Source: Thermincola carboxydiphila
GTDB taxonomy: Bacteria; Bacillota; Thermincolia; Thermincolales; UBA2595
Assembly (NCBI GenBank): GCA_016841325.1
Contig: JAENZJ010000002.1
Location: 124,001 to 188,000 of the forward strand
DNA: 64,000 nt
Direction: 5' to 3'
The number at the start of each line of letters is the position of its first letter. Within the stretch, counting starts at the first letter, position 1. The notes under the pieces are model-generated. The model saw only the letters and a list, made by a program, of their open reading frames with translations. It ran no database searches and was not told the DNA's origin. The translations under genes were made by a program, and so were the position numbers. Positions 1-64,000 of this stretch are shown here, in pieces.

Positions 1-424
1 GGGATATACCAGGACAGGGGACCGGCCGGGGTTAACCCGTGGCAAACAATGGATCAGGGTTGGCCGGGGCCTGGAGCTTCTTGATACCCCGGGTATCCTG
101 TGGCCTAAGTTTGAAGACCCTGAGGTGGGTTTCCGGCTGGCAGTTACCGGAGCAATTAAGGACGAGATCATAAACATCGAACAGGTAGCATTGAAACTGG
201 TCAATTATCTTGCTGAAACTACACCTGATGCCCTGAAAAACCGGTATAAACTGGAGGAAATTAATCAGGACCCGTACGAAGTCCTACGTGTAATCGGCGC
301 TAAAAGAGGATGCCTGGTATCTGGGGGAAATGTTGATACATTTAAGGCTGCAGTGATTGTCCTTAATGAGTTCAGGGCAGGAAAACTGGGGCGGTTTACG
401 CTGGATACAATCGATTATTTTTAA
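1..424 (+). CDS. rbgA: Ribosome biogenesis GTPase RbgA (YlqF), C-terminal part
   Basis: The reading frame is open from base 2 and runs to a TAA at 422-424; the start lies before the window. The visible part begins inside the GTPase domain: a RPGLTRG segment (switch I side), then LLDTPGILWPK, which contains the DTPG G3 motif of circularly permuted GTPases, followed by the family's C-terminal helical region. RbgA is a GTPase needed for late assembly of the 50S ribosomal subunit. Its neighbour rnhB directly downstream is the usual arrangement in Firmicutes. The 3' truncation is only on the N-terminal side and is due to the window edge. Confidence 0.93.
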   Translation, partial: GYTRTGDRPGLTRGKQWIRVGRGLELLDTPGILWPKFEDPEVGFRLAVTGAIKDEIINIEQVALKLVNYLAETTPDALKNRYKLEEINQDPYEVLRVIGAKRGCLVSGGNVDTFKAAVIVLNEFRAGKLGRFTLDTIDYF

Positions 425-440
425 ATGGCATAAAAAGCAG

Positions 441-476
441 AAAAGGGAGATGCAGATAATCTGCATCTCCTTTCCT
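441..476 (+). terminator. Terminator-like hairpin after rbgA
   Basis: An 11-bp perfect stem (446-456 with 460-470, loop TAA) is extended by A-T pairs and followed by only a short T run. It sits just after the rbgA stop and probably ends that transcript. Confidence 0.6.
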
Positions 477-622
477 GTTTGATGACTTTTTAATCAGAGG
501 TCAATTGTATCCAAACTGAGATAAATTTAAATAAGGAAATTAAATTTTGGAATAGGGAAGGTTTTTTTCCATTGAAGCAGAAAAAATATTATGTTATCCT
601 TTAGGTTGAAATCGGAGGCATT

Positions 623-1423
623 ATGGATTTCAGTAAGATGAAAGTAAGCCAAATACGGTCATTTCTGGAGGAAAAAGGTGCTGAACTGGATGAGGGTTTG
701 AGTGCTGCACTTAGTCTTGACCCTAGAGCCGGGGTGCGCAAACTATACCAACGCCTTTGCCGCGAAAGGGCTCTTGCCCAACAGGAAAGGGTCCGCCTGG
801 GGAACATGATGCTGTATGAACGGGATGCCATGGAAAAAGGATTCCGGTTTGTTGCGGGTGTTGACGAGGCGGGCAGGGGGCCATTGGCCGGGCCTGTTGT
901 TGCCGCTGCAGCCATTTTACCGGAGGGGAGTTTTTTCCCCGGTTTAAATGACTCCAAAAAACTGTCTCCTGCCAAAAGGGAATATCTTTATAAGGAAATT
1001 ACGGCACAGGCGGTTTCGTGGTCTGTGGGAATTGCCTCAGTTGCCGAGATTGATGCCCTGAATATTCTCCAGGCAAGCCTGAGGGCTATGCAGAGAGCAG
1101 TCACAGGTCTGCATAAAAATCCTGATTATGTTTTGGTTGACGCAGTTAGGATTCCTGGGATCGGGACTCCCCAGCTTCCTATTGTCAAAGGGGATGGCAA
1201 GAGCGTGTCTATTGCTGCGGCATCCATAATTGCGAAGGTAACCCGGGACCGCATGATGGACGAATTGGACTTAAAGTATCCCGGATACGGCTTTGCCGGT
1301 CATAAAGGTTATGGCACACCGCAGCACCTGGAAGCACTAAGGGTTCATGGGATCTGTCCCCTGCACCGGAAAACCTTCACCAGGAATTTTTCGGTTTCAC
1401 AGGCACAGGGCAGGTTATGGTAG
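623..1423 (+). CDS. rnhB: Ribonuclease HII
   Basis: A 266-residue protein that removes RNA from RNA/DNA hybrids and single ribonucleotides from DNA. The hallmark VAGVDEAGRGPLAGPV motif is at residues 77-92 and supplies the catalytic Asp-Glu pair (D81, E82). The LNDSKKL motif and the later YVLVDAV segment with a third acidic residue follow. The first 70 residues form a helical N-terminal extension, as in other Firmicute RNase HII proteins. The ATG start has a GGAGG site seven or so bases upstream. It lies between rbgA and an HD-GYP gene, outside the nuo operon. Confidence 0.96.
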   Translation: MDFSKMKVSQIRSFLEEKGAELDEGLSAALSLDPRAGVRKLYQRLCRERALAQQERVRLGNMMLYERDAMEKGFRFVAGVDEAGRGPLAGPVVAAAAILPEGSFFPGLNDSKKLSPAKREYLYKEITAQAVSWSVGIASVAEIDALNILQASLRAMQRAVTGLHKNPDYVLVDAVRIPGIGTPQLPIVKGDGKSVSIAAASIIAKVTRDRMMDELDLKYPGYGFAGHKGYGTPQHLEALRVHGICPLHRKTFTRNFSVSQAQGRLW

Positions 1424-1509
1424 GTTTTTGTCGGTTATTACCGGTTATCCGGTTGTAACATAAAAATACACAAACATACAAAAGATACTGAATTTTTGGC
1501 AATTTTCTG

Positions 1510-1538
1510 CTGACAAGAAGGGATTTTTACTTTTAATA
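1510..1538 (+). promoter_or_regulatory. Possible promoter for the HD-GYP gene
   Basis: A CTGACA box at 1510-1515 and TTAATA at 1533-1538 are 17 bases apart, a weak match to a vegetative promoter about 60 bases before the TTG start. Confidence 0.3.
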
Positions 1539-1602
1539 TCGAATATATATTAGTCAAGACTTAAAGATTTATTGCACAAATTATAATCCGGGGGCGAAGC
1601 TG

Positions 1603-2751
1603 TTGAAAAGGATAGCTATCTATAACGCTAAACCGGATATGGTTATTGCAAAAGAAATATACGGCCGCAATGGCCGGCTTCTTTTGAATAAAGGTACTGT
1701 GCTGACTCAAAAATGGATTGACAAGCTGTATATGTATGGGGTACCGACTGTTTATATAGAGCCGGACACTATTCTGCACGAACCTGCCGCAAAGGAACAA
1801 AACTCCGGATCCGGTGGGGGAGTGATGACAGGCCGGTACTGCCGGGAAGACCTTCCCGACATAATTCCTCATACAATCAGGGAAGAGGCTGAACGGGTTG
1901 TCAGGGAGATAATGCAGGATATCAAAACAGGCAGCCTGCTTAAAACTGAGACCGCCCGTGAAGTTGTCGAAAAAATAATAGACCAGTTGATTAAAAACAG
2001 GCATATAGCCGGTAAGCTGGCAGATATCAGGATTCTTGATGACTATACTTTTTCACATTCGGTAAATGTCTGTATATTTGCGGTATCGACAGGAATTTTT
2101 ATGGGGTATTCCAAGATTAGACTCAGGGAGTTAGGTATTGGAGCCCTGCTTCATGATGTCGGGAAAATGAAAATTCCGGAGTCGATTCTTCAGAAATGCG
2201 GCCCATTGTCTGAAAAGGAATTTGAACAGATCAAGACTCATACGGTGCTGGGTTATCAAATCCTCAGGGATGCACCCGGGATTACTCCGAATGCTGCCCG
2301 GATAGCCCTGCAGCACCATGAATGTTATAATGGCTCAGGATATCCCTATGGGCTGGATAATAAAGGCATTCACGAATACTCCAAGATTGTTGCCATTGCT
2401 GATGTTTATGATGCCCTGACAGCGGACAGGGTGTATAAAAATGCAATATTACCCTATGAAGCGATGGAAATCGTTATTGCTTCCGGCGGTTATCAGTTTG
2501 ATCCCAGAATTACCAGGTTATTTGTAGAACACTGTGAAATATATCCCGTTGGCAGTACTGTTAAGTTAAATACCGGAGAACACGGTATCATTACCGATGT
2601 CAACAGGGCGCTGCCAACCAGGCCGACAGTTAAGATTATAAAAGATGCACAGGGGAATGAAATTGATAATGGGGCTGAAATTAACCTGATGGAAAAACCT
2701 ACAGTGTTTGTCAACAAAATTATAAGTTTCCGCAGGATGCATTGCCTATAA
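1603..2751 (+). CDS. HD-GYP domain protein, probable cyclic-di-GMP phosphodiesterase
   Basis: A 382-residue protein with a TTG start behind a GGGGGCG site. The first 70 residues resemble the short N-terminal domain often found before HD-GYP in Firmicutes. The catalytic domain runs from about 145 to 320: LLHDVGKMKIP gives the HD metal pair (H184, D185), QHHE at 237-240 gives further ligands, and GSGYP at 244-248 is the variant of the GYP motif. The C-terminal 60 residues look like a small beta domain. The family hydrolyses cyclic-di-GMP; substrate here is inferred. No GGDEF partner is seen in the window. It is cytosolic by sequence, and is separated from nuoA by 140 bases without an obvious promoter. 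Confidence 0.88.
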   Translation: MKRIAIYNAKPDMVIAKEIYGRNGRLLLNKGTVLTQKWIDKLYMYGVPTVYIEPDTILHEPAAKEQNSGSGGGVMTGRYCREDLPDIIPHTIREEAERVVREIMQDIKTGSLLKTETAREVVEKIIDQLIKNRHIAGKLADIRILDDYTFSHSVNVCIFAVSTGIFMGYSKIRLRELGIGALLHDVGKMKIPESILQKCGPLSEKEFEQIKTHTVLGYQILRDAPGITPNAARIALQHHECYNGSGYPYGLDNKGIHEYSKIVAIADVYDALTADRVYKNAILPYEAMEIVIASGGYQFDPRITRLFVEHCEIYPVGSTVKLNTGEHGIITDVNRALPTRPTVKIIKDAQGNEIDNGAEINLMEKPTVFVNKIISFRRMHCL

Positions 2752-2892
2752 CCATAAGGCATCCATAAGTGGGGTACTGAATTGCAAGAATTTTCAGAGA
2801 AACACCGCTTTTAAGTACCTGTGGGTTCCTTGTGGATATAGATAGAGAAAGCTCAAATTTAATAAAAAAATTTCAGTGAAAGGAGGGAAACT

Positions 2893-3249
2893 ATGCTAAC
2901 AAACTATGCCGGATTAGGTATTATTTTGATTTGGGGAATGGTTTTCCCAACGCTGCTGTTATTGCTTGCTAAGTTGTTTTACCCCAAAAACCCCACTCCG
3001 GTTAAGCTGCAGACTTATGAGTGCGGCTTGGAAACTCAGGGTGAAACCTGGGTACAGTTTAAAATCAGTTATTTTATGTATGCACTAATCTTTGTTGCCT
3101 TTGATGTGGAAACCATTTTCCTATATCCTTGGGCTGTAAAATTCCAGAGTTTGGGGTTATTTGGCATTGTTGAAATGTTCATTTTTATTGCTATTTTACT
3201 AATCGGATTTTGGTACGCATGGAAGGAAGGAGCGTTAGAATGGATGTAA
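2893..3249 (+). CDS. nuoA: NADH-quinone oxidoreductase subunit A
   Basis: The 118-residue membrane subunit that opens the complex I operon. Three transmembrane helices are visible (about 5-27, 60-80, 87-110). The conserved loop [19 protein letters not shown] contains the ECG motif near the quinone channel, and the [12 protein letters not shown] segment in the second helix is diagnostic of NuoA. The GGAGG site at 2881 precedes the ATG. It overlaps nuoB by ten bases, consistent with translational coupling. Confidence 0.97.
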
Positions 3250-3752
3250 TTAAGCCAAACCAGGTTGACGAAGTGGTCAGGAACAATGTTGTCCTTAGCA
3301 CTGTTGATGCAGCGTTCAATTGGTGCCGGTCCCGTTCCCTGTGGCCGTTGACATTCGGTCTCGCCTGCTGTGCTATTGAAATGATGGCTACAGCCGACAC
3401 ACGTTATGACCTGGCCAGATTTGGTTCTGAGGTTTTCCGTCCGTCTCCGCGGCAGTGTGACCTGATGATTATTGCCGGAACTATTACCAAAAAAATGCAG
3501 CCTGTTGTAAAGCGGCTTTACGAGCAGATGGCTGAACCCAAGTATGTTTTGGCAATGGGAAGTTGTGCCATTAGCGGGGGACCGTTTGTTGATTCTTACA
3601 ATGTTGTTCTTGGAGGAGACACCTTTTTACCGGTGGATGTTTATGTTCCCGGATGCCCACCCAGGCCGGAAGCATTAATCTACGGTATCCTGCAGCTGAG
3701 GGAAAAGGTTGCTAACCCTAAAAAAATCGAGGGGCTAAGGAAACATGGATAA
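3240..3752 (+). CDS. nuoB: NADH-quinone oxidoreductase subunit B (cluster N2)
   Basis: A 170-residue peripheral subunit that holds the terminal [4Fe-4S] cluster N2, which passes electrons to quinone. The ligands are visible: adjacent cysteines at 43-44 ([11 protein letters not shown]), C109 (MGSCAISGG) and C139 (VPGCPPRPE). An in-frame start 30 bases earlier exists, but the ATG at 3240 has a GGAAGGAG site at the right distance and gives the normal family length, so it was chosen. The gene overlaps nuoA and nuoC at both ends. Confidence 0.97.
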
Positions 3753-4200
3753 AATTATTAACCGTGAAGCTCTGGTGGGCGAGCTGAACAAGAAATTTGG
3801 CCAATGCGCAGAGATTTTTGAAGACAATACCAACCAGTCAATTAAAGTCAAGCCGGATAAACTGGTAGATATTATGCTGGAACTGCGGGATAATCCCAAT
3901 TATGATTTTAAGGTTCTGATGAATTTGAATTCTGTGGATTACCCGGAGAATTTCACAGTGGTTTATCATCTTAATTCACTGACACATTTGCATAAACTGA
4001 CAGTTAAGGTTGAATTGGATAAGGCGGACCCTCAGGTCCCTTCAATAACTTCTGTCTGGAAGGCTGCAAATGTACAGGAACGTGAGGCCTATGACTTGAT
4101 GGGGATAGTTTTTACCGGACATCCCAACCTGAAGAGGATTTTATTAGTTGATGAATTTGTCGGACACCCGCTGCGCAAGGATTTTAAATTACAAGCATAG
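3745..4200 (+). CDS. nuoC: NADH-quinone oxidoreductase subunit C
   Basis: A 151-residue protein of the 30-kDa subunit family, which packs against NuoD in the quinone-reducing module. The diagnostic C-terminal region is present: [20 protein letters not shown] followed by GHPLRKDF. The start overlaps the nuoB end by eight bases. It is separate from nuoD, not fused as in some enterobacteria. Confidence 0.96.
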
Positions 4201-4250
4201 GAGTAAGGACTGTGGATTCTAATTTCGGGATTGTAGAGGTGTAGAGAATA

Positions 4251-5354
4251 ATGTTAAAAACACAAGAACTTACCCTGAATTTGGGACCCCATCACCCCAG
4301 TACCCACGGTGTATTCCGTTGTGTGTTAAACCTTGAGGGAGAATATATTCAAAAGGCTGTTAACCACTTAGGTTATTTGCACCGCGGTATCGAAAAGCTT
4401 GCGGAATCCCGCACCTATACCCAGTTCATTCCTTATAATGGAAGGTTGGATTATGTTGCCGGCATGCTGAATGAATGGACATACGTGCATGCTGTCGAGA
4501 AACTGATGGGTATAACAGAAGAGATTCCCGAAAGAGCACAATATATCAGGGTTATTTTGGGTGAACTGCAGCGTCTTGCCAGCCACGCGATTTACATTGC
4601 ATCTATGGCTCTTGACGTGGCCGGTGCCACTGCCTGGTTTTATGGGTTCCGTGACAGGGATGAAATACTTGACCTGCTTGAGATGGTTTCAGGTCAGAGA
4701 CTCATGCCTAACTACATGAGAATTGGCGGGGTAGCAGCAGACCTGCCTGAAGGTTTCATTGAGAAATGCCAGGCGCTTATTGATGAATTCCCCAACCGTA
4801 TTGCAGAACAGGAAGGCATTCTTATTGGTAATGAAATCTTCCAGGCCCGGGTTAAGAATGTTGGGCCGATCTCAAAGGAAATGGCTCTTGATTATGGGCT
4901 GACCGGACCTAACCTGAGGGCATCCGGTGTTGATACAGACCTGCGGAGAGATGAGCCGTACGGTATTTATGACCGTTTTGATTTTAAAGTACCGGTAGGG
5001 GAAAAAGGGGATACCTTTGACAGGGTATTGGTTCGTATCGAGGAAATGAAGGAGAGCGTTAAAATAGTGAAAAAGGCTCTCCGGGATATTCCTGAAGGCC
5101 CGGTTATGGCCAAGGTTCCCAAGGTTATTAAGCCGCCTGTCGGTGAAGTGTACAGCCGCATTGAGAATGCTAAGGGACATCTGGGCTTCCATATTGTCAG
5201 TGACGGTTCAACGAAGCCTTACCGTTTGAGAATTTATTCTCCTTGTTTTGTAAACATCGGTATATTCCCTGAAATGGCCAAGGGAATACATCTCATGGAT
5301 GCAGTAGTTGCTCTGGCGTCTCTTGACATTGTATTAGGTGAAATTGACCGTTAA
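4251..5354 (+). CDS. nuoD: NADH-quinone oxidoreductase subunit D
   Basis: The 367-residue 49-kDa subunit, which forms the quinone-binding site with NuoB and is homologous to [NiFe] hydrogenase large subunits. LGPHHPSTHGVFR near residue 12 contains the conserved His loop at the quinone pocket; the GYLHRGIEKL and MPNYMRIGGV motifs follow, and the C-terminus ends VLGEIDR as in the family. A 50-base gap separates it from nuoC. The length is a little short compared with about 400 in proteobacteria, which is normal for Firmicute forms. Confidence 0.97.
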   Translation: MLKTQELTLNLGPHHPSTHGVFRCVLNLEGEYIQKAVNHLGYLHRGIEKLAESRTYTQFIPYNGRLDYVAGMLNEWTYVHAVEKLMGITEEIPERAQYIRVILGELQRLASHAIYIASMALDVAGATAWFYGFRDRDEILDLLEMVSGQRLMPNYMRIGGVAADLPEGFIEKCQALIDEFPNRIAEQEGILIGNEIFQARVKNVGPISKEMALDYGLTGPNLRASGVDTDLRRDEPYGIYDRFDFKVPVGEKGDTFDRVLVRIEEMKESVKIVKKALRDIPEGPVMAKVPKVIKPPVGEVYSRIENAKGHLGFHIVSDGSTKPYRLRIYSPCFVNIGIFPEMAKGIHLMDAVVALASLDIVLGEIDR

Positions 5355-5416
5355 GGAGTTAATTCTGAGGAACAAACAGTAAGACCAAAAAAATGGGTTT
5401 ATAGGGGAGAAGAAGC

Positions 5417-6472
5417 ATGGAAAAATCTTTTTTTAATACAATTGCTGATGCCCTAAGGAATTGGTTGATGAACGGCCTTGGATTTTCTGATACTGCAGCC
5501 CAACTGACGGCAACTGCTATTTGGACACTGGTTGTAATTCTTTTTATCCTGATGAACCTGATAGTTCTTGTCTGGCTGGAGCGCAAATTCAGTGCATTTT
5601 TTCAGCAGCGCAGGGGTCCCAACCGTCTTGGGCCGGCAGGATTCTTACAGTTTCCGGTAGATATAGTCAAGGTGCTGGGAAAGGAAGACATCATTCCTGC
5701 CAATGCTGATAAAACTGTTTTTAAAATTGCGAGCACCTGTCTGTTTATTACCACAATTCTTGCATGGGCCGTTATTCCTTTAGGGGACGGAGTTATTCTT
5801 GCAGATTTGAATATCGGTTTATTCTATTTTCTGGCAATTGGTTCAACAGCTACTGTTTCATTAATGATGGGTGGATTCTCATCCAATAACAAGTATTCAC
5901 TTATTGGTGGTATGCGGACTGTAGCCCAGATGATAAGCTACGAAATTCCCATGATTTTTTCGCTTTTGGGTGTAGTCATGATGGTAGGTTCCTTAAGATT
6001 AAGTGATGTGGTAGCTGCACAGCAAAACATGTGGTTCATTGTACCACAGGCAATTGCTTTTCTGGTTTATTTTGTTGCCACCGTCGCTGAAACAAACAGG
6101 GGACCTTTTGACTTGGCTGAAGGTGAGCAGGAACTTGTTGCCGGTTACTTCACAGAATACTCCGGTATCCGTTATGCGATCTGGATGATTGCCGAGTATG
6201 GTAACCTGGTAGCTGTTTCCACAATAGCCTCAATTATGTTCCTGGGTGGTTGGAATGCTCCGTTTGGTTTAACCTTTATTCCCGGGTTCGTGTGGCTGCT
6301 GCTCAAGATTTATTTTATGATTTTCCTCTTTATGTGGGTTAAGTGGACATATCCCAGGATTCGGATTGACCACTTGATGCACTTTGGATGGAAGTTCCTC
6401 ATTCCCGTGTCATTGGCAAATATTCTGGTAACAGGAATTGGAATCTACGTTTACCGACTGATTATTGGTTAG
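5417..6472 (+). CDS. nuoH: NADH-quinone oxidoreductase subunit H
   Basis: A 351-residue membrane subunit with about eight helices that connects the quinone module to the proton-pumping arm. It shows the family signatures LVWLERKFSAFFQQRRGPNRLGP around residues 50-75 and the acidic loop ETNRGPFDLAEGEQELVAGY around 222-240. GGGGAGAAG precedes the ATG. It is followed by nuoI after 11 bases. Confidence 0.97.
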   Translation: MEKSFFNTIADALRNWLMNGLGFSDTAAQLTATAIWTLVVILFILMNLIVLVWLERKFSAFFQQRRGPNRLGPAGFLQFPVDIVKVLGKEDIIPANADKTVFKIASTCLFITTILAWAVIPLGDGVILADLNIGLFYFLAIGSTATVSLMMGGFSSNNKYSLIGGMRTVAQMISYEIPMIFSLLGVVMMVGSLRLSDVVAAQQNMWFIVPQAIAFLVYFVATVAETNRGPFDLAEGEQELVAGYFTEYSGIRYAIWMIAEYGNLVAVSTIASIMFLGGWNAPFGLTFIPGFVWLLLKIYFMIFLFMWVKWTYPRIRIDHLMHFGWKFLIPVSLANILVTGIGIYVYRLIIG

Positions 6473-6483
6473 GTGGTGATAGA

Positions 6484-6927
6484 GTGTACGGACAAGGGTT
6501 AATTAAGGGTCTCAGAATTACTCTGAAGCACTTTTTTGAGAAGAAGATCACCCAGCAGTATCCGGAAGAAAGACCCAATTTACCTGAACGGTTTAAAGGT
6601 TCTCTGACATTAAATGTTCCCAAGTGTATTGCATGTGGGTTGTGTTCCAATGCATGTCCCAATCATGTAATCAAGATTGAGTCCCAAAAAGATGAGAATA
6701 ACAAGAAAAAGTTAACCGGTTACAAGGTTATGCTTGAAAGGTGTCTCTTTTGCGGTTTTTGTGTAGAAGCCTGTCCTACCAAAGCCCTGGAATGGACCAA
6801 GGAATTTGAATTGACGAAGTTTTACCGGGAAGACGTAAACCTGGATTTATTTAAAGGTTATGTTCCTTCACCGGATGACGACAAGCCGGCCAAGCCTGAA
6901 AATGAAGATACAGCACAGGCTAGTTAA
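6484..6927 (+). CDS. nuoI: NADH-quinone oxidoreductase subunit I (8Fe ferredoxin-type)
   Basis: A 147-residue subunit carrying two [4Fe-4S] clusters (N6a, N6b) that wire electrons to NuoB. Ligands are at 48, 51, 54, 58 (CIACGLCSNACP) and 87, 90, 93, 97 (CLFCGFCVEACP). The frame is open 96 bases further upstream into nuoH, but the GTG at 6484 follows an AGGTGGTGA site and gives the usual N-terminus (GLIKGLRITLKHFF), so the longer form is rejected. Without NuoEFG in the operon this protein may be the docking point for ferredoxin. Confidence 0.95.
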   Translation: MYGQGLIKGLRITLKHFFEKKITQQYPEERPNLPERFKGSLTLNVPKCIACGLCSNACPNHVIKIESQKDENNKKKLTGYKVMLERCLFCGFCVEACPTKALEWTKEFELTKFYREDVNLDLFKGYVPSPDDDKPAKPENEDTAQAS

Positions 6928-6943
6928 GGGGTGAAATTAGTAA

Positions 6944-7438
6944 ATGAATATAATGTTTTGGATTATAGCTGTAATTACTTTAGGGGCGGCATTGATGATG
7001 GTAATGAACAAAAATATATTTCACAGCGCGCTGTTCATGTTGATAACGTTTCTAGGCGTTGCTGCAGTATATTTTATGTTACATGCCGATTTTATGGCTG
7101 CTGTACAGGTATTGGTCTACGGTGGTGCCATTACCATCTTCCTGGTATTTGGTATCATGCTGACCATAAGGGGAAGCATGAAGGAAACCAACCTGTTTTC
7201 GGGTCATGCAGCTTTGGCAGGCATTGTATCACTGGCCTTGGTTGTTGTTAATGCCGTAATGGTTATTTCAACCAACTGGTCCGTTACCGGTGCCGAGCCG
7301 CCCGAGGAAACTGTTGGCAGTATCGCAGAGTTAATGCTAACCAAATATGTCGTACCTTTTGAAGTTGCTGCAATTCTCCTGCTGGTTGCACTCATTGGAG
7401 CGGTAATCATTGCGAAAGAGGTGAAAAAGACCTCATGA
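6944..7438 (+). CDS. nuoJ: NADH-quinone oxidoreductase subunit J
   Basis: A 164-residue membrane protein with five helices. The [21 protein letters not shown] region and the [20 protein letters not shown] helix, with its conserved Tyr-Gly-Gly pi-bulge, are typical of NuoJ. The stop overlaps the nuoK start (ATGA type), so the pair is translationally coupled. Confidence 0.96.
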
Positions 7439-7743
7439 TCGGATTAGAACACTTTCTGGTTTTAAGTGGGACACTGTTTTGTATAGGTCTTTTCGGAGCT
7501 TTGGCCAAAAGAAATGCCATTGCCATTTTGATGGGCCTTGAACTTATGCTGAATGCGGTGAATATCAACCTTGTTGCCTTTGCCAGGTATGTTACCACAG
7601 GCATCCTGACAGGCCACGTTTTTGCCATCTTTGTAATTGCCGTAGCTGCTGCCGAGGTTGCAGTCGGCCTGGCGTTAATAGTTGCTATTTACCGTGACCG
7701 TATTTCAGTTAATGTTGATGATTTCGATTGGTTAAAATGGTAG
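7435..7743 (+). CDS. nuoK: NADH-quinone oxidoreductase subunit K
   Basis: A 102-residue, three-helix antiporter-like subunit homologous to MrpC. The two buried membrane glutamates of the family are visible in [16 protein letters not shown] and in the [11 protein letters not shown] helix. It overlaps nuoJ by four bases and precedes nuoL by 33 bases. Confidence 0.96.
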
Positions 7744-7776
7744 TTTCTACTAACGAAGGTAGGTGCAAAGAACAAG

Positions 7777-9729
7777 ATGATTGATTTTGCTCTTCACAAC
7801 GCCTGGTTGATACCTCTCCTACCGGCAATTGCATTTGTACTGATAGCACTTGTTTTAAGACCACTTCCCAAGGCAAGCGCTTTTGTGGGAATCACAGCAA
7901 TTCTGATTTCTTTTGTGCTGGCAATTCATGTAGGCTTAGGGGTAATCCAGGCCGGGGACCAGTTTGTCGAACACCCGCTCAAACAGGTGGTAACCTGGTT
8001 TGAAATGAGCGGTCTGAAGATAGAGATGGGTGTTCAGATTGACCCGACATCGGCCATGATGCTGTTTGTGGTTACACTTGTGGCATTACTGGTGAATATT
8101 TATTCACTTGGGTACATGCACGGTGACCCCGGGTTCTCCCGTTTCTATGCTTTCCTGGCTCTGTTTGCCATGTCCATGCTGGGACTGGTAATAGCTCCCA
8201 ACCTTCTGCAGATGTTCGTTTTCTGGGAGCTGGTAGGTTTATGTTCATACCTGTTGATAGGTTTCTGGTGGCATAAGTATTCGGCACGGGAAGCTGCCAA
8301 AAAGGCCTTTATCACTACCCGTACCGGTGACTTCGGCCTGCTGCTTGGAATCCTTCTCTTACAGATTAATTTCGGAACCCTGGACCTGGTGGCATTGGGT
8401 GAAATGATTCCCAATTTTCAACAGTATACCAACCTGACTTTTGGCGGCCTGACAGCTATAGCTGCCATCCTATTCCTGGGTCCGATCGGAAAATCAGGCC
8501 AGTTCCCGCTTCATGTGTGGCTGCCTGATGCCATGGAAGGCCCCACACCGGTCAGTGCGCTGATCCACGCTGCTACCATGGTTGTCGCCGGTGTCTTCCT
8601 GGTTGGACGTACACTGATTCTGTTTAAGACTGTTCCGGGTGCCATGGCTTTTGTAGCCTTTATGGGCGGTTTTACGGCCCTGTTTGCTGCCACTATAGCC
8701 ATAACCCAGACGGAAATGAAAAAAATACTGGCTTATTCGACAGTATCACAGCTCGGCTATATGATGCTGGCACTGGGTGCCGGTAGTCTCACAGCCAGTA
8801 TGTTCCACCTGATGACCCACGCCTTCTTCAAGGCCCTGATGTTCCTTGGCGCAGGCAGTGTCCTGCACGCAATGCACAATGAGGCCAACATCTGGAAGTA
8901 TGGCGGACTGAAAAAGAAGATGCCGATTACCTACTGGACTTTCCTCACAGGATGTCTGGCTATTGCAGGTATATTCCCCTTTGCAGGCTTCTTCAGTAAA
9001 GATGAAATTCTGCTGGTGGTAAAAGAGGCATCCCATGGAGCCCAGTTTGGCGGACTTTATACCCTGCTGTTCTGGATGGCTACCATCACTGCAGCCATGA
9101 CGGCATTCTATATGTTCCGGATGTTCTTTATCTGCTTCCATGGCGAACCGCGTGACAAGTCATTCCACCCACATGAAGCACCATTTTCAATGACATTTGC
9201 CCTGGTGGTACTGTCAGTTCTCTCCGTGTTTGGCGGATTTGTAGGTGCACCCTGGGTTGAGCATGGCTTCGGATATTATGTAAGGCTTGGAGAATTCCAC
9301 CATCCACAGGTTGACCCGGTTATCATCGGTGTTTCTACAATTCTGGCACTGGGAGCGATTTTCCTGGCCTACTGGATTTATGGCAAAAAAGCAATTTCTC
9401 ACGAAGCGCTGGCTCAGAAGTTCGCCCCGCTTTATAAGCTGTCATTTAACAAGTACTATATTGATGAAATCTACCTCTGGCTGATTCATAATATCCTTGA
9501 TGGACTTGGCCGTGTCCTCTGGTGGTTTGACATTACCGTTGTTGACGGTATCATTGATGGAGTCGCCAATACCGCCAAGGTGCTTGGCAGTGTCTTAAGG
9601 CGTGTTCAGACCGGTAAACTGCAGCACTATGCTTTGGTATTGTTTGCCGGAGTTGTAGTTCTGGTCATAATTATGGGCTTTGCTGATACCACTTCAGCCA
9701 GCCTGAGCCTGTTAGGAGGTGTGAGGTAA
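7777..9729 (+). CDS. nuoL: NADH-quinone oxidoreductase subunit L
   Basis: The 650-residue distal proton-pumping subunit with about 16 transmembrane helices. The antiporter core shows the conserved Glu in FWELVGLCSYLLIGFW, the Lys-bearing GKSGQFPLHVWLPDAMEGPTPVSALIHAATMV region, and the later Lys/His of MTHAFFKALMFLGAG. The C-terminal part has the long lateral helix and last membrane anchor expected for NuoL. It overlaps nuoM by one base. Confidence 0.97.
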   Translation: MIDFALHNAWLIPLLPAIAFVLIALVLRPLPKASAFVGITAILISFVLAIHVGLGVIQAGDQFVEHPLKQVVTWFEMSGLKIEMGVQIDPTSAMMLFVVTLVALLVNIYSLGYMHGDPGFSRFYAFLALFAMSMLGLVIAPNLLQMFVFWELVGLCSYLLIGFWWHKYSAREAAKKAFITTRTGDFGLLLGILLLQINFGTLDLVALGEMIPNFQQYTNLTFGGLTAIAAILFLGPIGKSGQFPLHVWLPDAMEGPTPVSALIHAATMVVAGVFLVGRTLILFKTVPGAMAFVAFMGGFTALFAATIAITQTEMKKILAYSTVSQLGYMMLALGAGSLTASMFHLMTHAFFKALMFLGAGSVLHAMHNEANIWKYGGLKKKMPITYWTFLTGCLAIAGIFPFAGFFSKDEILLVVKEASHGAQFGGLYTLLFWMATITAAMTAFYMFRMFFICFHGEPRDKSFHPHEAPFSMTFALVVLSVLSVFGGFVGAPWVEHGFGYYVRLGEFHHPQVDPVIIGVSTILALGAIFLAYWIYGKKAISHEALAQKFAPLYKLSFNKYYIDEIYLWLIHNILDGLGRVLWWFDITVVDGIIDGVANTAKVLGSVLRRVQTGKLQHYALVLFAGVVVLVIIMGFADTTSASLSLLGGVR

Positions 9730-11282
9730 TGGGTTTTCCTGTACTAACTGCTATATTACTGGCACCTATCATTGGGGCATTAATTAGTGTCTTCATTCCC
9801 AAGGAAGAATCCAAGATAATTAAAGCAGTAGCCGGTGTTACTACCTTCATCTCTCTGGCTCTGACCATCATTCTGTATATTGTGTACTATACCCAATATG
9901 TAAAGACAGGAATAGGCGGTTTTGCTTTTACCGAAGACATCCCTTGGGTTGCCGACCTTGGAGTTATTTACTCACTGGGAGTTGACGGTTTCAGCCTCCC
10001 GATGCTGCTCCTGACAAACATTATCGGTTTTACCTCGGTATTCTCCCGTTCCTGGAGCAAGGAAAAGCGTGCCAAGGAATTTTATATCCTGCTGCTGATC
10101 CTGATTACCGGGGTTATGGGGACCTTTATAGCCCGTGACCTGTTTATCTTTTTCCTTTTCTACGAAGTGGTTGTAATCCCCATTTATATCATGGTTATCA
10201 TCTGGGGTAGCGGAAGTAAGACAAAGGATGTTACCAAGGAATATGCAGGTATGAAGCTGACCATCTACCTGCTTATCGGAAGCGCCTTCCTTCTGGCAGC
10301 TATGATCTGGATGTACAAGGAAGCAGCCGTAATTCTTGGTTCCCCGACATTTGATATTGCCAGACTGGCAACAATTGATTTCCCGGCCCAATTCCAGATA
10401 ATCGTGTTCGGGATGATGGCATTTGGCTTTACCTGCCTGTTGTCAATGTTCCCATTCCACTCCTGGTCACCTGACGGATACGCCGGAGCGCCTACCGCGG
10501 TTTCCATGATTCACGCCGGTGTACTGAAAAAGATCGGGGGCTATGGTCTGATCCGGATTGGCCTGTTTATCCTTCCGGTTGGTGCCAAGTTTTGGGCCCC
10601 GCTGATAGCGATATTTGCAGTTGCCAACGTTGTCTATGCCGCACTCATCTGCCTGGCCCAGAAAGACATGAAGTATGTTGTCGGTTACTCTAGTGTAAGC
10701 CACATGGGCTTTGTCCTCATCGGTGTGGCCTCACTGAATATCATTGGTCTTAACGGCGCTGTTGCCAACATGTTTGCCCATGGTGTAATGTCAGCACTCT
10801 TCTTCTCCATGGTGGGGTATATCTATGGAGCAACCAAGAGCAGGTACATTCCTGACCTGGGCGGCCTGGCCCACCAGATGCCGGTTGCGGCTGTCGGTTT
10901 TGTTGTTGCAGCCATGGCATCAGCCGGTCTGCCGGGCTTGGTAAGCTTTGTACCTGAGTTTACGACTTTTGTCGGCGCATTCAAAGAACCTTCACTTCAG
11001 ATTCCGGCACTAATTGCCCTGACCGGTGTGGTTCTTGGCGCGGTCTACGTTTTAAGGATGGTTGCCAATGTATTGTTCGGACCCCGTAAGGAAGAGTGGG
11101 ATCATGTAGAGGATATCAAAGGCTCATACTGGATTCCTGTTGTAGTCTTGATTGCCTTTATCGTTGCCTTTGGTGTATTCCCTTCCCTGCTCATGGATAT
11201 GGTAAATTCCGGAGTGCAGCCTATTGCGGCTAAACTGGTTCAGGCTACAACCGCTGCAGCTCAGATGGGAGGGAGTATCTAA
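9729..11282 (+). CDS. nuoM: NADH-quinone oxidoreductase subunit M
   Basis: A 517-residue antiporter-like subunit with about 14 helices. The key charged residues are present: Glu in FFLFYEVVVIPIYIMV, Lys in HAGVLKKIGGYGLIRI, and the central SSVSHMGFVLIG motif. The start ATG overlaps the nuoL stop, and its own stop overlaps nuoN by one base, so nuoLMN are tightly coupled. Confidence 0.97.
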   Translation: MGFPVLTAILLAPIIGALISVFIPKEESKIIKAVAGVTTFISLALTIILYIVYYTQYVKTGIGGFAFTEDIPWVADLGVIYSLGVDGFSLPMLLLTNIIGFTSVFSRSWSKEKRAKEFYILLLILITGVMGTFIARDLFIFFLFYEVVVIPIYIMVIIWGSGSKTKDVTKEYAGMKLTIYLLIGSAFLLAAMIWMYKEAAVILGSPTFDIARLATIDFPAQFQIIVFGMMAFGFTCLLSMFPFHSWSPDGYAGAPTAVSMIHAGVLKKIGGYGLIRIGLFILPVGAKFWAPLIAIFAVANVVYAALICLAQKDMKYVVGYSSVSHMGFVLIGVASLNIIGLNGAVANMFAHGVMSALFFSMVGYIYGATKSRYIPDLGGLAHQMPVAAVGFVVAAMASAGLPGLVSFVPEFTTFVGAFKEPSLQIPALIALTGVVLGAVYVLRMVANVLFGPRKEEWDHVEDIKGSYWIPVVVLIAFIVAFGVFPSLLMDMVNSGVQPIAAKLVQATTAAAQMGGSI

Positions 11283-12709
11283 TGGATCTGTCTTTGCTGA
11301 GTATTGAAATTGCAACTGTCCTTCTGGCACTTACGGTATTGATTATAGGTCTCCTGATCCCCAAAGAACAGCGGTTTGGTCTGGGGTATCTGGTGACTAT
11401 AGGTCTGGCAATTATACTGTTCGTGAGTTTTGGGTTCTATGGTATAAATGCCACACTGTTTGATGGTATGTATTTTGTTGATGACTTTTCGATATTCTTC
11501 AAACAGTTGTTCCTTGTAGCCGCTGTGCTGGTAACCCTTGCAGCAACACTTTATGTTAAGAAAATCGGAACAAATTATGGCGAGTTCTTTGTGATGATAG
11601 TTTTTGCAGCCCTTGGGATGATGGTCCTGGCTTCTGCAGGAGAATTCATCACACTGTACCTCGGCCTGGAAACAATGACGATTTCCTTCTATATTCTGAC
11701 CGGTTTTAAGAAAAAGGACAGCAAGTCTGCTGAATCAGGTATTAAATACCTGATTCTCGGAGCAATGTCCTCCGGTATCCTGCTTTACGGTTTAAGTCTT
11801 GTATATGGGATGACAGGGACAACGGTTATTTCAGAAGTTGCCGTGAAACTTAGTCAAATGGGCAGCCTGTCACCGGCTATGATAGTCGGAATGGTATTCC
11901 TGGTGGCCGGATTCGGTTTCAAAATCTCTGCTGTACCGTTCCAGATGTGGTCTCCTGATGTATATGAGGGAGCTCCCACACCTGTAACTGCATTCCTGGC
12001 AGTAGGTTCCAAGGCAGCTGCTTTTGCGGCTCTGCTCAGGGTGTTCCTGGTTGCCTTCCCGGATTATAGTCTCCAGTGGAAGATGCTCTTTGCAGCACTG
12101 GCCGCACTGACTATAATTATCGGAAACCTGGTTGCCATTCCTCAGACAAATATCAAAAGGATGCTTGCTTACTCCAGTATTGCCCAGGCAGGTTACATCA
12201 TGACCGGTGTTATTGCTGCCGATGCTGCAGGAGTAAGGGGTGTGGCCTTCTATGGTATGCTCTACGTATTTGCCACTATTGGAGCATTTACCGTAGTCAT
12301 GAACTTTTCCGCTAACACAGGCAGTGATGAAATTAGGGACTATGCGGGGCTGGCTCAGAGGTCACCACTTATGGCTGCAGTGTTGACGGTTTGTCTGCTG
12401 TCAATGGCAGGTATCCCGCCACTGGCAGGTTTTGCCGGTAAGTTCTATCTTTTCTCATCAATCGTGGACCAGGGCTATCTCTGGCTGGTCATTATCGGCC
12501 TGTTGATGAGTATGGCGTCAGTTTACTACTATCTTTCAGTGGCCAAACAGATGTATATGGCTGATCCCGCAGATGACAGCCTGATTGTGGTTCCGGCAGG
12601 GGCAAAGGCCGTTCTGCTGATTACCATGGCAGTTACCGTATTCCTTGGTATTTATCCACAACCACTGTCTGTGCTGGCTAACCTGGCAGCCAACTCACTA
12701 TTCTTCTAA
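11282..12709 (+). CDS. nuoN: NADH-quinone oxidoreductase subunit N
   Basis: A 475-residue antiporter-like subunit and the last gene of the operon. The membrane Glu is in YLGLETMTISFYIL, Lys residues are in GFGFKISAVPFQMWSPDVYEG and in the KRMLAYSSIAQAGYIM motif. A clear intrinsic terminator follows 75 bases later. No nuoE, nuoF or nuoG is found, so the operon encodes the 11-subunit core only. Confidence 0.97.
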   Translation: MDLSLLSIEIATVLLALTVLIIGLLIPKEQRFGLGYLVTIGLAIILFVSFGFYGINATLFDGMYFVDDFSIFFKQLFLVAAVLVTLAATLYVKKIGTNYGEFFVMIVFAALGMMVLASAGEFITLYLGLETMTISFYILTGFKKKDSKSAESGIKYLILGAMSSGILLYGLSLVYGMTGTTVISEVAVKLSQMGSLSPAMIVGMVFLVAGFGFKISAVPFQMWSPDVYEGAPTPVTAFLAVGSKAAAFAALLRVFLVAFPDYSLQWKMLFAALAALTIIIGNLVAIPQTNIKRMLAYSSIAQAGYIMTGVIAADAAGVRGVAFYGMLYVFATIGAFTVVMNFSANTGSDEIRDYAGLAQRSPLMAAVLTVCLLSMAGIPPLAGFAGKFYLFSSIVDQGYLWLVIIGLLMSMASVYYYLSVAKQMYMADPADDSLIVVPAGAKAVLLITMAVTVFLGIYPQPLSVLANLAANSLFF

Positions 12710-12782
12710 TAAGAAACAGAAAAAAGGAAACTGACAGAAGATACAATTAAGACACGATACAATTTAGAAGCACGATACAGTT

Positions 12783-12814
12783 AAAAAGAAACCTGAGCAA
12801 TCAGGTTTCTTTTT
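12783..12814 (+). terminator. Intrinsic terminator of the nuo operon
   Basis: A 14-bp stem (12783-12796 with 12801-12814), GCAA loop and a long T run. It is the strongest terminator near nuoN and closes the operon. Confidence 0.92.
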
Positions 12815-12858
12815 TTAGGTTAAATAGAAAAAAATGGATACAAAGGAAACCAATGACA

Positions 12859-12867
12859 TGGTATAAT
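12859..12867 (+). promoter_or_regulatory. Extended -10 promoter before yraN
   Basis: TGGTATAAT at 12859-12867 is a perfect extended -10 element. The -35 side (TACAAA at 12839) is poor. It overlaps an in-frame upstream ATG of yraN, which argues that the ATG is not the real start. Confidence 0.6.
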
Positions 12868-12885
12868 GTTTCTGAGGTGTTTAAA

Positions 12886-13251
12886 TTGGCAGGTCTCTCA
12901 AAAAGACAAATTGGAGCTATCGGGGAGGATTTGGCTGCAGCAGCTATGGAGGAAAGCGGGTATACCATAATCGAAAGAAACTTCCGGTGCCGCTACGGGG
13001 AAATAGATGTGATTGCCAGAATGGGGGACACCATTGTTTTCGTTGAGGTAAAAACGCGCCGGAACAGGTGCTGCGGTTTTCCGGAGGAGTCAGTTGATTA
13101 CAGAAAACAGAGGAAATTAAGATTTTTGGCAGAGTACTACCTGGCAAAAAACTATCATTTGCCGCGAAACTTCAGATTTGATGTATATGCTGTCAGGCTT
13201 GATAAAATAAACAGGCTGGAATCTGTCAGGGTATTGGAGAACTGTTTCTGA
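12886..13251 (+). CDS. yraN: YraN / UPF0102 family nuclease-fold protein
   Basis: A 121-residue protein from the TTG start at 12886, which follows a GAGGTG site. An ATG 33 bases earlier lies on the -10 box and is rejected. The family signatures are clear: GAIGEDLAAAAMEESGYTI, then RCRYGEIDVIA and VFVEVKTRRN, which form the E...D...ExK catalytic pattern of restriction-endonuclease-like folds. The biochemical role of the family is not settled; it is often near rnhB and yifB. It is followed by yifB after 12 bases. Confidence 0.9.
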   Translation: MAGLSKRQIGAIGEDLAAAAMEESGYTIIERNFRCRYGEIDVIARMGDTIVFVEVKTRRNRCCGFPEESVDYRKQRKLRFLAEYYLAKNYHLPRNFRFDVYAVRLDKINRLESVRVLENCF

Positions 13252-13263
13252 GGAGGAAAAATA

Positions 13264-14808
13264 TTGTTAGCAGTTATTAAGAGTTTTGCCCTCAAAGGAC
13301 TTGAAGGATATCTCGTAGATGTTGAGGTAGATATCTCAAACGGTTTGCCAGGCCTGGAAATAGTCGGCCTTCCTGATACAGCTGTAAAGGAGTCAAGGGA
13401 ACGAGTCAGGGCTGCCATTCGTAATTCGGGTATGGACTATCCCCTGGGCAGGATTACGGTGAACCTTGCTCCGGCAGATACCAAGAAGGAGGGCCCGGTG
13501 TTTGACCTCCCCATCGCTGTTGGCATACTTGCTGCCTCCGGACAGTTGATGAATGAAAACTTCGGAAAATACGTTTTCCTTGGAGAACTGTCACTGGATG
13601 GCTCAGCCAGGGGGGTAACCGGTGTCCTGCCATCAGTTATGGGTATTATAGAAAAAACCTGTTTTCAAGAGGTAATTGTTCCTGATGACAATGCAGATGA
13701 GGCCGCCCTGGTTACCGGGGCAAAGATACTGCCTGTAAACAGTCTGGCCCAGGTGGTGGCTTTTCTTGACGGCAGAGCAGTGATAAAAGCCCATAAAGTA
13801 AATATAAATGAAATGATGATGAGAAACCGGGAAAACTGTTCAGATGATATGGCCGAGGTTAACGGCCATTACCGGGTAAAGAGGGCGCTGGAGGTTGCCG
13901 CAGCAGGGGGGCACAACATCCTGATGACGGGCCCTCCGGGGTCTGGAAAAACCATGATGGCCAGGAGGCTGCGGCAGATTGTGCCACAAATGACACTTCC
14001 GGAGGCTCTTGAGGTGACCAAGATTTACAGTGTGGCCGGATTATTAAAAGGAGGTCAGCCGCTGCTGCCCGAGAGGCCGTTCAGGTCACCCCATCACAAT
14101 GTGTCCAGGTCAGGGATGATCGGCGGAGGGAGCAGTCCAAGGCCGGGTGAGATCAGCCTGGCCCATTTCGGGGTACTTTATCTTGATGAACTGCCCGAAT
14201 TTGCCAGGGATACGCTGGAGTCCCTGAGACAGCCGATGGAGGACGGCAAGGTTTGTATATCAAGGGTACACGGCAGCATTGAGTACCCGGCCCGGATGAT
14301 GGTTGTGGCCTCAATGAACCCATGTCCCTGTGGTTATCTTGGAGATACCTCCATCCAGTGTGACTGCACACCTGTCCAGATTAGCCGGTACAGGCACAGA
14401 GTTTCCGGACCCCTGATGGACAGGATGGATATCCATGTCGAAGTCCCCAGAATTAAGTATCAGGACCTCAGGGAGACATACCGGAATGAAACTTCTGCAC
14501 AGATACGTCTTAGGGTTGAGGCAGCGAGAGAAATTCAGCATAAACGTTTTGCGGGGACATATATCCGGTCAAATTCACAAATGGGTGGTCCTGAAATAAA
14601 AAAGTACTGTCAGATTGATGATGCTGCTGCAGAACTAATAAAGAATGCCTTTGAAAACCTGCACTTAAGTGCCAGGGCTTACAAGAAAATTCTAAAGGTT
14701 GCCAGGACGATAGCAGACCTGGATAATAGCGGGAATATCCGTCAAAACCATGTCGCTGAGGCGATTCAATACAGGGGCAATGATCGACGTTATCAACCCG
14801 GGCTCTAG
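13264..14808 (+). CDS. YifB / ComM-family AAA+ ATPase (Mg-chelatase-like)
   Basis: A 514-residue protein with TTG start behind GAGGAGG. The N-terminal LonC/ChlI-like domain spans about 1-175. The AAA+ core starts with Walker A GPPGSGKT at 223-230 and Walker B VLYLDELPEF around 309-318, followed by a Mg-chelatase C-terminal lid. ComM, the best studied member, is a hexameric helicase that promotes branch migration in natural transformation; role here is inferred. In many Firmicutes dprA follows, but here it does not. Confidence 0.9.
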   Translation: MLAVIKSFALKGLEGYLVDVEVDISNGLPGLEIVGLPDTAVKESRERVRAAIRNSGMDYPLGRITVNLAPADTKKEGPVFDLPIAVGILAASGQLMNENFGKYVFLGELSLDGSARGVTGVLPSVMGIIEKTCFQEVIVPDDNADEAALVTGAKILPVNSLAQVVAFLDGRAVIKAHKVNINEMMMRNRENCSDDMAEVNGHYRVKRALEVAAAGGHNILMTGPPGSGKTMMARRLRQIVPQMTLPEALEVTKIYSVAGLLKGGQPLLPERPFRSPHHNVSRSGMIGGGSSPRPGEISLAHFGVLYLDELPEFARDTLESLRQPMEDGKVCISRVHGSIEYPARMMVVASMNPCPCGYLGDTSIQCDCTPVQISRYRHRVSGPLMDRMDIHVEVPRIKYQDLRETYRNETSAQIRLRVEAAREIQHKRFAGTYIRSNSQMGGPEIKKYCQIDDAAAELIKNAFENLHLSARAYKKILKVARTIADLDNSGNIRQNHVAEAIQYRGNDRRYQPGL

Positions 14809-14831
14809 CTCTCAGGACCTGTTTAGGGACC

Positions 14832-15068
14832 TCATGGTTCTTTTTTTTCCTGAATCTGTTTTGTACCCTGGCTATCAGACTCAAAGTCAGTATTATTATA
14901 TAACTGCAGGTTATTATGTTGCCGGTTCAGATGGTTTGTTTCAAACTGCTGTTCCGGTTTTTTCTGTGCTGCCGGGTTGAGAATGGCCAGTGCAGTTTTA
15001 TACAGTACATAAAGAGTAACTCCAGCTCCAAACAAGAGCAGCAGAAAGGCAAGTATTTTTCCGGGCAA
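14832..15068 (-). CDS. Small single-pass membrane protein, unknown function
   Basis: A 78-residue protein read on the minus strand from a TTG start with a strong GGGGGA site. Residues 4-30 are a hydrophobic helix (ILAFLLLLFGAGVTLYVLYK), and the rest is Gln/Asn/Glu-rich and hydrophilic. The frame is open a further 45 codons upstream, but those codons look non-coding. It converges on yifB with a 23-base gap. I do not recognise a family. Confidence 0.5.
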   Translation of the reverse strand: MPGKILAFLLLLFGAGVTLYVLYKTALAILNPAAQKKPEQQFETNHLNRQHNNLQLYNNTDFESDSQGTKQIQEKKEP

Positions 15069-15470
15069 TTTCTCTTCCCCCTTCAGTTTGTTATTTGTCT
15101 TTGTTCCTCCGTCCACCGTATGCTTCGGATATGACCGTTGCATAAGGTAGGGCTGTTGTACAAGATTTTCCTTGCACTGCCGCCGTAATGAGTCTTGCAG
15201 CAAATCAACGGAAACAAGGCAGGGAGTCTCCGCATGTCCGAAGATGGCGAAGGCCGCCGGCCTACCTTAATTGTTTCGCTATGCAAAGGAAAATATGCTA
15301 ACGAAATGCTGCCCGAAACCATTCGCCTCAAAAAAACTACTATTTAGTGCCGGAGAGGCCCGTTTACCTTTCAAAACCGACCATTGCAGGAAAAACTAAA
15401 GTCAATATTCCACCGATAAGATACAATTAAAATTGAAAAGGACTGTAACTTATCATAGGGTGTGAAGTGT
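15069..15470. other. Intergenic region with inverted repeats
   Basis: No convincing gene is seen. Short inverted repeats are present (AAGGTAGG at 15144-15151 with CCTACCTT at 15261-15268, and a TTTTCCTTGCA/TGCAAAGGAAAA pair nearby), suggesting a folded element of about 150 bases. The promoter of the following regulator must lie here but is not clear. Confidence 0.4.
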
Positions 15471-17213
15471 ATGATTTTATCAAGAAAAGCAGTCAATAAC
15501 CTTAACTGGGAATACAGCCTCAGTTTCATTCTGGATTCTGCCTATAATGGCATTATAGCTGTAGACAAGGATGGTTACATAGTAGTGTTTAATAAACCTG
15601 CCAGGGAGATTTTCCGCCTGTTAAAGGATGTAGGGGGAATGCACATACAGGAAATAATGCCCGAATCGTGTCTTCCTGTTGTCTTGCACACCGGAATTCC
15701 GGAAACCGGTCAGAAGATTACTGTTAACGGCAGGGAGTGTATTGTGAATTCCACTCCGATTATAAAAGACGGCGAGGTTGTGGGAGCTGTTGCAGTTCTT
15801 GAGGATATGAATGCATTCCAGGGGATAATTGATGAGATGGTTTCGGTAAAGGAGTCCCGGGGGATACTGGAAACAGTTCTCAGTAATGCTCATGAAGGAA
15901 TAGTGGTTACTGACAGGGAGGGGCATATTGAGATATGTAATGATGCCTTCTGTAGTTTTTTAAGAATTAATAAAGAGAAGGTTATGAGTAAAGATATTTC
16001 TGTGATCCTACCCGAACTGAAAATAAAAAAAGTCCTTGAAAGTGGGGAACCTCAACTGGCGGAGCTCATTCAGATCAAAGGTACTGATGTCATTGTTTCC
16101 ATACTTCCTGTGTTTCATGGGAAAGACCTGTCAGGGGCTGTGGGCAAGCTAAGATTCAAACATGTATTTGAAATGGATTCTCTGGTTAACCAGCTGAATT
16201 CTCTCAGAAGCAAGTTATCATATTATAAAGACCAGCTGGAAAAAGTATCAGGGGCCAGATACAAGGTAGAAAACATTGTCGGGAAGAGCCAGGTAATTGT
16301 ACAACTTAAGGAAACAATAAAAAAAGTGGCTAACGGAGACTCGACAATCCTGCTGCGGGGTGAAACCGGTACCGGAAAAGAACTTTTTGCCCACGCAATT
16401 CATCTGGAGAGCTCCCGCAAACACGGACCCTTTGTCAGGGTGAACTGTTCGGCAGTCCCTGAAAACCTTATTGAAGCTGAGTTATTCGGCCTGGCTGACA
16501 GGGCAGGAGATGGTACGCCGAGACACGGGCAGACAGGCAAATTTGAACTGGCAGACCAGGGAACAATATTTATAGATGATATTGGGGAAATTTCTACCAC
16601 TCTGCAGGCTAAAATATTGAATATCATGCAGACCAGGGAGCTCAAAAGGATTGGGGATGACCGGACCAAACTTGTTGATATCAGGATTATTGCTGCTACA
16701 AAAAACAACCTTGACGAAATGGTAAAACAGAATCTGTTTCGTGAAGACCTTTATTACAGGCTCAATGTCCTCAGCTTTTATATACCTCCGCTGCGGGACA
16801 GGAGAGAGGATATTGAACCATTGATTAACTTTATGATTGAAAAATACAATAATGAGTACGGTAAAAAAGTAATTGGGATTTCCTCTGAGGTATATAACAT
16901 TTTTATCAAACACGCCTGGCCCGGAAATGTAAGAGAAATGGACAGCGTTATGGAAAGAGTCTTTAATGTAATTGAAGATCAGATAATCCAGCCTCACCAC
17001 CTTCCGGTTTACCTTAAAAAGATGTCACAGGCTCAGCTCCAGATAAATGACAGGACGTCGCTTAAGACCATCCTTGAGGATACGGAGCGTAATGCGCTGA
17101 TACAGGCTCTGCAAAAAACCGGAGGTAACAAGGTTAAAGCCGCCAAAAATCTGGGTATTTCCAGGGCCGGCCTTTACCAGAAACTTGAAAAATATAATCT
17201 CCTTGAGGATTAA
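15471..17213 (+). CDS. PAS-AAA+-Fis transcriptional regulator lacking GAFTGA
   Basis: A 580-residue protein from the ATG at 15471; an in-frame GTG nine bases earlier has no spaced ribosome site. Two PAS domains (about 15-115 and 135-230) are followed by a coiled linker and an AAA+ domain (about 270-505) with Walker A GETGTGKE at 297-304 and Walker B GTIFIDDIGE at 364-373. A Fis-type helix-turn-helix ends the protein (540-580). The L1 loop that should read GAFTGA is replaced by LADRAGDGTPRHGQ at 341-354. Family knowledge says GAFTGA contacts sigma-54, so this protein may not activate sigma-54 polymerase in the usual way. Ligand of the PAS domains is unknown. Confidence 0.85.
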   Translation: MILSRKAVNNLNWEYSLSFILDSAYNGIIAVDKDGYIVVFNKPAREIFRLLKDVGGMHIQEIMPESCLPVVLHTGIPETGQKITVNGRECIVNSTPIIKDGEVVGAVAVLEDMNAFQGIIDEMVSVKESRGILETVLSNAHEGIVVTDREGHIEICNDAFCSFLRINKEKVMSKDISVILPELKIKKVLESGEPQLAELIQIKGTDVIVSILPVFHGKDLSGAVGKLRFKHVFEMDSLVNQLNSLRSKLSYYKDQLEKVSGARYKVENIVGKSQVIVQLKETIKKVANGDSTILLRGETGTGKELFAHAIHLESSRKHGPFVRVNCSAVPENLIEAELFGLADRAGDGTPRHGQTGKFELADQGTIFIDDIGEISTTLQAKILNIMQTRELKRIGDDRTKLVDIRIIAATKNNLDEMVKQNLFREDLYYRLNVLSFYIPPLRDRREDIEPLINFMIEKYNNEYGKKVIGISSEVYNIFIKHAWPGNVREMDSVMERVFNVIEDQIIQPHHLPVYLKKMSQAQLQINDRTSLKTILEDTERNALIQALQKTGGNKVKAAKNLGISRAGLYQKLEKYNLLED

Positions 17214-17226
17214 TACCGGTACTAGA

Positions 17227-17265
17227 AAAGCGCGCGCATATTTCAGTTCCTTATGCGCGCGCTTT
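17227..17265 (+). terminator. Terminator hairpin after the PAS-AAA+ regulator
   Basis: A 14-bp perfect stem rich in GCGC (17227-17240 with 17252-17265) ending in a short T run, 13 bases after the stop codon. Confidence 0.75.
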
Positions 17266-17268
17266 CAT

Positions 17269-17417
17269 CCGCAAGGGGTGGGCCGCATCCCTAAGAAGCT
17301 GCGCTTCGAGGGCTGCGCACTCTGTACTCCATTCCTTAACCTTTTCCACACTGCGGAGCCGTTACCGCTTCAGCGGTTTACGGATCCGGCGTACCCCTTG
17401 CGGGTATATGTGGAAAA
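17269..17417. repeat. Composite inverted-repeat element
   Basis: CCGCAAGGGGT at 17269-17279 is matched by its exact complement at 17393-17403. TTTTCCACA at 17342-17350 is matched by TGTGGAAAA at 17409-17417, and ACCGCTTCAGCGGT forms an inner palindrome near 17363. The arrangement suggests a folded RNA or a non-coding palindromic unit. An open frame across it is not coding-like. Confidence 0.55.
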
Positions 17418-17530
17418 GATTACTTTCCTGTAATAAAACAATTAAACTGACGATTTAATGCAGGATTTCCGCGATTTTGGCTAGAATAGTTTACAGACAA
17501 CTAATCAGAGGAGGTTTCGAAGCAGAGATT

Positions 17531-18364
17531 ATGGAATTCTGGTTAAATGAAAAACATACTGACGGTTACGCGGTGAGCTGGAAATTTTCCGAAACACTTT
17601 ATACTGAAAGGACCGATTACCAGCACCTGGCTGTTATTGATACCCTGGAGTTTGGCAGAGCCCTTGTTCTAGACGGTATTGTACAGACAACCGAAAAGGA
17701 TGAATTTATCTATCATGAAATGATAGCCCATCCGGCCATGATGACCCACCCCAATCCACAAAAGGTATTGGTTATCGGCGGAGGAGACGGGGGGACCATA
17801 AGGGAGGCTCTCAGGTATCAGTCAGTTACCCGGGCAGACCTTGTAGAAATTGATGAAAAGGTCATCTGGGCCTGCCGGAAGTACCTGCCCACAATCAGTA
17901 GTGCTCTCAGTGACAGTAGAGTGAGGATTTTGGTAGAGGACGGGCTTAAGTTTGTCAGGGGAAAAGAAAATTATTATGATGTTATCCTTGTTGATTCATC
18001 AGATCCTATCGGCCCAGCAGTCGGGCTGTTCGGTAAGGAATTTTATAGAGATGTGTACAATGCCTTAAAGGAAGACGGCATATTGGTAGCCCAGACTGAA
18101 TCTCCTGTTTTCAACAGGGAACTCCTTTCAGGTGTGCACAGCACTATCAGAGAGATTTTTCCCATCACCGGGACCTACCTGACAGCTGTTGCAACATATA
18201 TCGGCGGCTTCTGGTCCTTTACCTGTGGCAGCAAGAAATATGACCCGCTGGCTGTGATACCTGACCCGGATAAATTAAAAGATATGAATTTAAAATACTA
18301 TAATGCAGCAATCCACCAGGCATGTTTTGCACTGCCTAATTTTGTTAAAGACCTCTTTGAATAA
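17531..18364 (+). CDS. speE: Spermidine synthase (polyamine aminopropyltransferase)
   Basis: A 277-residue enzyme that transfers an aminopropyl group from decarboxylated S-adenosylmethionine to putrescine. The start at 17531 gives the normal N-terminus MEFWLNE, although the GAGGAGG site is 17 bases away; a TTG 54 bases upstream is the alternative. The glycine-rich VIGGGDGGTIREALRY motif (81-95) binds the cofactor, and VDSSDPIGPA contains the catalytic Asp and the DP motif. No speD or speA is in the window. It appears monocistronic. Confidence 0.95.
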   Translation: MEFWLNEKHTDGYAVSWKFSETLYTERTDYQHLAVIDTLEFGRALVLDGIVQTTEKDEFIYHEMIAHPAMMTHPNPQKVLVIGGGDGGTIREALRYQSVTRADLVEIDEKVIWACRKYLPTISSALSDSRVRILVEDGLKFVRGKENYYDVILVDSSDPIGPAVGLFGKEFYRDVYNALKEDGILVAQTESPVFNRELLSGVHSTIREIFPITGTYLTAVATYIGGFWSFTCGSKKYDPLAVIPDPDKLKDMNLKYYNAAIHQACFALPNFVKDLFE

Positions 18365-18393
18365 GGGGACAATACTTTTTAATTCTAATTTGG

Positions 18394-18455
18394 ACAGGGG
18401 CAGATTTATTCCTCTGGCGGGCAAGTCTCCGCCTGAGGGACACATCTACCCCTGT
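18394..18455. repeat. Palindromic repeat, copy A (GGGGCAGAT family)
   Basis: An imperfect inverted repeat whose arms begin ACAGGGG (18394) and end CCCCTGT (18455), with inner GGCGG/CCGCC arms. A T-rich run follows, so it may also terminate speE transcription. It shares its outer core with copies at 23475, 32819 and 38669. Confidence 0.7.
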
Positions 18456-18510
18456 TATATTTTTTCCTTTTTTAAGCATTAGTTCCGGAGCCATTCACCA
18501 TTACAAAAAA

Positions 18511-18538
18511 CAAAAAAACTCAGGTGCAGGTCCTGAGT
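18511..18538 (-). terminator. Terminator of the small zinc-ribbon gene
   Basis: Read on the minus strand, ACTCAGG and CCTGAGT form a 7-bp stem followed by seven or more T residues, about ten bases after the stop codon of the 49-residue gene. Confidence 0.8.
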
Positions 18539-18550
18539 CCAGTTCAATTC

Positions 18551-18700
18551 TTAGTACTTCAAACTTACCTTGCGGGGATATAAACCTTTTCCTGATTTTT
18601 GAATTATCAGTTTTGCGATTGCCATTTCACAGTCTGAGCAGGTGCCTCTTGATTTTTCCTCACGGGAAATTTTTTCCCCGCATATTTTGCATATCTGCAT
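18551..18700 (-). CDS. Small zinc-ribbon-like protein (49 aa)
   Basis: This short minus-strand gene encodes 49 residues with four cysteines in two pairs: CKIC at 4-7 and CSDC at 21-24, the spacing of a treble-clef or zinc-ribbon knuckle. A GGAGGTGGG ribosome site precedes the ATG, and a good terminator follows the stop, so it is a complete small transcription unit. The rest is lysine-rich, fitting a nucleic-acid or protein-binding role. No named family is recognised. Confidence 0.75.
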   Translation of the reverse strand: MQICKICGEKISREEKSRGTCSDCEMAIAKLIIQKSGKGLYPRKVSLKY

Positions 18701-18856
18701 TCGTCCCACCTCCAAAGTTTTTATTTTGATATTATCCTAAAATTCATACAATTGCCATTATTATTCCCTGAACTGAAGTATTTGCCCGCTGAATGGTTAT
18801 AGAAACGACAAAAATTGCAAAAATTCTTATTTGGGTTTTCATCCTACACCCTCAAG

Positions 18857-18864
18857 CATATAAT
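18857..18864 (+). promoter_or_regulatory. Possible sporulation-type -10 box before prkA
   Basis: CATATAAT matches the -10 consensus used by the mother-cell sigma factors E/K. A matching -35 box is not clear. The three genes behind it belong to families under sigma-E control in Bacillus, which is the reason for calling it. Confidence 0.35.
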
Positions 18865-18919
18865 GTTTAAGAAGAAATTAATTCCATGAAAACAAGGTCA
18901 TTTGGGGGGGAAGAATTAA

Positions 18920-20815
18920 GTGGAAATACTTAAGGAGTTAGCTGATTACAGGAAACAACAGGAAGTTCTGCAGTGGGAAGGTACCTTTGCCCAGTACCTG
19001 GATATGGTCTTCAAGGATCCCCAAATAGCCCAATTAGCTCATGCAAGAGTCTATCAAATGATCAAAGATGCCGGAATTACCCAGGAAAATGAGAGACTAA
19101 AATACCACTTCTTTGATAAGGAAATCTTCGGACTGGATAAGACCATTGAACGATTAGTTGAGGAATATTTTCATCCCGCTGCCAGGAGACTTGATGTGAG
19201 AAAGCGGATATTGCTGCTAATGGGTCCGGTAAGTGGGGGTAAATCTACAATTGTGACTATGCTGAAAAGAGGTCTGGAACAGTATTCCAAGACCGACCGG
19301 GGCGCAATGTATGGAATAAAGGGGTGTCCCATGCATGAAGAACCTCTACACATGATACCCAAGGAGATGCGGGAGGAATTTAGGCAAAGGCACGGGATTT
19401 ACATTGAAGGCGAATTATGCCCTTCCTGCAGGATGATGCTGGAACAAAAATATGACAACGATATATCCCGGGTGATTGTCGAACGGGTAATCTTGTCTGA
19501 GGAAAACAGGATTGGTATTGGTACATTCAGCCCGTCAGATCCCAAGTCACAGGATATTGCAGAACTGACCGGAAGTATTGACTTTTCTACAATAACGGAA
19601 TTCGGGAGTGAATCTGATCCAAGGGCATACAAATTTGACGGTGAACTGAATATTTCCAACAGGGGAATTATGGAGTTCCAGGAAATGCTCAAATGTGATG
19701 AAAAGTTTCTGTATAACCTGTTGAGCCTGTCCCAGGAAGGAAATTTTAAGGCCGGAAGATTTGCTCTCATATCAGCAGATGAAGTAATTATTGCCCATAC
19801 CAATGAAGCCGAGTACAGAAGCTTTATTGCCAACAGGAAGAATGAAGCCCTGCAGTCAAGGATAATTGTGATGCCAATTCCGTACAACCTGAAAGTTTCT
19901 GAAGAAGTTAAGATTTATCAGAAGTTAATCTCTCAGAGTGATATGACCGATATTCACATTGCCCCGCATGCGTTAAGGACAGCTGCTATTTTCTCTGTCC
20001 TGTCAAGGTTAAAGGAATCCAGGAAACAAGGGATGGATTTGGTCAAAAAATTAAAGCTTTATGACGGGGAAGATGTTGAGGGCTTTAAGCAAAAGGATGT
20101 ACATGAGCTCCAGACAGAGGCTGTTGAAGAGGGCATGAGTGGGGTGGACCCGCGTTATGTAATTAACCGCATATCGACAGCACTGATAAAAAGCGGTACG
20201 GTCTGTATCAATGCACTTGACATCCTGCGGGCCTTAAAGGATGGTCTGGATCAGCACCCGTCTATAAGTAAGGAAGAAAAGGAAAGGCTGCTTAACTTTA
20301 TATCAGAGGCCAGAAAGGAATATGATGATATATCCAAAAAAGAGGTGCAAAAGGCATTTGTATATTCCTTTGAGGAGTCAGCCAAAACCCTGTTTAACAA
20401 CTACCTTGACAATATTGAAGCCTATTGCAACGGTGTAAAGGTTAAAGACCCCATTACTGAGGAAGAGATGGATCCTGATGAGAAACTGATGAGGTCCATA
20501 GAGGAGCAGATCGGAATTTCAGAGAACTCCAAGAAGAGTTTTCGGGAAGAAATACTAATCAGGCTTTCCAGTTATGCCCGGCAGGACAAGAAATTTGACT
20601 ATAGTTCCCACGAGCGTTTACGTGAAGCCATAGAAAAGAAACTTTTTGCAGACCTCAAAGACATTGTTAAAATCACTACTTCCACCAAGACACCTGATGC
20701 CGAACAGTTGAAGCGGGTCAATGAGGTGACTGCCAAGCTGATCGAGGACCACGGATACTGTCCCGTGTGTGCCAATGAACTGCTTAAGTACGTTGGAAGC
20801 CTGTTGAACAGGTAA
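18920..20815 (+). CDS. prkA: PrkA serine protein kinase / AAA+ ATPase
   Basis: A 631-residue protein with GTG start after a GGGGGGGAAG site. The AAA+ domain has Walker A GPVSGGKST at 102-110; the PrkA C-terminal domain, long and helical, occupies the second half and ends with a CPVCANELLKYVG motif. In Bacillus and enterobacteria PrkA/YeaG is needed for sporulation or stress and nutrient-limitation responses; kinase and protease activities have both been reported for the family. It heads a three-gene operon with yhbH and spoVR. Confidence 0.94.
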   Translation: MEILKELADYRKQQEVLQWEGTFAQYLDMVFKDPQIAQLAHARVYQMIKDAGITQENERLKYHFFDKEIFGLDKTIERLVEEYFHPAARRLDVRKRILLLMGPVSGGKSTIVTMLKRGLEQYSKTDRGAMYGIKGCPMHEEPLHMIPKEMREEFRQRHGIYIEGELCPSCRMMLEQKYDNDISRVIVERVILSEENRIGIGTFSPSDPKSQDIAELTGSIDFSTITEFGSESDPRAYKFDGELNISNRGIMEFQEMLKCDEKFLYNLLSLSQEGNFKAGRFALISADEVIIAHTNEAEYRSFIANRKNEALQSRIIVMPIPYNLKVSEEVKIYQKLISQSDMTDIHIAPHALRTAAIFSVLSRLKESRKQGMDLVKKLKLYDGEDVEGFKQKDVHELQTEAVEEGMSGVDPRYVINRISTALIKSGTVCINALDILRALKDGLDQHPSISKEEKERLLNFISEARKEYDDISKKEVQKAFVYSFEESAKTLFNNYLDNIEAYCNGVKVKDPITEEEMDPDEKLMRSIEEQIGISENSKKSFREEILIRLSSYARQDKKFDYSSHERLREAIEKKLFADLKDIVKITTSTKTPDAEQLKRVNEVTAKLIEDHGYCPVCANELLKYVGSLLNR

Positions 20816-20842
20816 ATACAGTCATATTCGGAGGTGATGGCG

Positions 20843-21988
20843 TTGACAGGCACCAGCTTCATTGTGTCCAAGGACGACTGGTCCCTGCACCGTAAAGGGC
20901 ATATTGACCAGCAGCGCCACATGGAAAAAGTTAAAGAGGCCATAAAGAAAAACCTGGCTGACATTGTTGCCGAGGAAAGTATTATCATGTCTGAAGGCCG
21001 TAAAATAGTAAAAGTCCCTATAAGGTCATTGGATGAATTCCATTTCAGGTTCAACAGGAACAAACAAAAGTATGTCGGCCAGGGTGACGGAGATACCAAA
21101 ACAGGTGACGTACTGGGCCAGGATAGTACCTCACAGGGTCCGGGCAAGGGGCCGGGGGCCGGTTCTGAGCCGGGAGCAGACTATTATGAGGCGGAAATCA
21201 CGGTTGACGAGCTGGCTGAGCTTATCTTTGAGGACCTGGGTCTGCCTAACTTGAAGGAAAAAAAGCAGCAGGAACTGATAACTGATTCCTTCCAGTTTAG
21301 GGATGTCCGGAAAAAAGGCATTATGAGCAATATCGACAAGCGCAGGACTATTATGGAAAGTATAAGGAGAAATGCAGTTGAGGGTAACAGTGAAACCGTT
21401 ATCAAGCCTGATGACCTGAGGTTTAAGACGTGGGAGGAAGATATCAGGTACCAGTCCAATGCGGTTGTGATTGCCATGATGGATACTTCCGGGTCCATGG
21501 GTCCCTTTGAGAAGTATATTGCGAGGAGCTTTTTTTTCTGGATGGTCAGGTTTCTCAGGACCAAATACCAGAATGTAAACATTGTGTTCCTGGCACACCA
21601 TACCACTGCAAAAGAAGTAACTGAAGAAGAGTTTTTTACCAAAGGGGAAAGCGGTGGGACTCGGTGTTCCTCTGTATATGAACTGGCTCTGGAAATAATT
21701 GAAAAGAGATACCGGCCGGAGGACTATAATATTTACCCATTCCATTTTTCCGATGGGGATAATCTGCCGTCAGATAATGAAAAATGCCTGGAATTGGTAA
21801 GGAAATTGCTTGAATGCTGTAACATCTTCGGCTACGGTGAAATAGAGGGATTATATTATAATTCCAGTTCCCTGATGTCCGTCTATCGTAAGATAAAGGA
21901 TGAAAAGTTCACCAGTGTCCTGATAAAAGACAAGACCGGAGTGTATCCGGCGCTGAAGGCTTTTTTCAAGCCCCAGACCGGGGCCTGA
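20843..21988 (+). CDS. yhbH: YhbH / DUF444 family sporulation protein
   Basis: A 381-residue protein with a von Willebrand-like region: AMMDTSGSMGPFEKYIAR contains the DxSxS metal-binding motif. A Gly/Pro-rich low-complexity linker lies around residues 90-115. The start is set at TTG 20843, eight bases after GGAGG; the GTG and ATG before it overlap the ribosome site. The family always accompanies PrkA and SpoVR and is implicated in spore or stationary-phase physiology; its activity is unknown. Confidence 0.9.
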   Translation: MTGTSFIVSKDDWSLHRKGHIDQQRHMEKVKEAIKKNLADIVAEESIIMSEGRKIVKVPIRSLDEFHFRFNRNKQKYVGQGDGDTKTGDVLGQDSTSQGPGKGPGAGSEPGADYYEAEITVDELAELIFEDLGLPNLKEKKQQELITDSFQFRDVRKKGIMSNIDKRRTIMESIRRNAVEGNSETVIKPDDLRFKTWEEDIRYQSNAVVIAMMDTSGSMGPFEKYIARSFFFWMVRFLRTKYQNVNIVFLAHHTTAKEVTEEEFFTKGESGGTRCSSVYELALEIIEKRYRPEDYNIYPFHFSDGDNLPSDNEKCLELVRKLLECCNIFGYGEIEGLYYNSSSLMSVYRKIKDEKFTSVLIKDKTGVYPALKAFFKPQTGA

Positions 21989-22029
21989 CCAATAGCTGAT
22001 TTTACATTAAACGGGTTGGGTGTGATGGG

Positions 22030-23472
22030 ATGACTTCAGAAGAAATCAAGCTGTTTCAGGAAGCTTTAGAACAAATTTCCAATAAGGCCAGGGAATTTGG
22101 TCTCGATTTTTATGACATGCGTTTTGAGATTGTTCCCTCAGATATTATTTACACATTTGGGGCATATGGAATGCCGACCCGTTATTCCCACTGGTCTTAC
22201 GGCAAGGCATTTCACAGGATGAAGACCCAGTATGACTATAACCTCAGTAAGATATATGAACTGGTTATTAATTCAAACCCCTGTTATGCGTTTCTCCTGG
22301 ACGGTAATTTGCTGATCCAGAATAAACTGGTCGCAGCACATGTCTTTGCCCATTGTGATTTTTTTAAGAACAACCAATGGTTCAGGCACACCTCGCAGGA
22401 CATGGTTGAGTCCATGTCCAGGAATGCGGAACGCATCCGCGAGTATGAATTTAAGTTTGGGAGGCAGCGGGTGGAAGCCCTGTTGGATGCTGCCCTGGCC
22501 ATCCAGGAACATATTGACCCCAGGTACAATATTGGCAGAAAACAGCTTCCTAAGGAGGAAACGGGTAAAATTGACAAACCCGGTTCGGAAAACCGCAAAC
22601 CGGAGACTCCATATGATGATTTGTGGTATATCGGTGTCCACGGAGAAGAGCCCGGTGGAGAGCGCAAAGATACTCCCAAAAAGAATAGGAAATTTCCCGC
22701 AGAACCGGAAAAAGACCTCCTGAGGTTTATAGCTGTTTATGGTAGAGACCTGGAGGAATGGGAAAGGGATATCCTGTTCATAGTCAGAGATGAAATGCTC
22801 TATTTCTGGCCCCAGTTGGAAACCAAGATCATGAATGAGGGCTGGGCCACATTATGGCATTCAAGAATAATGCGGGAAATCAACCTGAGTGAGGAGGAAA
22901 CCATTGAGTTTGCCAAAATGCATGCCGGGGTTGTCCAGAAATCAAGGTCAGGGATTAACCCTTATTATATTGGGTTAAAGATCTGGGAGGATATTGAGAA
23001 ACGCTGGAACGAACCATCTCCTGAGGAGAAAGAGAAATATGGCCGGCCCGGAGGTCAGGGCCGGGAAAAGATATTTGAGGTGCGGGAGACAGAAAACGAT
23101 ATTTCCTTTATCAGAAATTACCTGACCAAAGAACTTGTGGAGGAACTGGACCTGTTCCTGTTTCAGAAAGTCTATACTAAGTGGCAGGTAGTGGAAACTG
23201 AGTGGGAAAAGGTCAGGGAAGGGTTTGTGACACTGCTGACAAACGGGGGGTTCCCATATATTCTGGTTGAAGACGGAAATTATAAGGGTGATGGCGAACT
23301 GTACCTGCGCCACAGCCATGATGGACGGGACCTGGACCTGTATTATCTGGAAAAGACCCTGCCATATGTATACAGGCTGTGGGGCCGCACTGTCCACCTG
23401 GAGACAGTGGCAGATAATAAAAAACTGCTGTATTCTTACAATGGAAGCAAGATATTAAAACAGAGTGTGTGA
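22030..23472 (+). CDS. spoVR: SpoVR family protein
   Basis: A 480-residue protein of the SpoVR/YcgB family. Typical segments include GLDFYDMRFEIVPSDIIYTFGAYGMPTRYSHWSYGK, the NQWF/HCDFFKNN region, and ETKIMNEGWATLWH. Family members affect spore cortex formation in Bacillus; biochemical activity is not known. Third gene of the prkA operon. A strong palindrome follows ten bases downstream and may end the transcript. Confidence 0.94.
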   Translation: MTSEEIKLFQEALEQISNKAREFGLDFYDMRFEIVPSDIIYTFGAYGMPTRYSHWSYGKAFHRMKTQYDYNLSKIYELVINSNPCYAFLLDGNLLIQNKLVAAHVFAHCDFFKNNQWFRHTSQDMVESMSRNAERIREYEFKFGRQRVEALLDAALAIQEHIDPRYNIGRKQLPKEETGKIDKPGSENRKPETPYDDLWYIGVHGEEPGGERKDTPKKNRKFPAEPEKDLLRFIAVYGRDLEEWERDILFIVRDEMLYFWPQLETKIMNEGWATLWHSRIMREINLSEEETIEFAKMHAGVVQKSRSGINPYYIGLKIWEDIEKRWNEPSPEEKEKYGRPGGQGREKIFEVRETENDISFIRNYLTKELVEELDLFLFQKVYTKWQVVETEWEKVREGFVTLLTNGGFPYILVEDGNYKGDGELYLRHSHDGRDLDLYYLEKTLPYVYRLWGRTVHLETVADNKKLLYSYNGSKILKQSV

Positions 23473-23474
23473 AA

Positions 23475-23525
23475 GCAGATGTATTGCTCCGGCGGAACTG
23501 TTGCCCGCCGGAGCAATACATCTGC
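23475..23525. repeat. Palindromic repeat, copy B
   Basis: Two perfect 21-base arms (23475-23495 and 23505-23525) around a 9-base loop. On the minus strand the outer arm reads GGGGCAGATGTATTGCTCC, the core shared with the other copies. Located immediately after spoVR. Confidence 0.85.
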
Positions 23526-23588
23526 CCCTGTCTGAGAGAACTTGAAACTCCCAAATGTTAAGAATTTTCTCAGTTGTGTGTTTTTTTT

Positions 23589-23617
23589 GGGACAAAATAG
23601 GACAGATATGTTATAAT
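23589..23617 (+). promoter_or_regulatory. Promoter of adk
   Basis: GGGACA (23589-23594), 17-base spacer, and a perfect TATAAT (23612-23617), about 64 bases before the start codon. Confidence 0.7.
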
Positions 23618-23665
23618 TTTTTTATATATGATGCCATGGTAAATGGTATCGGAATACATAATTGA

Positions 23666-24325
<660 letters not shown>

Positions 24326-24334
24326 GCACAGGTT

Positions 24335-24370
24335 AAAGGGAGGTGTCTCATGGAGACATCTTCTTTTTTT
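24335..24370 (+). terminator. Intrinsic terminator of adk
   Basis: GGTGTCTC and GAGACATC pair around an ATG loop (24342-24360) with flanking A-T pairs and a T7 run. Confidence 0.85.
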
Positions 24371-24483
24371 CTCAAAATACAATAATTGATTAAGAGGAAT
24401 CACATAATATGTTATAGAATTTATTTGACAATATATGACCTGAATTGGCAGATAGGGAAGTATAAATTTTACCCTGTCTGCAT

Positions 24484-24544
24484 AAAAAAGGCTAAGCTTC
24501 GCCGAAAGCAAGTTCAAAGGTCCTTAGCGAAATTAAGCCTTTTT
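24484..24544 (+). promoter_or_regulatory. Terminator-like leader hairpin before murI
   Basis: GGCTAAGCTTCGC (24490-24502) pairs imperfectly with GCGAAATTAAGCC (24527-24539), followed directly by T5 and then the murI ribosome site. It has the form of an attenuator. No known riboswitch consensus was recognised. Confidence 0.4.
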
Positions 24545-24556
24545 AAGGAGAGTAGA

Positions 24557-25384
24557 ATGAAGAACAGTACTAATAACCTGCCTATTGGTGTATTTGATTC
24601 AGGTGTCGGGGGTATCAGTTTACTGGCCGAAATGGTAAGGACCATGCCCTGGGAACGTTTTCTTTACCTATCCGACTCAGCCCATGCCCCTTATGGAACC
24701 AAGAGCTGTGAATGTATCAGGGAGGTTTCTCTGAATGCAGCCAGGCTGCTGGATGCCAAAGGGATTAAAGCCCTGGTTGTGGCCTGCAATACTGCTACCG
24801 GTGCCGCAATTAGCCATATTCGGGAAGAGTTCGAAGTACCGGTCATCGGTATGGAGCCTGCCATAAAACCAGCTGTGGAAAAGAACGGCAAGGGTAAAAT
24901 TATAGTTTTGGCCACACCTTTGACCCTAAAAGAAGACAAGTTTAACAACCTTTTCCGGAGATTTAACTGCTGTGCTGAAATCATTCCCGTACCCTGTCCG
25001 GGACTTGCCGAGCTTATTGAATCAGAGGCAGAAACTGAAGAAATTACGGAATACCTTGCCCACACCATCAGTTCTGCTTCTCAGGTACCGTTTAATGAGG
25101 TTTCCACGGTTGTCCTGGGATGTACTCACTACTGTTTTGTAAGGAAAGAGATTTCCCGGGTTATTGGACCTCAGGCAGTTGTCATTGACGGGACTGAAGG
25201 GACTGCCCGGCATGTCCAGAGGACATTACAGGCACGGGGGCTTTCGGCCTCCGGGGGCAGCAAAAGCCAGGGTGTTGAATTTATGACTACAGGTGACCCC
25301 GCCCTGGTTATACCCCTTTGTAAACGCTTTTTTGACAAAGCAATGGGGATGACAGGGACTCCTGAAAACATACAGCTTTTTTAA
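24557..25384 (+). CDS. murI: Glutamate racemase
   Basis: A 275-residue cofactor-independent racemase making D-glutamate for peptidoglycan. The catalytic signatures are visible: GVFDSGVGG at 11-19 with Asp14 and Ser15, the first catalytic Cys in VACNTA (C77), and the second in LGCTHY (C189, H191). The frame is open 57 codons upstream, but AAGGAG sits seven bases before the ATG at 24557 and the family N-terminus begins there. Confidence 0.95.
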   Translation: MKNSTNNLPIGVFDSGVGGISLLAEMVRTMPWERFLYLSDSAHAPYGTKSCECIREVSLNAARLLDAKGIKALVVACNTATGAAISHIREEFEVPVIGMEPAIKPAVEKNGKGKIIVLATPLTLKEDKFNNLFRRFNCCAEIIPVPCPGLAELIESEAETEEITEYLAHTISSASQVPFNEVSTVVLGCTHYCFVRKEISRVIGPQAVVIDGTEGTARHVQRTLQARGLSASGGSKSQGVEFMTTGDPALVIPLCKRFFDKAMGMTGTPENIQLF

Positions 25385-25528
25385 GGATACACCTTCTAAG
25401 GGGAGTGACAGGTTTTTTGGCCTGTCTCTCCCGATTTTTATTTTTAGGAAAAACTGCACATTCTATCATTGATTAATTAAAGGCGGGACCATTAATCTTT
25501 CTATTTGGTGAAACGGCAGGGTGATACT

Positions 25529-26071
25529 ATGTACCTACATGTGCTTTGCGGGATACCGGGAAGCGGTAAGTCAACACTTGCGGGAAGACTGCCGGGCTAT
25601 TATGTCTCTACTGACAGCCTGAGAAAATACCTGTGGGGTGATGAGTCGGTTATCAGACATGACAGACTTGTCTTCAGGCTGGCCGCTGAGATTATCAGGT
25701 ATAATCTGGGAGCAGGCAGTAATGTGATTTTTGATGCCACCAACCTTACTGTCAGGCGGAGAAGGCAACTGGTGCTGCTGGCTGAGGAGGCCGGCGCCAG
25801 GGTAGTCCTTCACTGGGTTAGCTGTCCTCTGAGGGTGGCCATAAAAAGAAATTTACAACGTCAGCGTCAGGTTCCAGTAAATGTAATCACAGCACTGTTT
25901 AAATCCTTTGAATACCCGTCAATCGATGAGGGTTTATATATGGTAAAGGTTTATGATCCGGATAAGAGACCGATAAAAATCATCACAAAAAAAACAACTA
26001 TTGCCAGGGTAAGTCTTCTGTATTGCAGGAAAACCAAATTTGCCAGCGAAATAACAAAGAACCAGATATAA
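25529..26071 (+). CDS. P-loop kinase-like ATPase (polynucleotide kinase type)
   Basis: A 180-residue protein with a P-loop GIPGSGKST at residues 8-16, then STDSLRKYLWGD and NVIFDATNL, the DATN motif of the 2-5A/T4 polynucleotide kinase-like AAA_33 group. The RRRRQL and NLQRQRQVP segments match the arginine-rich lid of that group. It probably phosphorylates a small molecule or nucleic acid end; substrate unknown. The ATG was preferred over GTGs upstream because of the spaced GGGTGA site. LysR gene follows after 14 bases. Confidence 0.75.
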   Translation: MYLHVLCGIPGSGKSTLAGRLPGYYVSTDSLRKYLWGDESVIRHDRLVFRLAAEIIRYNLGAGSNVIFDATNLTVRRRRQLVLLAEEAGARVVLHWVSCPLRVAIKRNLQRQRQVPVNVITALFKSFEYPSIDEGLYMVKVYDPDKRPIKIITKKTTIARVSLLYCRKTKFASEITKNQI

Positions 26072-26085
26072 TGAGGTGCCGGTAA

Positions 26086-27024
26086 ATGTTCAGCTTACGC
26101 CAGCTTAAAGCTTTTGTTTCAGTAGTTGAAAACAAAAGTTTCACCAAAGCAGCCAAAAGACTCTACATGACACAACCAGCCATTAGCGCCCAGATAAAAG
26201 CCCTGGAAGAAAGGCTGGAAGTCCGGCTCATGGAACGTAATGACAAAAATGTTGTCCTTACTGAGGCCGGTCAGCTGTTTTATGAGGAAGCAAGAAAGAT
26301 ATTATTGATTTATGACGGTTTCAGAGAGGCGATTGACGAACTCAAAGGTATCCGCAGGGGCCGGCTTACCATTTCTGCCAGCACTATTCCGGGAGAATAT
26401 TTACTGCCAAGGATGATGGGGGAATTTAGCAGGAAATATCCGGGTATCCGGCTTTTTCTCAGGATAGCGGATACAGGTAAAGTAGTCCAGCAGTTAATTT
26501 CAAGGGATATTGATATAGGGATAATCGGGGCTCCGGTGAAACATGAGTCAATTTCACTAAAGGAGTTTATCAGGGACGAACTGGTAGTAATCGGCCCTGC
26601 AATTGAGGGAGACCGGAACCGGGAAATAACTTCGACTGAACTGATTGCATCACCCCTGATCCTCAGGGAACCGGATTCCGGGACCAGGATGATATTTTGC
26701 GAAAAACTGGCAGCCCATGGGATTGATACAGAAGGGCTGCAGGTGGTGATGGAAATGGGCAGCACCAGGGCTATAATTACTGCAGTAGAAAGCGGTCTAG
26801 GCCTTAGTGTGGTTTCCCGGATTGCTGTCCTTGATGCCCTCCGGCTGGGGAAAGTCAGAGAGGTAAAAGTAAGGGGTATTGGCACTCTGGAACGTTCTCT
26901 CTATTTGGCCTGGAATCACAGCAGGTATTTGAGTTATTCTGCCAGGGCATTTTTGAATTATCTGGAGATACAAAAAGAAAATATCAATAAACTTATCTGG
27001 AGCGGCAATGATGAAGAAGATTAA
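26086..27024 (+). CDS. LysR-family transcriptional regulator
   Basis: A 312-residue regulator. The N-terminal winged helix (about 1-60) is FSLRQLKAFVSVVENKSFTKAAKRLYMTQPAISAQIKAL in character, with the periplasmic-binding-type effector domain from about 90. The ASTIPGEYLLPRMMGEFSRKYP start of the effector domain resembles CysB/CysL-type and the group annotated in Clostridia as associated with selenium metabolism; that link is from memory and should be checked. Three selenoproteins lie in this window. Its end overlaps the next membrane gene. Confidence 0.85.
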   Translation: MFSLRQLKAFVSVVENKSFTKAAKRLYMTQPAISAQIKALEERLEVRLMERNDKNVVLTEAGQLFYEEARKILLIYDGFREAIDELKGIRRGRLTISASTIPGEYLLPRMMGEFSRKYPGIRLFLRIADTGKVVQQLISRDIDIGIIGAPVKHESISLKEFIRDELVVIGPAIEGDRNREITSTELIASPLILREPDSGTRMIFCEKLAAHGIDTEGLQVVMEMGSTRAIITAVESGLGLSVVSRIAVLDALRLGKVREVKVRGIGTLERSLYLAWNHSRYLSYSARAFLNYLEIQKENINKLIWSGNDEED

Positions 27025-27517
27025 ACTATTATGGAGGGCCCTGGTTTTTGTTGTCAGGGACATGTTTATCGGATTTTTGGTGGCTGCCGGTGCAACTCTG
27101 ATTATGTTCAGGCTGAACCCTGACATGTACGGGGTGATTGCCCTGTTGCTGCCGGTAGGAATACTTGCGGGCATATTTAAGGGTATTGTTAAGTTCATAT
27201 TTCTCAATGTTTCCAGTGCTCTGCCCAGTAAGGGTTACAGGTTTGATTATCCCAAATATAAGCTGTTGGGGTTTTGGATTATTGCACTGTTGGGATCATT
27301 TCTGTTTGCCTATGGGACTGATTTGGCTTTATGGGTTTCCGGTCCCCTGGATATGCTGGAGAATAACATAGTTTTAGGCGCTTTGGGGAAACGTGGCTGG
27401 ATTTATATAATCGGATTAATACATTTAATGGGAATCGCTGCTCACATTTATGAACCCCCGCATAATGAGGATGAATCCCTGCCTCCTGAAGAAGATGAGC
27501 CGGAAGATCCGGATTAA
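27008..27517 (+). CDS. Membrane protein of unknown function with acidic tail
   Basis: A 169-residue protein with about four hydrophobic segments (roughly 12-34, 41-62, 86-108, 124-145) and a strongly acidic C-terminus (residues 150-169, mostly Glu, Asp and Pro). The start lies inside the LysR gene (17-base overlap), so the two are translationally coupled. No family was recognised. Confidence 0.7.
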   Translation: MMKKIKLLWRALVFVVRDMFIGFLVAAGATLIMFRLNPDMYGVIALLLPVGILAGIFKGIVKFIFLNVSSALPSKGYRFDYPKYKLLGFWIIALLGSFLFAYGTDLALWVSGPLDMLENNIVLGALGKRGWIYIIGLIHLMGIAAHIYEPPHNEDESLPPEEDEPEDPD

Positions 27518-27588
27518 ATACAATCCTGTAGCAGGCATGTAATATTTACCACCCCTTTAGGGCAGATTAAGTAAAAGGGGGTGGGACA

Positions 27589-27747
27589 GTGAACAGTCTG
27601 CCGTGTTTCGCTGATTGTATTCATGCTGCCGACGGGGAATGTATGGTGAATGTTATTGGTAATGACAGGCTTAGTGAAGTGGAGTGTGCATGTGAATTCT
27701 ACAGAAAGAAAAAAAGAGACATCCAACAATATGAAGAAATGTCCTGA
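27589..27747 (+). CDS. Small cysteine-rich protein (52 aa)
   Basis: A 52-residue frame with a GTG start behind GGGGGTGGG. Five cysteines occur in the pattern CxxxC ... C ... CxC (residues 6, 10, 18, 33, 35), with a basic tail. The arrangement resembles the small clostridial Cys-rich proteins of the C-x3-C-IH..DG-C type, which are often mis-named. It overlaps the putative start of the next gene by 56 bases in another frame. Function unknown. Confidence 0.55.
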   Translation: MNSLPCFADCIHAADGECMVNVIGNDRLSEVECACEFYRKKKRDIQQYEEMS

Positions 27748-28420
27748 TTTATCGGGCAGGCCGTCCGGAAACGGACAGCCTTTTTCTTTGATCAGCCTCA
27801 CGGTTGTCGCTGTCCTGGTTTTGGGTTTATATTTGTATAAACCGGTGACCCTGGAGGAATTGTCAACTATCGACGGTTTCTCACGGTATGCCAGGTCTTT
27901 TGGGGTTATTATGCCTGTAGCCGCTTTTCTGATTATACTGGTTCAGGCCATGGTGCCGGTGATTCCTTTTGTAATGTTATGCAGCGCCGTTGGAATACTT
28001 TTTGGAGTGGGTAAGGGAATAGCAATACTATGGGTGGGAACCCTGACAGGGGCTTCAATTACCTTTTTTTTGTCAAGAATGCTGGGATACCGGTGGGCTG
28101 TTCCAGAATATGAGGGAAAGGTTACGGCATACCTGGACAAAATGAACGGTCCGGGAGGATTCCTGATTATCCTGACCCTGAGGCTTCTCCCGTATTTTCC
28201 GGCCCCGCTGGTAAACATTACAGCAGGGATAAGCCGGATGAAGTTTGCTGCATTTTTATCCGCATCTGCCATTGGGAAACTGCCTTTTATCATAGGTTAT
28301 ACCTATCTGGGCTACAACCTCATTAACAGTAAGGATTATGCCCTGATGCTGGCCGTCTTTGCGGCATTGGTTATTATTCCTTATTTAATCATGAAAATAG
28401 CTAAAAAGGAATCCACCTGA
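27692..28420 (+). CDS. TVP38/TMEM64-family membrane protein
   Basis: A 242-residue membrane protein with about six helices. The SNARE-associated/DedA-like core is seen in VQAMVPVIPFVMLCSAVGILFG and in LTLRLLPYFPAPLVNITAGISRMKF, whose R-x-x-P-x-x-P motif marks the family. The start is uncertain: GTG at 27692 has a TGGAG site, and an ATG at 27731 gives a shorter N-terminus. The family is linked to membrane lipid and undecaprenyl-phosphate transport; specific substrate unknown. Confidence 0.82.
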   Translation: MNSTERKKETSNNMKKCPDLSGRPSGNGQPFSLISLTVVAVLVLGLYLYKPVTLEELSTIDGFSRYARSFGVIMPVAAFLIILVQAMVPVIPFVMLCSAVGILFGVGKGIAILWVGTLTGASITFFLSRMLGYRWAVPEYEGKVTAYLDKMNGPGGFLIILTLRLLPYFPAPLVNITAGISRMKFAAFLSASAIGKLPFIIGYTYLGYNLINSKDYALMLAVFAALVIIPYLIMKIAKKEST

Positions 28421-28495
28421 CAGAAAAAACAGGCAGGAAATGCCATTTATTATGTCGAATTGCAGGACTATAATTCTGAATTAAGGAGAAATGAT

Positions 28496-28795
28496 ATGCC
28501 TGTTAAGAGATGTATTCTATGTGGAAGACCTGCACATACGACAGCTGTTATCGGGGTCAGGGACAGAAAATGGGTGTGTTCATCATGCAGGGCAGTTATT
28601 GAAAAAAAACTTGGTCAGGGAACCATGACCGGTGATGCCCCGGGAGGGAATATCTGTAAAAACTGCATCAGGAGAAGGGATAACCAGTGTCGTTTTACGG
28701 CTGCAGAAAGACAAAAGATAGTCAGGTGCAGTGACTGGGAAAGTAAGAACTTTGAGCGTTCCAAGAGAAGATGGGCCAAGTTTGAACTGGAATAA
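28496..28795 (+). CDS. Zinc-finger protein of unknown function (99 aa)
   Basis: A 99-residue protein with two Cys clusters: CILC (6-9) with CSSC (29-32), and CKNC (56-59) with two further cysteines. The first pair resembles a sporulation-type zinc ribbon. The C-terminus is rich in Arg and Lys, suggesting nucleic acid binding. AAGGAG sits eight bases before the ATG at 28496. Followed closely by the glycosylase gene, perhaps in one operon. Confidence 0.65.
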   Translation: MPVKRCILCGRPAHTTAVIGVRDRKWVCSSCRAVIEKKLGQGTMTGDAPGGNICKNCIRRRDNQCRFTAAERQKIVRCSDWESKNFERSKRRWAKFELE

Positions 28796-28810
28796 AGGAA
28801 GGTGCAGGAT

Positions 28811-29491
28811 TTGAAGTCAGGTGACAGAAGTGTTCACGACCTTATGCACATTTATGACAGGATGTTAGAACACTTTGGGCCCAGGGGCTGGTGGCCCGGT
28901 GAAACAGTATTTGAGGTTTGTGTTGGCGCAATTTTGACCCAGAGCGTTTCCTGGAAGAACGTTACCAAGGCAATTGATAACCTTAAAAAAGCCGGCCTTC
29001 TTGAGCTTGAAGCCATGTACAGGGCTTCAGATGAAGAGATTGAGCAATGCATAATCCCCACCATGTACTATAGAATGAAAACAAAAAAATTAAAGGCCTT
29101 TGTAAATCATGTAATGGAAAAGTACAATGGAGACCTGGACAAAATGTTCAGTAAGGATACGGACAGTTTAAGAACAGAGTTATTGGGTATTTATGGTATA
29201 GGTCCGGAGACTGCGGACAGTATTATCCTTTATGCTGCCGAAAAACCGGTATTTGTTGTTGACGCATATACCAGGCGGATTTTTTCCCGGCTGGGGATAT
29301 TTGAGGAAAATGTAACCTATGACCAAATGCAGAAATACTTTATGAGCAGAATTTCCCCGGAGGCTCCTTTATATAATGAGTACCATGCCCTGGTTACCGG
29401 TATTGGCAACAGGTTCTGCAGCAATAAAAGGCCTAAATGCCGGGAATGTCCTCTAAGTGAGACATGCCTCTACCCCCAGGGCAGGGATTAA
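28811..29491 (+). CDS. Endonuclease III-like DNA glycosylase with [4Fe-4S] cluster
   Basis: A 226-residue HhH-GPD protein. The helix-hairpin-helix is LLGIYGIGPETADSIILYA, and the catalytic Asp is in VVDAYTRR. The C-terminal CSNKRPKCRECPLSETC gives the C-x6-C-x2-C-x5-C cluster ligands. The lysine that endonuclease III uses for its lyase step, normally in the GxGxKTA hairpin, is Glu here (GPETAD), so a glycosylase without lyase activity is likely. The TTG at 28811 is chosen because the GTG nine bases earlier overlaps the ribosome site. Confidence 0.85.
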   Translation: MKSGDRSVHDLMHIYDRMLEHFGPRGWWPGETVFEVCVGAILTQSVSWKNVTKAIDNLKKAGLLELEAMYRASDEEIEQCIIPTMYYRMKTKKLKAFVNHVMEKYNGDLDKMFSKDTDSLRTELLGIYGIGPETADSIILYAAEKPVFVVDAYTRRIFSRLGIFEENVTYDQMQKYFMSRISPEAPLYNEYHALVTGIGNRFCSNKRPKCRECPLSETCLYPQGRD

Positions 29492-29494
29492 CTC

Positions 29495-29794
29495 TTATGA
29501 AATAACTGTATAAGTTTCGATTAAAGGCTCCTCGGCCAGGTGGCGCAGCAACTGCAGCATCACTTTTTTGGTCCGGGGGTCTTTTTTGATTTCTTTTCTG
29601 GCCTGTTCATACATGGCTTCATTTTTCCAGAGGGAATAAACCAGGAGCTGATTGTCATCTTCAGTACTTTTTGCCAGGTAACTACTTATATGTCCCTGTT
29701 TACTTGTTCCCAGCTCTGTGTTTTCCTGCATCAGGGGTACCATTTTATCAATGTGGCCGCTGCGTGCTTTTATTTTAGCAATGGCTATTAACAC
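29495..29794 (-). CDS. Antibiotic biosynthesis monooxygenase (ABM) domain protein
   Basis: A 99-residue ferredoxin-fold protein on the minus strand. The MLIAIAKIKARSGHIDKM start and the HISSYLAKSTEDDNQLLVYSLWKN middle match ABM/YgiN-type proteins, which act on quinols or small aromatic compounds, or have unknown roles. The GTG start follows GGAGG by seven bases. It converges with the glycosylase gene. Confidence 0.82.
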   Translation of the reverse strand: MLIAIAKIKARSGHIDKMVPLMQENTELGTSKQGHISSYLAKSTEDDNQLLVYSLWKNEAMYEQARKEIKKDPRTKKVMLQLLRHLAEEPLIETYTVIS

Positions 29795-30020
29795 CGAACA
29801 ACCTCCTTGTATATATTGCCGGCAAAAAAATTCTTACCGGGATGTTATATTGTATTCCAGGCTGCCACTGGTGTGTTAATTTTTTTCCCCGGATAGGTAA
29901 GTAAATTAATTTTATTAGGGTTATTTTTGTTGATATTATGCATATAATATTCTGTCATGACAGTTTTGAGTTGAGTGGGCTAAAACAGACATTCAAATTA
30001 GCAGAATGGAGGTATGGAGA

Positions 30021-30143
30021 ATGCTTAAAGAACTGATTGACCAGATTCTTGAAGACATAGGTCTTGAACCGATCAGCGGTTGTGAACCGGAAGACAGCGG
30101 GGGATGGGGAGGTATAATTGAGGAGTTGAAAGATATATCTTAA
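30021..30143 (+). CDS. Predicted 40-residue peptide
   Basis: A very short gene with a strong GGAGG site seven bases before the ATG and a perfect intrinsic terminator overlapping its stop. The product is an acidic helix (MLKELIDQILEDIG), then a short Cys-containing SGCEPEDSGGWGG centre, then a second acidic helix. No family is recognised. The clean transcription unit argues that it is real; function unknown. Confidence 0.6.
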   Translation: MLKELIDQILEDIGLEPISGCEPEDSGGWGGIIEELKDIS

Positions 30144-30168
30144 AAAAGCGCCATTATGGCGCTTTTTT
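30142..30168 (+). terminator. Intrinsic terminator of the 40-residue peptide gene
   Basis: An 11-bp stem (A6 GCGCC with its complement) around an ATTAT loop; the T6 tract forms the 3' side. Begins at the stop codon. Confidence 0.92.
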
Positions 30169-30196
30169 CATTCATAAACAGTAAATTAAGTTTAAA

Positions 30197-30271
30197 TGGT
30201 GCGCCCGGTAGGAATCGAACCTACGCTCCAGGTTCCGGAGACCTGTGCTCTATCCACTGAGCTACGGGCGC
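30197..30271 (-). tRNA. tRNA-Arg (anticodon CCG)
   Basis: Read on the minus strand: acceptor GCGCCCG pairs with the 3' CGGGCGC, the D arm AGCTCAGTGGATAGAGC, anticodon arm with loop CTCCGGA (anticodon CCG), T arm with GTTCGATTC, and an encoded CCA. It decodes CGG arginine codons. Confidence 0.97.
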
Positions 30272-30370
30272 ATTAAGTTAATGGAACAATAACTAATATA
30301 CCTGAAATAAGGGGCAATGTCAAGATGGGAAAAATACCAAGAAGGATTTATATAGCAGTATGTAGAATGA

Positions 30371-32776
30371 TTGAACAGTTTGGGACTTATAGTTTCAATT
30401 TTATTAATAAACATGGTAATGGTGGGACTAAGCATGGGTAATGTTCTGAAAAAAGTCTCAATAATTTCGGGAGTTTACGGGCAGCCTGGGGAAGAAAAGG
30501 TGTCCGGATTTCTCGCTGAAAACCTTTCCGACCGGTATGTTATTTTGAATTCCCCAAGAATTTATTACCATGGGGCCACCTATGACATTGACCATATTGT
30601 GATTGGGCCAAACGGTGTTTTTGTAATTGAGACCAAAAATATGCAGGGACAGATCCATGGCGGGATGATGGGTAACTGGGTTCAGGAAAGGCGGAAATCC
30701 GGCAAACACCGCCGGGTAAAAATTGGTAATCCAGCCAATCAGGTCCACCAGTATGCCAAGGTGGTTAAGTCTTATATTGGTTCGAGATGGGCATATGAAA
30801 ATAATAATAAAATGAACATCAGGGTTTATCCTGTTGTTGTCTTTGTTCACGAGGATACAGACCTCTCTGAAATGGAATTTACCAAACCGGGTTATATCGG
30901 CAGGGTAAAGATTTTGGAACTGCCGGAGTTAGTTGACTTCATTAACCGCAGGGAGGGAGCGGAATACACAGACGAAGAGGTCCGGGGGATGGCGGAACTG
31001 GTTGTCCCGCCGGATCAGAGAGACCAGACCGTATATTATTCGGTGGACAAGCTGAGGGAGTTTAATGAGAACGCTGCTGACCGCTATGAAATCTTTGAAG
31101 AAATTGGCCGCGGCAGTTTTGGTTCAATACACCGCGGTTTTGATTTTAAACTTGACCGGGAAATTGCCGTCAAACGGGTTTCTTTGCTGAACCGTTCTGA
31201 AAGCAGTACCATAAGCCGTTTCTATCGTGAGGCCCAGATAGCTTCAGAACTGAAACACAAAAACATCGTAGGGGTATACGACTATTATGAGAAATCAGGC
31301 GAACTCAACATTATCATGGAGTATGTTGAAGGCCGGTCCCTCGATGAATATGTAAAAAGCAGCGATATTTCCGTGACTGAGGCCTTTGGGATTATGAGAG
31401 AGATATGTTCAGGGGTCTTACATGCACACCAAAAACAGGTTATTCACCGGGATTTGAAACCGTCTAATATCCTTATTTCTAACGATGGCGACATCAAGGT
31501 TACTGACTTTGGGATAGCCAAAATAAAAAATTCCACCAAACTTACCATGGAAGGTACGGGTGCCGGAACCCCGATAATAATGGCACCGGAACAGATTGCC
31601 GGAAAGCCTGTGACTGAAAAAAGTGATATTTTTGCCCTGGGTGTGCTTTTCTATTACCTGGTTACCGGAAGGCTGCCTTTTGACGGAGAGTATATCGGGG
31701 AAATTGTAAAGAAAATATCACACATTGAGCCTGAGCCTCCGGAACATTATAATGAAGAATTAACCGCTGACATGAAATCAATAATCATGAAGGCCCTTGA
31801 GAAGAATCCCGATGACCGTTTTAAAGACGTGGCTGAAATGCTGAACGCCATAGATGAAATACTGCAGACGGGGAGATTAGCGGTAAAGGTAGGCCGCAAG
31901 TCATGGCTAAGATACCTTCCCGGCCCTGTCCGGGTGGCTTTCAGGTCTGAACGTAAAATATTTACCACTATAACCCTGATAAGTCTGCTGGTTTTCACCG
32001 GTATTCTGGCAGTTCAGGGATATAAGGATTCCAGGCAGTTGTCACAGGACGTACTGCTTACCAAACAATACGGATTTAATAATGAAAACCTGCAGCTGCT
32101 GTTTGATAACCCGAAACTTTATATGGGACTGCCTGTTAATCTTGTCGGCAGAATTGAAAAACTGGTTAAAATTGATGAGAACAGTACTCAGTTTACTGTA
32201 TCTGTAAGGGTTGGCGGCCAGGCGGAAACAAGGGATATTATCGTTAGTTACAACCGGCCTCATTCGGCATTGCAGTTCTCTAATTTTATTGAAATTACTG
32301 GCAGTATCCAGCATGTTACAAAAGTTAACGGAAATGAGGAGATACCGCTTATTGTTGCTGATAAGGTTGAAGGTACGGAAGACCCATGGTCAATGCTCGC
32401 TCCCGCAAAATATACCTTTTACCCTGATAAAACAGTTACCCAGAGCAACAAGGTTGTCCACCTGGAAAAAATCGAGTTTGCCGAACGGGAGACCAGGCTT
32501 TATATTAGGATGAAAAATACAGGCACTGCAGATGAACTCCTGGTATTGACAAATACTGTCGGCAAACAGGCAGGGCGGGAGTTTAAAGAACTGAAAAACA
32601 GTTACTACGGACAGGAGTTTCCTTCAATAGTCCAGCTGCAGCCAAATCAGGAAGCCAGGGGAGTGATATTTTTGGAACCGATGGACAGCCAGCAGGGGGC
32701 AGCTATGATTATCATGGGTTCTACCAATGATGTCCTGATGGGACAGGACCCTTATGTTTTCGATATCGAGTGGTAA
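30371..32776 (+). CDS. NERD-domain Ser/Thr protein kinase, membrane anchored
   Basis: An 801-residue multidomain protein. A short hydrophobic N-terminus (4-22) is followed by a NERD nuclease-related domain (about 38-165) with D73, E87 and K89 in IDHIVIGPNGVFVIETK, the D...ExK pattern. The kinase domain (about 240-500) has GRGSFGS, K268, HRDLKPSN (359-366) and DFG (379-381). One transmembrane helix lies at about 531-549, and the last 250 residues look extracytoplasmic and beta-rich. The start is uncertain (TTG with a weak ribosome site). The coupling suggests a sensor kinase whose cytosolic NERD domain acts on nucleic acid; role unknown. Confidence 0.88.
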   Translation: MNSLGLIVSILLINMVMVGLSMGNVLKKVSIISGVYGQPGEEKVSGFLAENLSDRYVILNSPRIYYHGATYDIDHIVIGPNGVFVIETKNMQGQIHGGMMGNWVQERRKSGKHRRVKIGNPANQVHQYAKVVKSYIGSRWAYENNNKMNIRVYPVVVFVHEDTDLSEMEFTKPGYIGRVKILELPELVDFINRREGAEYTDEEVRGMAELVVPPDQRDQTVYYSVDKLREFNENAADRYEIFEEIGRGSFGSIHRGFDFKLDREIAVKRVSLLNRSESSTISRFYREAQIASELKHKNIVGVYDYYEKSGELNIIMEYVEGRSLDEYVKSSDISVTEAFGIMREICSGVLHAHQKQVIHRDLKPSNILISNDGDIKVTDFGIAKIKNSTKLTMEGTGAGTPIIMAPEQIAGKPVTEKSDIFALGVLFYYLVTGRLPFDGEYIGEIVKKISHIEPEPPEHYNEELTADMKSIIMKALEKNPDDRFKDVAEMLNAIDEILQTGRLAVKVGRKSWLRYLPGPVRVAFRSERKIFTTITLISLLVFTGILAVQGYKDSRQLSQDVLLTKQYGFNNENLQLLFDNPKLYMGLPVNLVGRIEKLVKIDENSTQFTVSVRVGGQAETRDIIVSYNRPHSALQFSNFIEITGSIQHVTKVNGNEEIPLIVADKVEGTEDPWSMLAPAKYTFYPDKTVTQSNKVVHLEKIEFAERETRLYIRMKNTGTADELLVLTNTVGKQAGREFKELKNSYYGQEFPSIVQLQPNQEARGVIFLEPMDSQQGAAMIIMGSTNDVLMGQDPYVFDIEW

Positions 32777-32818
32777 GAAGACTGCATTGTTTTTGAGTTA
32801 TAATTGTTGAATAATACA

Positions 32819-32946
32819 GGGGCAGATGTGTTCCGCCGGATTGGGGGGTCCCCCGACAACTCAGCTTGTTACCGGCTCCCGCATTTAGGCCAGGCGGGAG
32901 CCGACAAGCGGACGTCAGACTCATCCTTCCGGAACACATCTGCCCC
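32819..32946. repeat. Palindromic repeat, copy C (long form)
   Basis: Outer 17-base perfect arms GGGGCAGATGTGTTCCG (32819-32835 and complement 32930-32946) enclose GC-rich inner hairpins, including CGGCTCCCGC with its complement (32873-32882, 32894-32903). It fills most of the gap between the kinase and the next gene. Confidence 0.85.
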
Positions 32947-33104
32947 AGTCTAATCCTAATATTTAAACCCAAAAATAATGCCTCAAAAGTCTTGCGGAAC
33001 CTCTGCGGAAATTTCAGGATAAAATACAATAAAAAGATATTGGGGTATAAAGTCCGGCTAATCACAAACAATAAAAAAAAGATGTTAGAAAAGCGGGTGA
33101 TTTT

Positions 33105-33572
33105 ATGGTAACGGCACCTGCCAACAGCCTGTCTAAATACCTTCCCCTTTTTGAGAGATTAAAGAAAAAGACCGTACTGGACTACGGCTCGGGAAATCTT
33201 CGCAATGCCATTTACCTTCACAGAAGAGGGTACCGGGTTTATGCAGTCGATCTGCCTGACAGGATAAAAACCAAAACCCTTCCCAAACTGAGCTTTCTAT
33301 TTGCAGATGAATTAAAAAACCTTAGTCTGGATGCAGACATAGCATTGTGCACCTTTGTCCTTAACCTGATAGATGCACATAAGAGAATAGAGGTCATGGA
33401 CACAATTGCTGTCAACATGGCCAGGGGAGGTTATTTCCTTGTAGAGACCAGGGACCTGACCCTGAGAGATCTTGACCTGCTGACAGTGCCCAGGGGTTTT
33501 GTCAGGATTCATGACCAGCGCGGCCGGTATACCGTGATTGCATTATACAGGTATCTTGGAGTATATCACTGA
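33105..33572 (+). CDS. Class I SAM-dependent methyltransferase-like protein
   Basis: A 155-residue protein with the cofactor motif VLDYGSGNLRNA at about 23-34, followed by VYAVDLPD (motif II) and a later IALCTFVLNL. It is short for a full methyltransferase and may be a minimal domain. Substrate unknown. The ATG follows GCGGGTGA. Confidence 0.78.
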   Translation: MVTAPANSLSKYLPLFERLKKKTVLDYGSGNLRNAIYLHRRGYRVYAVDLPDRIKTKTLPKLSFLFADELKNLSLDADIALCTFVLNLIDAHKRIEVMDTIAVNMARGGYFLVETRDLTLRDLDLLTVPRGFVRIHDQRGRYTVIALYRYLGVYH

Positions 33573-33638
33573 GAATATTTACAAAAGAGCCGGGGTGTTT
33601 TACGATATTATTAATGATATGTCAGGGGAGGTAGTATT

Positions 33639-33962
33639 TTGGAGATAAAGGATATGCAGCAGGAGGTCGACCAATGGATCAGCCAGTTTGAGGAAGGCTA
33701 CTGGCATCCTCTTGCAATGCTGGCCAGGATGACAGAAGAGGTTGGGGAACTGGCCAGGGAGGTAAATCATCTCTATGGGCAGAAACCAAAAAAATCAGGC
33801 GAAAAAGAAGGGAACCTGGCTCTGGAACTTGCTGACATACTATTTATTATAATTTGCATGGCTAATTCGCTCGACCTTGATATAGAAACAGCATTTAAAG
33901 AGATGATGAAGAAGTACCGGCAGCGTGACAGTGAGCGGTGGACCCGGAAAAATCAGCCCTAA
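33639..33962 (+). CDS. MazG-like nucleotide pyrophosphohydrolase
   Basis: A 107-residue all-alpha NTP-PPase. EEVGELAREVNHLYG and LALELADILFIIICMA carry the ExxE...ExxD metal-binding pattern of MazG. The family hydrolyses nucleoside triphosphates to monophosphates, clearing aberrant nucleotides. TTG start after GGGGAGG. Confidence 0.9.
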   Translation: MEIKDMQQEVDQWISQFEEGYWHPLAMLARMTEEVGELAREVNHLYGQKPKKSGEKEGNLALELADILFIIICMANSLDLDIETAFKEMMKKYRQRDSERWTRKNQP

Positions 33963-33998
33963 AGCTGCAGGAACGGGTAAACTGCAGGGAACAGACGG

Positions 33999-34517
33999 CT
34001 AGTATGTGCGATGGCGCATAAAAGCCAGGACATAATTGCTTAGGGCCACGATTGAAATGATTCCTGCGATTACAGTTATCACTGAGCTTCCCGGGATCTT
34101 AAAGGCACTGGTGAACAGGGCGGCATAGATAGCTATGGTGGCAGCTTTACCGTAGAAGTTGGCACTTACCTGGAGGTGTTTCCTGATAACTATAAATATA
34201 CCTCCGATGACCAGTACCAGCTCCTTAATTACCACCAGGACTACCAGCCATAGCGGGAACCTTCCGATCAAAAACAATGAGGTCATTACAGATACAACCA
34301 TAAGTTTGTCTGCCAGAGGGTCCAGGACTTTACCCAATGGCGTTACCATATGCAGCTTTCTGGCCAGATAACCGTCAATTACATCAGTTATTCCGGCCAC
34401 AGCCAGTATCATCATTCCCCAGAGGACGCGGTGGGGGCCGGCAGCCCAGAATATTATCAGAAATACCGGTACCAACATTATTCTGATCACAGTTATCAAA
34501 TTTGGTACATTAATCAT
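33999..34517 (-). CDS. pgsA: CDP-diacylglycerol-glycerol-3-phosphate 3-phosphatidyltransferase
   Basis: A 172-residue membrane enzyme making phosphatidylglycerophosphate, the precursor of phosphatidylglycerol. The CDP-alcohol phosphotransferase motif is complete: D-x2-DG-x2-AR-x8-G-x3-D-x3-D in TDVIDGYLAR followed by GKVLDPLADK. The start is the ATG with AAGGAG ahead of it (position 34517), 51 bases inside the longer open frame. Confidence 0.95.
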   Translation of the reverse strand: MINVPNLITVIRIMLVPVFLIIFWAAGPHRVLWGMMILAVAGITDVIDGYLARKLHMVTPLGKVLDPLADKLMVVSVMTSLFLIGRFPLWLVVLVVIKELVLVIGGIFIVIRKHLQVSANFYGKAATIAIYAALFTSAFKIPGSSVITVIAGIISIVALSNYVLAFMRHRTY

Positions 34518-34586
34518 GCTCTGTCTCCTTAAAGATGTTAATACTATTATAAAACAAAAGGCTCCCAATGTGCAAAACGGTTTTCT

Positions 34587-34631
34587 AACATAAGCCTACC
34601 CTTAACATTGCTTTAAGGGTAGGCTTATGTT
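34587..34631. terminator. Perfect inverted repeat between pgsA and the next minus-strand gene
   Basis: Two perfect 19-base arms around a 7-base loop. The 3' arm overlaps the stop codon of the following minus-strand gene. No clear T run, so it may terminate in either direction or stabilise RNA ends. Confidence 0.6.
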
Positions 34632-34842
34632 AATCCTGCCAGTCTAATGTTTCATCATCAATTGTCGTCAACTCACTATCATCAAGAGTTATCAGGCCTT
34701 CATGGTCAAGTTTCCGGACTACCTGAAACAGGGACTGGCGTTCATTTTCAGGCAGACTCCTTACATACTCATTAATTTTTGAAGGGGAAGCATTATTGGT
34801 AAATTTTATGCCTCCGTATTTTACGAAATCTTCTTTAGGCAT
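34630..34842 (-). CDS. Small acidic protein of unknown function (70 aa)
   Basis: A 70-residue protein on the minus strand with GAGGTGA eight bases before the ATG. It is predicted to be helical and acidic, ending DDSELTTIDDETLDWQD. No family recognised. It may be transcribed toward pgsA. Confidence 0.6.
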   Translation of the reverse strand: MPKEDFVKYGGIKFTNNASPSKINEYVRSLPENERQSLFQVVRKLDHEGLITLDDSELTTIDDETLDWQD

Positions 34843-34929
34843 TGACAATCACCTCCCTCAAACATATAATCTGGTTTAAGGGAGAAATTATTATACACCC
34901 CAACCTAATTTAAATGGAAAGTGGTGACC

Positions 34930-35070
34930 ATGTTGAACGCCAAGCTGTGCCCGTATTGCAATGAATATTCTTATTCAGCTTACATAGGCGCCCAGTGGAT
35001 TTGTCCCAAGTGTGGAAAAGACATTACAGATGTTGGTTTGATGCCTGCTGAAAACAATTCCAAGAAATAG
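34930..35070 (+). CDS. Small zinc-ribbon protein (46 aa)
   Basis: A 46-residue protein with two CPxC knuckles: CPYC at 7-10 and CPKC at 25-28, separated by a short hydrophobic segment. ATG follows GTGGTGA. A terminator-like hairpin ends 70 bases later. Probably a zinc-binding adaptor; role unknown. Confidence 0.65.
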   Translation: MLNAKLCPYCNEYSYSAYIGAQWICPKCGKDITDVGLMPAENNSKK

Positions 35071-35103
35071 GATTAGCCATCTGCCGAAAAATACAGAAAA
35101 CAT

Positions 35104-35141
35104 ACCCCCTTGGGCGGGATACGTCGAGGGGTCTTTTTTTT
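35104..35141 (+). terminator. Intrinsic terminator after the small zinc-ribbon gene
   Basis: ACCCC and GGGGT arms around a loop of about 20 bases, followed by a T8 tract. Confidence 0.75.
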
Positions 35142-35168
35142 CAATACACAGACTGAGTAGGTGGAGCA

Positions 35169-35861
35169 ATGGATTTGGATATCAGGTTTATTGGGGACAG
35201 CGCCATGGTCATAATGTACCGTGAAAAACAGGAATATGACGGTACTTGTGTAATGCCCCCTGATGAGGACAAGATCCGGCGGGAAACTGCCCGGATAGGG
35301 CAGGACTATCTCCGTCTGTCCACAGATCTGCCACCCGGGATAACGGATATTGTACCGTGTTTCAGCAGTATCGGGGTATACTATAATCCCATATTAATCA
35401 GTCCTGATGAGGCAGCTGATTATATCAGGCAGCGGTTGGCGGGCAATGCCGGGGCAGATCCGGCAGAAATGGGGGTAATATCTGTTCCTGTCCGGTATGG
35501 TGGGGAATTCGGACCAGACCTTCAAAAAGCAGCGAGGGTGCTTGGCTTGACTCCGGAAGATGTTATTCATGAACACAGTATAAAGACATATACTGTTTGG
35601 GCAATAGGATTTTTACCCGGGTTTCCCTATATGGGGTGCCTCTCACCGAAAATAGTCCTGCCCCGAAAGGATATACCGGCCCCAAGAGTGGCAGCCGGTT
35701 CAGTGGCCATAGCGGGATACCAGACCGGCATCTATCCTTATGATTCTCCGGGAGGCTGGCACATTATTGGCAGGACCGATGTGAAAATGTTTGATCCTGA
35801 GAGACAAGAACCTTGTCTCCTGAAACCGGGTGACAGGGTACGTTTTCTGAGACTGGAGTAA
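35169..35861 (+). CDS. pxpB: 5-oxoprolinase subunit PxpB (KipI family)
   Basis: A 230-residue protein of the KipI/carboxyltransferase subdomain family. GFLPGFPYMGCL, the RKDIPAPRVAAGSVAIAG segment and YPYDSPGGWHIIG are diagnostic. With PxpA and PxpC it cleaves 5-oxoproline to glutamate using ATP. It heads a three-gene operon. Confidence 0.93.
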   Translation: MDLDIRFIGDSAMVIMYREKQEYDGTCVMPPDEDKIRRETARIGQDYLRLSTDLPPGITDIVPCFSSIGVYYNPILISPDEAADYIRQRLAGNAGADPAEMGVISVPVRYGGEFGPDLQKAARVLGLTPEDVIHEHSIKTYTVWAIGFLPGFPYMGCLSPKIVLPRKDIPAPRVAAGSVAIAGYQTGIYPYDSPGGWHIIGRTDVKMFDPERQEPCLLKPGDRVRFLRLE

Positions 35862-35889
35862 CAACGGTGAAAGGAACGGAGTGAGATGG

Positions 35890-36660
35890 ATGCCTTCGGT
35901 AGATATAAACTGTGACCTGGGAGAGGGTTTTGGAATTTACAGCTTTGGGCAGGACCGTGAAATAATCAGTCTGATAACGTCTGCCAATATTGCCTGCGGG
36001 TTTCATGCCGGCGGTCCTGAGCAAATGTTTGATATAGCAAACCATTGTTTGCAACACAATGTGGCCATCGGAGCCCATCCCGGTTATCCTGACCTGCAGG
36101 GATTTGGCAGGAGGAATATTCAGTACAGCCCTTCTGAAATTAAAAATATGATCATTTATCAGGTAGGCGCTCTTGAGGCTATTACTGCTACCCTGGGTGG
36201 CAGGGTGGAATACATCAAGCCCCATGGGGCCCTTTATAATGCGGCAGCCACTGATCCAATAACTGCTTCTGCAGTGATCGGGGCAGCCATAGGTCTGGGA
36301 GGCCTGCCCCTGGTGGTTCCTGCCGGATCTGTAATTGCACTGATGGCAGAGGAGCAGGGAATAGTTATAATCAGGGAAGGTTTTGCTGACCGCAGCTACA
36401 ATGATGACGGGACCCTGGTCAGCCGAACCAGGGAAGATGCTGTCATCAGCAGCCCGGACATGGTCGCTGCACAGGCGTTAAGCATGGTAAAGGAAGGAAA
36501 AGTCATCTCAGTTGACGGTAATGAAGTCAGATTATATGTTGACAGCATCTGTGTTCATGGTGACAATCCGGGGGCATTGGCTGCTTTAAAAGAAATCCGC
36601 AAAGTGCTGGCAGAGAACAATGTCAGTATTGTCAAGGCTTTAAAGGTTTTGGGTGGTTAA
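35890..36660 (+). CDS. pxpA: 5-oxoprolinase subunit PxpA (LamB/YcsF family)
   Basis: A 256-residue protein: VDINCDLGEGFG near the start, then SANIACGFHAGG and IGAHPGYPDLQGFGRR, the metal-binding pattern of the YcsF family. The ATG at 35890 is eight bases after GGAG; the upstream GTG is rejected. PxpA carries the hydrolase site of the 5-oxoprolinase complex. Confidence 0.95.
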   Translation: MPSVDINCDLGEGFGIYSFGQDREIISLITSANIACGFHAGGPEQMFDIANHCLQHNVAIGAHPGYPDLQGFGRRNIQYSPSEIKNMIIYQVGALEAITATLGGRVEYIKPHGALYNAAATDPITASAVIGAAIGLGGLPLVVPAGSVIALMAEEQGIVIIREGFADRSYNDDGTLVSRTREDAVISSPDMVAAQALSMVKEGKVISVDGNEVRLYVDSICVHGDNPGALAALKEIRKVLAENNVSIVKALKVLGG

Positions 36661-36661
36661 C

Positions 36662-37711
36662 ATGGATGCAGCCCAAATTATTCACCCGGGGTTCCTGGCA
36701 ACAGTGCAGGACCTTGGCAGGTTTGGTTACAGGCACCTGGGGGTCCCGGTTTCCGGTGCAGCCGACCTGTGGGCCCTGATAACTGCAAACCTGATGGTAG
36801 GTAATGAGCCTGATAAGGCAGGCCTGGAAATTACCATGGCCGGTCCCGGCCTCTTATTTACCAAAGACTGCCTTGCAGCCATAACAGGTGCTGACATGGG
36901 TCCCATAATATCGGGCTCACCGGCCCCTATGTGGGAAAGTTTCCTGTGCAGTGCGGGTGAAATTCTCAGTTTTGGTTATCGTAAAAAGGGATGCCGGTCG
37001 TACCTGGCTATTGCCGGTGGAATTGATGTGCCGAAAGTAATGGGGAGCCGGTCTACTTTTTTGGCAGGAGGATTTGGCGGTTTTAGGGGACGGCACCTGG
37101 CAAAGGGAGACTGCATACCGTTAAGACCTGACCTGGATATCGGAAAATTGCCCCTTGAAAACATTCTCGGCAAGAGATATCCTGTAAACAAACGTCCGGA
37201 ATACTCAGGCAGAATTACTGTCAGGATAATTTCCGGTATTGACAGGGAACTGTTTTCGGATTATGATTACCGGAAACTGCTGCATACAGAATATATGGTT
37301 ACCGCACAGTCAAACCGAATGGGCTGCCAGCTGGAAGGTAACAATATAATTGTTTCCCGGGCGGCAGCAGAGGCAGAGTCTTTTCCGGTGACTCCGGGCA
37401 GTATTCAGGTGCTGCCATCGGGAAAGCCGGTAATTTTGCTGCACGATGCGCAGTCTACCGGAGGATATCCCCAGATTGGGTGTGTCATTTCTGCAGACAT
37501 GTGGAAAATAGCCCAGGCCGTACCTGGTGATACAATAAGATTTGTGGAAACAGATGTGCTGACCGCCGGCAGACTATTGGAAGACAAGTTCAAAGAGGCA
37601 AAAGTCGTGGAAATAGCTAAAGAGACCCGGTTTTGCCTGAATACAGGGGAGAACCGGTATGAAGTGAACATAGAACATAAAGATTTTTTAGATATTAAAA
37701 TAACAGGATAG
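36662..37711 (+). CDS. pxpC: 5-oxoprolinase subunit PxpC (KipA family)
   Basis: A 349-residue protein of the allophanate-hydrolase/KipA fold. ATVQDLGRFGYRHLGVPVSGAAD and the SNRMGCQLEG and LLHDAQSTGGYPQIG segments are family markers. The ATG at 36662 has GGGTGG in front; the pxpA stop is adjacent. PxpBC form the ATP-dependent activating part of the enzyme. The set suggests use or detoxification of pyroglutamate. Confidence 0.94.
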   Translation: MDAAQIIHPGFLATVQDLGRFGYRHLGVPVSGAADLWALITANLMVGNEPDKAGLEITMAGPGLLFTKDCLAAITGADMGPIISGSPAPMWESFLCSAGEILSFGYRKKGCRSYLAIAGGIDVPKVMGSRSTFLAGGFGGFRGRHLAKGDCIPLRPDLDIGKLPLENILGKRYPVNKRPEYSGRITVRIISGIDRELFSDYDYRKLLHTEYMVTAQSNRMGCQLEGNNIIVSRAAAEAESFPVTPGSIQVLPSGKPVILLHDAQSTGGYPQIGCVISADMWKIAQAVPGDTIRFVETDVLTAGRLLEDKFKEAKVVEIAKETRFCLNTGENRYEVNIEHKDFLDIKITG

Positions 37712-37723
37712 GGGTGTAAGATT

Positions 37724-38647
37724 ATGACTGATTTTGACGTAGTAATTATAGGTGGTGGGCCCGCGGGATTATCGGCAGGCCTGTATGCAGCCAGGGCGAA
37801 GCTGAGGACAGTTCTCCTGGAGCGGGGAATGCCCGGGGGGCAGGCTTCCACAACCGACATGATTGAAAATTATCCGGGATTTCCTGACGGGATCCCCGGC
37901 CCTGACCTGATGATGAACATGGACATACAGGCCAGACGTTTCGGGGTTGAACCGAGGTTTACCGATGTGCTTTCCGTTGCTGAGATTCCGGAGGGGGGCT
38001 TCCTGGTAAAGACCTCTGACGGTGAGATTACCACTAAAACAGTAATTATTGCAGCCGGGGCCCTGTCCAGGCCATTGGGTATCCCCGGAGAAGAAGAATT
38101 CAGGGGACGCGGGGTATCATATTGTGCTACCTGTGACGGTGCCTTTTTCCAGGGGAAAAGAGTGGCAGTGGTCGGCGGCGGTGACTCCTCAGTACAGGAA
38201 GCCATATACCTTACCAAATTTGCTGAGAAGGTATATATCATACACCGCAGGGATGAATTCAGGGCAACCAAGGTTTTGCAGGAAAAAGCCCGTGCCAATT
38301 CCCAAATAGAATTCATTATGGATTCTGTTGTCACGAATGTGGTGGGAAATGACCAGGTTGAAGCAATAAAGGTGAAAAATCTTAAGTCCGGTGAGGAAAA
38401 GGCTGTTGCTGTGGACGGAGTCTTTGTCTATATCGGAAAAGACCCCTCAACAGAGCTGTTCAGGGAGTTTGTTGATACTGATGAACGCGGCTATATCATT
38501 ACCGATGCCAGGATGCAGACATCCCGGCCGGGAGTCTTTGCGGCAGGTGATGTCCGCCAGACACCACTGCGTCAGGTGGTCACTGCTGTTGCAGACGGGG
38601 CTGTTGCGGCCGTATCGGCTGAAGAGTATATCGAGTACGTAAAGTGA
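37724..38647 (+). CDS. trxB: Thioredoxin reductase
   Basis: A 307-residue FAD/NADPH enzyme that reduces thioredoxin. The FAD Rossmann motif GGGPAGLSAG is at 10-19, the redox-active CATC at 134-137, the NADPH motif VGGGDSSVQEA around 151-161, and the C-terminal GVFAAGDVR FAD motif. It lies upstream of the selenoprotein operon, separated by a palindromic repeat and a promoter, so the two are probably expressed separately although both are thiol-redox genes. Confidence 0.95.
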   Translation: MTDFDVVIIGGGPAGLSAGLYAARAKLRTVLLERGMPGGQASTTDMIENYPGFPDGIPGPDLMMNMDIQARRFGVEPRFTDVLSVAEIPEGGFLVKTSDGEITTKTVIIAAGALSRPLGIPGEEEFRGRGVSYCATCDGAFFQGKRVAVVGGGDSSVQEAIYLTKFAEKVYIIHRRDEFRATKVLQEKARANSQIEFIMDSVVTNVVGNDQVEAIKVKNLKSGEEKAVAVDGVFVYIGKDPSTELFREFVDTDERGYIITDARMQTSRPGVFAAGDVRQTPLRQVVTAVADGAVAAVSAEEYIEYVK

Positions 38648-38668
38648 AGTAAGGGAATTTAAATAAAA

Positions 38669-38731
38669 AGACAGGGACAGTTGTACCGGATTGATGAAAA
38701 ATTGTCTTCCGGGTCACATCTGTCCCTATCT
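38669..38731. repeat. Palindromic repeat, copy D
   Basis: Imperfect arms GACAGGGACAGTTGT and, on the opposite strand, GATAGGGACAGATGTGAC, with an inner ACCGGA/TCCGGGT pairing. It follows trxB and precedes the next promoter. Confidence 0.65.
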
Positions 38732-38737
38732 TTGTTA

Positions 38738-38766
38738 TTGACATTTTTTCGGAAAAGGCTTACAAT
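38738..38766 (+). promoter_or_regulatory. Consensus promoter of the ferredoxin-selenoprotein operon
   Basis: TTGACA (38738-38743), 17-base spacer, TACAAT (38761-38766). One of the best matches to the vegetative consensus in this window. Confidence 0.85.
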
Positions 38767-38776
38767 GGGGATAGGG

Positions 38777-38791
38777 TACCCCCGGGGGGTA
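38777..38791 (+). promoter_or_regulatory. CsoR/CstR-like operator at the transcription start
   Basis: TACCCC, three central bases and GGGGTA form an almost perfect G/C-tract palindrome just downstream of the -10 box. Such operators are bound by CsoR-family repressors that sense copper or persulfides. No csoR-like gene is in this window, so the regulator would act from elsewhere. Confidence 0.5.
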
Positions 38792-38797
38792 TAGCGG

Positions 38798-38899
38798 TTG
38801 AAGAGGCAGTGGGCAGGGGTATTATCAGGAGAACCAGAAGCATTACCAGTAGATTATTATTTGTCAGGGCAGGAATTCGTCAGGGGCCGGGACACATAA
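38798..38899 (+). CDS. Possible 33-residue leader or small protein
   Basis: A TTG-started frame of 33 codons beginning about ten bases after a G-rich tract. It fills the space between operator and ferredoxin gene without interruption. Composition is ordinary and no family is recognised. It could be a short coding leader or chance. Confidence 0.3.
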   Translation: MKRQWAGVLSGEPEALPVDYYLSGQEFVRGRDT

Positions 38900-38903
38900 G
38901 CGG

Positions 38904-39107
38904 ATGGGAATGATAGTTATGGATAAAAGAGCAGTAATAATCCCGGAGAAATGCAAAATATGCAGGGTCTGCAGGGCAGGTAAGGTTTGTCCGGCTAAAG
39001 CCATCGAGCAGGAAGAGCCGGGTGAACCATACTATATTAATGCCTTTTGCCAGGGATGTGGCAAGTGTGCCGGGCATTGTCCCAACAGGGCTGTGGTTAT
39101 TATATAA
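38904..39107 (+). CDS. Small dicluster ferredoxin-like protein
   Basis: A 67-residue protein with two [4Fe-4S] motifs. The second, CQGCGKCAGHCP, is standard; the first, CKICRVCRAGKVCP, has four residues instead of three before the last Cys. Several ATGs are possible (38904, 38910, 38919) and no ribosome site decides between them. It is the first clear gene behind the CsoR/CstR-like operator and is likely the electron carrier of this small operon. Confidence 0.75.
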   Translation: MGMIVMDKRAVIIPEKCKICRVCRAGKVCPAKAIEQEEPGEPYYINAFCQGCGKCAGHCPNRAVVII

Positions 39108-39177
39108 AAAACATCTGTGCCGGCATAAAAAAGCATCTCTGCCGGGAATAAACATCAGTCGGGGAGGGCTGATATAA

Positions 39178-39369
39178 ATGGATAATGACAAAAAGTTAGC
39201 CATACTGGAAAAAGAACTTAGGGATCTGCAACAAAGGTGGCCTGCACACTCAGTCCAGCCACAAATGATTGAGGAAATGGAACGAATTGAAGATGAGATT
39301 GAACGCCTTAGGAAACTCCGCCCTCATACTGATGCCGGTATACCTCTGGAGCCAGGGGCAGGGAGGTGA
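39178..39369 (+). CDS. Small coiled protein (63 aa)
   Basis: A 63-residue helical protein, rich in Glu, Lys, Leu and Arg, with heptad-like spacing (LAILEKELRDLQQRW; MEEMERIEDEIERLRKL-like). The ATG follows GGGGAGGGC. Its stop codon TGA lies inside the ribosome site of the next gene, so it is co-translated with the selenoprotein. No family recognised. Confidence 0.6.
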   Translation: MDNDKKLAILEKELRDLQQRWPAHSVQPQMIEEMERIEDEIERLRKLRPHTDAGIPLEPGAGR

Positions 39370-39371
39370 CT

Positions 39372-39713
39372 ATGATGAGTCTGAAAGTTAAAATCCAGGT
39401 TTTTGGCTCCAGGCTGCTTGACAGTTGTTCCGGAGGCGGCTGAGGACCATCACGGTCTCAGGAAGAGACCACTGTTCTCTACAGGGAGATTTTAAGTTCC
39501 AAATATGGCAAACAGGTTTCTATTCAGTATATTGATATTCAGGATGAAGATAAGATGGCCAGTTATCCTATGGTCAGGGCAGTGCTTCAGGAAAAGCCGG
39601 TTTCTTCTCTGCCCCTTGTTGCCATTGACGGTGTTCCGGTCTGGATGGGCAGTCTTTCCTATAATTACCTGGTGAAGGAACTAAGTAAAAAGGGGATTAT
39701 GCCTGTGGCCTGA
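39372..39713 (+). CDS. Selenoprotein with YuzD/DUF1462-like thioredoxin fold (Sec at 24)
   Basis: The frame starts at ATG 39372 behind GGGAGGTGAC and has an in-frame TGA at 39441-39443, giving a 113-residue protein if read as selenocysteine. The motif is SCSGGG-Sec-GPSRS: Cys19 and Sec24. After it come EETTVLYREILSSKYG, SIQYIDIQDED and LPLVAIDGVPVWMG, with the spacing and character of YuzD-type (DUF1462) small thioredoxin-fold proteins, whose Cys pair lies at the same place. That resemblance is from memory. Both sides of the TGA are well coded and a SECIS-like hairpin lies 10 bases after it. Likely a selenium-based thiol or persulfide redox protein; partner may be thioredoxin reductase. Confidence 0.8.
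39454..39470 (+). promoter_or_regulatory. SECIS-like hairpin after the TGA of the small selenoprotein
   Basis: GGTCTC, loop AGGAA, GAGACC: a perfect 6-bp stem whose loop begins 17 bases after the TGA with G as second loop base. This fits the bacterial SECIS geometry. Confidence 0.75.
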
Positions 39714-39809
39714 CTCCAGTTCCGGTATGAGGGAGATAAGTTATTGACTTTTAGAGTGTAGTTTTATATAATTTGCACAACCGGAAAACATAGCATTGGA
39801 GGTGTTATT

Positions 39810-40016
39810 ATGCCAGCTTATGATTTCAGGTGTAAGGCTTGTGACAGTCAGTTTACCGTTAGGGTATCGATAAGTGAACGAGACAAGGTGAAGTGCCCGG
39901 AATGCGGTACTTCCAATGTAAAACAGGTCCTGACACCATTTTCTGTTACCGTCAAAGGCTCCCCGGCGAAACCTTCCTGTGACTTCGGATGTGGCTCGGG
40001 ATCAACCTTTGGCTGA
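39810..40016 (+). CDS. FmdB-family zinc-ribbon protein
   Basis: A 68-residue protein with the FmdB-type N-terminus PAYDFRCKACDSQF and a second knuckle KCPECGTSN, giving a Cys4 zinc ribbon. The C-terminus is Gly/Cys rich. The family is found near regulators and metal proteins; function is unproven. Located between the selenoprotein and the two-component system with three hairpins after it. Confidence 0.85.
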   Translation: MPAYDFRCKACDSQFTVRVSISERDKVKCPECGTSNVKQVLTPFSVTVKGSPAKPSCDFGCGSGSTFG

Positions 40017-40027
40017 GGCTAAAAATT

Positions 40028-40048
40028 AAGGACAGGTTGTCCTTTTTT
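40028..40048 (+). terminator. Intrinsic terminator after the FmdB gene
   Basis: GGACA, GGT loop, TGTCC and a T6 run (40030-40048). Confidence 0.85.
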
Positions 40049-40074
40049 GGGAAAACTTCTATAACCAGAAAATG

Positions 40075-40115
40075 AAAGGTGCGCGCAACCCCGGAGAAAA
40101 CGGTGCGCGCTTTTT
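40075..40115 (+). terminator. GCGCGC terminator-like hairpin
   Basis: GCGCGC at 40081-40086 and 40105-40110, around 18 bases, followed by T5. Confidence 0.6.
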
Positions 40116-40128
40116 CTGAACTTGCAGG

Positions 40129-40175
40129 AAATTAGACTTTGGGGCAAAATTGTTGCTAACCCCAAAGTCTAATTT
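40129..40175. repeat. Perfect 16-base inverted repeat before the response regulator
   Basis: Arms 40129-40144 and 40160-40175 are exact complements around a 15-base loop. Not followed by a T run; could be an operator or RNA hairpin in the promoter region of the two-component genes. Confidence 0.6.
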
Positions 40176-40242
40176 CCGGATATCAATAAAAGTTTCAAAC
40201 TTCATTGAGATATGATTAACGATTAGTTGGAAGGTGTAATCT

Positions 40243-40941
40243 TTGGATAAAAACGGGACTATACTTGTGGCAGACGATGAACCGAAAATGCGTAACCTGG
40301 TTAAAATGTACCTTGGCAGGGAAGGATTTGGAGTCATTGAGGCCGGAGATGGGGAGCAGGCTCTGGAACTGCTGAAAAAATCAGAAATCGACCTGGTTAT
40401 TCTTGATATTATGATGCCAAAGGTGGATGGCCTGACAGTATGCAGGGAAATCAGAAGAGAATATAACCTGCCGGTTATAATGCTGACGGCAAGAGGTGAA
40501 GAAATTGACAGGGTACTGGGTTTTGAGCTGGGTGCTGATGATTATGTTGTCAAGCCTTTCAGTCCAAGGGAACTTGTTGCCAGGGTCAAGGCCCTGCTAA
40601 GACGTGTGGGAGCGAAACAGCCCGGCACTCAGGGCAACCTGCTTAGTTTCCCCGGGCTGGTGATAAACCATGATGCCAGGGAAGTAGATGTACAGGGCCA
40701 TAAAGTCAGCCTGACCCCAAAAGAATTTGAACTGCTGGCTTTTTTAGCGAAAAATGCAGGCCGGGTATTTACCCGGGAGCAGCTGCTGGAACATGTGTGG
40801 GGTTATGATTTTTATGGAGACCTGAGGACAGTGGATACACATGTAAAAAAACTCAGGGAGAAGTTGTCCCGTTTTGGAGAGGCTGCGGCCTATCTGATTA
40901 CCGTCTGGGGAGTGGGCTATAAATTTGAGGTGGAAAAATGA
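40243..40941 (+). CDS. OmpR/PhoB-family response regulator
   Basis: A 232-residue regulator with a TTG start behind GGAAGG. The receiver domain has DD at 11-12, phospho-acceptor D55 in LVILDIMMPK and K104 in VKPF. The winged-helix effector ends with TVDTHVKKLREKL and a RYLITVWGVGYKFE-like end. The stop overlaps the kinase start, so the pair is one operon. Confidence 0.95.
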   Translation: MDKNGTILVADDEPKMRNLVKMYLGREGFGVIEAGDGEQALELLKKSEIDLVILDIMMPKVDGLTVCREIRREYNLPVIMLTARGEEIDRVLGFELGADDYVVKPFSPRELVARVKALLRRVGAKQPGTQGNLLSFPGLVINHDAREVDVQGHKVSLTPKEFELLAFLAKNAGRVFTREQLLEHVWGYDFYGDLRTVDTHVKKLREKLSRFGEAAAYLITVWGVGYKFEVEK

Positions 40942-42707
40942 TCAACCGCAGCCTGGTAGGGAAATTGTGGCTGGCCATTGTAATATTGATTATCCTGGTA
41001 ATGTTTTTCCTGGGGGTTTTTTTGTCCCAGTTTTTTGGTGACTTCTACTTTTCCCTGAAATCCCAGGAGTTGGTCAGAAACGGGGCCAAAATTGCAGAGA
41101 TGATCGCATCAGCTCCGGACCGCCAGGAATGGCAGGAAGAGCTTACGGTGATAAGCCGGTATATAGATGCTCAAATTGTGGTTACAGATAGGAGGGGCCT
41201 TATCAGGTCATGCACTATTCAGGGCGGGGGGATGCACAGGGGACAAAAACTGATGTACCCTGATGTGGAAAGAATCCTTGAAGGTGAAATTGTCACCCAA
41301 AGGGGTGATTATCCCGGCCTGGAGATGACCGTGCTGTCTGTGGGGGTACCCATAAAAATTAGTAATGAAGTAATCGGGGCAGTTTTTCTGCATTCTCCGG
41401 TTGAACCGGTAACTGATACCGTAAAAACTGTTCAGAAATTTATTATGTATGGTACAGTGGGCACTATAATTCTGGCCACGGTCCTTGCATTTATCCTTTC
41501 CAAAAAAGTTACCAAACCTGTCCTGGATATGAATAGAGTGGCCATGGAGATGGCCAGGGGTAATTTCCGGGAACGGGTTATTCCGGAGTCTCAGGATGAG
41601 TTGGGGCTGTTGGGCAATACCCTGAATTTCCTGTCAGCCGAGCTTCAGAAAAACATTGAAGCGCTTTCAACGGAAAAAGACCAGTTAGAAAATATTATCA
41701 GAAGCATGACAGACGCTGTGGTCAGTTTTGACGTCAGTGGCAATGTATTGTTAATCAACCCTCCTGCCAGGGAGCTTTTAAGGCTTAGGCCGGAGGCCGG
41801 GAAACCGCATGTCGATGATTTTTCGGCAGTTCCCGGGGTAAGGGAGAAATTTCAGGAAGCCCTGGACGGAAAAAGGGAAATGAAATGTGAACTCACCTTT
41901 GATGAAAGGATATTTAAGGTCGTGCTGGCCCCGCTACGTAATCAGGATGGGGAAATACGGGGAATTGTGGCGGTATTCCAGGATGTGACCAAAGAAAAAA
42001 GGCTGGAGATGCTGCGCCGGGAATTTGTCGCCAATGTCTCTCATGAACTCAGGAGTCCCCTGAGCCTGTTGCAGGGATATGTGGAAGCCCTGGCTGACGG
42101 GTTGGCGGAAGATGAGGAGGAACGCGGGCAGTACCTCAACATCCTGCTTGACGAAACCCTGAGGCTTCGCAGGCTGGTCAATGACTTGCTGGACCTTACC
42201 CAGATGGAAACAGGACATGTTAGTATGAGATTTGAAAAAATATCTCTAAGTGCACTTATAAAAAGGGTTACGGTCAGGATGCGGCCTCTGTTTACAGAAA
42301 AAGGAAAACAATTAACTGTCTCTGTATCAGGTGAAATACCACCGGTATTAGGGGATGAAGACAGGCTGCAACAGGTGTTGGTTAATTTGCTGGATAATGC
42401 TGCCAAATTTACTCCTGAAAAAGGTGAGGTCCGGGTATCAGCAGCTGTCAGGGATGAATGGGTTGATATCATGGTTACAGACTCCGGCCCGGGAATTCCC
42501 GAAACTGAGGTTGACCAGATATGGGAACGTTTCTACAAGGTCGATAAGGCCAGGACCAGGGAAGATATAGGGGGAACCGGTCTGGGGCTGGCAATAGTAA
42601 AAAGCATCATTATGGCTCACCGGGGTGAGGTCAGTGTCAGCAGCGAACCTGGCAGGGGCACGACATTCACGGTCAGTCTGAAAGTATGTGATAAAGACAT
42701 GTCATAA
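40938..42707 (+). CDS. Membrane sensor histidine kinase (HAMP-PAS-HisKA)
   Basis: A 589-residue kinase. Helices at about 7-32 and 168-190 flank a 130-residue extracytoplasmic sensor; then HAMP (190-245), PAS (about 250-350), and H369 in FVANVSHELRSPL. The ATPase has NLLDNAAKFTP (N box) and DSGPGIP (G1), with GGTGLGLAIVK. It is the partner of the upstream regulator; the layout resembles WalK/ResE/PhoR types. The signal is unknown. Confidence 0.94.
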   Translation: MINRSLVGKLWLAIVILIILVMFFLGVFLSQFFGDFYFSLKSQELVRNGAKIAEMIASAPDRQEWQEELTVISRYIDAQIVVTDRRGLIRSCTIQGGGMHRGQKLMYPDVERILEGEIVTQRGDYPGLEMTVLSVGVPIKISNEVIGAVFLHSPVEPVTDTVKTVQKFIMYGTVGTIILATVLAFILSKKVTKPVLDMNRVAMEMARGNFRERVIPESQDELGLLGNTLNFLSAELQKNIEALSTEKDQLENIIRSMTDAVVSFDVSGNVLLINPPARELLRLRPEAGKPHVDDFSAVPGVREKFQEALDGKREMKCELTFDERIFKVVLAPLRNQDGEIRGIVAVFQDVTKEKRLEMLRREFVANVSHELRSPLSLLQGYVEALADGLAEDEEERGQYLNILLDETLRLRRLVNDLLDLTQMETGHVSMRFEKISLSALIKRVTVRMRPLFTEKGKQLTVSVSGEIPPVLGDEDRLQQVLVNLLDNAAKFTPEKGEVRVSAAVRDEWVDIMVTDSGPGIPETEVDQIWERFYKVDKARTREDIGGTGLGLAIVKSIIMAHRGEVSVSSEPGRGTTFTVSLKVCDKDMS

Positions 42708-42747
42708 TTTGTCAGGATATAGTTGAATCCGGATATGGAGGTGCAAT

Positions 42748-43149
42748 ATGGGTTACCGGGAAATAAAAGTTACCACTCACAGTCATACACAGATGATTAA
42801 CATAACCGGACAGGTAAGGGAAATCGTCTCTCAGTCCGGTATTATATCTGGTGTATGCTACATCTATGTTCCCCATACTACTGCCGGAATTACCATTAAC
42901 GAAAATGTAGATCCTGATGTAGTATCTGATATAATTTATGTGACCGCTAAAATGGTGCCGTGGGAAGATGGCTACAGCCATATTGAAGGCAACTCAGCAG
43001 CACATCTTAAGGCCAGTCTGATGGGATTTTCACAGGCTGTTTTTATAGATGGCGGAAAACTTGTCCTGGGAACCTGGCAGGGGATATTCCTATGTGAATT
43101 TGACGGCCCGAGGCAGAGAAAGGTACTGGTTAAGATTATTGAGGGATAA
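42748..43149 (+). CDS. YjbQ / UPF0047 family protein
   Basis: A 133-residue protein with SGVCYIYVPHTTAGITINENVDPDVVSD and the later GHSDGNSAAHLKASLMG-like region (HIEGNSAAHLKA) plus LGTWQGIFLCEFDGPR. The family is annotated as secondary thiamine-phosphate synthase based on suppression in E. coli; real substrate is not settled. Good ribosome site GGAGGTG. Confidence 0.92.
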   Translation: MGYREIKVTTHSHTQMINITGQVREIVSQSGIISGVCYIYVPHTTAGITINENVDPDVVSDIIYVTAKMVPWEDGYSHIEGNSAAHLKASLMGFSQAVFIDGGKLVLGTWQGIFLCEFDGPRQRKVLVKIIEG

Positions 43150-43611
43150 AAAAAATATGACTGTACCGCAAGGATACAGCCGCAGAGAATAGGGAGAGGA
43201 GTTTTAGCATGTTTTTAACATTGATTATGTTTCAATCTTAATCCTTAACTGAAAATTTTTCTACAATTACTCTCTTAATTGTAAAAACTCAAAGGTTAAC
43301 GGTTTCATTTCAGGAAACTATGGAGAAAACAGACGTTTCAAGGTTTCGTGATTTGTTGTTCTTACATATGTAGGTGATATTAAGCCCCTGAAAACACCCA
43401 TTTAATCCGGCATATAACCTTTTACTCATATTTACTGCCCGGTTACCAGTAAAAACTCTTAGTTTAATTTAGGAGATAAAGCAATAATTCGGCAGTTCAC
43501 CTTTTATTTTTGCAGGTTGACCGGAAAAACCTTTCAAATAGATGTATCCAGTATTTAAAATGTTCTTAGGAAGCCGGGTGCTGAAACGGAATGGGTGAAG
43601 GGGGAGTTATA
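43150..43611. other. 462-base gap without a confident gene
   Basis: AT-rich. Contains a 10-codon frame with a ribosome site at about 43209 (MFLTLIMFQS), a TTTACTG/CAGTAAA hairpin near 43431, and no recognised riboswitch. The promoter of the universal stress gene should lie here. Confidence 0.5.
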
Positions 43612-44121
43612 ATGGAAATAAATGTATCAAGGGAAAAAAGTGCTGAATGGATGACTATGGATGAAATAACCGCTGTTCCCCAACCTGTCAAAAAAATTTT
43701 ACTGGCTACTGACGGGTCGGTTTCGGCGATAAGAGCTACAAAATTTTCAATAGGGCTGGCGAGGAAAATTAATGCCGAAATCCTTGCGGTATATGTTGCC
43801 GGGAATGAAGAAAGCTTTGAAATACCTAAAGAGCTGGAGGGTCAGAAGTTTTTTGGCGGGGTACACCCTTGTGAAGCCGGGCTTGCGGTTGCCAAGGCTT
43901 TTGGTCAGGAAAACGGGGTGACGGTAAATACTACCATTCTGAGGGGAAGTATACCCAGGAACATAGTTAAGGCTGCGGTTGCTGATAATGTTGACCTGAT
44001 AGTACTGGGTGAATCTGGGAGAAGCGGTTTGTCCCGCATATCCCTGGGTACTGTGGCTGAGACTGTGATGCGGCTGGCACCATGTGCGGTGCTGATAGCA
44101 CGAGAAGGTAAGGAAAAGTGA
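43612..44121 (+). CDS. Universal stress protein (UspA family)
   Basis: A 169-residue protein with VKKILLATDGSVSAIRAT near residue 28 and VDLIVLGESGRSGLSRISLGTVAETVMRLAPCAVLIA at the C-terminus. The G-x2-G-x9-G-S/T nucleotide loop is present, so it may bind ATP. The start at 43612 follows GGGGGAG; the longer frame is rejected. Confidence 0.9.
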   Translation: MEINVSREKSAEWMTMDEITAVPQPVKKILLATDGSVSAIRATKFSIGLARKINAEILAVYVAGNEESFEIPKELEGQKFFGGVHPCEAGLAVAKAFGQENGVTVNTTILRGSIPRNIVKAAVADNVDLIVLGESGRSGLSRISLGTVAETVMRLAPCAVLIAREGKEK

Positions 44122-44137
44122 AAAGTTTAAGTGATGG

Positions 44138-44176
44138 CAGGCATGTTCCCATGTAGCGGAACATGCCTGTTTTTTT
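44138..44176 (+). terminator. Intrinsic terminator of the universal stress gene
   Basis: A 12-bp perfect stem (44138-44149 with 44158-44169) and a T7 run. Confidence 0.95.
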
Positions 44177-44297
44177 ACAGATAAGTACCAGGGAACAATC
44201 CTGTCCTGCCGGTATGCTTAAGTCGAATCAGTGTTGCCATTGATACAAGTATTAGGTTAAAATCTAAGATGAAGACTAAACAGGGAGAATAATTTTA

Positions 44298-47200
44298 ATG
44301 GCAGACACTTACATTTTTCTGGATCTGGAAACAACCGGCCTTAACCCGAAGAATGATGAAATTATTGAAATTGGAGCTATCGCTGTCAGGCAGGGTGAGG
44401 TGGTCGACAGGTTCCATACACTGTTAAACCCCGGGAGAAAGCTCCCCCTGAAGATTGTTAACCTTACCGGCCTGACTGATGAAATACTGAGAGATGCCCC
44501 GGTGCTTCCGGGAAAAGCTGAAAAACTGTGGCAGTTCATGGGTGATAACCCTGTTTTTGGGCACAATATTGCCTTTGATATCAGGTTTCTTGAGGAGAAA
44601 ACAGGGCATAACTTATTGAATCCCTGTTTTGACACTTTGGACCTGGTGCAGGTGGTATTGCCGGGTGCGGAAAGTTACCGCCTGGAAGCAGTCAGGCAGC
44701 TCCTGGGGGTTGGCAGTCCCGTTTCTCACAGGGCTTTGGATGATGCTGAAGCAGCATGGGAAACCTTTAAAAAGTGTATTGAAATTTTTAGTCACCTTGA
44801 AAAAGAGGTCCTGTTTCGGGCTATTCAGGTCCTGGAGAAATGCCGGACTACTTTTGCAGAGGTATTGGGACACCACCTGACCGAAACCGTGCACCGTTTT
44901 CCGGATCGGAAGAACGGAGTCCCCTATGCCTTTATGAGTGCTGCCGGACCGGGGGCCGGAACTGCCGGGGAGCAGGAGGCGGTCAGCCTGTTTCCCGGCA
45001 AATCAGGCGGCCATTGTCAGGTGCCGGATTTTGTCGGACTGGACAAATACCTGGGTCCTGAAGGAGCTTTTGCCCGGAAAGATCCCCAATACAGGTACCG
45101 GCCGGGTCAGGCAGAAATGCTGAAAACAGTTTTTGACGGGTTTCGGGAGGGCAGGCACATTGTTGTCGAAGCCGGCACAGGCACGGGTAAATCCCTGGCG
45201 TATTTGCTGCCGGCAGTTGTCTGGGCCCTGACAGACCGGACAAAGGTAGTTATTTCTACCCATACCATTAACTTACAGGAACAGCTGCTCCATAAGGACC
45301 TTCCCCAGATAAGAGAACTGGCGGGGATTGATTTCAGGGCGGCCCTTGTTAAAGGCAGGAATAATTACCTCTGTCTGCGCCGCTGGGAAGAAAAGCTGAG
45401 ATATGCAGCAGAAATGATGCGGGATAGCGAAACTGATAACAGGTACAATCACAGGGAAACGGTTTTCTGTCTTAAAGTACTGGTATGGCTTACCATGACT
45501 AATTCAGGGGAAAGATCAGAACTAAATATTTCACCTGACCAGTCAAGGTACTGGCATGAGATAAATTCAGAACAGGAATTCTGTATTGGCCCCGCATGCC
45601 GCTGGTTTGCCAGGCACTGTTTTGTAACCAGGGCCAGACAGCAGGCTGAAACCGCAGACCTGCTGGTAGTCAATCATTCTTTGTTACTGGCTGATATCAA
45701 GGTCCAGAACAAGCTGCTGCCGCCCTACAATTACCTTGTCATAGATGAGGCCCATCACCTGGAAGACAGTGCCACTCAACAACTGGGGTGGACAGTCAGT
45801 GTGAGCGCACTGAGGACATTCCTGTCATCAATGAACAGGAGCTTTGGAAAGGGCGGGGGACCGGGACTGTTATTCCAACTGAAACAGATTTCCAGGAACC
45901 ACACCTGGAGAATAATTGATTCTGCCGACAGACTGGCCGGGTTCATTAGTGAAGCCGTGGACCTGATAAGTAGGAACAGTGACTCGGTGAGTGAAATAGA
46001 AGACTTTTTCAGGAGTTGGGTAAGTAACAACTACAGTGAGGACAGGGCTGATAACTGCCAGGTTTGCAGGATAAAGGACCATTACAGGCAGGAAACTTCC
46101 TGGAAGGCATTTGGCGGCATCAGGGAAAATTTTACCTACCGGGCTGCACTGCTGGAAAAGGTTTTGGGGAAAATGGCCGGAATACTCCAGAGGGAGGATG
46201 ATGAGGGTGACAGCACAGAATTTATGTCCCTCGTCAGGGACATTGAATACCACCGTGGTTTCCTAAGGGAAGTCATCAGCCAGATGAACTTGATTTCTGA
46301 CGGTGAGCCCAACTCAGTGCACTGGGTGGAAATACAGGATGGTGAAAAAGCTGATGTCAGGGTCAGGAGCGCCCCGGTTTCGGTGAGCAGACTGTTGAGT
46401 GAGAGCCTTTTCCAGACTAAGAAAAGTATCCTGATGACTTCGGCTACTATAAGTGTTGACGGAAACTTTGATCATTTCATGGCCAGGACGGGTCTTTCAC
46501 TGATACCGCAGGAAAAGGTGATTACCAGCCTTATTGAGTCGCCGTTCGCCTATGAACGCCAGTCCCTCCTGTGTATAGTCAGGGACCTTCCTGACCCGGC
46601 ATCGGTAACTGATGCCGAATATGTAGAAGACATTAACCCGGTAATCAGGGATATTGCCAGGATATTCGGGGGCAGGACCCTTGTCCTGTTCACTTCCCAC
46701 AAAATGCTCAGGGAGTCTTATCATAAAATGCGCCCGGAACTGGAACAGGAAGGAATTGCGATTCTGGGACACCGCATTGACGGCGGGCGGACCAGGCTGG
46801 CAAACGAGTTCAGGAAAAATCCCCATTGTGTCTTATACGGTTCCAGCAGTTTCTGGGAAGGGATAGACCTCCCCGGGGACATGCTGCAGTGTGTCATTAT
46901 TGCCAGGCTTCCGTTTTTACCTCCCAACACCCCGGTTATTGAGGCCAGAACAGAAGAGATAGCCAGGGAAAACAGGGACCCTTTTATGGGGTTTACGGTC
47001 CCGGAGGCGGTTATTCAGCTGAAGCAGGGGTTCGGGCGCCTTATCAGGACCGAGGAGGATCAGGGAGCAGTGGTAGTCCTGGACCGCAGGCTGGTGGAAA
47101 AAAGGTATGGGCGGAAATTCCTGAGTTCCCTCCCACTAAAAACACATATCAGGGGAGATACGGCAACGGTGCTGCAGAAAATTTCCGACTGGTACAATGG

Positions 47201-47300
47201 TGAGCGTGACGGTTATCAGGCAGTGAATATGTTGGAAAGTACCGGGGATATTGCGAAACAGATCGAATTATGGCAAAGAAAAAGGAATAGAGGATGCTGA
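44298..47300 (+). CDS. dinG: DinG-family helicase with N-terminal DEDDh exonuclease
   Basis: A 1000-residue protein. The exonuclease domain (about 1-165) has FLDLETTGL with D9/E11, GHNIAFDIRFL, and SHRALDDAEAAW. The XPD/DinG helicase (about 250-990) has Walker A EAGTGTGKS (about 291-299) and DEAH in VIDEAHHLEDS. Four cysteines between them (YLC, FCIGPACRW, RHC) could form the [4Fe-4S] site seen in some DinG/XPD helicases. This exonuclease-helicase fusion is typical of Firmicutes and acts in DNA repair; role here is inferred. Confidence 0.93.
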   Translation: MADTYIFLDLETTGLNPKNDEIIEIGAIAVRQGEVVDRFHTLLNPGRKLPLKIVNLTGLTDEILRDAPVLPGKAEKLWQFMGDNPVFGHNIAFDIRFLEEKTGHNLLNPCFDTLDLVQVVLPGAESYRLEAVRQLLGVGSPVSHRALDDAEAAWETFKKCIEIFSHLEKEVLFRAIQVLEKCRTTFAEVLGHHLTETVHRFPDRKNGVPYAFMSAAGPGAGTAGEQEAVSLFPGKSGGHCQVPDFVGLDKYLGPEGAFARKDPQYRYRPGQAEMLKTVFDGFREGRHIVVEAGTGTGKSLAYLLPAVVWALTDRTKVVISTHTINLQEQLLHKDLPQIRELAGIDFRAALVKGRNNYLCLRRWEEKLRYAAEMMRDSETDNRYNHRETVFCLKVLVWLTMTNSGERSELNISPDQSRYWHEINSEQEFCIGPACRWFARHCFVTRARQQAETADLLVVNHSLLLADIKVQNKLLPPYNYLVIDEAHHLEDSATQQLGWTVSVSALRTFLSSMNRSFGKGGGPGLLFQLKQISRNHTWRIIDSADRLAGFISEAVDLISRNSDSVSEIEDFFRSWVSNNYSEDRADNCQVCRIKDHYRQETSWKAFGGIRENFTYRAALLEKVLGKMAGILQREDDEGDSTEFMSLVRDIEYHRGFLREVISQMNLISDGEPNSVHWVEIQDGEKADVRVRSAPVSVSRLLSESLFQTKKSILMTSATISVDGNFDHFMARTGLSLIPQEKVITSLIESPFAYERQSLLCIVRDLPDPASVTDAEYVEDINPVIRDIARIFGGRTLVLFTSHKMLRESYHKMRPELEQEGIAILGHRIDGGRTRLANEFRKNPHCVLYGSSSFWEGIDLPGDMLQCVIIARLPFLPPNTPVIEARTEEIARENRDPFMGFTVPEAVIQLKQGFGRLIRTEEDQGAVVVLDRRLVEKRYGRKFLSSLPLKTHIRGDTATVLQKISDWYNGERDGYQAVNMLESTGDIAKQIELWQRKRNRGC

Positions 47301-47374
47301 CACAATATATACCCCTTTTATTATTGGCGAAAAGGTGGTAAAATGTAATGAGTTGATTTTTCAGGAGGTCATTG

Positions 47375-48025
47375 GTGCAGATGAGACGCCGCTTTATTAT
47401 TGCAAGTGACGCAGTCCCTTACCTTGCTGTGCTGGGGATTTTGACAGCACTTGCCCTGTATTTTTTTCCGCCGGCTGCTCCGGTTCCCGGGATTTTGCTT
47501 TTGTTTACAGCCTTCTTTTTCAGGAATCCCAAAAGGCGGATACCTGCAGATGAAAAGGTGCTGGTGTCACCTGCAGATGGTACCGTAATGGATATTACGG
47601 AGATTTATGAGGATAGGTTTCTGAAGTGCAATGCATTAAAAGTGACTATATTTCTGTCGGTTTTTAATGTTCACCTTAACCGGTCTCCTATCAGCGGAAC
47701 CGTCAAATACCGCAGTTACAGGCCGGGCAAGATGATTCCGGCTTTCAAGAGCCACGCTTCGGATATTAATGAAAAAAATTATGTCGGGATAGAAAATGGT
47801 ACCCTTAAGGTAATGGTTACCCAAATTACAGGCTTTATAGCCCGGCGTATTGTGTGCTGGGTTGATATGAATGACTCCCTGTCCAGGGGAGACCTCTTTG
47901 GGATGATAAAATTCGGTTCTTGTACGGAGTTGATTGTACCTGCAGATGTCCGGATCCTCGTTGCCAAAGGACAAAAAGTTGTTGGAGGGGAAACGGTTAT
48001 TGGGAGGCTTGAAGATGAACATTAA
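47375..48025 (+). CDS. psd: Phosphatidylserine decarboxylase proenzyme
   Basis: A 216-residue protein with two N-terminal membrane helices, the VSPADGTVMDI segment and the self-cleavage site GMIKFGSCTEL; processing between Gly and Ser makes the pyruvoyl cofactor. The typical GST is GSC here. It forms phosphatidylethanolamine from phosphatidylserine. GTG at 47375 is chosen for spacing from GGAGG. Overlaps pssA by 11 bases. Confidence 0.9.
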   Translation: MQMRRRFIIASDAVPYLAVLGILTALALYFFPPAAPVPGILLLFTAFFFRNPKRRIPADEKVLVSPADGTVMDITEIYEDRFLKCNALKVTIFLSVFNVHLNRSPISGTVKYRSYRPGKMIPAFKSHASDINEKNYVGIENGTLKVMVTQITGFIARRIVCWVDMNDSLSRGDLFGMIKFGSCTELIVPADVRILVAKGQKVVGGETVIGRLEDEH

Positions 48026-48524
48026 ATTTATTCCCAGCGTGTTTACTTTATCCAACCTGCTGCTTGGGATAACTTCACTGATTTTTACCATGGATAATGA
48101 ATATATCATATCAGCATCCATGATTCTGCTTGCAATGATTCTTGATGCCATGGACGGGCGGGTCGCCAGGAGACTGGATGCGACTTCCACCTTCGGTAAG
48201 GAACTGGATTCCCTGGCTGACCTTGTTTCATTCGGTGTGGCGCCCGCTATCCTGGTCTATGCTCTTGAACTGAAGGGCTTCGGACCTGCAGGTCTTATAG
48301 TATGTATTGCCTTCGCCCTTTGTGGCGCTATCAGGCTGGCACGGTTCAATGTATTGAATATTTCGGACTATTTTGTCGGTGTCCCCATAACTGCTGCCGG
48401 TAGTCTGGTAGCCCTCATTGTCCTGATAGGCCACAGGGTGTTCATACCACCAATGGTTTATCTTGTACTCCTGGTTGTCCTGTCATACCTCATGATAAGC
48501 AACATTAAGGTTCCGAAATACTGA
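48015..48524 (+). CDS. pssA: CDP-diacylglycerol-serine O-phosphatidyltransferase
   Basis: A 169-residue membrane protein with the CDP-alcohol motif LDAMDGRVARRLDATSTFGKE and LADLVSFGVAPA. It makes phosphatidylserine, the substrate of the upstream decarboxylase. The ATG at 48015 follows GGGAGG seven bases earlier. Confidence 0.94.
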   Translation: MNIKFIPSVFTLSNLLLGITSLIFTMDNEYIISASMILLAMILDAMDGRVARRLDATSTFGKELDSLADLVSFGVAPAILVYALELKGFGPAGLIVCIAFALCGAIRLARFNVLNISDYFVGVPITAAGSLVALIVLIGHRVFIPPMVYLVLLVVLSYLMISNIKVPKY

Positions 48525-48547
48525 AAATTGTCTTGGCAAAATAATCA

Positions 48548-48588
48548 GGCTGTAAAACCGTATGCATTAACACGGGGTTTTTACAGCC
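48548..48588 (+). terminator. Hairpin after pssA
   Basis: GGCTGTAAAACC (48548-48559) pairs with GGTTTTTACAGCC (48576-48588). No long T run follows; weak terminator or processing hairpin. Confidence 0.55.
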
Positions 48589-48703
48589 CGGAGAGCAGTG
48601 GAAGCTGTCTCTGTATTCCTGTTGTCTGTCACCATTGTTCGTCTGTTTTTTCTGGCGAGTTGTGGCGAAAAAGCGCTAGTTAAATATCTTAATTAATGCT
48701 TTC

Positions 48704-48731
48704 CTGACAAATTGCGGAAGTCTGATAAAAT
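48704..48731 (+). promoter_or_regulatory. Candidate promoter of the hdr-flox operon
   Basis: CTGACA at 48704-48709, 16 bases, TAAAAT at 48726-48731. About 370 bases upstream of hdrC, leaving a long leader. Confidence 0.4.
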
Positions 48732-48829
48732 ACACGCGCAAGACCTCTCACCCCTTTATAATTCCGAATCTGTATTTATTTTATGACCGATCGGCAGAAT
48801 GGTGACTGTCCAGTTTAAAAGTTCTCCGG

Positions 48830-48853
48830 AGAGATAAAAAATATCTCTTTTTT
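48830..48853 (+). terminator. First terminator-like hairpin in the hdr leader
   Basis: AGAGATA (48830-48836) and TATCTCT (48842-48848) with a five-A loop, followed by a T6 run. If the candidate promoter is right this would end a ~100-base leader RNA. Confidence 0.7.
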
Positions 48854-48854
48854 A

Positions 48855-48870
48855 TTTGTGAACTCACGAA
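48855..48870 (+). promoter_or_regulatory. Inverted-repeat operator candidate in the hdr leader
   Basis: TTTGTGA and TCACGAA separated by AC form a 7-base palindrome with one mismatch. It resembles Crp/Fnr- or Rex-like half-sites but the spacing does not match either exactly. Confidence 0.35.
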
Positions 48871-48932
48871 TTACGCGGGTCTACAATTTTATTTAATTTT
48901 CGAAAAATTTTTGATGGGGAAAAAGGAATTAT

Positions 48933-48978
48933 AAGGCCTGCATAGAATAAAATTATACAGGACATTCTATGCCTTTTT
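48933..48978 (+). terminator. Second terminator-like hairpin in the hdr leader
   Basis: GCATAGAAT (48940-48948) and ATTCTATGC (48964-48972) are exact complements, followed by CTTTTT. Confidence 0.65.
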
Positions 48979-49104
48979 ATATTTATTTTATGTTAAAGTT
49001 TTCACATGGAAATTTGTTCAATTTTATTAACCTTTTTAAGGAGGTGTTGGAGCAGTCCACCACAGATATATTGGCTTTTACTTCTGACAAAGAGGGGTTG
49101 AGTA

Positions 49105-49695
49105 ATGAGTTCTACGGTAAATTTATCAGCACAACAAAGAGAACACAGCGACTTCGCTGAAAGGGTTTTTAAGGAAAGCGGAGTAGATGTCCTTAAGTGC
49201 TACCAGTGCGGAAAGTGTTCCGCCGGCTGTTCGGTTCATATCTGCGGCGGGATGGATGTTTCCCCAAACCGGATTATGCGTATGGTCCAGTTGGGGATGG
49301 AGGAAGAGGCCCTGAGGACCAGGACTATCTGGGCATGTGTTTTATGTTCTACCTGTACAGCCCGCTGTCCCAGGGATATTGACATTGCCAGGGTTATGGA
49401 CACACTCCGCATTATGGCCCATAAGCGCGGGATTACAGAGGGCTTTAACAATGCCAGTGTATTCCACAATATCTTTATGGATTCCATCATTAAATATGGA
49501 CGTGTATATGAGGCCGGTTTACTGGTGGCACTGAAAATGAAGCAGTCAGGAACCATGTTCGCCGACCTGCCGATAGGTATTCCGGCAATGATAAATGTTG
49601 CCTTCAGACTGCCCAAGCTTCCGCCGAAGATGAAGAATTCAGATCAGGTCCGCAGGGTTGTCGAAAATTGCAAAAAGATTGAAGGTGAGAACTGA
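49105..49695 (+). CDS. hdrC: Heterodisulfide reductase subunit C
   Basis: A 196-residue iron-sulfur protein with two [4Fe-4S] motifs: CYQCGKCSAGC at 32-42 and CVLCSTCTARCP at 78-89. It passes electrons between HdrA and HdrB. The ATG follows GAGGGG at about ten bases. Its stop overlaps the hdrB start by one base. First gene of a seven-gene operon. Confidence 0.94.
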   Translation: MSSTVNLSAQQREHSDFAERVFKESGVDVLKCYQCGKCSAGCSVHICGGMDVSPNRIMRMVQLGMEEEALRTRTIWACVLCSTCTARCPRDIDIARVMDTLRIMAHKRGITEGFNNASVFHNIFMDSIIKYGRVYEAGLLVALKMKQSGTMFADLPIGIPAMINVAFRLPKLPPKMKNSDQVRRVVENCKKIEGEN

Positions 49696-50558
49696 TGCGA
49701 TACGCTTATTACCCGGGATGCTCACTCCATTCAATGGAAACGGCCTATGACCGTTCGGTGAAAGCAGTTTGCAAGCACCTGGGAGTTGAATTGTGGGAAA
49801 TTCCCGACTGGGTGTGTTGTGGCGCCAGTTCGGGTCATAGCATGGGACATCTTGTCGGCCTGGCTATTCCGGCCAAATCCCTGGTCAAGGCTGAAAAGGA
49901 AGGCCTTGACGTTTTGGCCCCCTGTGCCGCCTGCTGGCAGCGCATGGTCTGGGTAAACCACGAAATCAATAACAGTCCGGGAATGAAGGAAAAGATAAGC
50001 AGGGCTATTGAGGAAGAAATCAATGGAACCAGTAAGATATTTTCCATAATTGATTTCCTTGCTTCCTTTGGTATGGATAAGATAGCACAGGCGGTGAAGA
50101 AACCCTTAAAAGGGCTGAAGGTGGCTTCATATTATGGTTGTTACTATGTTAAACCACCAAAGGTTGCCCATGTTGATGATCCTGAAAACCCTCATTTAAT
50201 GGATGACCTTATGCAGGCCCTGGGTGCCGAGGCCATAAACTGGCCGTTTAAAACAGAATGCTGTGGTGCTTCAATGATATTCCAGGATGTGGACACTACT
50301 GTGTCCATGAGCAAAAAAGTTATTGAGATGGCTTATAAGGCAGGGGCAGATGTGATTGTTACCGCCTGCCCGGTCTGTGAAATGAACCTGGATATGAGGA
50401 TGGAACAGATTAACAAGAAGTTTAAGACTAATTTCAAGATTCCGGTGGTTTATTTTACAGAGTTAATGGCCTATGCCATGGGATCGGTTCCACAGCAAAT
50501 CGGTCTTGATAGCGGACATTGTTCTGATGTTCAATCATTATTGGCTAAAATAAGCTAA
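49695..50558 (+). CDS. hdrB: Heterodisulfide reductase subunit B
   Basis: A 287-residue protein with two complete CCG domains. The first has YPGCSLHS and WVCCGASSG; the second SYYGCYY, TECCGASM and TACPVCEMN, matching C-x31-39-CC-x35-36-C-x2-C. In methanogens these bind the noncubane [4Fe-4S] clusters that reduce the CoM-S-S-CoB disulfide. In bacteria the natural acceptor is unknown, possibly a low-molecular-weight or protein disulfide. Confidence 0.94.
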   Translation: MRYAYYPGCSLHSMETAYDRSVKAVCKHLGVELWEIPDWVCCGASSGHSMGHLVGLAIPAKSLVKAEKEGLDVLAPCAACWQRMVWVNHEINNSPGMKEKISRAIEEEINGTSKIFSIIDFLASFGMDKIAQAVKKPLKGLKVASYYGCYYVKPPKVAHVDDPENPHLMDDLMQALGAEAINWPFKTECCGASMIFQDVDTTVSMSKKVIEMAYKAGADVIVTACPVCEMNLDMRMEQINKKFKTNFKIPVVYFTELMAYAMGSVPQQIGLDSGHCSDVQSLLAKIS

Positions 50559-50598
50559 ATTTAAGTAATACAATATTACTTTATGGGGAGCGATGCAA

Positions 50599-52587
50599 AT
50601 GAAGAGAATAGGGGTGTTTCTTTGCTGGTGTGGCTCCAACATCGGGGGAGTGGTTGATGTTCCCAAAGTGGCGGAATATGTCAGGACACTGCCCGGTGTA
50701 GCCTTCGTTCAGGAGAACAAGTATACTTGCTCTGAACCCGGACAGGCAGCCATGATCCAGGCAATCAAAGAACACAAAATTGAAGCAGTGGTAGTTGCTT
50801 CCTGCTCACCGCGGATGCACCTGCCTACCTTCCAGAAGGCCGCTGAAACTGCAGGCCTGAACCCTTATCTGGTTGAAATGGCAAACCTCAGGGAGCACTG
50901 CTCCTGGGTCCATGCCGCTGAACCTGAGAGGGCAACCCAGAAGGCCATGGAACTGGTCCGTAAGGCTGTGGCCAAGGTAGCCAAACTGGAGCCGCTCTAT
51001 GAGAGCTATATTCCGGTAACCAAGCGGGCCCTTGTTGTCGGCGGCGGGATTGCCGGTATCCAGGCAGCCCTGGATATTGCCGATGCCGGCCACCAGGTAG
51101 TTATTGTGGAGAAGGAAGCTACAATCGGCGGGAGGATGGCTCAGCTTGACAAGACCTTCCCGACCCTTGACTGCGGCGCCTGAATTCTCACGCCAAAGAT
51201 GGTTGCTGCGGCGCAGCATCCGAATATTACGCTTTACACCTACTCTGAGGTTGAATCAGTCGGAGGTTATATTGGCAACTTTGATGTTAACATCAAAAAG
51301 AGGGCCAAGTATGTTGATTACTCCAAGTGTACCGGTTGCGGCATTTGTGAATCCAAGTGCCCCACCAAGAAGATAACCAGCGAATTTGACGAAGGCATGG
51401 GCCAGCGGACTGCCATTTACAAGCCTTTTGCCCAGTCAGTTCCCAACAAGCCGGTTATTGACAACAAGTCCTGTAAGAAACTGATTGACGGAAAATGCGG
51501 GGTTTGTGCCAAGGTTTGCCCCACCGGGGCAATCAACTATGAGGACCAGGACGAACTGGTAACCGAAAAGTTCGGGGCCATAGTTATGGCCACCGGTTTT
51601 GACCTGATTAAGTGGGGAGAATACTATCCCGAATATGGCGGGGGAACTATTCCCGATGTTATTGACGGCCTGCAGTTTGAGCGCCTGGTCAATGCCGGGG
51701 GTCCCACCGGAGGGAAAATCAAGCGTCCTTCAGATGGTGAAACTCCCCAGACCGTTGTGTTCATCAAGTGTGTAGGTTCAAGGGATACCCTTAAGGCCAA
51801 GTCATATTGCTCCAGGGCCTGCTGTATGTATACTGCCAAGCATGCCCACCAGGTACGCGAGAAGATCAAGGGTTCCGATGTGTACATCTTCTATATGGAT
51901 GTTCGTACTCCCGGTAAGCTCTATGACGAATTCTACATGCGGACCAGGGAGCAGGACGGAGCCAAGTATATCCGCGGCCAGGTATCCAAGATATATCAGG
52001 ATGGCAATAAAGTTATTGTCCGCGGTGAAGATACCCTTGTGGGCAAGAGTGTTGAGGTTGAGGCCGATATGGTAGTTGTGGAGACTGCCATGGTACCACG
52101 TCCCGATGCCGTTCAGGTGGCTCAGACCGTTGGTTTCTCATATGACAAGGATGGATGGTATACTGAAGCTCACCCGAAACTCCGCCCGGTGGAAACAAAT
52201 ACCGGGGGTGTGTTCCTTGCCGGGTGCTGCCAGGGACCCAAAGACGTTCCTGACACTGTCTCCCAGGCAAGTGCGGCTGCTGTCAAGGTTGTGGCCATGT
52301 TCTCCAAAGATCAGATGGCTACCAACCCGCAGATTGCATCAGTTAATGAGGCAACCTGTGTCGGGTGTCTGCTCTGTAAGCCAATATGTCCGTATAAGGC
52401 TATTGAGGCCAAGGAAATCGAAGAAAGAGTCCATGGTGAAACCGTTAAACGTACGGTGGCCAGCGTAAACTCCGGTCTCTGCCAGGGATGCGGGGCCTGC
52501 ACCGCTGAGTGCCGTTCCGGTTCCATTAACCTTAAAGGCTTCACCAACCTACAATTACTTGCGGAGGTGGATGCTGCATGTCTGTAA
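50599..52587 (+). CDS. hdrA: Heterodisulfide reductase subunit A, selenocysteine-containing
   Basis: The reading frame runs 662 residues if the TGA at 51181-51183 is read as selenocysteine (residue 195); without it there would be two broken halves. The TGA stands in FPTLDCGA-Sec-ILTPK, replacing the second Cys of the conserved C-x2-C of HdrA. The FAD fold [10 protein letters not shown] is at 148-157. Ferredoxin motifs follow: [33 protein letters not shown] and [11 protein letters not shown]. HdrA is the flavin bifurcation centre that splits electrons between HdrB and ferredoxin. Start chosen at the second ATG, nine bases after GGAG. A SECIS-like hairpin follows the TGA. Confidence 0.92.
51201..51221 (+). 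promoter_or_regulatory. SECIS-like hairpin of hdrA
   Basis: TGCTGC, loop GGC, GCAGCA, extended by two G-C pairs beyond a T-T mismatch. The loop starts 26 bases after the TGA with G first, inside the usual bacterial range. Confidence 0.75.
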
Positions 52588-53015
52588 ACGAAAAAGACCT
52601 GTCAAACTGGCAGCCAAGAATACTCGGTTTTGCATGCAACTGGTGCAGCTATGCAGGTGCGGACGTATGCGGTGTCAGCCGTTTTCAGCATCCCTCAACC
52701 ATGAGGGTTGTCCGCGTTCCCTGTTCCGGGCGTGTTAACCCGCATTTTGTACTGAGGGCATTTCAGAGGGGGATTGACGGTGTCCTTGTGGGTGGCTGAC
52801 ACCCGGGTGACTGCCACTATGTTAGTGGTAATTATTATACCAGGAGAAGGTTTCTGGTCCTGAAACGGCTCCTGGAATATGTCGGATATGAACCTGGCCG
52901 TTTTAATGCACGCTGGATCTCTGGTTCGGAAGGCCAAAAATGGGCTGATACCACCAAGGAAATGACTGAACAGATCAAAGCCCTTGGTCCGAACAAGAGA
53001 TTTGCAAAAGAATAA
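52578..53015 (+). CDS. mvhD: FloxD / MvhD-like iron-sulfur protein, selenocysteine-containing
   Basis: A 145-residue protein with an in-frame TGA at 52797-52799, read as Sec74 in GVLVGG-Sec-HPGDCHY. The same site is Cys in most MvhD/FloxD proteins. Other conserved Cys are 20, 23, 31, 49 and 79, which bind the [2Fe-2S] cluster and the region that meets HdrA. The ATG overlaps the hdrA stop by ten bases behind GGAGGTGG. It links the Flox module to HdrA. A hairpin follows the TGA. Confidence 0.92.
52814..52828 (+). promoter_or_regulatory. SECIS-like hairpin of the mvhD-like gene
   Basis: CCACTA, loop TGT, TAGTGG, with two further pairs outside. The loop begins 20 bases after the TGA and has G as its second base. 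Confidence 0.75.
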
Positions 53016-53032
53016 GGAGTTGAGGTGTGCTT

Positions 53033-53995
53033 ATGAACAATGTAACTGAAAACCTTAGAAAAACAGCGGCCAAGTTATTACAGGACCAGGAAGTTAAAAT
53101 GGTGATAGGGTACGGTGCCGGTTCAGAGGCGGTACGGACCCAGCCTTTATTTATTACATCCCCCGAAGATGCTGAGAAATTGGTTTGGAACCCCTTCTGC
53201 GTTAATGGCCTGACCAAATACCTTTCTGATTTGAAGGGTTTTGACGGCAAAATTGCCGTTGTGGTCAAAGGCTGTGATTCCCGTGGTATATACAGGCTGA
53301 CCCAGGACAATATCGTCTCCAGGGATCAAGTTGTGGTCCTTGGTATTCCCTGTGCGGGACAGATGTCATATCAGAAGCTGGCAGCCAAAATGGATGTTTC
53401 CGGCCAGCTCACTGATGTGGAGGAAAAAGGCGAAAACCTTGAAATTAAGACATCTAAGGGCAATTTTACTGTCAAGAAGAGTGAAGTCCTGCTTGACAAG
53501 TGCGCCCTCTGTGAGAATCATAACCCGGTTGTTGCTGACCACTTAATAGGTGATAAGCTGGATATTGCACCCAAGCCGGATGATTATGAAGAGATCAAGA
53601 AATATGAAGCCATGTCAACTGAAGAGAAGGCCAAGTTCTGGCTGTCCCAGTTTGAACGCTGCATCCGCTGCTATGCATGCCGGAATACCTGTCCGGGCTG
53701 TACCTGCAGGGAATGTGTATTTGATACTATCAAGCCTGACTGGGTTGGCAAGGAAATTAATGTTTCCGAAAATGAACTTTTCCACCTGACCAGGGCCATG
53801 CACCTGGCCGGGCGCTGTGTTGACTGCGGCGAGTGTGACCGGGTATGCCCCATGGATATCCCCATCAGACTGCTAAACAAGAAACTGCTTAAGGATTGTA
53901 AGGAATTATTTGAAATGGCAACTCCGGGTTCATCCGAAGAAGGCGGGTCCGTACTTGGACAGTACCGCCTGGAAGATCCCGAAGAATTCATGTAG
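53033..53995 (+). CDS. floxC: FloxC-like iron-sulfur protein (F420-hydrogenase beta-type N-terminus)
   Basis: A 320-residue protein. The N-terminal half has IAVVVKGCDSRGI and VVLGIPCAGQMS, as in FrhB/FpoF-like flavin domains, followed by CALCENHNP. The C-terminal half has two ferredoxin clusters: CIRCYACRNTCP and CVDCGECDRVCP. ATG 53033 follows GAGGTG by five bases; the GTG earlier overlaps it. In the hdr-flox clusters of anaerobes this gene carries electrons between FloxA/B and HdrA. Confidence 0.82.
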   Translation: MNNVTENLRKTAAKLLQDQEVKMVIGYGAGSEAVRTQPLFITSPEDAEKLVWNPFCVNGLTKYLSDLKGFDGKIAVVVKGCDSRGIYRLTQDNIVSRDQVVVLGIPCAGQMSYQKLAAKMDVSGQLTDVEEKGENLEIKTSKGNFTVKKSEVLLDKCALCENHNPVVADHLIGDKLDIAPKPDDYEEIKKYEAMSTEEKAKFWLSQFERCIRCYACRNTCPGCTCRECVFDTIKPDWVGKEINVSENELFHLTRAMHLAGRCVDCGECDRVCPMDIPIRLLNKKLLKDCKELFEMATPGSSEEGGSVLGQYRLEDPEEFM

Positions 53996-54014
53996 GATGG
54001 AGAGGTGATAACAG

Positions 54015-55037
54015 ATGGCGAATAAATCCATTAAAAAGGACCAGGTGAAAGGCCTGCTAGATAAGCTCGCTGAGAGCAACCAGCTCATCGCCCCCATCCA
54101 AAGTGAAGGGATTACCCTGTTTAAACCTGTTAAATCAGGTGAAGGCGTTGTGCTGGATTGTCAGAATGCCCTGGTGCCGCCAAAAGACTTCTTCTTTCCC
54201 CAGAGTGAGAAGATGTTCACTTATGATATTAGTGACCCCTCATGGGCCATTACACCTGTAGAGGGAGTGCCCAACAGGGTATTGTTTGGGGCCAGGCCCT
54301 GTGATGTTAAGAGCATTCTGCTTCTTGACAAGGTATTTGATGCTGAGTTCCGGGATGACTATTACCTTGATAAGCGCAATAAAACTACCATTGTAGCCCT
54401 GAGCTGCAATGATGCCAGGCATACCTGCTTCTGCGGCGCGTTCGGGATCTCACCGGGTGAGGCTGAGGGAGCAGATATCCTGTTAACCGACCTTGGTGAC
54501 AGGTACCTTGCAGAAGTACTCACTGAAAAGGGTGAGGCTCTGGTATCTTCCTGTGCCAACCTGTTTACCGATGATGATGGCAATGGTCCGGCTGCCAAGG
54601 AAAAGGCAGTGGCTCCCGCTAAAGAAAAACAGATGCAGATCAGCCTCGAAGGGGTTAAGGAAAAACTTGACAACATGTTTGACCATCCCATCTGGGATAC
54701 CGAATCCCTCAGGTGTATCGGCTGTGGGACCTGCACCTTTGTCTGTCCGACATGCCATTGTTTTGATATTGTTGATTTTAACAACCAGAGTTCGATTGGA
54801 TACAGATATCGCTGTGCAGATTCATGTCAGTTTGCCAACTTTACCAGGGCTGCAGGTGGCCATCAGCCGCGTCCCACCAAGAAGGAGCGGATCCGCCAGC
54901 GTTTCCTGCACAAACTGAGGTACTTTGTTGACCGTTATGGTGATTTTGGCTGTGTGGGCTGTGGCCGCTGTCTTGAAAAATGCCCTGTCAACCTCGACAT
55001 TGCCCAGATTATCAACAAAGTAAAGGAGGTTGGCTAA
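54015..55037 (+). CDS. floxB: FloxB-like iron-sulfur protein (HydB type)
   Basis: A 340-residue protein similar to the beta subunit of sulfhydrogenases. VLFGARPCDVKSILLLDKVF, CFCGAFGISPGE and two C-terminal ferredoxin motifs, CIGCGTCTFVCPTCHC and CVGCGRCLEKCP, are visible. It lies between floxC and floxA and probably transfers electrons to or from the FAD/NAD subunit. Confidence 0.85.
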   Translation: MANKSIKKDQVKGLLDKLAESNQLIAPIQSEGITLFKPVKSGEGVVLDCQNALVPPKDFFFPQSEKMFTYDISDPSWAITPVEGVPNRVLFGARPCDVKSILLLDKVFDAEFRDDYYLDKRNKTTIVALSCNDARHTCFCGAFGISPGEAEGADILLTDLGDRYLAEVLTEKGEALVSSCANLFTDDDGNGPAAKEKAVAPAKEKQMQISLEGVKEKLDNMFDHPIWDTESLRCIGCGTCTFVCPTCHCFDIVDFNNQSSIGYRYRCADSCQFANFTRAAGGHQPRPTKKERIRQRFLHKLRYFVDRYGDFGCVGCGRCLEKCPVNLDIAQIINKVKEVG

Positions 55038-55038
55038 T

Positions 55039-55899
55039 ATGTCCTGTGGATGCAATACCAGGGAAGTTAAAGCTCCGTTGTTACCCCAAATAGCAACTGT
55101 ACAAAAGATAATCGATGAGAATGATAACATTAAAACCTTTCAGGTTACTTTTGATGAAGAGGGAGTTTTAGAAAACTTCGGGAACCTGCCGGGTAACTGT
55201 GGCATGCTGTCCATCCTGGGAGTTGGTGAAGTTATGATTTCCATTACTTCTTCACCCACCAGAAAAGGATTTTTGGAGTTCTCTATTGCCAATGTCGGAC
55301 GTGTCACCAATGTTATCCACCAACTGGAAGTAGGTGAAAAGATAGCTATTAGGGGTCCGTATGGCAACCATTTCCCCTTTGAAGAAATGAAGGGCAAGAA
55401 CTGCCTCTTTATTGCCGGTGGTATTGGTCTGGCTCCACTACGTTCCCTGATTGACTATGTCCTGGATAACCGTGATGACTATGGCCGTGTTGACATCGTC
55501 TATGGAGCCAGGACTTATGACCTGTTGTGCTTCAAGTATGACATCTTTGACAGGTGGCCCAAAATCAAAGATACCCATATCCATATTACCTTAGATGCCG
55601 AAGACCCCAAATGGGATGGGAGAACAGGATTTATCACCCAGGACTGGCTTGAAGAAATTGTACCAAATATTGAAAATACGGTTCCGGTAACATGCGGGCC
55701 GCCAATTATGATCAAAATACAGCAGGGCAATTTACTAAAGATGGGCTGGAAGCCTGAGGAAATTATCGCCACTTATGAAATGAACATGAGATGTGGTATC
55801 GGTAAATGTGGTCGCTGCAATATTGGTGAGAAATATATCTGTGTTGACGGACCTGTATTTAACCTGGCCCAGATTAACCAGCTGCCTCCAGAGTATTAA
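55039..55899 (+). CDS. floxA: FloxA-like FAD/NAD(P)-binding oxidoreductase (HydG type)
   Basis: A 286-residue flavoprotein of the ferredoxin-NADP reductase superfamily. ITSSPTRKGFLEFSI binds the flavin; IAGGIGLAPLRSLIDYV and CGPPIMIK form the NAD(P) part; the C-terminal CGIGKCGRCNIG...C holds a [2Fe-2S] cluster, as in PyrK. It gives the complex its NAD(P)H reactivity. ATG 55039 is chosen; the TTG 9 bases earlier is too close to AAGGAGG. The operon ends with a terminator about 50 bases later. Confidence 0.88.
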   Translation: MSCGCNTREVKAPLLPQIATVQKIIDENDNIKTFQVTFDEEGVLENFGNLPGNCGMLSILGVGEVMISITSSPTRKGFLEFSIANVGRVTNVIHQLEVGEKIAIRGPYGNHFPFEEMKGKNCLFIAGGIGLAPLRSLIDYVLDNRDDYGRVDIVYGARTYDLLCFKYDIFDRWPKIKDTHIHITLDAEDPKWDGRTGFITQDWLEEIVPNIENTVPVTCGPPIMIKIQQGNLLKMGWKPEEIIATYEMNMRCGIGKCGRCNIGEKYICVDGPVFNLAQINQLPPEY

Positions 55900-55942
55900 T
55901 TTGGGGAAATTGATTTATTGAGATATTAAAATGTGTGTGTTA

Positions 55943-55995
55943 TATAAAGGGAGTGTCCCATAATGAATTTAATGGGAACGCTCCCTTTATTTTTT
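55943..55995 (+). terminator. Intrinsic terminator of the hdr-flox operon
   Basis: A long stem (AAAGGGAG...CTCCCTTT) around an AATGAATTTA loop, then T6. Confidence 0.92.
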
Positions 55996-56095
55996 GCCAA
56001 GGTAACAGGCACGCCCTCGGTGTCACAGCCCGACCGGTTATCAGGAAACTACCCGGTGCATATATTTAATTAGAAATAATGAGGAGGTAATGCAA

Positions 56096-56254
56096 TTGGG
56101 TAATGTAATAGCCAGGACATTAACCAGAGGGTTGGTTTCTTCTGCTCAATACGGAAGGAACAGGAGGGTGCGTTTCAGGCTCTACCTGGGTGCCGGATTA
56201 TTTGTTACAGGAGTATTGGTAACTATAACCGGATTGTTATTTGGAAAGGTATAA
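56096..56254 (+). CDS. Small single-pass membrane protein (52 aa)
   Basis: A 52-residue frame with TTG start eight bases after GAGGAGG. A basic first half (RNRRVRFRLY) is followed by one hydrophobic helix (residues 29-49). No family recognised. It is transcribed with, or just before, the histidine kinase. Confidence 0.5.
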   Translation: MGNVIARTLTRGLVSSAQYGRNRRVRFRLYLGAGLFVTGVLVTITGLLFGKV

Positions 56255-56353
56255 AATAGCATTAAAAGTTACACAGTTTAGAAGGAAATAATGGCAGGAG
56301 GTCGAAAAATTTATATATAGCTAAAAGTATTCAGAAAAGCCGGAGGTAAATTA

Positions 56354-57439
56354 ATGGCCTCTCAGATGCTGCATAACTGTTATGTTAATAAAAAGAAATA
56401 CTTTGCGGAACAGTATGTAGACAATTCCGCTTCCGCAATTATTGCAATTGATTTGGACGAAACAGTGGTTATCTTTAATCAGGCTGCCGAAGACATCATG
56501 GGCATACCGGCTGAAGAGGTCCTTGGAAAACCATTTGCTGAACTTCAGGAACGCAAAATGGGAACTCAGGACAGTATCCTGCTGAATACCCTGCGAATCG
56601 GCAGGCCGTACAGCCATGTAGAAGCTAATATCGAAACCCCTTTGGGGATTATGAATGTAATGGCATATACCACCCTGGTCAAAGACCAGGATGGCAACGT
56701 AATCGGCGGGATTTTAAGTATCAGGGATGTTACCGGACAGAAGCAACTGGAAGAGAAAGTTGTCAAAGCCGAAAAATTTTCTGTAATCGGGGAGTTGGCA
56801 GCAGGCATTGCCCATGAGGTGAGAAATCCCCTTACATCTGTGAAGGGATTTTTGCAGCTGTTGGCACAACGGTTTGATGAGGGTGATCAGGTTCAGCAGT
56901 ATATTAGTATAATGCTGGACGAAATCAGGAGAATCAACTACATTATATCCGAATTTCTTCTGCTGGCGAGGCCGACTGTCCCTATTAAAAGGATTACAGG
57001 GATACACAGCATCCTTGATGAAATTGTCCTTCTGACTGAAGGAGAACTTTATCTGAAAAACATCCGGCTAATCAGGGAATATGATGAAAGCTGCCCTGAA
57101 GTTACAGTTGACGTGGAACAGATAAAACAGGTCTTCTTAAATCTGGTTACCAATGCTATTGCGGCAATGCCTGATAAGGGCACACTTACCGTAAAAACAG
57201 CATATGATCGGTTTGAGAACGCTGTCAGAATTTATTTCACCGATACAGGGATTGGTATAGACCCTGCCCACCTGGGTAGTATTTTTGACCCTTTTTTTAC
57301 CACCAAGGAGGAAGGCACAGGTCTCGGGCTTACGGTATCATACCGGATCATCGAAAACCATGGTGGAAAGATTGAGGTAAACAGCAGACAGAAAGAAGGG
57401 ACAAGCTTTATCATTACGATTCCGGTCAACAAGCAGTAG
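56354..57439 (+). CDS. PAS-domain histidine kinase
   Basis: A 361-residue cytosolic kinase. A PAS domain (about 22-130) precedes HisKA with H154 in AGIAHEVRNPLTSVKGFLQLL, the form found in sporulation kinases that feed Spo0F. The ATPase shows NLVTNAIAAMP, DTGIGIDPAHL and GTGLGLTVSY. No receiver is next to it, so it is an orphan kinase, possibly of the phosphorelay. GGAGG precedes the ATG. Confidence 0.9.
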   Translation: MASQMLHNCYVNKKKYFAEQYVDNSASAIIAIDLDETVVIFNQAAEDIMGIPAEEVLGKPFAELQERKMGTQDSILLNTLRIGRPYSHVEANIETPLGIMNVMAYTTLVKDQDGNVIGGILSIRDVTGQKQLEEKVVKAEKFSVIGELAAGIAHEVRNPLTSVKGFLQLLAQRFDEGDQVQQYISIMLDEIRRINYIISEFLLLARPTVPIKRITGIHSILDEIVLLTEGELYLKNIRLIREYDESCPEVTVDVEQIKQVFLNLVTNAIAAMPDKGTLTVKTAYDRFENAVRIYFTDTGIGIDPAHLGSIFDPFFTTKEEGTGLGLTVSYRIIENHGGKIEVNSRQKEGTSFIITIPVNKQ

Positions 57440-57460
57440 TATATAATACTAAGGAATGCC

Positions 57461-57523
57461 AGAGGAGACACATGTATTCCGGGTGATATTTATCAGCCCA
57501 TACGGGAATACATTGTCTCCTCT
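57461..57523. terminator. Long bidirectional terminator hairpin
   Basis: AGAGGAGACA and ATGTATTCC (57461-57480) pair with 57505-57523 with one bulge. It lies between the kinase and the convergent TIGR04086 gene. Confidence 0.7.
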
Positions 57524-57562
57524 TTGTTTGCTCATCGAATTATTTCCCCTGGGTCCTGCCTG

Positions 57563-57958
57563 TTATTCCCCAACCCCCCAGATACCTCCCAGGCAGCCTG
57601 CGATCACTGAGGCCAGGATTTTCTTCAGGACTGTAAATCCAAAAACACCCTGGGGAAAAATGGCACTGAATATTGTTGCCAGGATCAGGAAAATCAGTCC
57701 TACTCCCAAGCCGTGCAGCCAGCCCATTTTACCTGCCCTTCGTGCTGAAACAAAACCTCCTGCGAAAATGCTGACAAAGAGTATTGCCAGGCCGATAACG
57801 GGGATCAGTCGCTCATTGAAGATGGTGTAAAACATTACCGTACCGCCAATTGCCATAAGAATGACTGATGCAATGACAGCAAGCAGAGAGCCGTAGAGAA
57901 TTGCCATAAAATTGATATTTCCCTGTGGTTTTACCGCAGTGGTCAGTTTAAGGCTCAT
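57563..57958 (-). CDS. TIGR04086-type small membrane protein
   Basis: A 131-residue protein with four predicted helices and the AGGFVSARRAGKMGWLHGLGVGLIF segment typical of the clostridial TIGR04086 family. Start is the ATG with GGAGGTGAT ahead; a longer open frame upstream is rejected. Function unknown. Confidence 0.8.
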   Translation of the reverse strand: MSLKLTTAVKPQGNINFMAILYGSLLAVIASVILMAIGGTVMFYTIFNERLIPVIGLAILFVSIFAGGFVSARRAGKMGWLHGLGVGLIFLILATIFSAIFPQGVFGFTVLKKILASVIAGCLGGIWGVGE

Positions 57959-58081
57959 CCAATCACCTCCAAGTTTCAATTGTTTGTACAAAAATATTAT
58001 AAAACTCCCGGAAATATTACTGTCTGGACCACATATCAGCCAATTTAATTTGATTTGAAGTGTTAATTTTAAGAAAAGCAA

Positions 58082-58110
58082 TTGACACCAGGGAAAAGCA
58101 GGGATACAAT
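58082..58110 (+). promoter_or_regulatory. Promoter of the TetR-exporter operon
   Basis: TTGACA (58082-58087), 17 bases, TACAAT (58105-58110). Confidence 0.85.
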
Positions 58111-58113
58111 AAA

Positions 58114-58127
58114 AGTGAGTACTCACT
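58114..58127 (+). promoter_or_regulatory. TetR operator (perfect palindrome)
   Basis: AGTGAGTACTCACT, a perfect 14-base palindrome just after the -10 box and about 30 bases before the TetR gene, consistent with autorepression. Confidence 0.75.
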
Positions 58128-58157
58128 CAATTTACTATCTTTTTCGGAAGGGGATGT

Positions 58158-58781
58158 TTGCTCTTGGGTGAAATAACCTCAAAAAGGCAGCAGCAGATAA
58201 TTGATGCAGCCATAAAGGTGTTTTCAAAAAAAGGATATAATGGAACCACCACAAAGGAGATAGCCAAAGAGGCAGGAGTCGCCGAAGGGACAATTTTCAG
58301 GTACTTCAGGACCAAAAAAGACCTGCTTTTAAGTCTGGTCAGCCCATATGTGGTCCGCAGCCTTGCTGACACCCTGGAGGAGTTTTCCGGAAAAGATGAT
58401 GAAACAGTCTTTAAGGCAATTATCCGCAACAGGTTGAAAATAATCCGGGAAAACCTTGACCTTGTCAGGCTTCTGCTTGCTGAGTCCCAGTTTCACCCTG
58501 AACTCAGGGAACAGTTTGTGGGCAAAATCGTGATGCAGGCAGCAAGTATCCTGGAAAGTTATATTTCAGAGAAAATTAAAAATGGTGAATTCAAGGACAT
58601 CGAACCTGGCGTTGCTGTACGTGCTTTTGCAGGAATGACAGGGATATTTGTGTTGTGGAAAGAGTTCTTGGGAGGGGAAAAATATATTGCCTTTGATGAA
58701 GAGAAAGTTATAGAAACAGTTGTGGACATATATTTAAACGGGGTTAGGAAAAGACCGTGCGGAGGGAGTGAGTTGGAATGA
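58158..58781 (+). CDS. TetR-family transcriptional repressor
   Basis: A 207-residue regulator. The helix-turn-helix is IIDAAIKVFSKKGYNGTTTKEIAKEAGVAEGTIFRYFRTKKDLL. It probably binds the palindrome 30 bases upstream and controls the exporter genes that follow. Start is TTG 58158; a second TTG six bases on is possible. It overlaps the HlyD gene. Confidence 0.93.
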   Translation: MLLGEITSKRQQQIIDAAIKVFSKKGYNGTTTKEIAKEAGVAEGTIFRYFRTKKDLLLSLVSPYVVRSLADTLEEFSGKDDETVFKAIIRNRLKIIRENLDLVRLLLAESQFHPELREQFVGKIVMQAASILESYISEKIKNGEFKDIEPGVAVRAFAGMTGIFVLWKEFLGGEKYIAFDEEKVIETVVDIYLNGVRKRPCGGSELE

Positions 58782-59830
58782 GAACTAATTTGGTCGGGTT
58801 TACCAAAAAAAGGCCGGGTATCATCCTTATGAGTGCTGCAGCGGCAGTCCTGATTATAATCAGCGGCTGCGGCAGCCAGGATGTTGACGGTATTTATGCA
58901 TCAGGCACTGTTACAGCCACAGAAGTAAATGTTAGCGCTGAAACCGGGGGGAGGATAACAGAGATTCCCGTTAATGAAGGGGTTTATGTTAATAAGGGAG
59001 AGGTTGTGGGACGTCTCGATTCCAAACTGCAGGAACTTCAGTTGGAACAGGCAGAAGCAAGACTCCGGGCTGCTGTGGAGAAGGCCGGTGAGGCTAAATC
59101 AGGAAACAGGGAACAGTTGATTGACCAGGCGCAATATACCGTTAGTCAGTTTGCCTCTCTTGAGCAGGGGGCCAGGCAGACAATGGAGAACGCCAGGGAG
59201 AACCTGGATCGGGTTCAACGGTTATATTCCGAGGGAGGAGCAGCCCAACAGCAGGTATCTGATGCTGAAACACGGTATGCAGCGGCAAAGGCCCAATATG
59301 ACGCATACAGTGCCCAAAAAAGGGCGGCTGAGGAACAGCTTGACCTGCTGAAAAGCGGTGCAACCCCGGAGGCGGTAAATATCGCTGATGCCGGTGTTGA
59401 GCTGGCCCGGGCAGATCTGGAAATTGCCAGGAATAATCTGGAGAAAACCACTCTTAGTGCCCCGGTGGACGGGGTCATCAGTTCAGTAAACTATACCATG
59501 GGGGAAGTGGTCTCACCTGGGGCAGCACTGGTAACCATTCTCGAAAATGATGACCTGTGGATTGACGTTTATGTAACTGAAACAGAACTTCCGCAAATTA
59601 AACCGGGACAGCCGGCGGAAATCAAGATTGATGCTTTTCCAGACAAAGTATTTCATGGTGAAGTAACCTTTATTTCTCCTGAAGCCGAATTCACTCCTAA
59701 GAACCTTCAGACTAAAGAAGAAAGGGTGAACATGGTCTTTGCAGTTAAAATAACGGTGACTGACGGAAAAGATGTTCTCAAACCGGGGCTTCCGGCAGAT
59801 GTCAGGATCCCTGGCCGGCAGGGGGAATAA
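58778..59830 (+). CDS. HlyD/MacA-family membrane fusion lipoprotein
   Basis: A 350-residue periplasmic-adaptor-like protein. The signal peptide ends in lipobox ISGC at 27-30, so it is a lipoprotein. A biotinyl-lipoyl-like barrel (VSAETGGRITEIPVNEGVYVNKGEVVGRLDSK) and a coiled coil follow. It works with the ABC transporter next to it, probably for drug or metabolite export. Confidence 0.9.
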   Translation: MRTNLVGFTKKRPGIILMSAAAAVLIIISGCGSQDVDGIYASGTVTATEVNVSAETGGRITEIPVNEGVYVNKGEVVGRLDSKLQELQLEQAEARLRAAVEKAGEAKSGNREQLIDQAQYTVSQFASLEQGARQTMENARENLDRVQRLYSEGGAAQQQVSDAETRYAAAKAQYDAYSAQKRAAEEQLDLLKSGATPEAVNIADAGVELARADLEIARNNLEKTTLSAPVDGVISSVNYTMGEVVSPGAALVTILENDDLWIDVYVTETELPQIKPGQPAEIKIDAFPDKVFHGEVTFISPEAEFTPKNLQTKEERVNMVFAVKITVTDGKDVLKPGLPADVRIPGRQGE

Positions 59831-59833
59831 AAG

Positions 59834-60619
59834 ATGCAGAATGCAGTTTCTGTGGAGGGACTTACCAAAAAATTCGGAAACCATGCTGCTGTAAGTCAGG
59901 TTTCCTTTAAAGTCAAGCAGGGTGAAATATTTGGTTTTCTGGGTTCAAACGGTTCCGGGAAGTCAACCACCATCAGGATGCTTTGCGGTATTCTGACGCC
60001 TACTTCCGGAAAGGGTCAGGTATTGGGTTGTGACATATACTCCCAGGCTGAACAAATAAAACAAAATATCGGATACATGTCACAAAGATTTAGTCTGTAT
60101 GAGGAACTTACAGTTATGGAAAACCTGGAGTTCTATGCAGGTATTTACGGGCTGGACCGTTTGCAGCAGAAGCAGCGGATTTCCCAGGTGATTGGACTGG
60201 CTGGCCTTGACGGCAGGGAAGGGTTTCAGGCAAGAATGCTGTCAGGAGGGTGGAAACAGAGACTGGCCCTTGGGTGTGCCCTGCTTCACAGGCCCCCGCT
60301 GTTGTTTCTTGATGAGCCTACTGCAGGTGTAGACCCGGTTTCCCGGAGGATCTTCTGGGAGATTATCAGGTATCTTTCCAAGTCCGGGATTACGGTATTT
60401 GTGACCACCCATTACATGGATGAGGCTGAACTCTGTGATACCATCGGTTTTATCCATAATGGGGTATTAGCAGCTTATGGAACAACAGACAACCTGAAAA
60501 AAGAATTTGGGTACCAAACCCTTGAGGATGTGTTTATCTCCCTGGTGGGAAGTCAGGAGCTAAACCGGGTGAGGGCATTGTTTGACAGGGAGGGTGAATC
60601 CCGTAAGGGGGGAAGTTAG
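59834..60619 (+). CDS. ABC transporter ATP-binding protein (ABC-2 exporter)
   Basis: A 261-residue ATPase with Walker A GSNGSGKSTT at about 37-46, signature LSGGWKQRLALG, Walker B LLFLDEPTAGVDP and switch His in VTTHYMDEAE. The LSGGW signature has Trp where Q/M is usual. It is in an operon with the HlyD and permease genes. Confidence 0.94.
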   Translation: MQNAVSVEGLTKKFGNHAAVSQVSFKVKQGEIFGFLGSNGSGKSTTIRMLCGILTPTSGKGQVLGCDIYSQAEQIKQNIGYMSQRFSLYEELTVMENLEFYAGIYGLDRLQQKQRISQVIGLAGLDGREGFQARMLSGGWKQRLALGCALLHRPPLLFLDEPTAGVDPVSRRIFWEIIRYLSKSGITVFVTTHYMDEAELCDTIGFIHNGVLAAYGTTDNLKKEFGYQTLEDVFISLVGSQELNRVRALFDREGESRKGGS

Positions 60620-61752
60620 TGCGTATACAGCGGATGATGTCAATCGTAAAAAAAGAGTTAATCCAGATCAGAAGGGACCCGCCCAGCCTGATGATGGCTT
60701 TTGTGGTACCGGTAATGATGCTGTTGATATTTGGTTATGCTGTAACCACAGATGTAGAACACATAAAAACTGCTGTCATGGATATGTCCAAGAGTCAGCA
60801 GAGCAGGCAGATGGTTAGCGTCTTTAAGAACACCGGGTACTTTGACCCTGACATTTATGTGGAAAACTTCAGTGAGATGACTCGTCTTCTTGACAGTGGT
60901 GAAGCCAGGGTGGGTCTTATCATTCCCCGGGATTATGCGGTCAAACTTCACCGTGGGGAGCAGGCATCCCTGCAGCTTCTGGTTGATGGGTCAGACCCCC
61001 TGGTAGCCCGTACTGCCCTTTCCACAGCCCAGGTAATCACGCAGAAAGAATCCTATGACATTAAAATAAAAAAAATCAGGCAGGCGGGAACCGGCGGCAA
61101 TTTTCAGCCGGCAGTGGATTTGAGACACCGTGTCTGGTATAACCCTGATATGGAGAGTATGAAATTTAATATTCCGGGACTGGTGGGACTGATAATGCAG
61201 AACATTACCGTTCTCCTGACGGCATTTGCCCTGGTCCGGGAACGGGAGCGGGGGACTCTGGAACAACTCATTATAACACCGGTCAGGCCTGCAGAACTAA
61301 TAATCGGCAAGATGGTACCATATATAGTTATAGCTTTTGTTGATGTGTTAATTATCCTTGGCTTTGGGGTATTCTGGTTTAACGTACCGGTAAATGGAAG
61401 CATTGTACAGCTGCTGCTTTTTTCCTTTTTATTTTTGATGGGCGCCCTCGGGCTGGGCATGTTCGTTTCCACAATTGCCAAAACACAGCTTCAGGCAATG
61501 CAGATAGGGTTTGCCATTATACTTCCCAGTGTACTTCTGTCGGGATTTATGTTCCCCAGGGAATCCATGCCCCAAATCATTCAAGCAATAGGCTATGCAC
61601 TACCCCTGACATACTTTTTGCAAATTCTGCGGGGTATAATTTTAAAAGGGGTCGGTTTATCCTATTTGTGGCAGGATGTCATGATGCTGACTGCATTTGT
61701 TATCTTTATTCTTACCTTGTCCGTCACCAGGCTGAAAAAGCGACTGGATTAA
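60619..61752 (+). CDS. ABC-2 type exporter permease
   Basis: A 377-residue permease with one N-terminal helix, a large external domain (about 50-180), and five C-terminal helices. RERERGTLEQLIITPVRPAELIIGK and the later FPRESMPQIIQAIGYALPLTYFLQILRGI are typical. GTG start overlaps the ATPase stop by one base. Confidence 0.93.
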   Translation: MRIQRMMSIVKKELIQIRRDPPSLMMAFVVPVMMLLIFGYAVTTDVEHIKTAVMDMSKSQQSRQMVSVFKNTGYFDPDIYVENFSEMTRLLDSGEARVGLIIPRDYAVKLHRGEQASLQLLVDGSDPLVARTALSTAQVITQKESYDIKIKKIRQAGTGGNFQPAVDLRHRVWYNPDMESMKFNIPGLVGLIMQNITVLLTAFALVRERERGTLEQLIITPVRPAELIIGKMVPYIVIAFVDVLIILGFGVFWFNVPVNGSIVQLLLFSFLFLMGALGLGMFVSTIAKTQLQAMQIGFAIILPSVLLSGFMFPRESMPQIIQAIGYALPLTYFLQILRGIILKGVGLSYLWQDVMMLTAFVIFILTLSVTRLKKRLD

Positions 61753-61767
61753 ACAAAGTACAATCAC

Positions 61768-62172
61768 TTATTTCAGGAAGGAGGGCAGATGGTCCTCCTC
61801 TTTCATAATATGGTGCCTCAGAATGTGGTCAAGGCGGGAGCTGATTTCAATGATTGCTGCCGAATCCTGTGCCTCAACTGCTGTAACATAGGTATCAAAC
61901 AGGGTATAAAGTTCTTCGTGTTCCCGGAGCATTTTGGCTACGAAATCTGCCCCGGCAGGGCCGGTTTTACTTACTTCCCGGTAAACATTTGTTTCTTCAT
62001 TTTTAAAGTGTGGGATAATGACATTATTGATTATATCGGCAAATTCCCTGAATTCGACAAAAGTATTGGGAGTTGACAGCCCTGCTTTCAGGTCCATTAC
62101 GTTGCCGGTAAATTTGGCCAGCAGAATCAGTACTGATTTATGGTCCTCATGATACGTTTTCATCCAGTCCAT
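61768..62172 (-). CDS. Hemerythrin-like domain protein
   Basis: A 134-residue helical bundle on the minus strand with metal ligands in YHEDHKS, HFKNEE, REHEELY and HILRHHIMKEED. Probably binds a di-iron centre; acts in oxygen or nitric oxide sensing or storage. GAGGAGG site before the ATG. Confidence 0.9.
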   Translation of the reverse strand: MDWMKTYHEDHKSVLILLAKFTGNVMDLKAGLSTPNTFVEFREFADIINNVIIPHFKNEETNVYREVSKTGPAGADFVAKMLREHEELYTLFDTYVTAVEAQDSAAIIEISSRLDHILRHHIMKEEDHLPSFLK

Positions 62173-62378
62173 ATTATCTCCTCCTCAGTTTTTGTTTTTC
62201 CTCACGGTTAGCTTCCCGAATGACCTGTATTTCATTCCCTAAAAACCGCATTTCATACCTTGAAACCTGCATTTTAAACCCTGACAGCAGGAAGTGAACC
62301 AAAAAATATATAATAATAACCCGGTAAGAATAATCGAAAAAGATATCACATCAAAATGCAAACGGAGCTGAGACAAAT

Positions 62379-62879
62379 TTGACTAATGATAATGTGAACA
62401 CACTACTGTTATCCGATATAGCAATTATATCATCTCTAATCATTATTGCAATCATTTTGGCATTTATATACTTCACAGGTAAACGCAAATTTATCAGGGA
62501 GGCTCAAAAAAAGGTATTGGTACAAAATCCGGGGCTTATTTCCCAAATGGCTTTCCCGGCAAGGTATAAGAGGAGTTTGTCATTTATAACAGGACTAATT
62601 GGGATGAGTGGGAGCGGGATACTGACAGTCGCCCCGGAAGGGGTCCAGTATATGGGTTACAGGGGCCAGACCACTCCTGTAAACTTATCTGTCAATGCCG
62701 ACATTCTGCAGGTAACCTGGCTTGGCAAAGTTTTACCCCTTAGCTGTAAGTACTGGTTAGTTGTACGAAATGAGAGTGAGAATTATTATTTTACCGCAGA
62801 GACCGGAAAAATATTTGCCGGCAATCTGGAAGAAACAAAGGAGATATATGACTACATTTGCTCACAGGTGTGCAAATAA
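62379..62879 (+). CDS. Membrane-anchored protein of unknown function (166 aa)
   Basis: One N-terminal helix (about 12-34) then a soluble part with a beta-rich region. The TTG start follows a GGAG at 11 bases. No family recognised. The next gene follows after 18 bases, so they may be one operon. Confidence 0.6.
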   Translation: MTNDNVNTLLLSDIAIISSLIIIAIILAFIYFTGKRKFIREAQKKVLVQNPGLISQMAFPARYKRSLSFITGLIGMSGSGILTVAPEGVQYMGYRGQTTPVNLSVNADILQVTWLGKVLPLSCKYWLVVRNESENYYFTAETGKIFAGNLEETKEIYDYICSQVCK

Positions 62880-62897
62880 AATCGGTCAGCTAGGAGC

Positions 62898-63488
62898 ATG
62901 GAAAAGCAATTGACATCTTTTGATTTGGAAGCAAAAGTATTATCAGCTTTGAAGACGGTATTTGAGGGACAGTTATTTCATAAATCACTTTTGGAATCAC
63001 CCGCAGTTTTCTGTATTAATGAAAAGGGGTCGCCGGGCAGGAGGCAATTTAATATTGTGGCTGAACTGCGCCACAGTTCCGGCAATGGTATGCCAAGCTC
63101 TGATTACTGGTTCATTAACTGTAATGATGGTGAAATTGTTACTGCAGATACCCTGAGACGATTTCTGGTCAGCCTGACAAATTTTGTGGAGCAAAACACC
63201 CGAAAAATATTCATTACCTCCAGATACCCTTTTAACAGAGCAGCAGTCAGGTATGCCTTTGAAAACAGGATTGGTCTGGCCCGGGTTTCGCCTGTCCCTG
63301 TCAAACACAAATCCGGGTTGTCCGGTGACCTGATTCTGGGGATAAGTCCGCTGGAACTGAAAAACGCCCTGTGCAATCATGAGTTTGGTACCAGGAGATG
63401 GCCGTTTTACGGATTTACCAGCAAGGGTAAAATAGAACACTTTGGCTCACTAGAAAATTATTTCCGCAGGGAAATGTTTAACAAATAA
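62898..63488 (+). CDS. Possible restriction-endonuclease-like fold protein (196 aa)
   Basis: A 196-residue protein with a QFNIVAELRHSS segment and a later RKIFITSRYPFNRAAVRYAFENRIGLARV, which resemble the central strand and the C-terminal Thr/Ser-F-x2-A-x2-A helix of Mrr-like nucleases. The usual ExK is ExR here. The fold assignment is an inference and low confidence. Located 190 bases before addB. Confidence 0.5.
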   Translation: MEKQLTSFDLEAKVLSALKTVFEGQLFHKSLLESPAVFCINEKGSPGRRQFNIVAELRHSSGNGMPSSDYWFINCNDGEIVTADTLRRFLVSLTNFVEQNTRKIFITSRYPFNRAAVRYAFENRIGLARVSPVPVKHKSGLSGDLILGISPLELKNALCNHEFGTRRWPFYGFTSKGKIEHFGSLENYFRREMFNK

Positions 63489-63506
63489 TGCTTAATACCC
63501 AAGATT

Positions 63507-63536
63507 GTCCTTCAAAAGGAGGGGCAGTTTTTCTTT
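63507..63536 (+). terminator. Weak terminator before addB
   Basis: CCTTC with GGAGG wobble pairing around an AAAA loop, then TTTTTC. Confidence 0.4.
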
Positions 63537-63676
63537 TTGTCATGACATTTTATCCGATAGCTAACCGCCGCTAAAACTCCCGCTGGACAGTATTAAGCAG
63601 GCTGAACAGTAAAGGAATAATTAAACTATGTGGCGAATTGTTCCTCTGAAGCAAAAAGTATTGCGAGGTGTAGGGC

Positions 63677-64000
63677 TTGGAACTGAGATTTATACTGGGC
63701 CGTGCCGGCTCCGGGAAGACCGGGCATATGTTTAACTGTGTCAGGGAAGAGTTGCAGCGCAATCCGGAAGGTTCCCCGATAATTATATTAGTACCGGAAC
63801 AGGCTACCTTCCAGATGGAATATTACCTCTCAGCCAAACTGGGCTTAGAGGGGTCTGTCAGGGCACAGGTACTGAGTTTTCGCAGGCTTGCCCACAGGGT
63901 TTTGCTGGAGACCGGGGGTGCAGCACAGATACCGGTTGGTGAACTTGGCAAACGGATGATTTTGCGCCGGCTTTTGGAAAAGTATAAGTATGAATTAAGG
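63677..64000 (+). CDS. addB: ATP-dependent helicase/nuclease AddB, N-terminal part
   Basis: The frame opens with a TTG at 63677 behind GAGGTG and runs off the window. The first 108 residues show LRFILGRAGSGKT (Walker A at 8-15), IIILVPEQATFQMEYYL and VLSFRRLAHRVL, as in AddB of Firmicutes. AddAB processes double-strand breaks for recombination. Cut by the window edge. Confidence 0.93.
   Translation, partial: MELRFILGRAGSGKTGHMFNCVREELQRNPEGSPIIILVPEQATFQMEYYLSAKLGLEGSVRAQVLSFRRLAHRVLLETGGAAQIPVGELGKRMILRRLLEKYKYELR

Follow-up and report, generated by a model that had tools for sequence, protein, structure and literature searches.

The window analysed here is a stretch of 64,000 nucleotides from Thermincola carboxydiphila. 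Within it three small genes, fdx, coil and selP, follow a promoter and a palindromic operator, with trxB upstream and fmdB downstream. The features of the locus are as follows.

37724..38647, plus strand: trxB, thioredoxin-disulfide reductase (TIGR01292 above cut-off), a recurrent neighbour of fmdB and selP
38666..38734, plus strand: hairpin separating trxB from the operon, probably the terminator of trxB (-33 kcal/mol, z -5.9)
38738..38766, plus strand: sigma-70 promoter TTGACA-17-TACAAT, from sequence (11/12 consensus positions; kept in L045 and L046)
38776..38792, plus strand: CsoR-family type-2 operator GTACCCCCGGGGGGTAT (TAC-N9-GTA; type as in PMC3902906)
38919..39107, plus strand: fdx, small Fe-S protein (Fer4 match 2.7e-7), start perhaps 38904
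39178..39369, plus strand: coil, coiled protein of 63 aa whose family is unnamed and carries an (R/K)xPAHS(V/L) motif
39372..39713, plus strand: selP, thioredoxin-fold selenoprotein with the motif DSCSGGGUGPSRSQEE, start ATG 39372 or 39375
39441..39443, plus strand: in-frame TGA of selP read as selenocysteine, residue 23 or 24 according to the start (conserved TGA; Cys in L029; selB and tRNA-Sec)
39454..39470, plus strand: SECIS-like hairpin of selP, GGUCUC-AGGAA-GAGACC
39744..39772, plus strand: fmdB promoter TTGACT-17-TATAAT
39810..40022, plus strand: fmdB, FmdB-family zinc ribbon (TIGR02605), probably ending Gly-Sec-Gly
40028..40044, plus strand: SECIS-like hairpin of fmdB, AAGGACA-GGU-UGUCCUU, not part of the reading frame

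Layout and conservation of the operon

The -35 box TTGACA (38738-38743) and the -10 box TACAAT (38761-38766) are separated by a 17 nt spacer. The palindrome TACCCCCGGGGGGTA at 38777-38791 matches TAC-N9-GTA exactly, which is the form of the type-2 operators bound by repressors of the CsoR family (PMC3902906). The original prediction had the promoter overlapping a CsoR/CstR-like palindrome. Both elements were confirmed but they do not overlap, as the palindrome starts 10 nt past the -10 box. The operator spans approximately the start site to +20 and is therefore inside the polymerase footprint rather than on the hexamers. The strict pattern TACCCCNNNNGGGGTA, which has a different spacing, gave no match at the operator site. 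No SECIS element or riboswitch was matched by Rfam anywhere in the window.

As predicted, the coil stop lies in the next ribosome binding site. The TGA (39367-39369) is immediately 3' of the selP Shine-Dalgarno sequence AGGGAGG (39360-39366), so coil and selP are probably translationally coupled. Because the strong hairpin at 38666..38734 divides trxB from the operon promoter, trxB is a separate unit. Its co-location, earlier taken as a sign of thiol or sulfane-sulfur chemistry, is a neighbourhood link only, and that neighbourhood recurs elsewhere. fmdB has a promoter of its own.

A synteny check of the three small genes found the order fdx-coil-selP in G001, G002 and G005, and the operator precedes fdx at the matching place in these genomes and in G008. 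The longer order trxB-fdx-coil-selP-fmdB-response regulator-kinase, together with the promoter and operator before fdx, is kept in three relatives, two from the same genus and one from a different genus of the family. The named relatives are Thermincola ferriacetica MAGs. The three small genes are a conserved operon of Thermincola-like anaerobes.

The G005 operon has two extra genes inserted between fdx and coil. One encodes a MerT-like membrane protein and is interrupted by a TGA in frame (ACISU; L046 4034-4339), MerT being a listed selenocysteine family (PMC13188914, Table 1), and beside it is a gene for a lipoprotein with a rhodanese domain. In G008 (L134), a genome that is 75% complete, the operator and fdx remain while coil has no start codon and SelP is absent. 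Judging by this genome, coil and SelP seem to have been lost together.

The first gene product was expected to be ferredoxin-like, and the Fer4 match agrees with a 4Fe-4S ferredoxin-like protein. Fdx has one canonical CxxCxxCxxxCP site. Its N-terminal site is irregular, which makes an electron role uncertain. The ferredoxins of the regulon described below (38919-39107; L069, L153, L158, L161, L164) also have an irregular N-terminal site with three constant Cys, arranged C-x5-C-x5-C in most, and a fourth ligand that varies. Their N-terminal cluster is perhaps 3Fe-4S or open-site.

The coil family was present in 46/398 genomes of a phylum sample. Among the matches listed, coil was within 2.5 kb of FmdB in 18 of the 36 coil genomes with FmdB, and within 2.5 kb of SelP in 8 of the 17 with SelP. 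Several coil proteins are fusions. In G385, from another family, an operator is followed by a rhodanese gene and then a ferredoxin-coil fusion (L143 805-1656). In G276 coil is fused to an Fe-S protein of a type found in the regulon of the window genome, and other fusions involve a methyltransferase or further domains. The fusions suggest that coil may be a docking adaptor for Fe-S proteins.

Selenocysteine in SelP and probably in FmdB

The third gene was predicted to encode a selenoprotein. Every close homologue retains the in-frame TGA, as does a paralogue beside queC, and identity of up to 80% carries on past it. In the L029 homologue Cys replaces Sec (CFSGGCGP vs CSGGGUGP). The genome encodes SelB (369 bits) and tRNA-Sec (75 bits). 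Most homologues have a hairpin approximately 20 nt past the UGA with an AGGAA or GGC loop and a G in the apical loop; in L022 and L023 it is not clear. The queC-side paralogue has an outstanding hairpin energy (z -5.1, -4.4), the window copy a modest one (z -1.0). Since the codons are themselves constrained, covariation can prove only so much here. Standard annotation alone would make the TGA a true stop and the downstream part unrelated. The probability of this is negligible given the identity past the TGA, the TGA in the paralogue and orthologues, the Cys homologue, the hairpin and the selenocysteine machinery. We regard the operon and selenocysteine decoding of selP as nearly certain.

No Pfam or NCBIfam model reached its cut-off with SelP or the wider family. 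The ArsD models PF06953 (25.4 vs 27) and NF033727 (24.2 vs 90) and the DUF1462 model PF07315 (18.6 vs 25) all fell short, the ArsD match being weak (1.9e-5). The SelP motif and domain are absent from the 119 bacterial selenoprotein families and subfamilies of a 2026 inventory (PMC13188914, Table 1), and a literature search for ArsD-like selenoproteins found none. SelP is a selenoprotein family missing from current models and from that inventory. An AlphaFold model (pLDDT 84.6, weak in the loop ahead of Sec) is thioredoxin-like and nearest to the DUF1462 structure 1xg8 and to ArsD, with Z of 9.4-9.7.

A second SelP paralogue with a TGA is on the minus strand at L052 5177-5500 (G000:C28) and has a very strong SECIS-like hairpin. 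The paralogue adjoins queC in several genomes of the family. More distant relatives (L031, L034, L035, L036, L037, L040, L041) have the TGA at differing places near the N-terminus, in motifs such as GGGU, HVGUGP and DCGUGC, and belong to a wider group of thioredoxin-fold selenoproteins that has no family model.

The neighbouring FmdB is a second probable selenoprotein, which the original prediction missed. It scores 64.9 with TIGR02605 (cut-off 31.3), and its end reads TFG-UGA-GGC-UAA, with the TGA at 40014-40016. Syntenic fmdB genes in the class and in G013, G025, G131, G056, G094 and G128 likewise have a TGA, a stop a few codons on and a hairpin with a GG-containing loop. A survey of tails was made with 90 FmdB genes from the phylum sample, 69 ending in TGA and 21 in TAA or TAG. 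Another in-frame stop followed no more than four codons on in 68/69 TGA-ended genes and 4/21 of the others (Fisher p 1e-13, sequences treated as independent). Hairpins with a G(G/T)N loop, defined by at least 5 pairs and a loop at nt 17-28 counted from the U of UGA, were found in 48/69 TGA-ended genes, 0/21 TAA/TAG-ended genes and 1.9% of shuffles. The 48 hairpins sit largely or wholly past the second stop, and every one of them forms stem pairs 2 to 5, with several pair types. Pairs were counted in a loop-anchored register because MAFFT shifted three hairpins by one column. TAA/TAG-ended FmdB proteins have mostly Cys-rich tails, including the second copies in G056, G094 and G128. That the hairpin is a terminator was considered and rejected: a T-run is missing from many homologues, and neither the loop G nor its spacing from the UGA varies much.

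From these sequence features, the fmdB beside the operon probably ends Gly-Sec-Gly and has its own SECIS element, and the predicted Gly-Sec-Gly-type tail is common across the phylum sample. In the literature examined only a CxxU/UxxU form of FmdB selenoprotein was found, with no C-terminal form. Where the true stop follows a Sec codon after only one to a few residues, ordinary annotation loses that codon, so FmdB may be mis-ended. This result is the broader one, as a common small Clostridia-type protein may be mis-ended in many genomes.

Operator sites, regulon and candidate repressor

Ten exact operator sites were found genome-wide. A full promoter (-10 with a -35 at 16-18 nt) stands 6-11 nt ahead of 8/10 of these sites, compared with 1.5% of random positions. 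Four relatives together had 34 exact sites, compared with 7 for reversed-pattern controls. A one-mismatch search was near background (51 vs 40), so the analysis kept to exact sites.

The genes that recur behind the operator are fdx-coil-selP, a second ferredoxin, an Fe-S protein with cytochrome b, an SBF symporter, YeeE/YedE, HD-GYP, MFS and GlcD-like genes, and in G005 YgaP-TM is also behind an operator. Sulfur-family domains at operator-linked genes are YeeE/YedE (PF04143), YgaP-TM (PF11127) and rhodanese (PF00581). The HD-GYP, MFS and GlcD-like targets have no obvious sulfur role, which counts against a sulfur model. At the operator sites examined, sqr and persulfide dioxygenase genes were not seen. 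At L179 3610-7821 (G000:C31), in the genome of the window, the operator precedes the Fe-S protein and cytochrome b genes, followed by mobA, fdhD and mobB, hinting at molybdoenzyme maturation in the regulon.

A search for CsoR/CstR genes, proposed with the original prediction, found two PF02583 genes. csoR1 adjoins copA and its product has the C-H-C copper ligands. CsoR2 (89.2 bits, cut-off 22.8) has Tyr at the position of the copper His, keeps both conserved Cys and has an extra Cys. All aligned CsoR2-type sequences have Tyr at this ligand position; 4m1p, 4adz and 5fmn have His there, and 7mq1, which we take to be pneumococcal CstR, has Asn. The operator is directly behind the csoR2 -10 box in 10/10 genomes of the class, a count that includes genomes whose site departs from the 17-mer at two to four positions. 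No operator was found at copper-type csoR1 promoters in any genome checked. CsoR2 is very likely the repressor acting at the operator of fdx-coil-selP, judging by these promoters.

The sensor had been predicted to respond to copper or persulfide. The operator type is common to copper CsoR proteins (PMC3902906), as control by a classical CsoR would have it. However, the C-H-C CsoR on the copA side is without the operator in every genome checked, and csoR2, the repressor gene that carries it, encodes no copper His. Copper control is thus highly improbable. Sulfane sulfur (per- or polysulfide) is the likelier half of that prediction and the probable effector of CsoR2. It is the best reading because YeeE/YedE, YgaP-TM and rhodanese, all co-regulated, belong to families that handle sulfur. 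CsoR-type sulfane-sulfur sensors include ScCsoR of Streptomyces (PMC7533328) and YrkD of Bacillus (PMC9918477), and one such sensor binds ATACCn6GGTAT (PMC7533328, PMC9918477). A cautionary case is the CsoR-like sulfur-oxidation regulator of Thermus, whose DNA binding was not lost with NaHS in vitro (PMC10318464). Since CsoR2 has Tyr where the pneumococcal CstR chain has Asn, and one Cys more, its effector could also differ.

A response to metalloids or heavy metals (arsenic, mercury) would make SelP a selenocysteine-containing chaperone of ArsD-like type, partnered by a MerT-like protein and by an exporter of the SBF family. The weak ArsD match, the ArsD-like fold, the MerT-like Sec protein of the G005 operon and the SBF-family symporter of the regulon are in keeping with this. 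Nevertheless, SelP has C-x4-U in place of the vicinal CC of ArsD, the neighbourhoods examined contain no ars operon, and the operon is without ars or mer resistance genes except for the MerT-like one of G005. An ACR3 exporter is expected to carry a Cys in the corresponding symporter region, and the region examined has none. YeeE, rhodanese and YgaP-TM fit sulfur better, and we consider a metalloid response improbable.

Proposed mechanism and relation to known systems

The best overall explanation, to which we assign a probability of about 55%, is a sulfur-sensing CsoR2 operon with SelP redox-active on sulfane sulfur. CsoR2, CstR-like and autoregulated, would keep the three genes off. With more per- or polysulfide in the cytoplasm its cysteines would react, CsoR2 would come off the operator at the transcription start, and Fdx, coil and SelP would be produced. 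We infer that the Sec of SelP, paired with the Cys five positions earlier (C-x4-U), would attack sulfane sulfur as its substrate. Electrons for its regeneration would come from the small Fe-S protein, coil serving as the docking adaptor. The same thiol/sulfur system may include TrxB and the probable FmdB-type selenoprotein beside the operon.

The reductase role of SelP is tentative, with a little under an even chance. G008, which retains the operator and fdx without SelP, is a point against it. SelP could instead be a sulfur or selenium carrier, similar to TusA or an ArsD chaperone, that passes sulfane sulfur on to other proteins, with the sulfur-sensing repressor unchanged. Linkage of SelP to TusA and YeeE in G013 and G059 and to rhodanese in G005, and a fold closest to ArsD and DUF1462, would suit a carrier, but the C-x4-U pair, the ferredoxin partner and the trxB neighbourhood point to redox cycling, and the carrier role appears unlikely. 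In G013 SelP is located with YeeE, TusA, coil, FmdB and a Mo-oxidoreductase.

Much work has been done on selenoproteins and on sulfane-sulfur signalling. The original prediction held that its combination of promoter, palindrome and genes seems undescribed, and the literature searched gave no example of a selenoprotein operon belonging to a persulfide-type regulon. A further reading, with a little under an even chance, is a selenium-based sulfane-sulfur module in which a CstR-like regulon with its own Fe-S protein, a PAHS-motif docking protein and SelP acts together with an overlooked, phylum-wide Gly-Sec-Gly FmdB.

The CsoR2 system resembles those of CstR, ScCsoR and YrkD (PMC5480029, PMC7533328, PMC9918477) in its PF02583 repressor with two conserved Cys and no copper His, the G-tract TAC-N9-GTA operator, probable autoregulation, and putative rhodanese and sulfur-transport targets. 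It differs in the Tyr at the ligand position and in a dispersed regulon of about ten sites, whose putative targets include selenoprotein and ferredoxin operons. The known systems have sqr and persulfide dioxygenase genes, whereas none were seen at the CsoR2-type sites examined.

SelP shares its thioredoxin-like fold, at the Z values given above, and weak sequence matches with DUF1462/YuzD (1xg8) and ArsD (3mwh, 3kgk). Unlike them it is below curated cut-offs, contains Sec, has C-x4-U-G-P where ArsD has vicinal Cys, and is found in another gene context. The tail of mammalian thioredoxin reductase is Gly-Cys-Sec-Gly, with Sec penultimate as in the FmdB tail; the proteins are unrelated and this is a resemblance only. 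The selenoprotein inventory lists MerT, YeeE and FmdB, the last as UxxU and not C-terminal, and with the known bacterial selenoproteins SelP has in common a thioredoxin-like fold and a UGA followed by a downstream G-loop hairpin (PMC13188914).

Follow-up and report, generated by a model that had tools for sequence, protein, structure and literature searches.

The window analysed here is a stretch of 64,000 nucleotides of the Thermincola carboxydiphila genome (assembly GCA_016841325.1, contig JAENZJ010000002.1, positions 124,001 to 188,000), and coordinates below refer to it unless a contig is named. On its forward strand, a frame at 39372..39713 starts with an ATG at 39372 (or 39375) and gives coherent protein through to 39710 across a single in-frame TGA at 39441..39443 (+ strand, codon 24). 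Translated with selenocysteine (Sec, U) at this codon, the frame reads MMSLKVKIQVFGSRLLDSCSGGG-U-GPSRSQEETTVLYREILSSKYGKQVSIQYIDIQDEDKMASYPMVRAVLQEKPVSSLPLVAIDGVPVWMGSLSYNYLVKELSKKGIMPVA, i.e. a thioredoxin-like protein of 113 residues (the coordinates include the stop) related to ArsD and YuzD, with the motif C19-S-G-G-G-U24-G-P and a likely cis-proline at Pro81. The original prediction, made from the letters of the window, had proposed that one frame crosses the TGA with coherent protein on either side and that gene calling misses the gene. Both points hold: homologues are conserved on both sides of the TGA, and the list of open reading frames of the window has no ordinary frame of at least 80 residues at this locus, so that standard gene calling would miss or truncate the gene. 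A second TGA (39711..39713, + strand) was considered as another Sec codon and rejected in favor of a real stop, because relatives have a TAA or TAG stop at this point and the sequence beyond it forms no stable hairpin.

Four conserved neighbors, all on the + strand, flank the gene. Upstream lie a thioredoxin reductase (TrxB, 37724..38647; TIGR01292, 392.9 bits against a cut-off of 343.45), a small [4Fe-4S] ferredoxin-like protein (38904..39107) and a 63-residue predicted helical protein with an RWPAHSV motif (39178..39369); downstream and close by lies an FmdB-family zinc ribbon protein (39810..40017; TIGR02605, 64.9 bits against a cut-off of 31.3). The gene for the helical protein ends 2 nt before the start codon of the selenoprotein, and we infer that the two are likely co-translated.

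The genome contains the machinery for Sec insertion, with selA (625.5 bits), selB (369.3 bits), tRNA-Sec (75.3 bits) and two selD genes (399.8 and 361.9 bits), both of the Sec type with an in-frame TGA in each. The window itself holds two further frames of known selenoprotein kinds, each with an in-frame TGA. A heterodisulfide reductase subunit of the HdrA2 type (50593-52584, 791.6 bits) has a TGA at 51181 in the motif DCGAU; this is a known kind of Sec protein, and ordinary gene calling would split the frame. Directly 3' of it, a hydrogenase delta subunit-like frame (VhuD/MvhD, 52578-53012) has a TGA at 52797 in the motif GGUHPGDCHY and scores 123.3 bits, below the cut-off of 215.

A hairpin of the bSECIS type, with a 6-bp stem and an AGGAA loop (GGTCTC-AGGAA-GAGACC, 39454..39470, + strand), begins exactly 10 bases 3' of the TGA. 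Published limits for bSECIS elements are a loop of 3-9 nt, a stem of 4-16 bp, a G in the first two loop bases, a distance of 16-37 nt from the UGA and an energy of -7.5 or lower (PMC13188914). With a 5-nt loop that starts with AG (G being the second base), its 6-bp stem, 16 nt from TGA to loop and a folding energy of -8.2 kcal/mol for the isolated hairpin, the element lies within every one of these limits, and the bSECIS geometry that had been recognized in the original prediction is thus borne out. Among 16 Sec genes of the family, TGAGG followed by a stem-loop centered on GG is a common feature; the protein motif S-Q-E-E or S-Q-A-E accounts for part of this sequence conservation. The pairing itself is kept by compensatory changes: 90.2% of pair cells are standard, 13 cells are changed on both sides, and the outer stem pairs co-vary (GC, AU and GU at one pair; AU, GC, CG, GU and UA at the next). 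The covariation score in these 16 genes is 0.363 compared to 0.140 +/- 0.033 in shuffled alignments, none of 500 shuffles being as high, and sliding the partner strand by one to three columns reduces pairing to 32-44%. Moreover, a hairpin of -4 kcal/mol or lower is present in 28/30 Sec forms as opposed to 7/28 Cys forms, a count in which a few Sec forms are tallied as Cys.

Relatives are numerous. The genome encodes a second copy (G000:C28:57176-57499; L002, L111) that is 41% identical and has a TGA at the same place; a first search found a homologue in 27 of 101 genomes, and a profile built from 14 members detected the family in 69 out of 398 genomes from the phylum. The aligned and examined set comprises 62 members, 38 with a TGA (from 35 genomes) and 24 with a Cys in the motif. 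These relatives continue past the TGA, which lies within the motif, and they have Cys or Sec at the site of Sec24. The protein is conserved on either side of the TGA, and in the 14 close members F11, G12, R14, U24, G25, E32, D55, L80, P81, G93 and E103 are invariant. In more distant branches, Sec is again found in this Cys-rich loop, although not always in the same alignment column. Cys relatives read CFSGGCGP, or CSGC compared to CHGU and CYGU, and on supported tree branches Sec and Cys were exchanged at least 8 times. The original description of the active site as a C-x4-Sec center applies to the copy in the window; relatives have C-x3-U or C-x2-U. 3' of the TGA, dN/dS is ~0.08-0.16 when the window gene or its paralogue is compared to the closest relatives, and dN is 0.124 against a dS of 1.26-1.58 when the window gene is compared to species of its own genus; by these substitution rates, the codons after the TGA are under purifying selection, and an untranslated stretch would not give such values. 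One locus (L020/L060, G097:C37:2865-3155) lacks an intact N-terminal part, has an in-frame TAG and adjoins a CcdA-like gene; it is either a decayed copy or a sequencing error. Searching genome contigs with a pattern in which the Sec codon is replaced by one for Cys found no relative, a DNA pattern combining the TGA and the hairpin matched 28 places, none of which encodes this protein, and plasmids and viral contigs gave no match to the family.

Combining these data, we conclude that the TGA at codon 24 is very likely read as Sec and that the readthrough frame of the original prediction is confirmed, as far as comparative sequence analysis can confirm it. The competing reading, in which the TGA acts as an ordinary stop codon, followed by a chance open frame, a pseudogene or a short protein with its own start, would draw on TGA being the normal opal stop codon and on the result of a survey of the window: among 50 frames in which a TGA is preceded by 10 or more residues and followed by 70 or more open codons, this site is only the second by hairpin stability (two of the 50 sites, itself included, are at least this stable), so that the pattern of readthrough and hairpin alone is suggestive and not decisive. 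It is the homologues, and not hairpin stability alone, that decide. A TGA kept in 35 genomes, purifying selection beyond it, a covarying hairpin, substitution by Cys and co-occurrence with SelB all argue against an ordinary stop, and we regard that reading as highly improbable. With respect to SelB, all 35 genomes with Sec forms have it over the cut-off compared to 73 of 101 relatives overall; among the homologue carriers that were examined, just three lack SelB (G391, G235 and G271, the last being incomplete), and their family members are all Cys forms.

The fold of the protein points in two directions. An AlphaFold2 model based on the 14-member alignment has a confident thioredoxin-like fold (pLDDT 88.9, pTM 0.83), which places Cys19 and Sec24 in the segment joining the first strand to the long first helix, and Pro81 where the cis-proline is usually found; the model is weakest in the loop of residues 21-23 before Sec24 (pLDDT under 50). 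The nearest solved folds are those of ArsD (3MWH, Z 9.4; also 3KGK and 3KTB), which has the same size, and of YuzD from S. aureus, a DUF1462 protein (1XG8, Z 9.3, rmsd 3.5 over 102 residues), followed by thioredoxins (Z ~7.5). The family profile matches YuzD at an E-value of 6.7e-6 with Sec opposite the second Cys of YuzD, whereas a single-sequence query of PDB sequences gave nothing useful, and a profile is needed to see the match. Thus, the likeness to DUF1462/YuzD noted originally stands, while the equally strong similarity to ArsD had been missed, as had the second copy in the genome and the vicinity of trxB. Against Pfam DUF1462 (PF07315) the protein scores 18.6-18.7 bits, below the gathering cut-off of 25, which two relatives pass (L032 with 31.9 and L035 with 29 bits); against Pfam ArsD (PF06953) it scores 25.4 bits (cut-off 27), against NCBIfam ArsD (NF033727) 24.3 bits (cut-off 90, E 3.5e-5) and against Thioredoxin_3 just 14.4 bits. 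Both PF06953 and PF07315 have previously been placed in the thioredoxin-like clan (PMC3091736).

The motifs give a similar picture. In ArsD, Cys12, Cys13 and Cys18 have roles in handing As(III) to ArsA (PMC12607644). Ser18-Cys19 and Sec24 of the window protein provide two of these three positions: Sec24 aligns with Cys18, the Cys13-Cys18 spacing is kept, some ArsD proteins have a C-x4-C-GP motif similar to C-x4-U-GP, and an equivalent of the vicinal Cys12 is absent. ArsD proteins encoded in the neighborhoods of family members are weakly detected by the family profile. For YuzD, the motif of which we take to be C-x2-C, the difference lies in the spacing, which is C-x4-U in the window protein and C-x2-U in the relatives L027 and L032. 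Given these scores below the cut-offs, the fold matches and the partial set of Cys ligands, the window protein is kin to both ArsD and YuzD and a formal member of neither.

The branches of the family differ in their genetic settings. The window branch, with the motif C-x4-U-GP (C-x3-U in G005), is found 0.3-1.4 kb 3' of a thioredoxin reductase gene in six genomes (G000, G001, G002, G005, G009 and G025) from four genera, G000-G002 belonging to one genus, and the small ferredoxin, the 63-residue helical protein and the FmdB zinc ribbon protein accompany this linkage in part of these genomes; G046, G122, G059 and G131 have C-x4-U members without an adjacent trxB. The paralogue encoded in the same genome lies directly 3' of queD-queC, and this order recurs in G003, G005 and G007. 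As read from the sequences, a third branch (CYSGGUGP, in G033 and G113) is encoded beside OsmC, a CsoR-like regulator and ArsR, and in G113 also adjoins a thioredoxin gene. The more distant branches with U-x-C or C-x2-U motifs, together with their Cys counterparts, are found in arsenic operons with ACR3, ArsR, ArsD and ArsA, one such operon having the order ArsR-ArsD-ArsA-ArsA together with a family member; ACR3 lies near distant members in several genomes, with five neighbors confirmed over the cut-off. An ACR3-like neighbor in G059 was left out of this count, given that the corresponding protein in G013, a close relative, scores below the cut-off. At one or two such genes in each genome, these linkages exceed chance by a wide margin, although related genomes are not independent. 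The Cys members L134 (G177), L145 (G106) and L166 (G382) are clustered with ACR3 and, judged from sequence reading, with genes for a GcvH-type lipoyl protein and for lipoate ligase-, OsmC- and dihydrolipoamide dehydrogenase-like proteins. A TrxB identity for neighbors in these three genomes was dropped, the sequence reading as dihydrolipoamide dehydrogenase; these clusters could possibly represent a lipoyl-dithiol arsenic system.

Combining the fold and the Cys/Sec pair with the linkage to trxB, we favor a model, somewhat more probable than all others together, in which the window gene encodes a small Cys-Sec thiol/selenol oxidoreductase that is recycled by TrxB. SelB and tRNA-Sec very likely decode the UGA at codon 24 aided by the hairpin just downstream; Cys19 and Sec24 would form a reversible selenenylsulfide; Sec24 would attack the substrate, possibly a metalloid-thiol compound or a peroxide, and Cys19 would resolve the intermediate; and the reduced protein would be regenerated by TrxB from the upstream gene or by a thioredoxin that TrxB serves. 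This model is suggested by the thioredoxin-like fold with its cis-Pro position, by the TrxB linkage in six genomes, and by OsmC and, in one genome, thioredoxin beside another Sec branch. TrxB is the probable electron donor. No other free-standing thioredoxin reductase in the genome scores over the cut-off, so that the proximity of the two genes may not reflect a dedicated partnership. A further match to thioredoxin reductase (G000:C36:326512-327753) comes right after a thioredoxin-like match, apparently in one 429-residue frame. The C-x4-U spacing counts against a redox role, because proven redox centers of the thioredoxin type have the shorter C-x2-U or U-x2-C and because it is identical to that of the arsenic-binding Cys13-x4-Cys18 of ArsD; for the biochemical role taken by itself we consider the balance to tip only slightly toward a Cys-Sec oxidoreductase.

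Alternatively, the protein may be a selenium version of an ArsD-like binder, with Cys19 and Sec24 as ligands of a soft ion such as As(III) or Sb(III) that is handed on to a partner without redox chemistry. The shared spacing (the ArsD of G045 reads CCPTGLCGP), the rank of ArsD as top fold match, tied with YuzD, the Pfam ArsD score close to its cut-off and the ACR3-containing operons of the distant branches are as such a model would predict; the vicinal Cys pair is absent, however, no ars gene lies beside the window copy, arsA linkage is lacking in the genome, ACR3 is encoded on another contig and the window branch goes with TrxB instead. We consider this model unlikely, though a serious competitor, for the window copy; even with a redox function for this copy, the branches linked to ars genes may bind metalloids in the manner of ArsD. 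A role as a sulfur or selenium carrier, with Sec24 ferrying persulfide or selenide for e.g. tRNA modification or selenophosphate synthesis, would fit the position of the paralogue 3' of queD-queC in four genomes and, from sequence reading, the TusA-like and YeeE-like neighbors in G059. No sulfur-transfer enzyme was recognized near the window copy, however, and queuosine synthesis is not known to need a persulfide donor; we find this role improbable. In total, an oxidoreductase recycled by TrxB remains the best explanation for the window copy.

The proposal that no selenoprotein of this type has been described is in line with what we found. Among the 119 prokaryotic selenoprotein families catalogued in 2026, there is no DUF1462, YuzD, ArsD-type or C-x4-U entry (PMC13188914). 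Among the NCBIfam selenoprotein models, none matches the window protein and none matches the family members compared with them at an E-value of 0.1 or better, the HUIPC model reaching just 19 bits on one distant branch against a cut-off of 105. The families of Haft and Tolstoy (2025) are reportedly included in the 2026 catalogue. In the open-licence literature, a pairing of DUF1462 with selenoproteins was not found, an unseen report being possible, and the sole co-mention of ArsD with selenoprotein and selenocysteine concerns a thioredoxin reductase inhibitor. SaoT (NF040730), HUIPC (NF047660), Brachyspira Sec.1/Sec.2 (PF13192) and CC/Se (NF041239) are likewise small proteins with a thioredoxin fold or a Cys/Sec motif, one Sec and a bSECIS element; these known thioredoxin-like selenoproteins have the motifs UxxC, CxU, UxC and CxxU, unlike the C-x4-U of the window protein, and their NCBIfam models are unmatched. 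We rate the proteins described here as a new, widespread selenoprotein family inside a known fold superfamily.

A broader and more tentative reading, which we regard as a minority possibility, is that these proteins form a new selenoprotein superfamily linking YuzD and ArsD, with Sec at or near the metalloid-ligand position, a motif that shifts from C-x2-U via C-x4-U to U-x-C, and three settings, i.e. TrxB-linked redox, arsenic operons and the vicinity of queuosine genes. If true, it would include the first case of an ArsD-type chaperone or reductase that handles metalloids by means of selenium. A selenoprotein family, with 38 Sec and 24 Cys members aligned here, is broken at UGA by gene calling, and for YuzD/DUF1462, the structure of which is solved, a role in redox or metalloid chemistry can be put to the test. 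A Sec form (GGUSC; L160 in G308) and a Cys form (GGCSC; L164 in G286) occur in two species of the same genus and provide a natural Sec/Cys comparison. As the equivalent of the Sec position is an arsenic ligand in ArsD, such natural Sec and Cys forms can be used to test what selenium adds.
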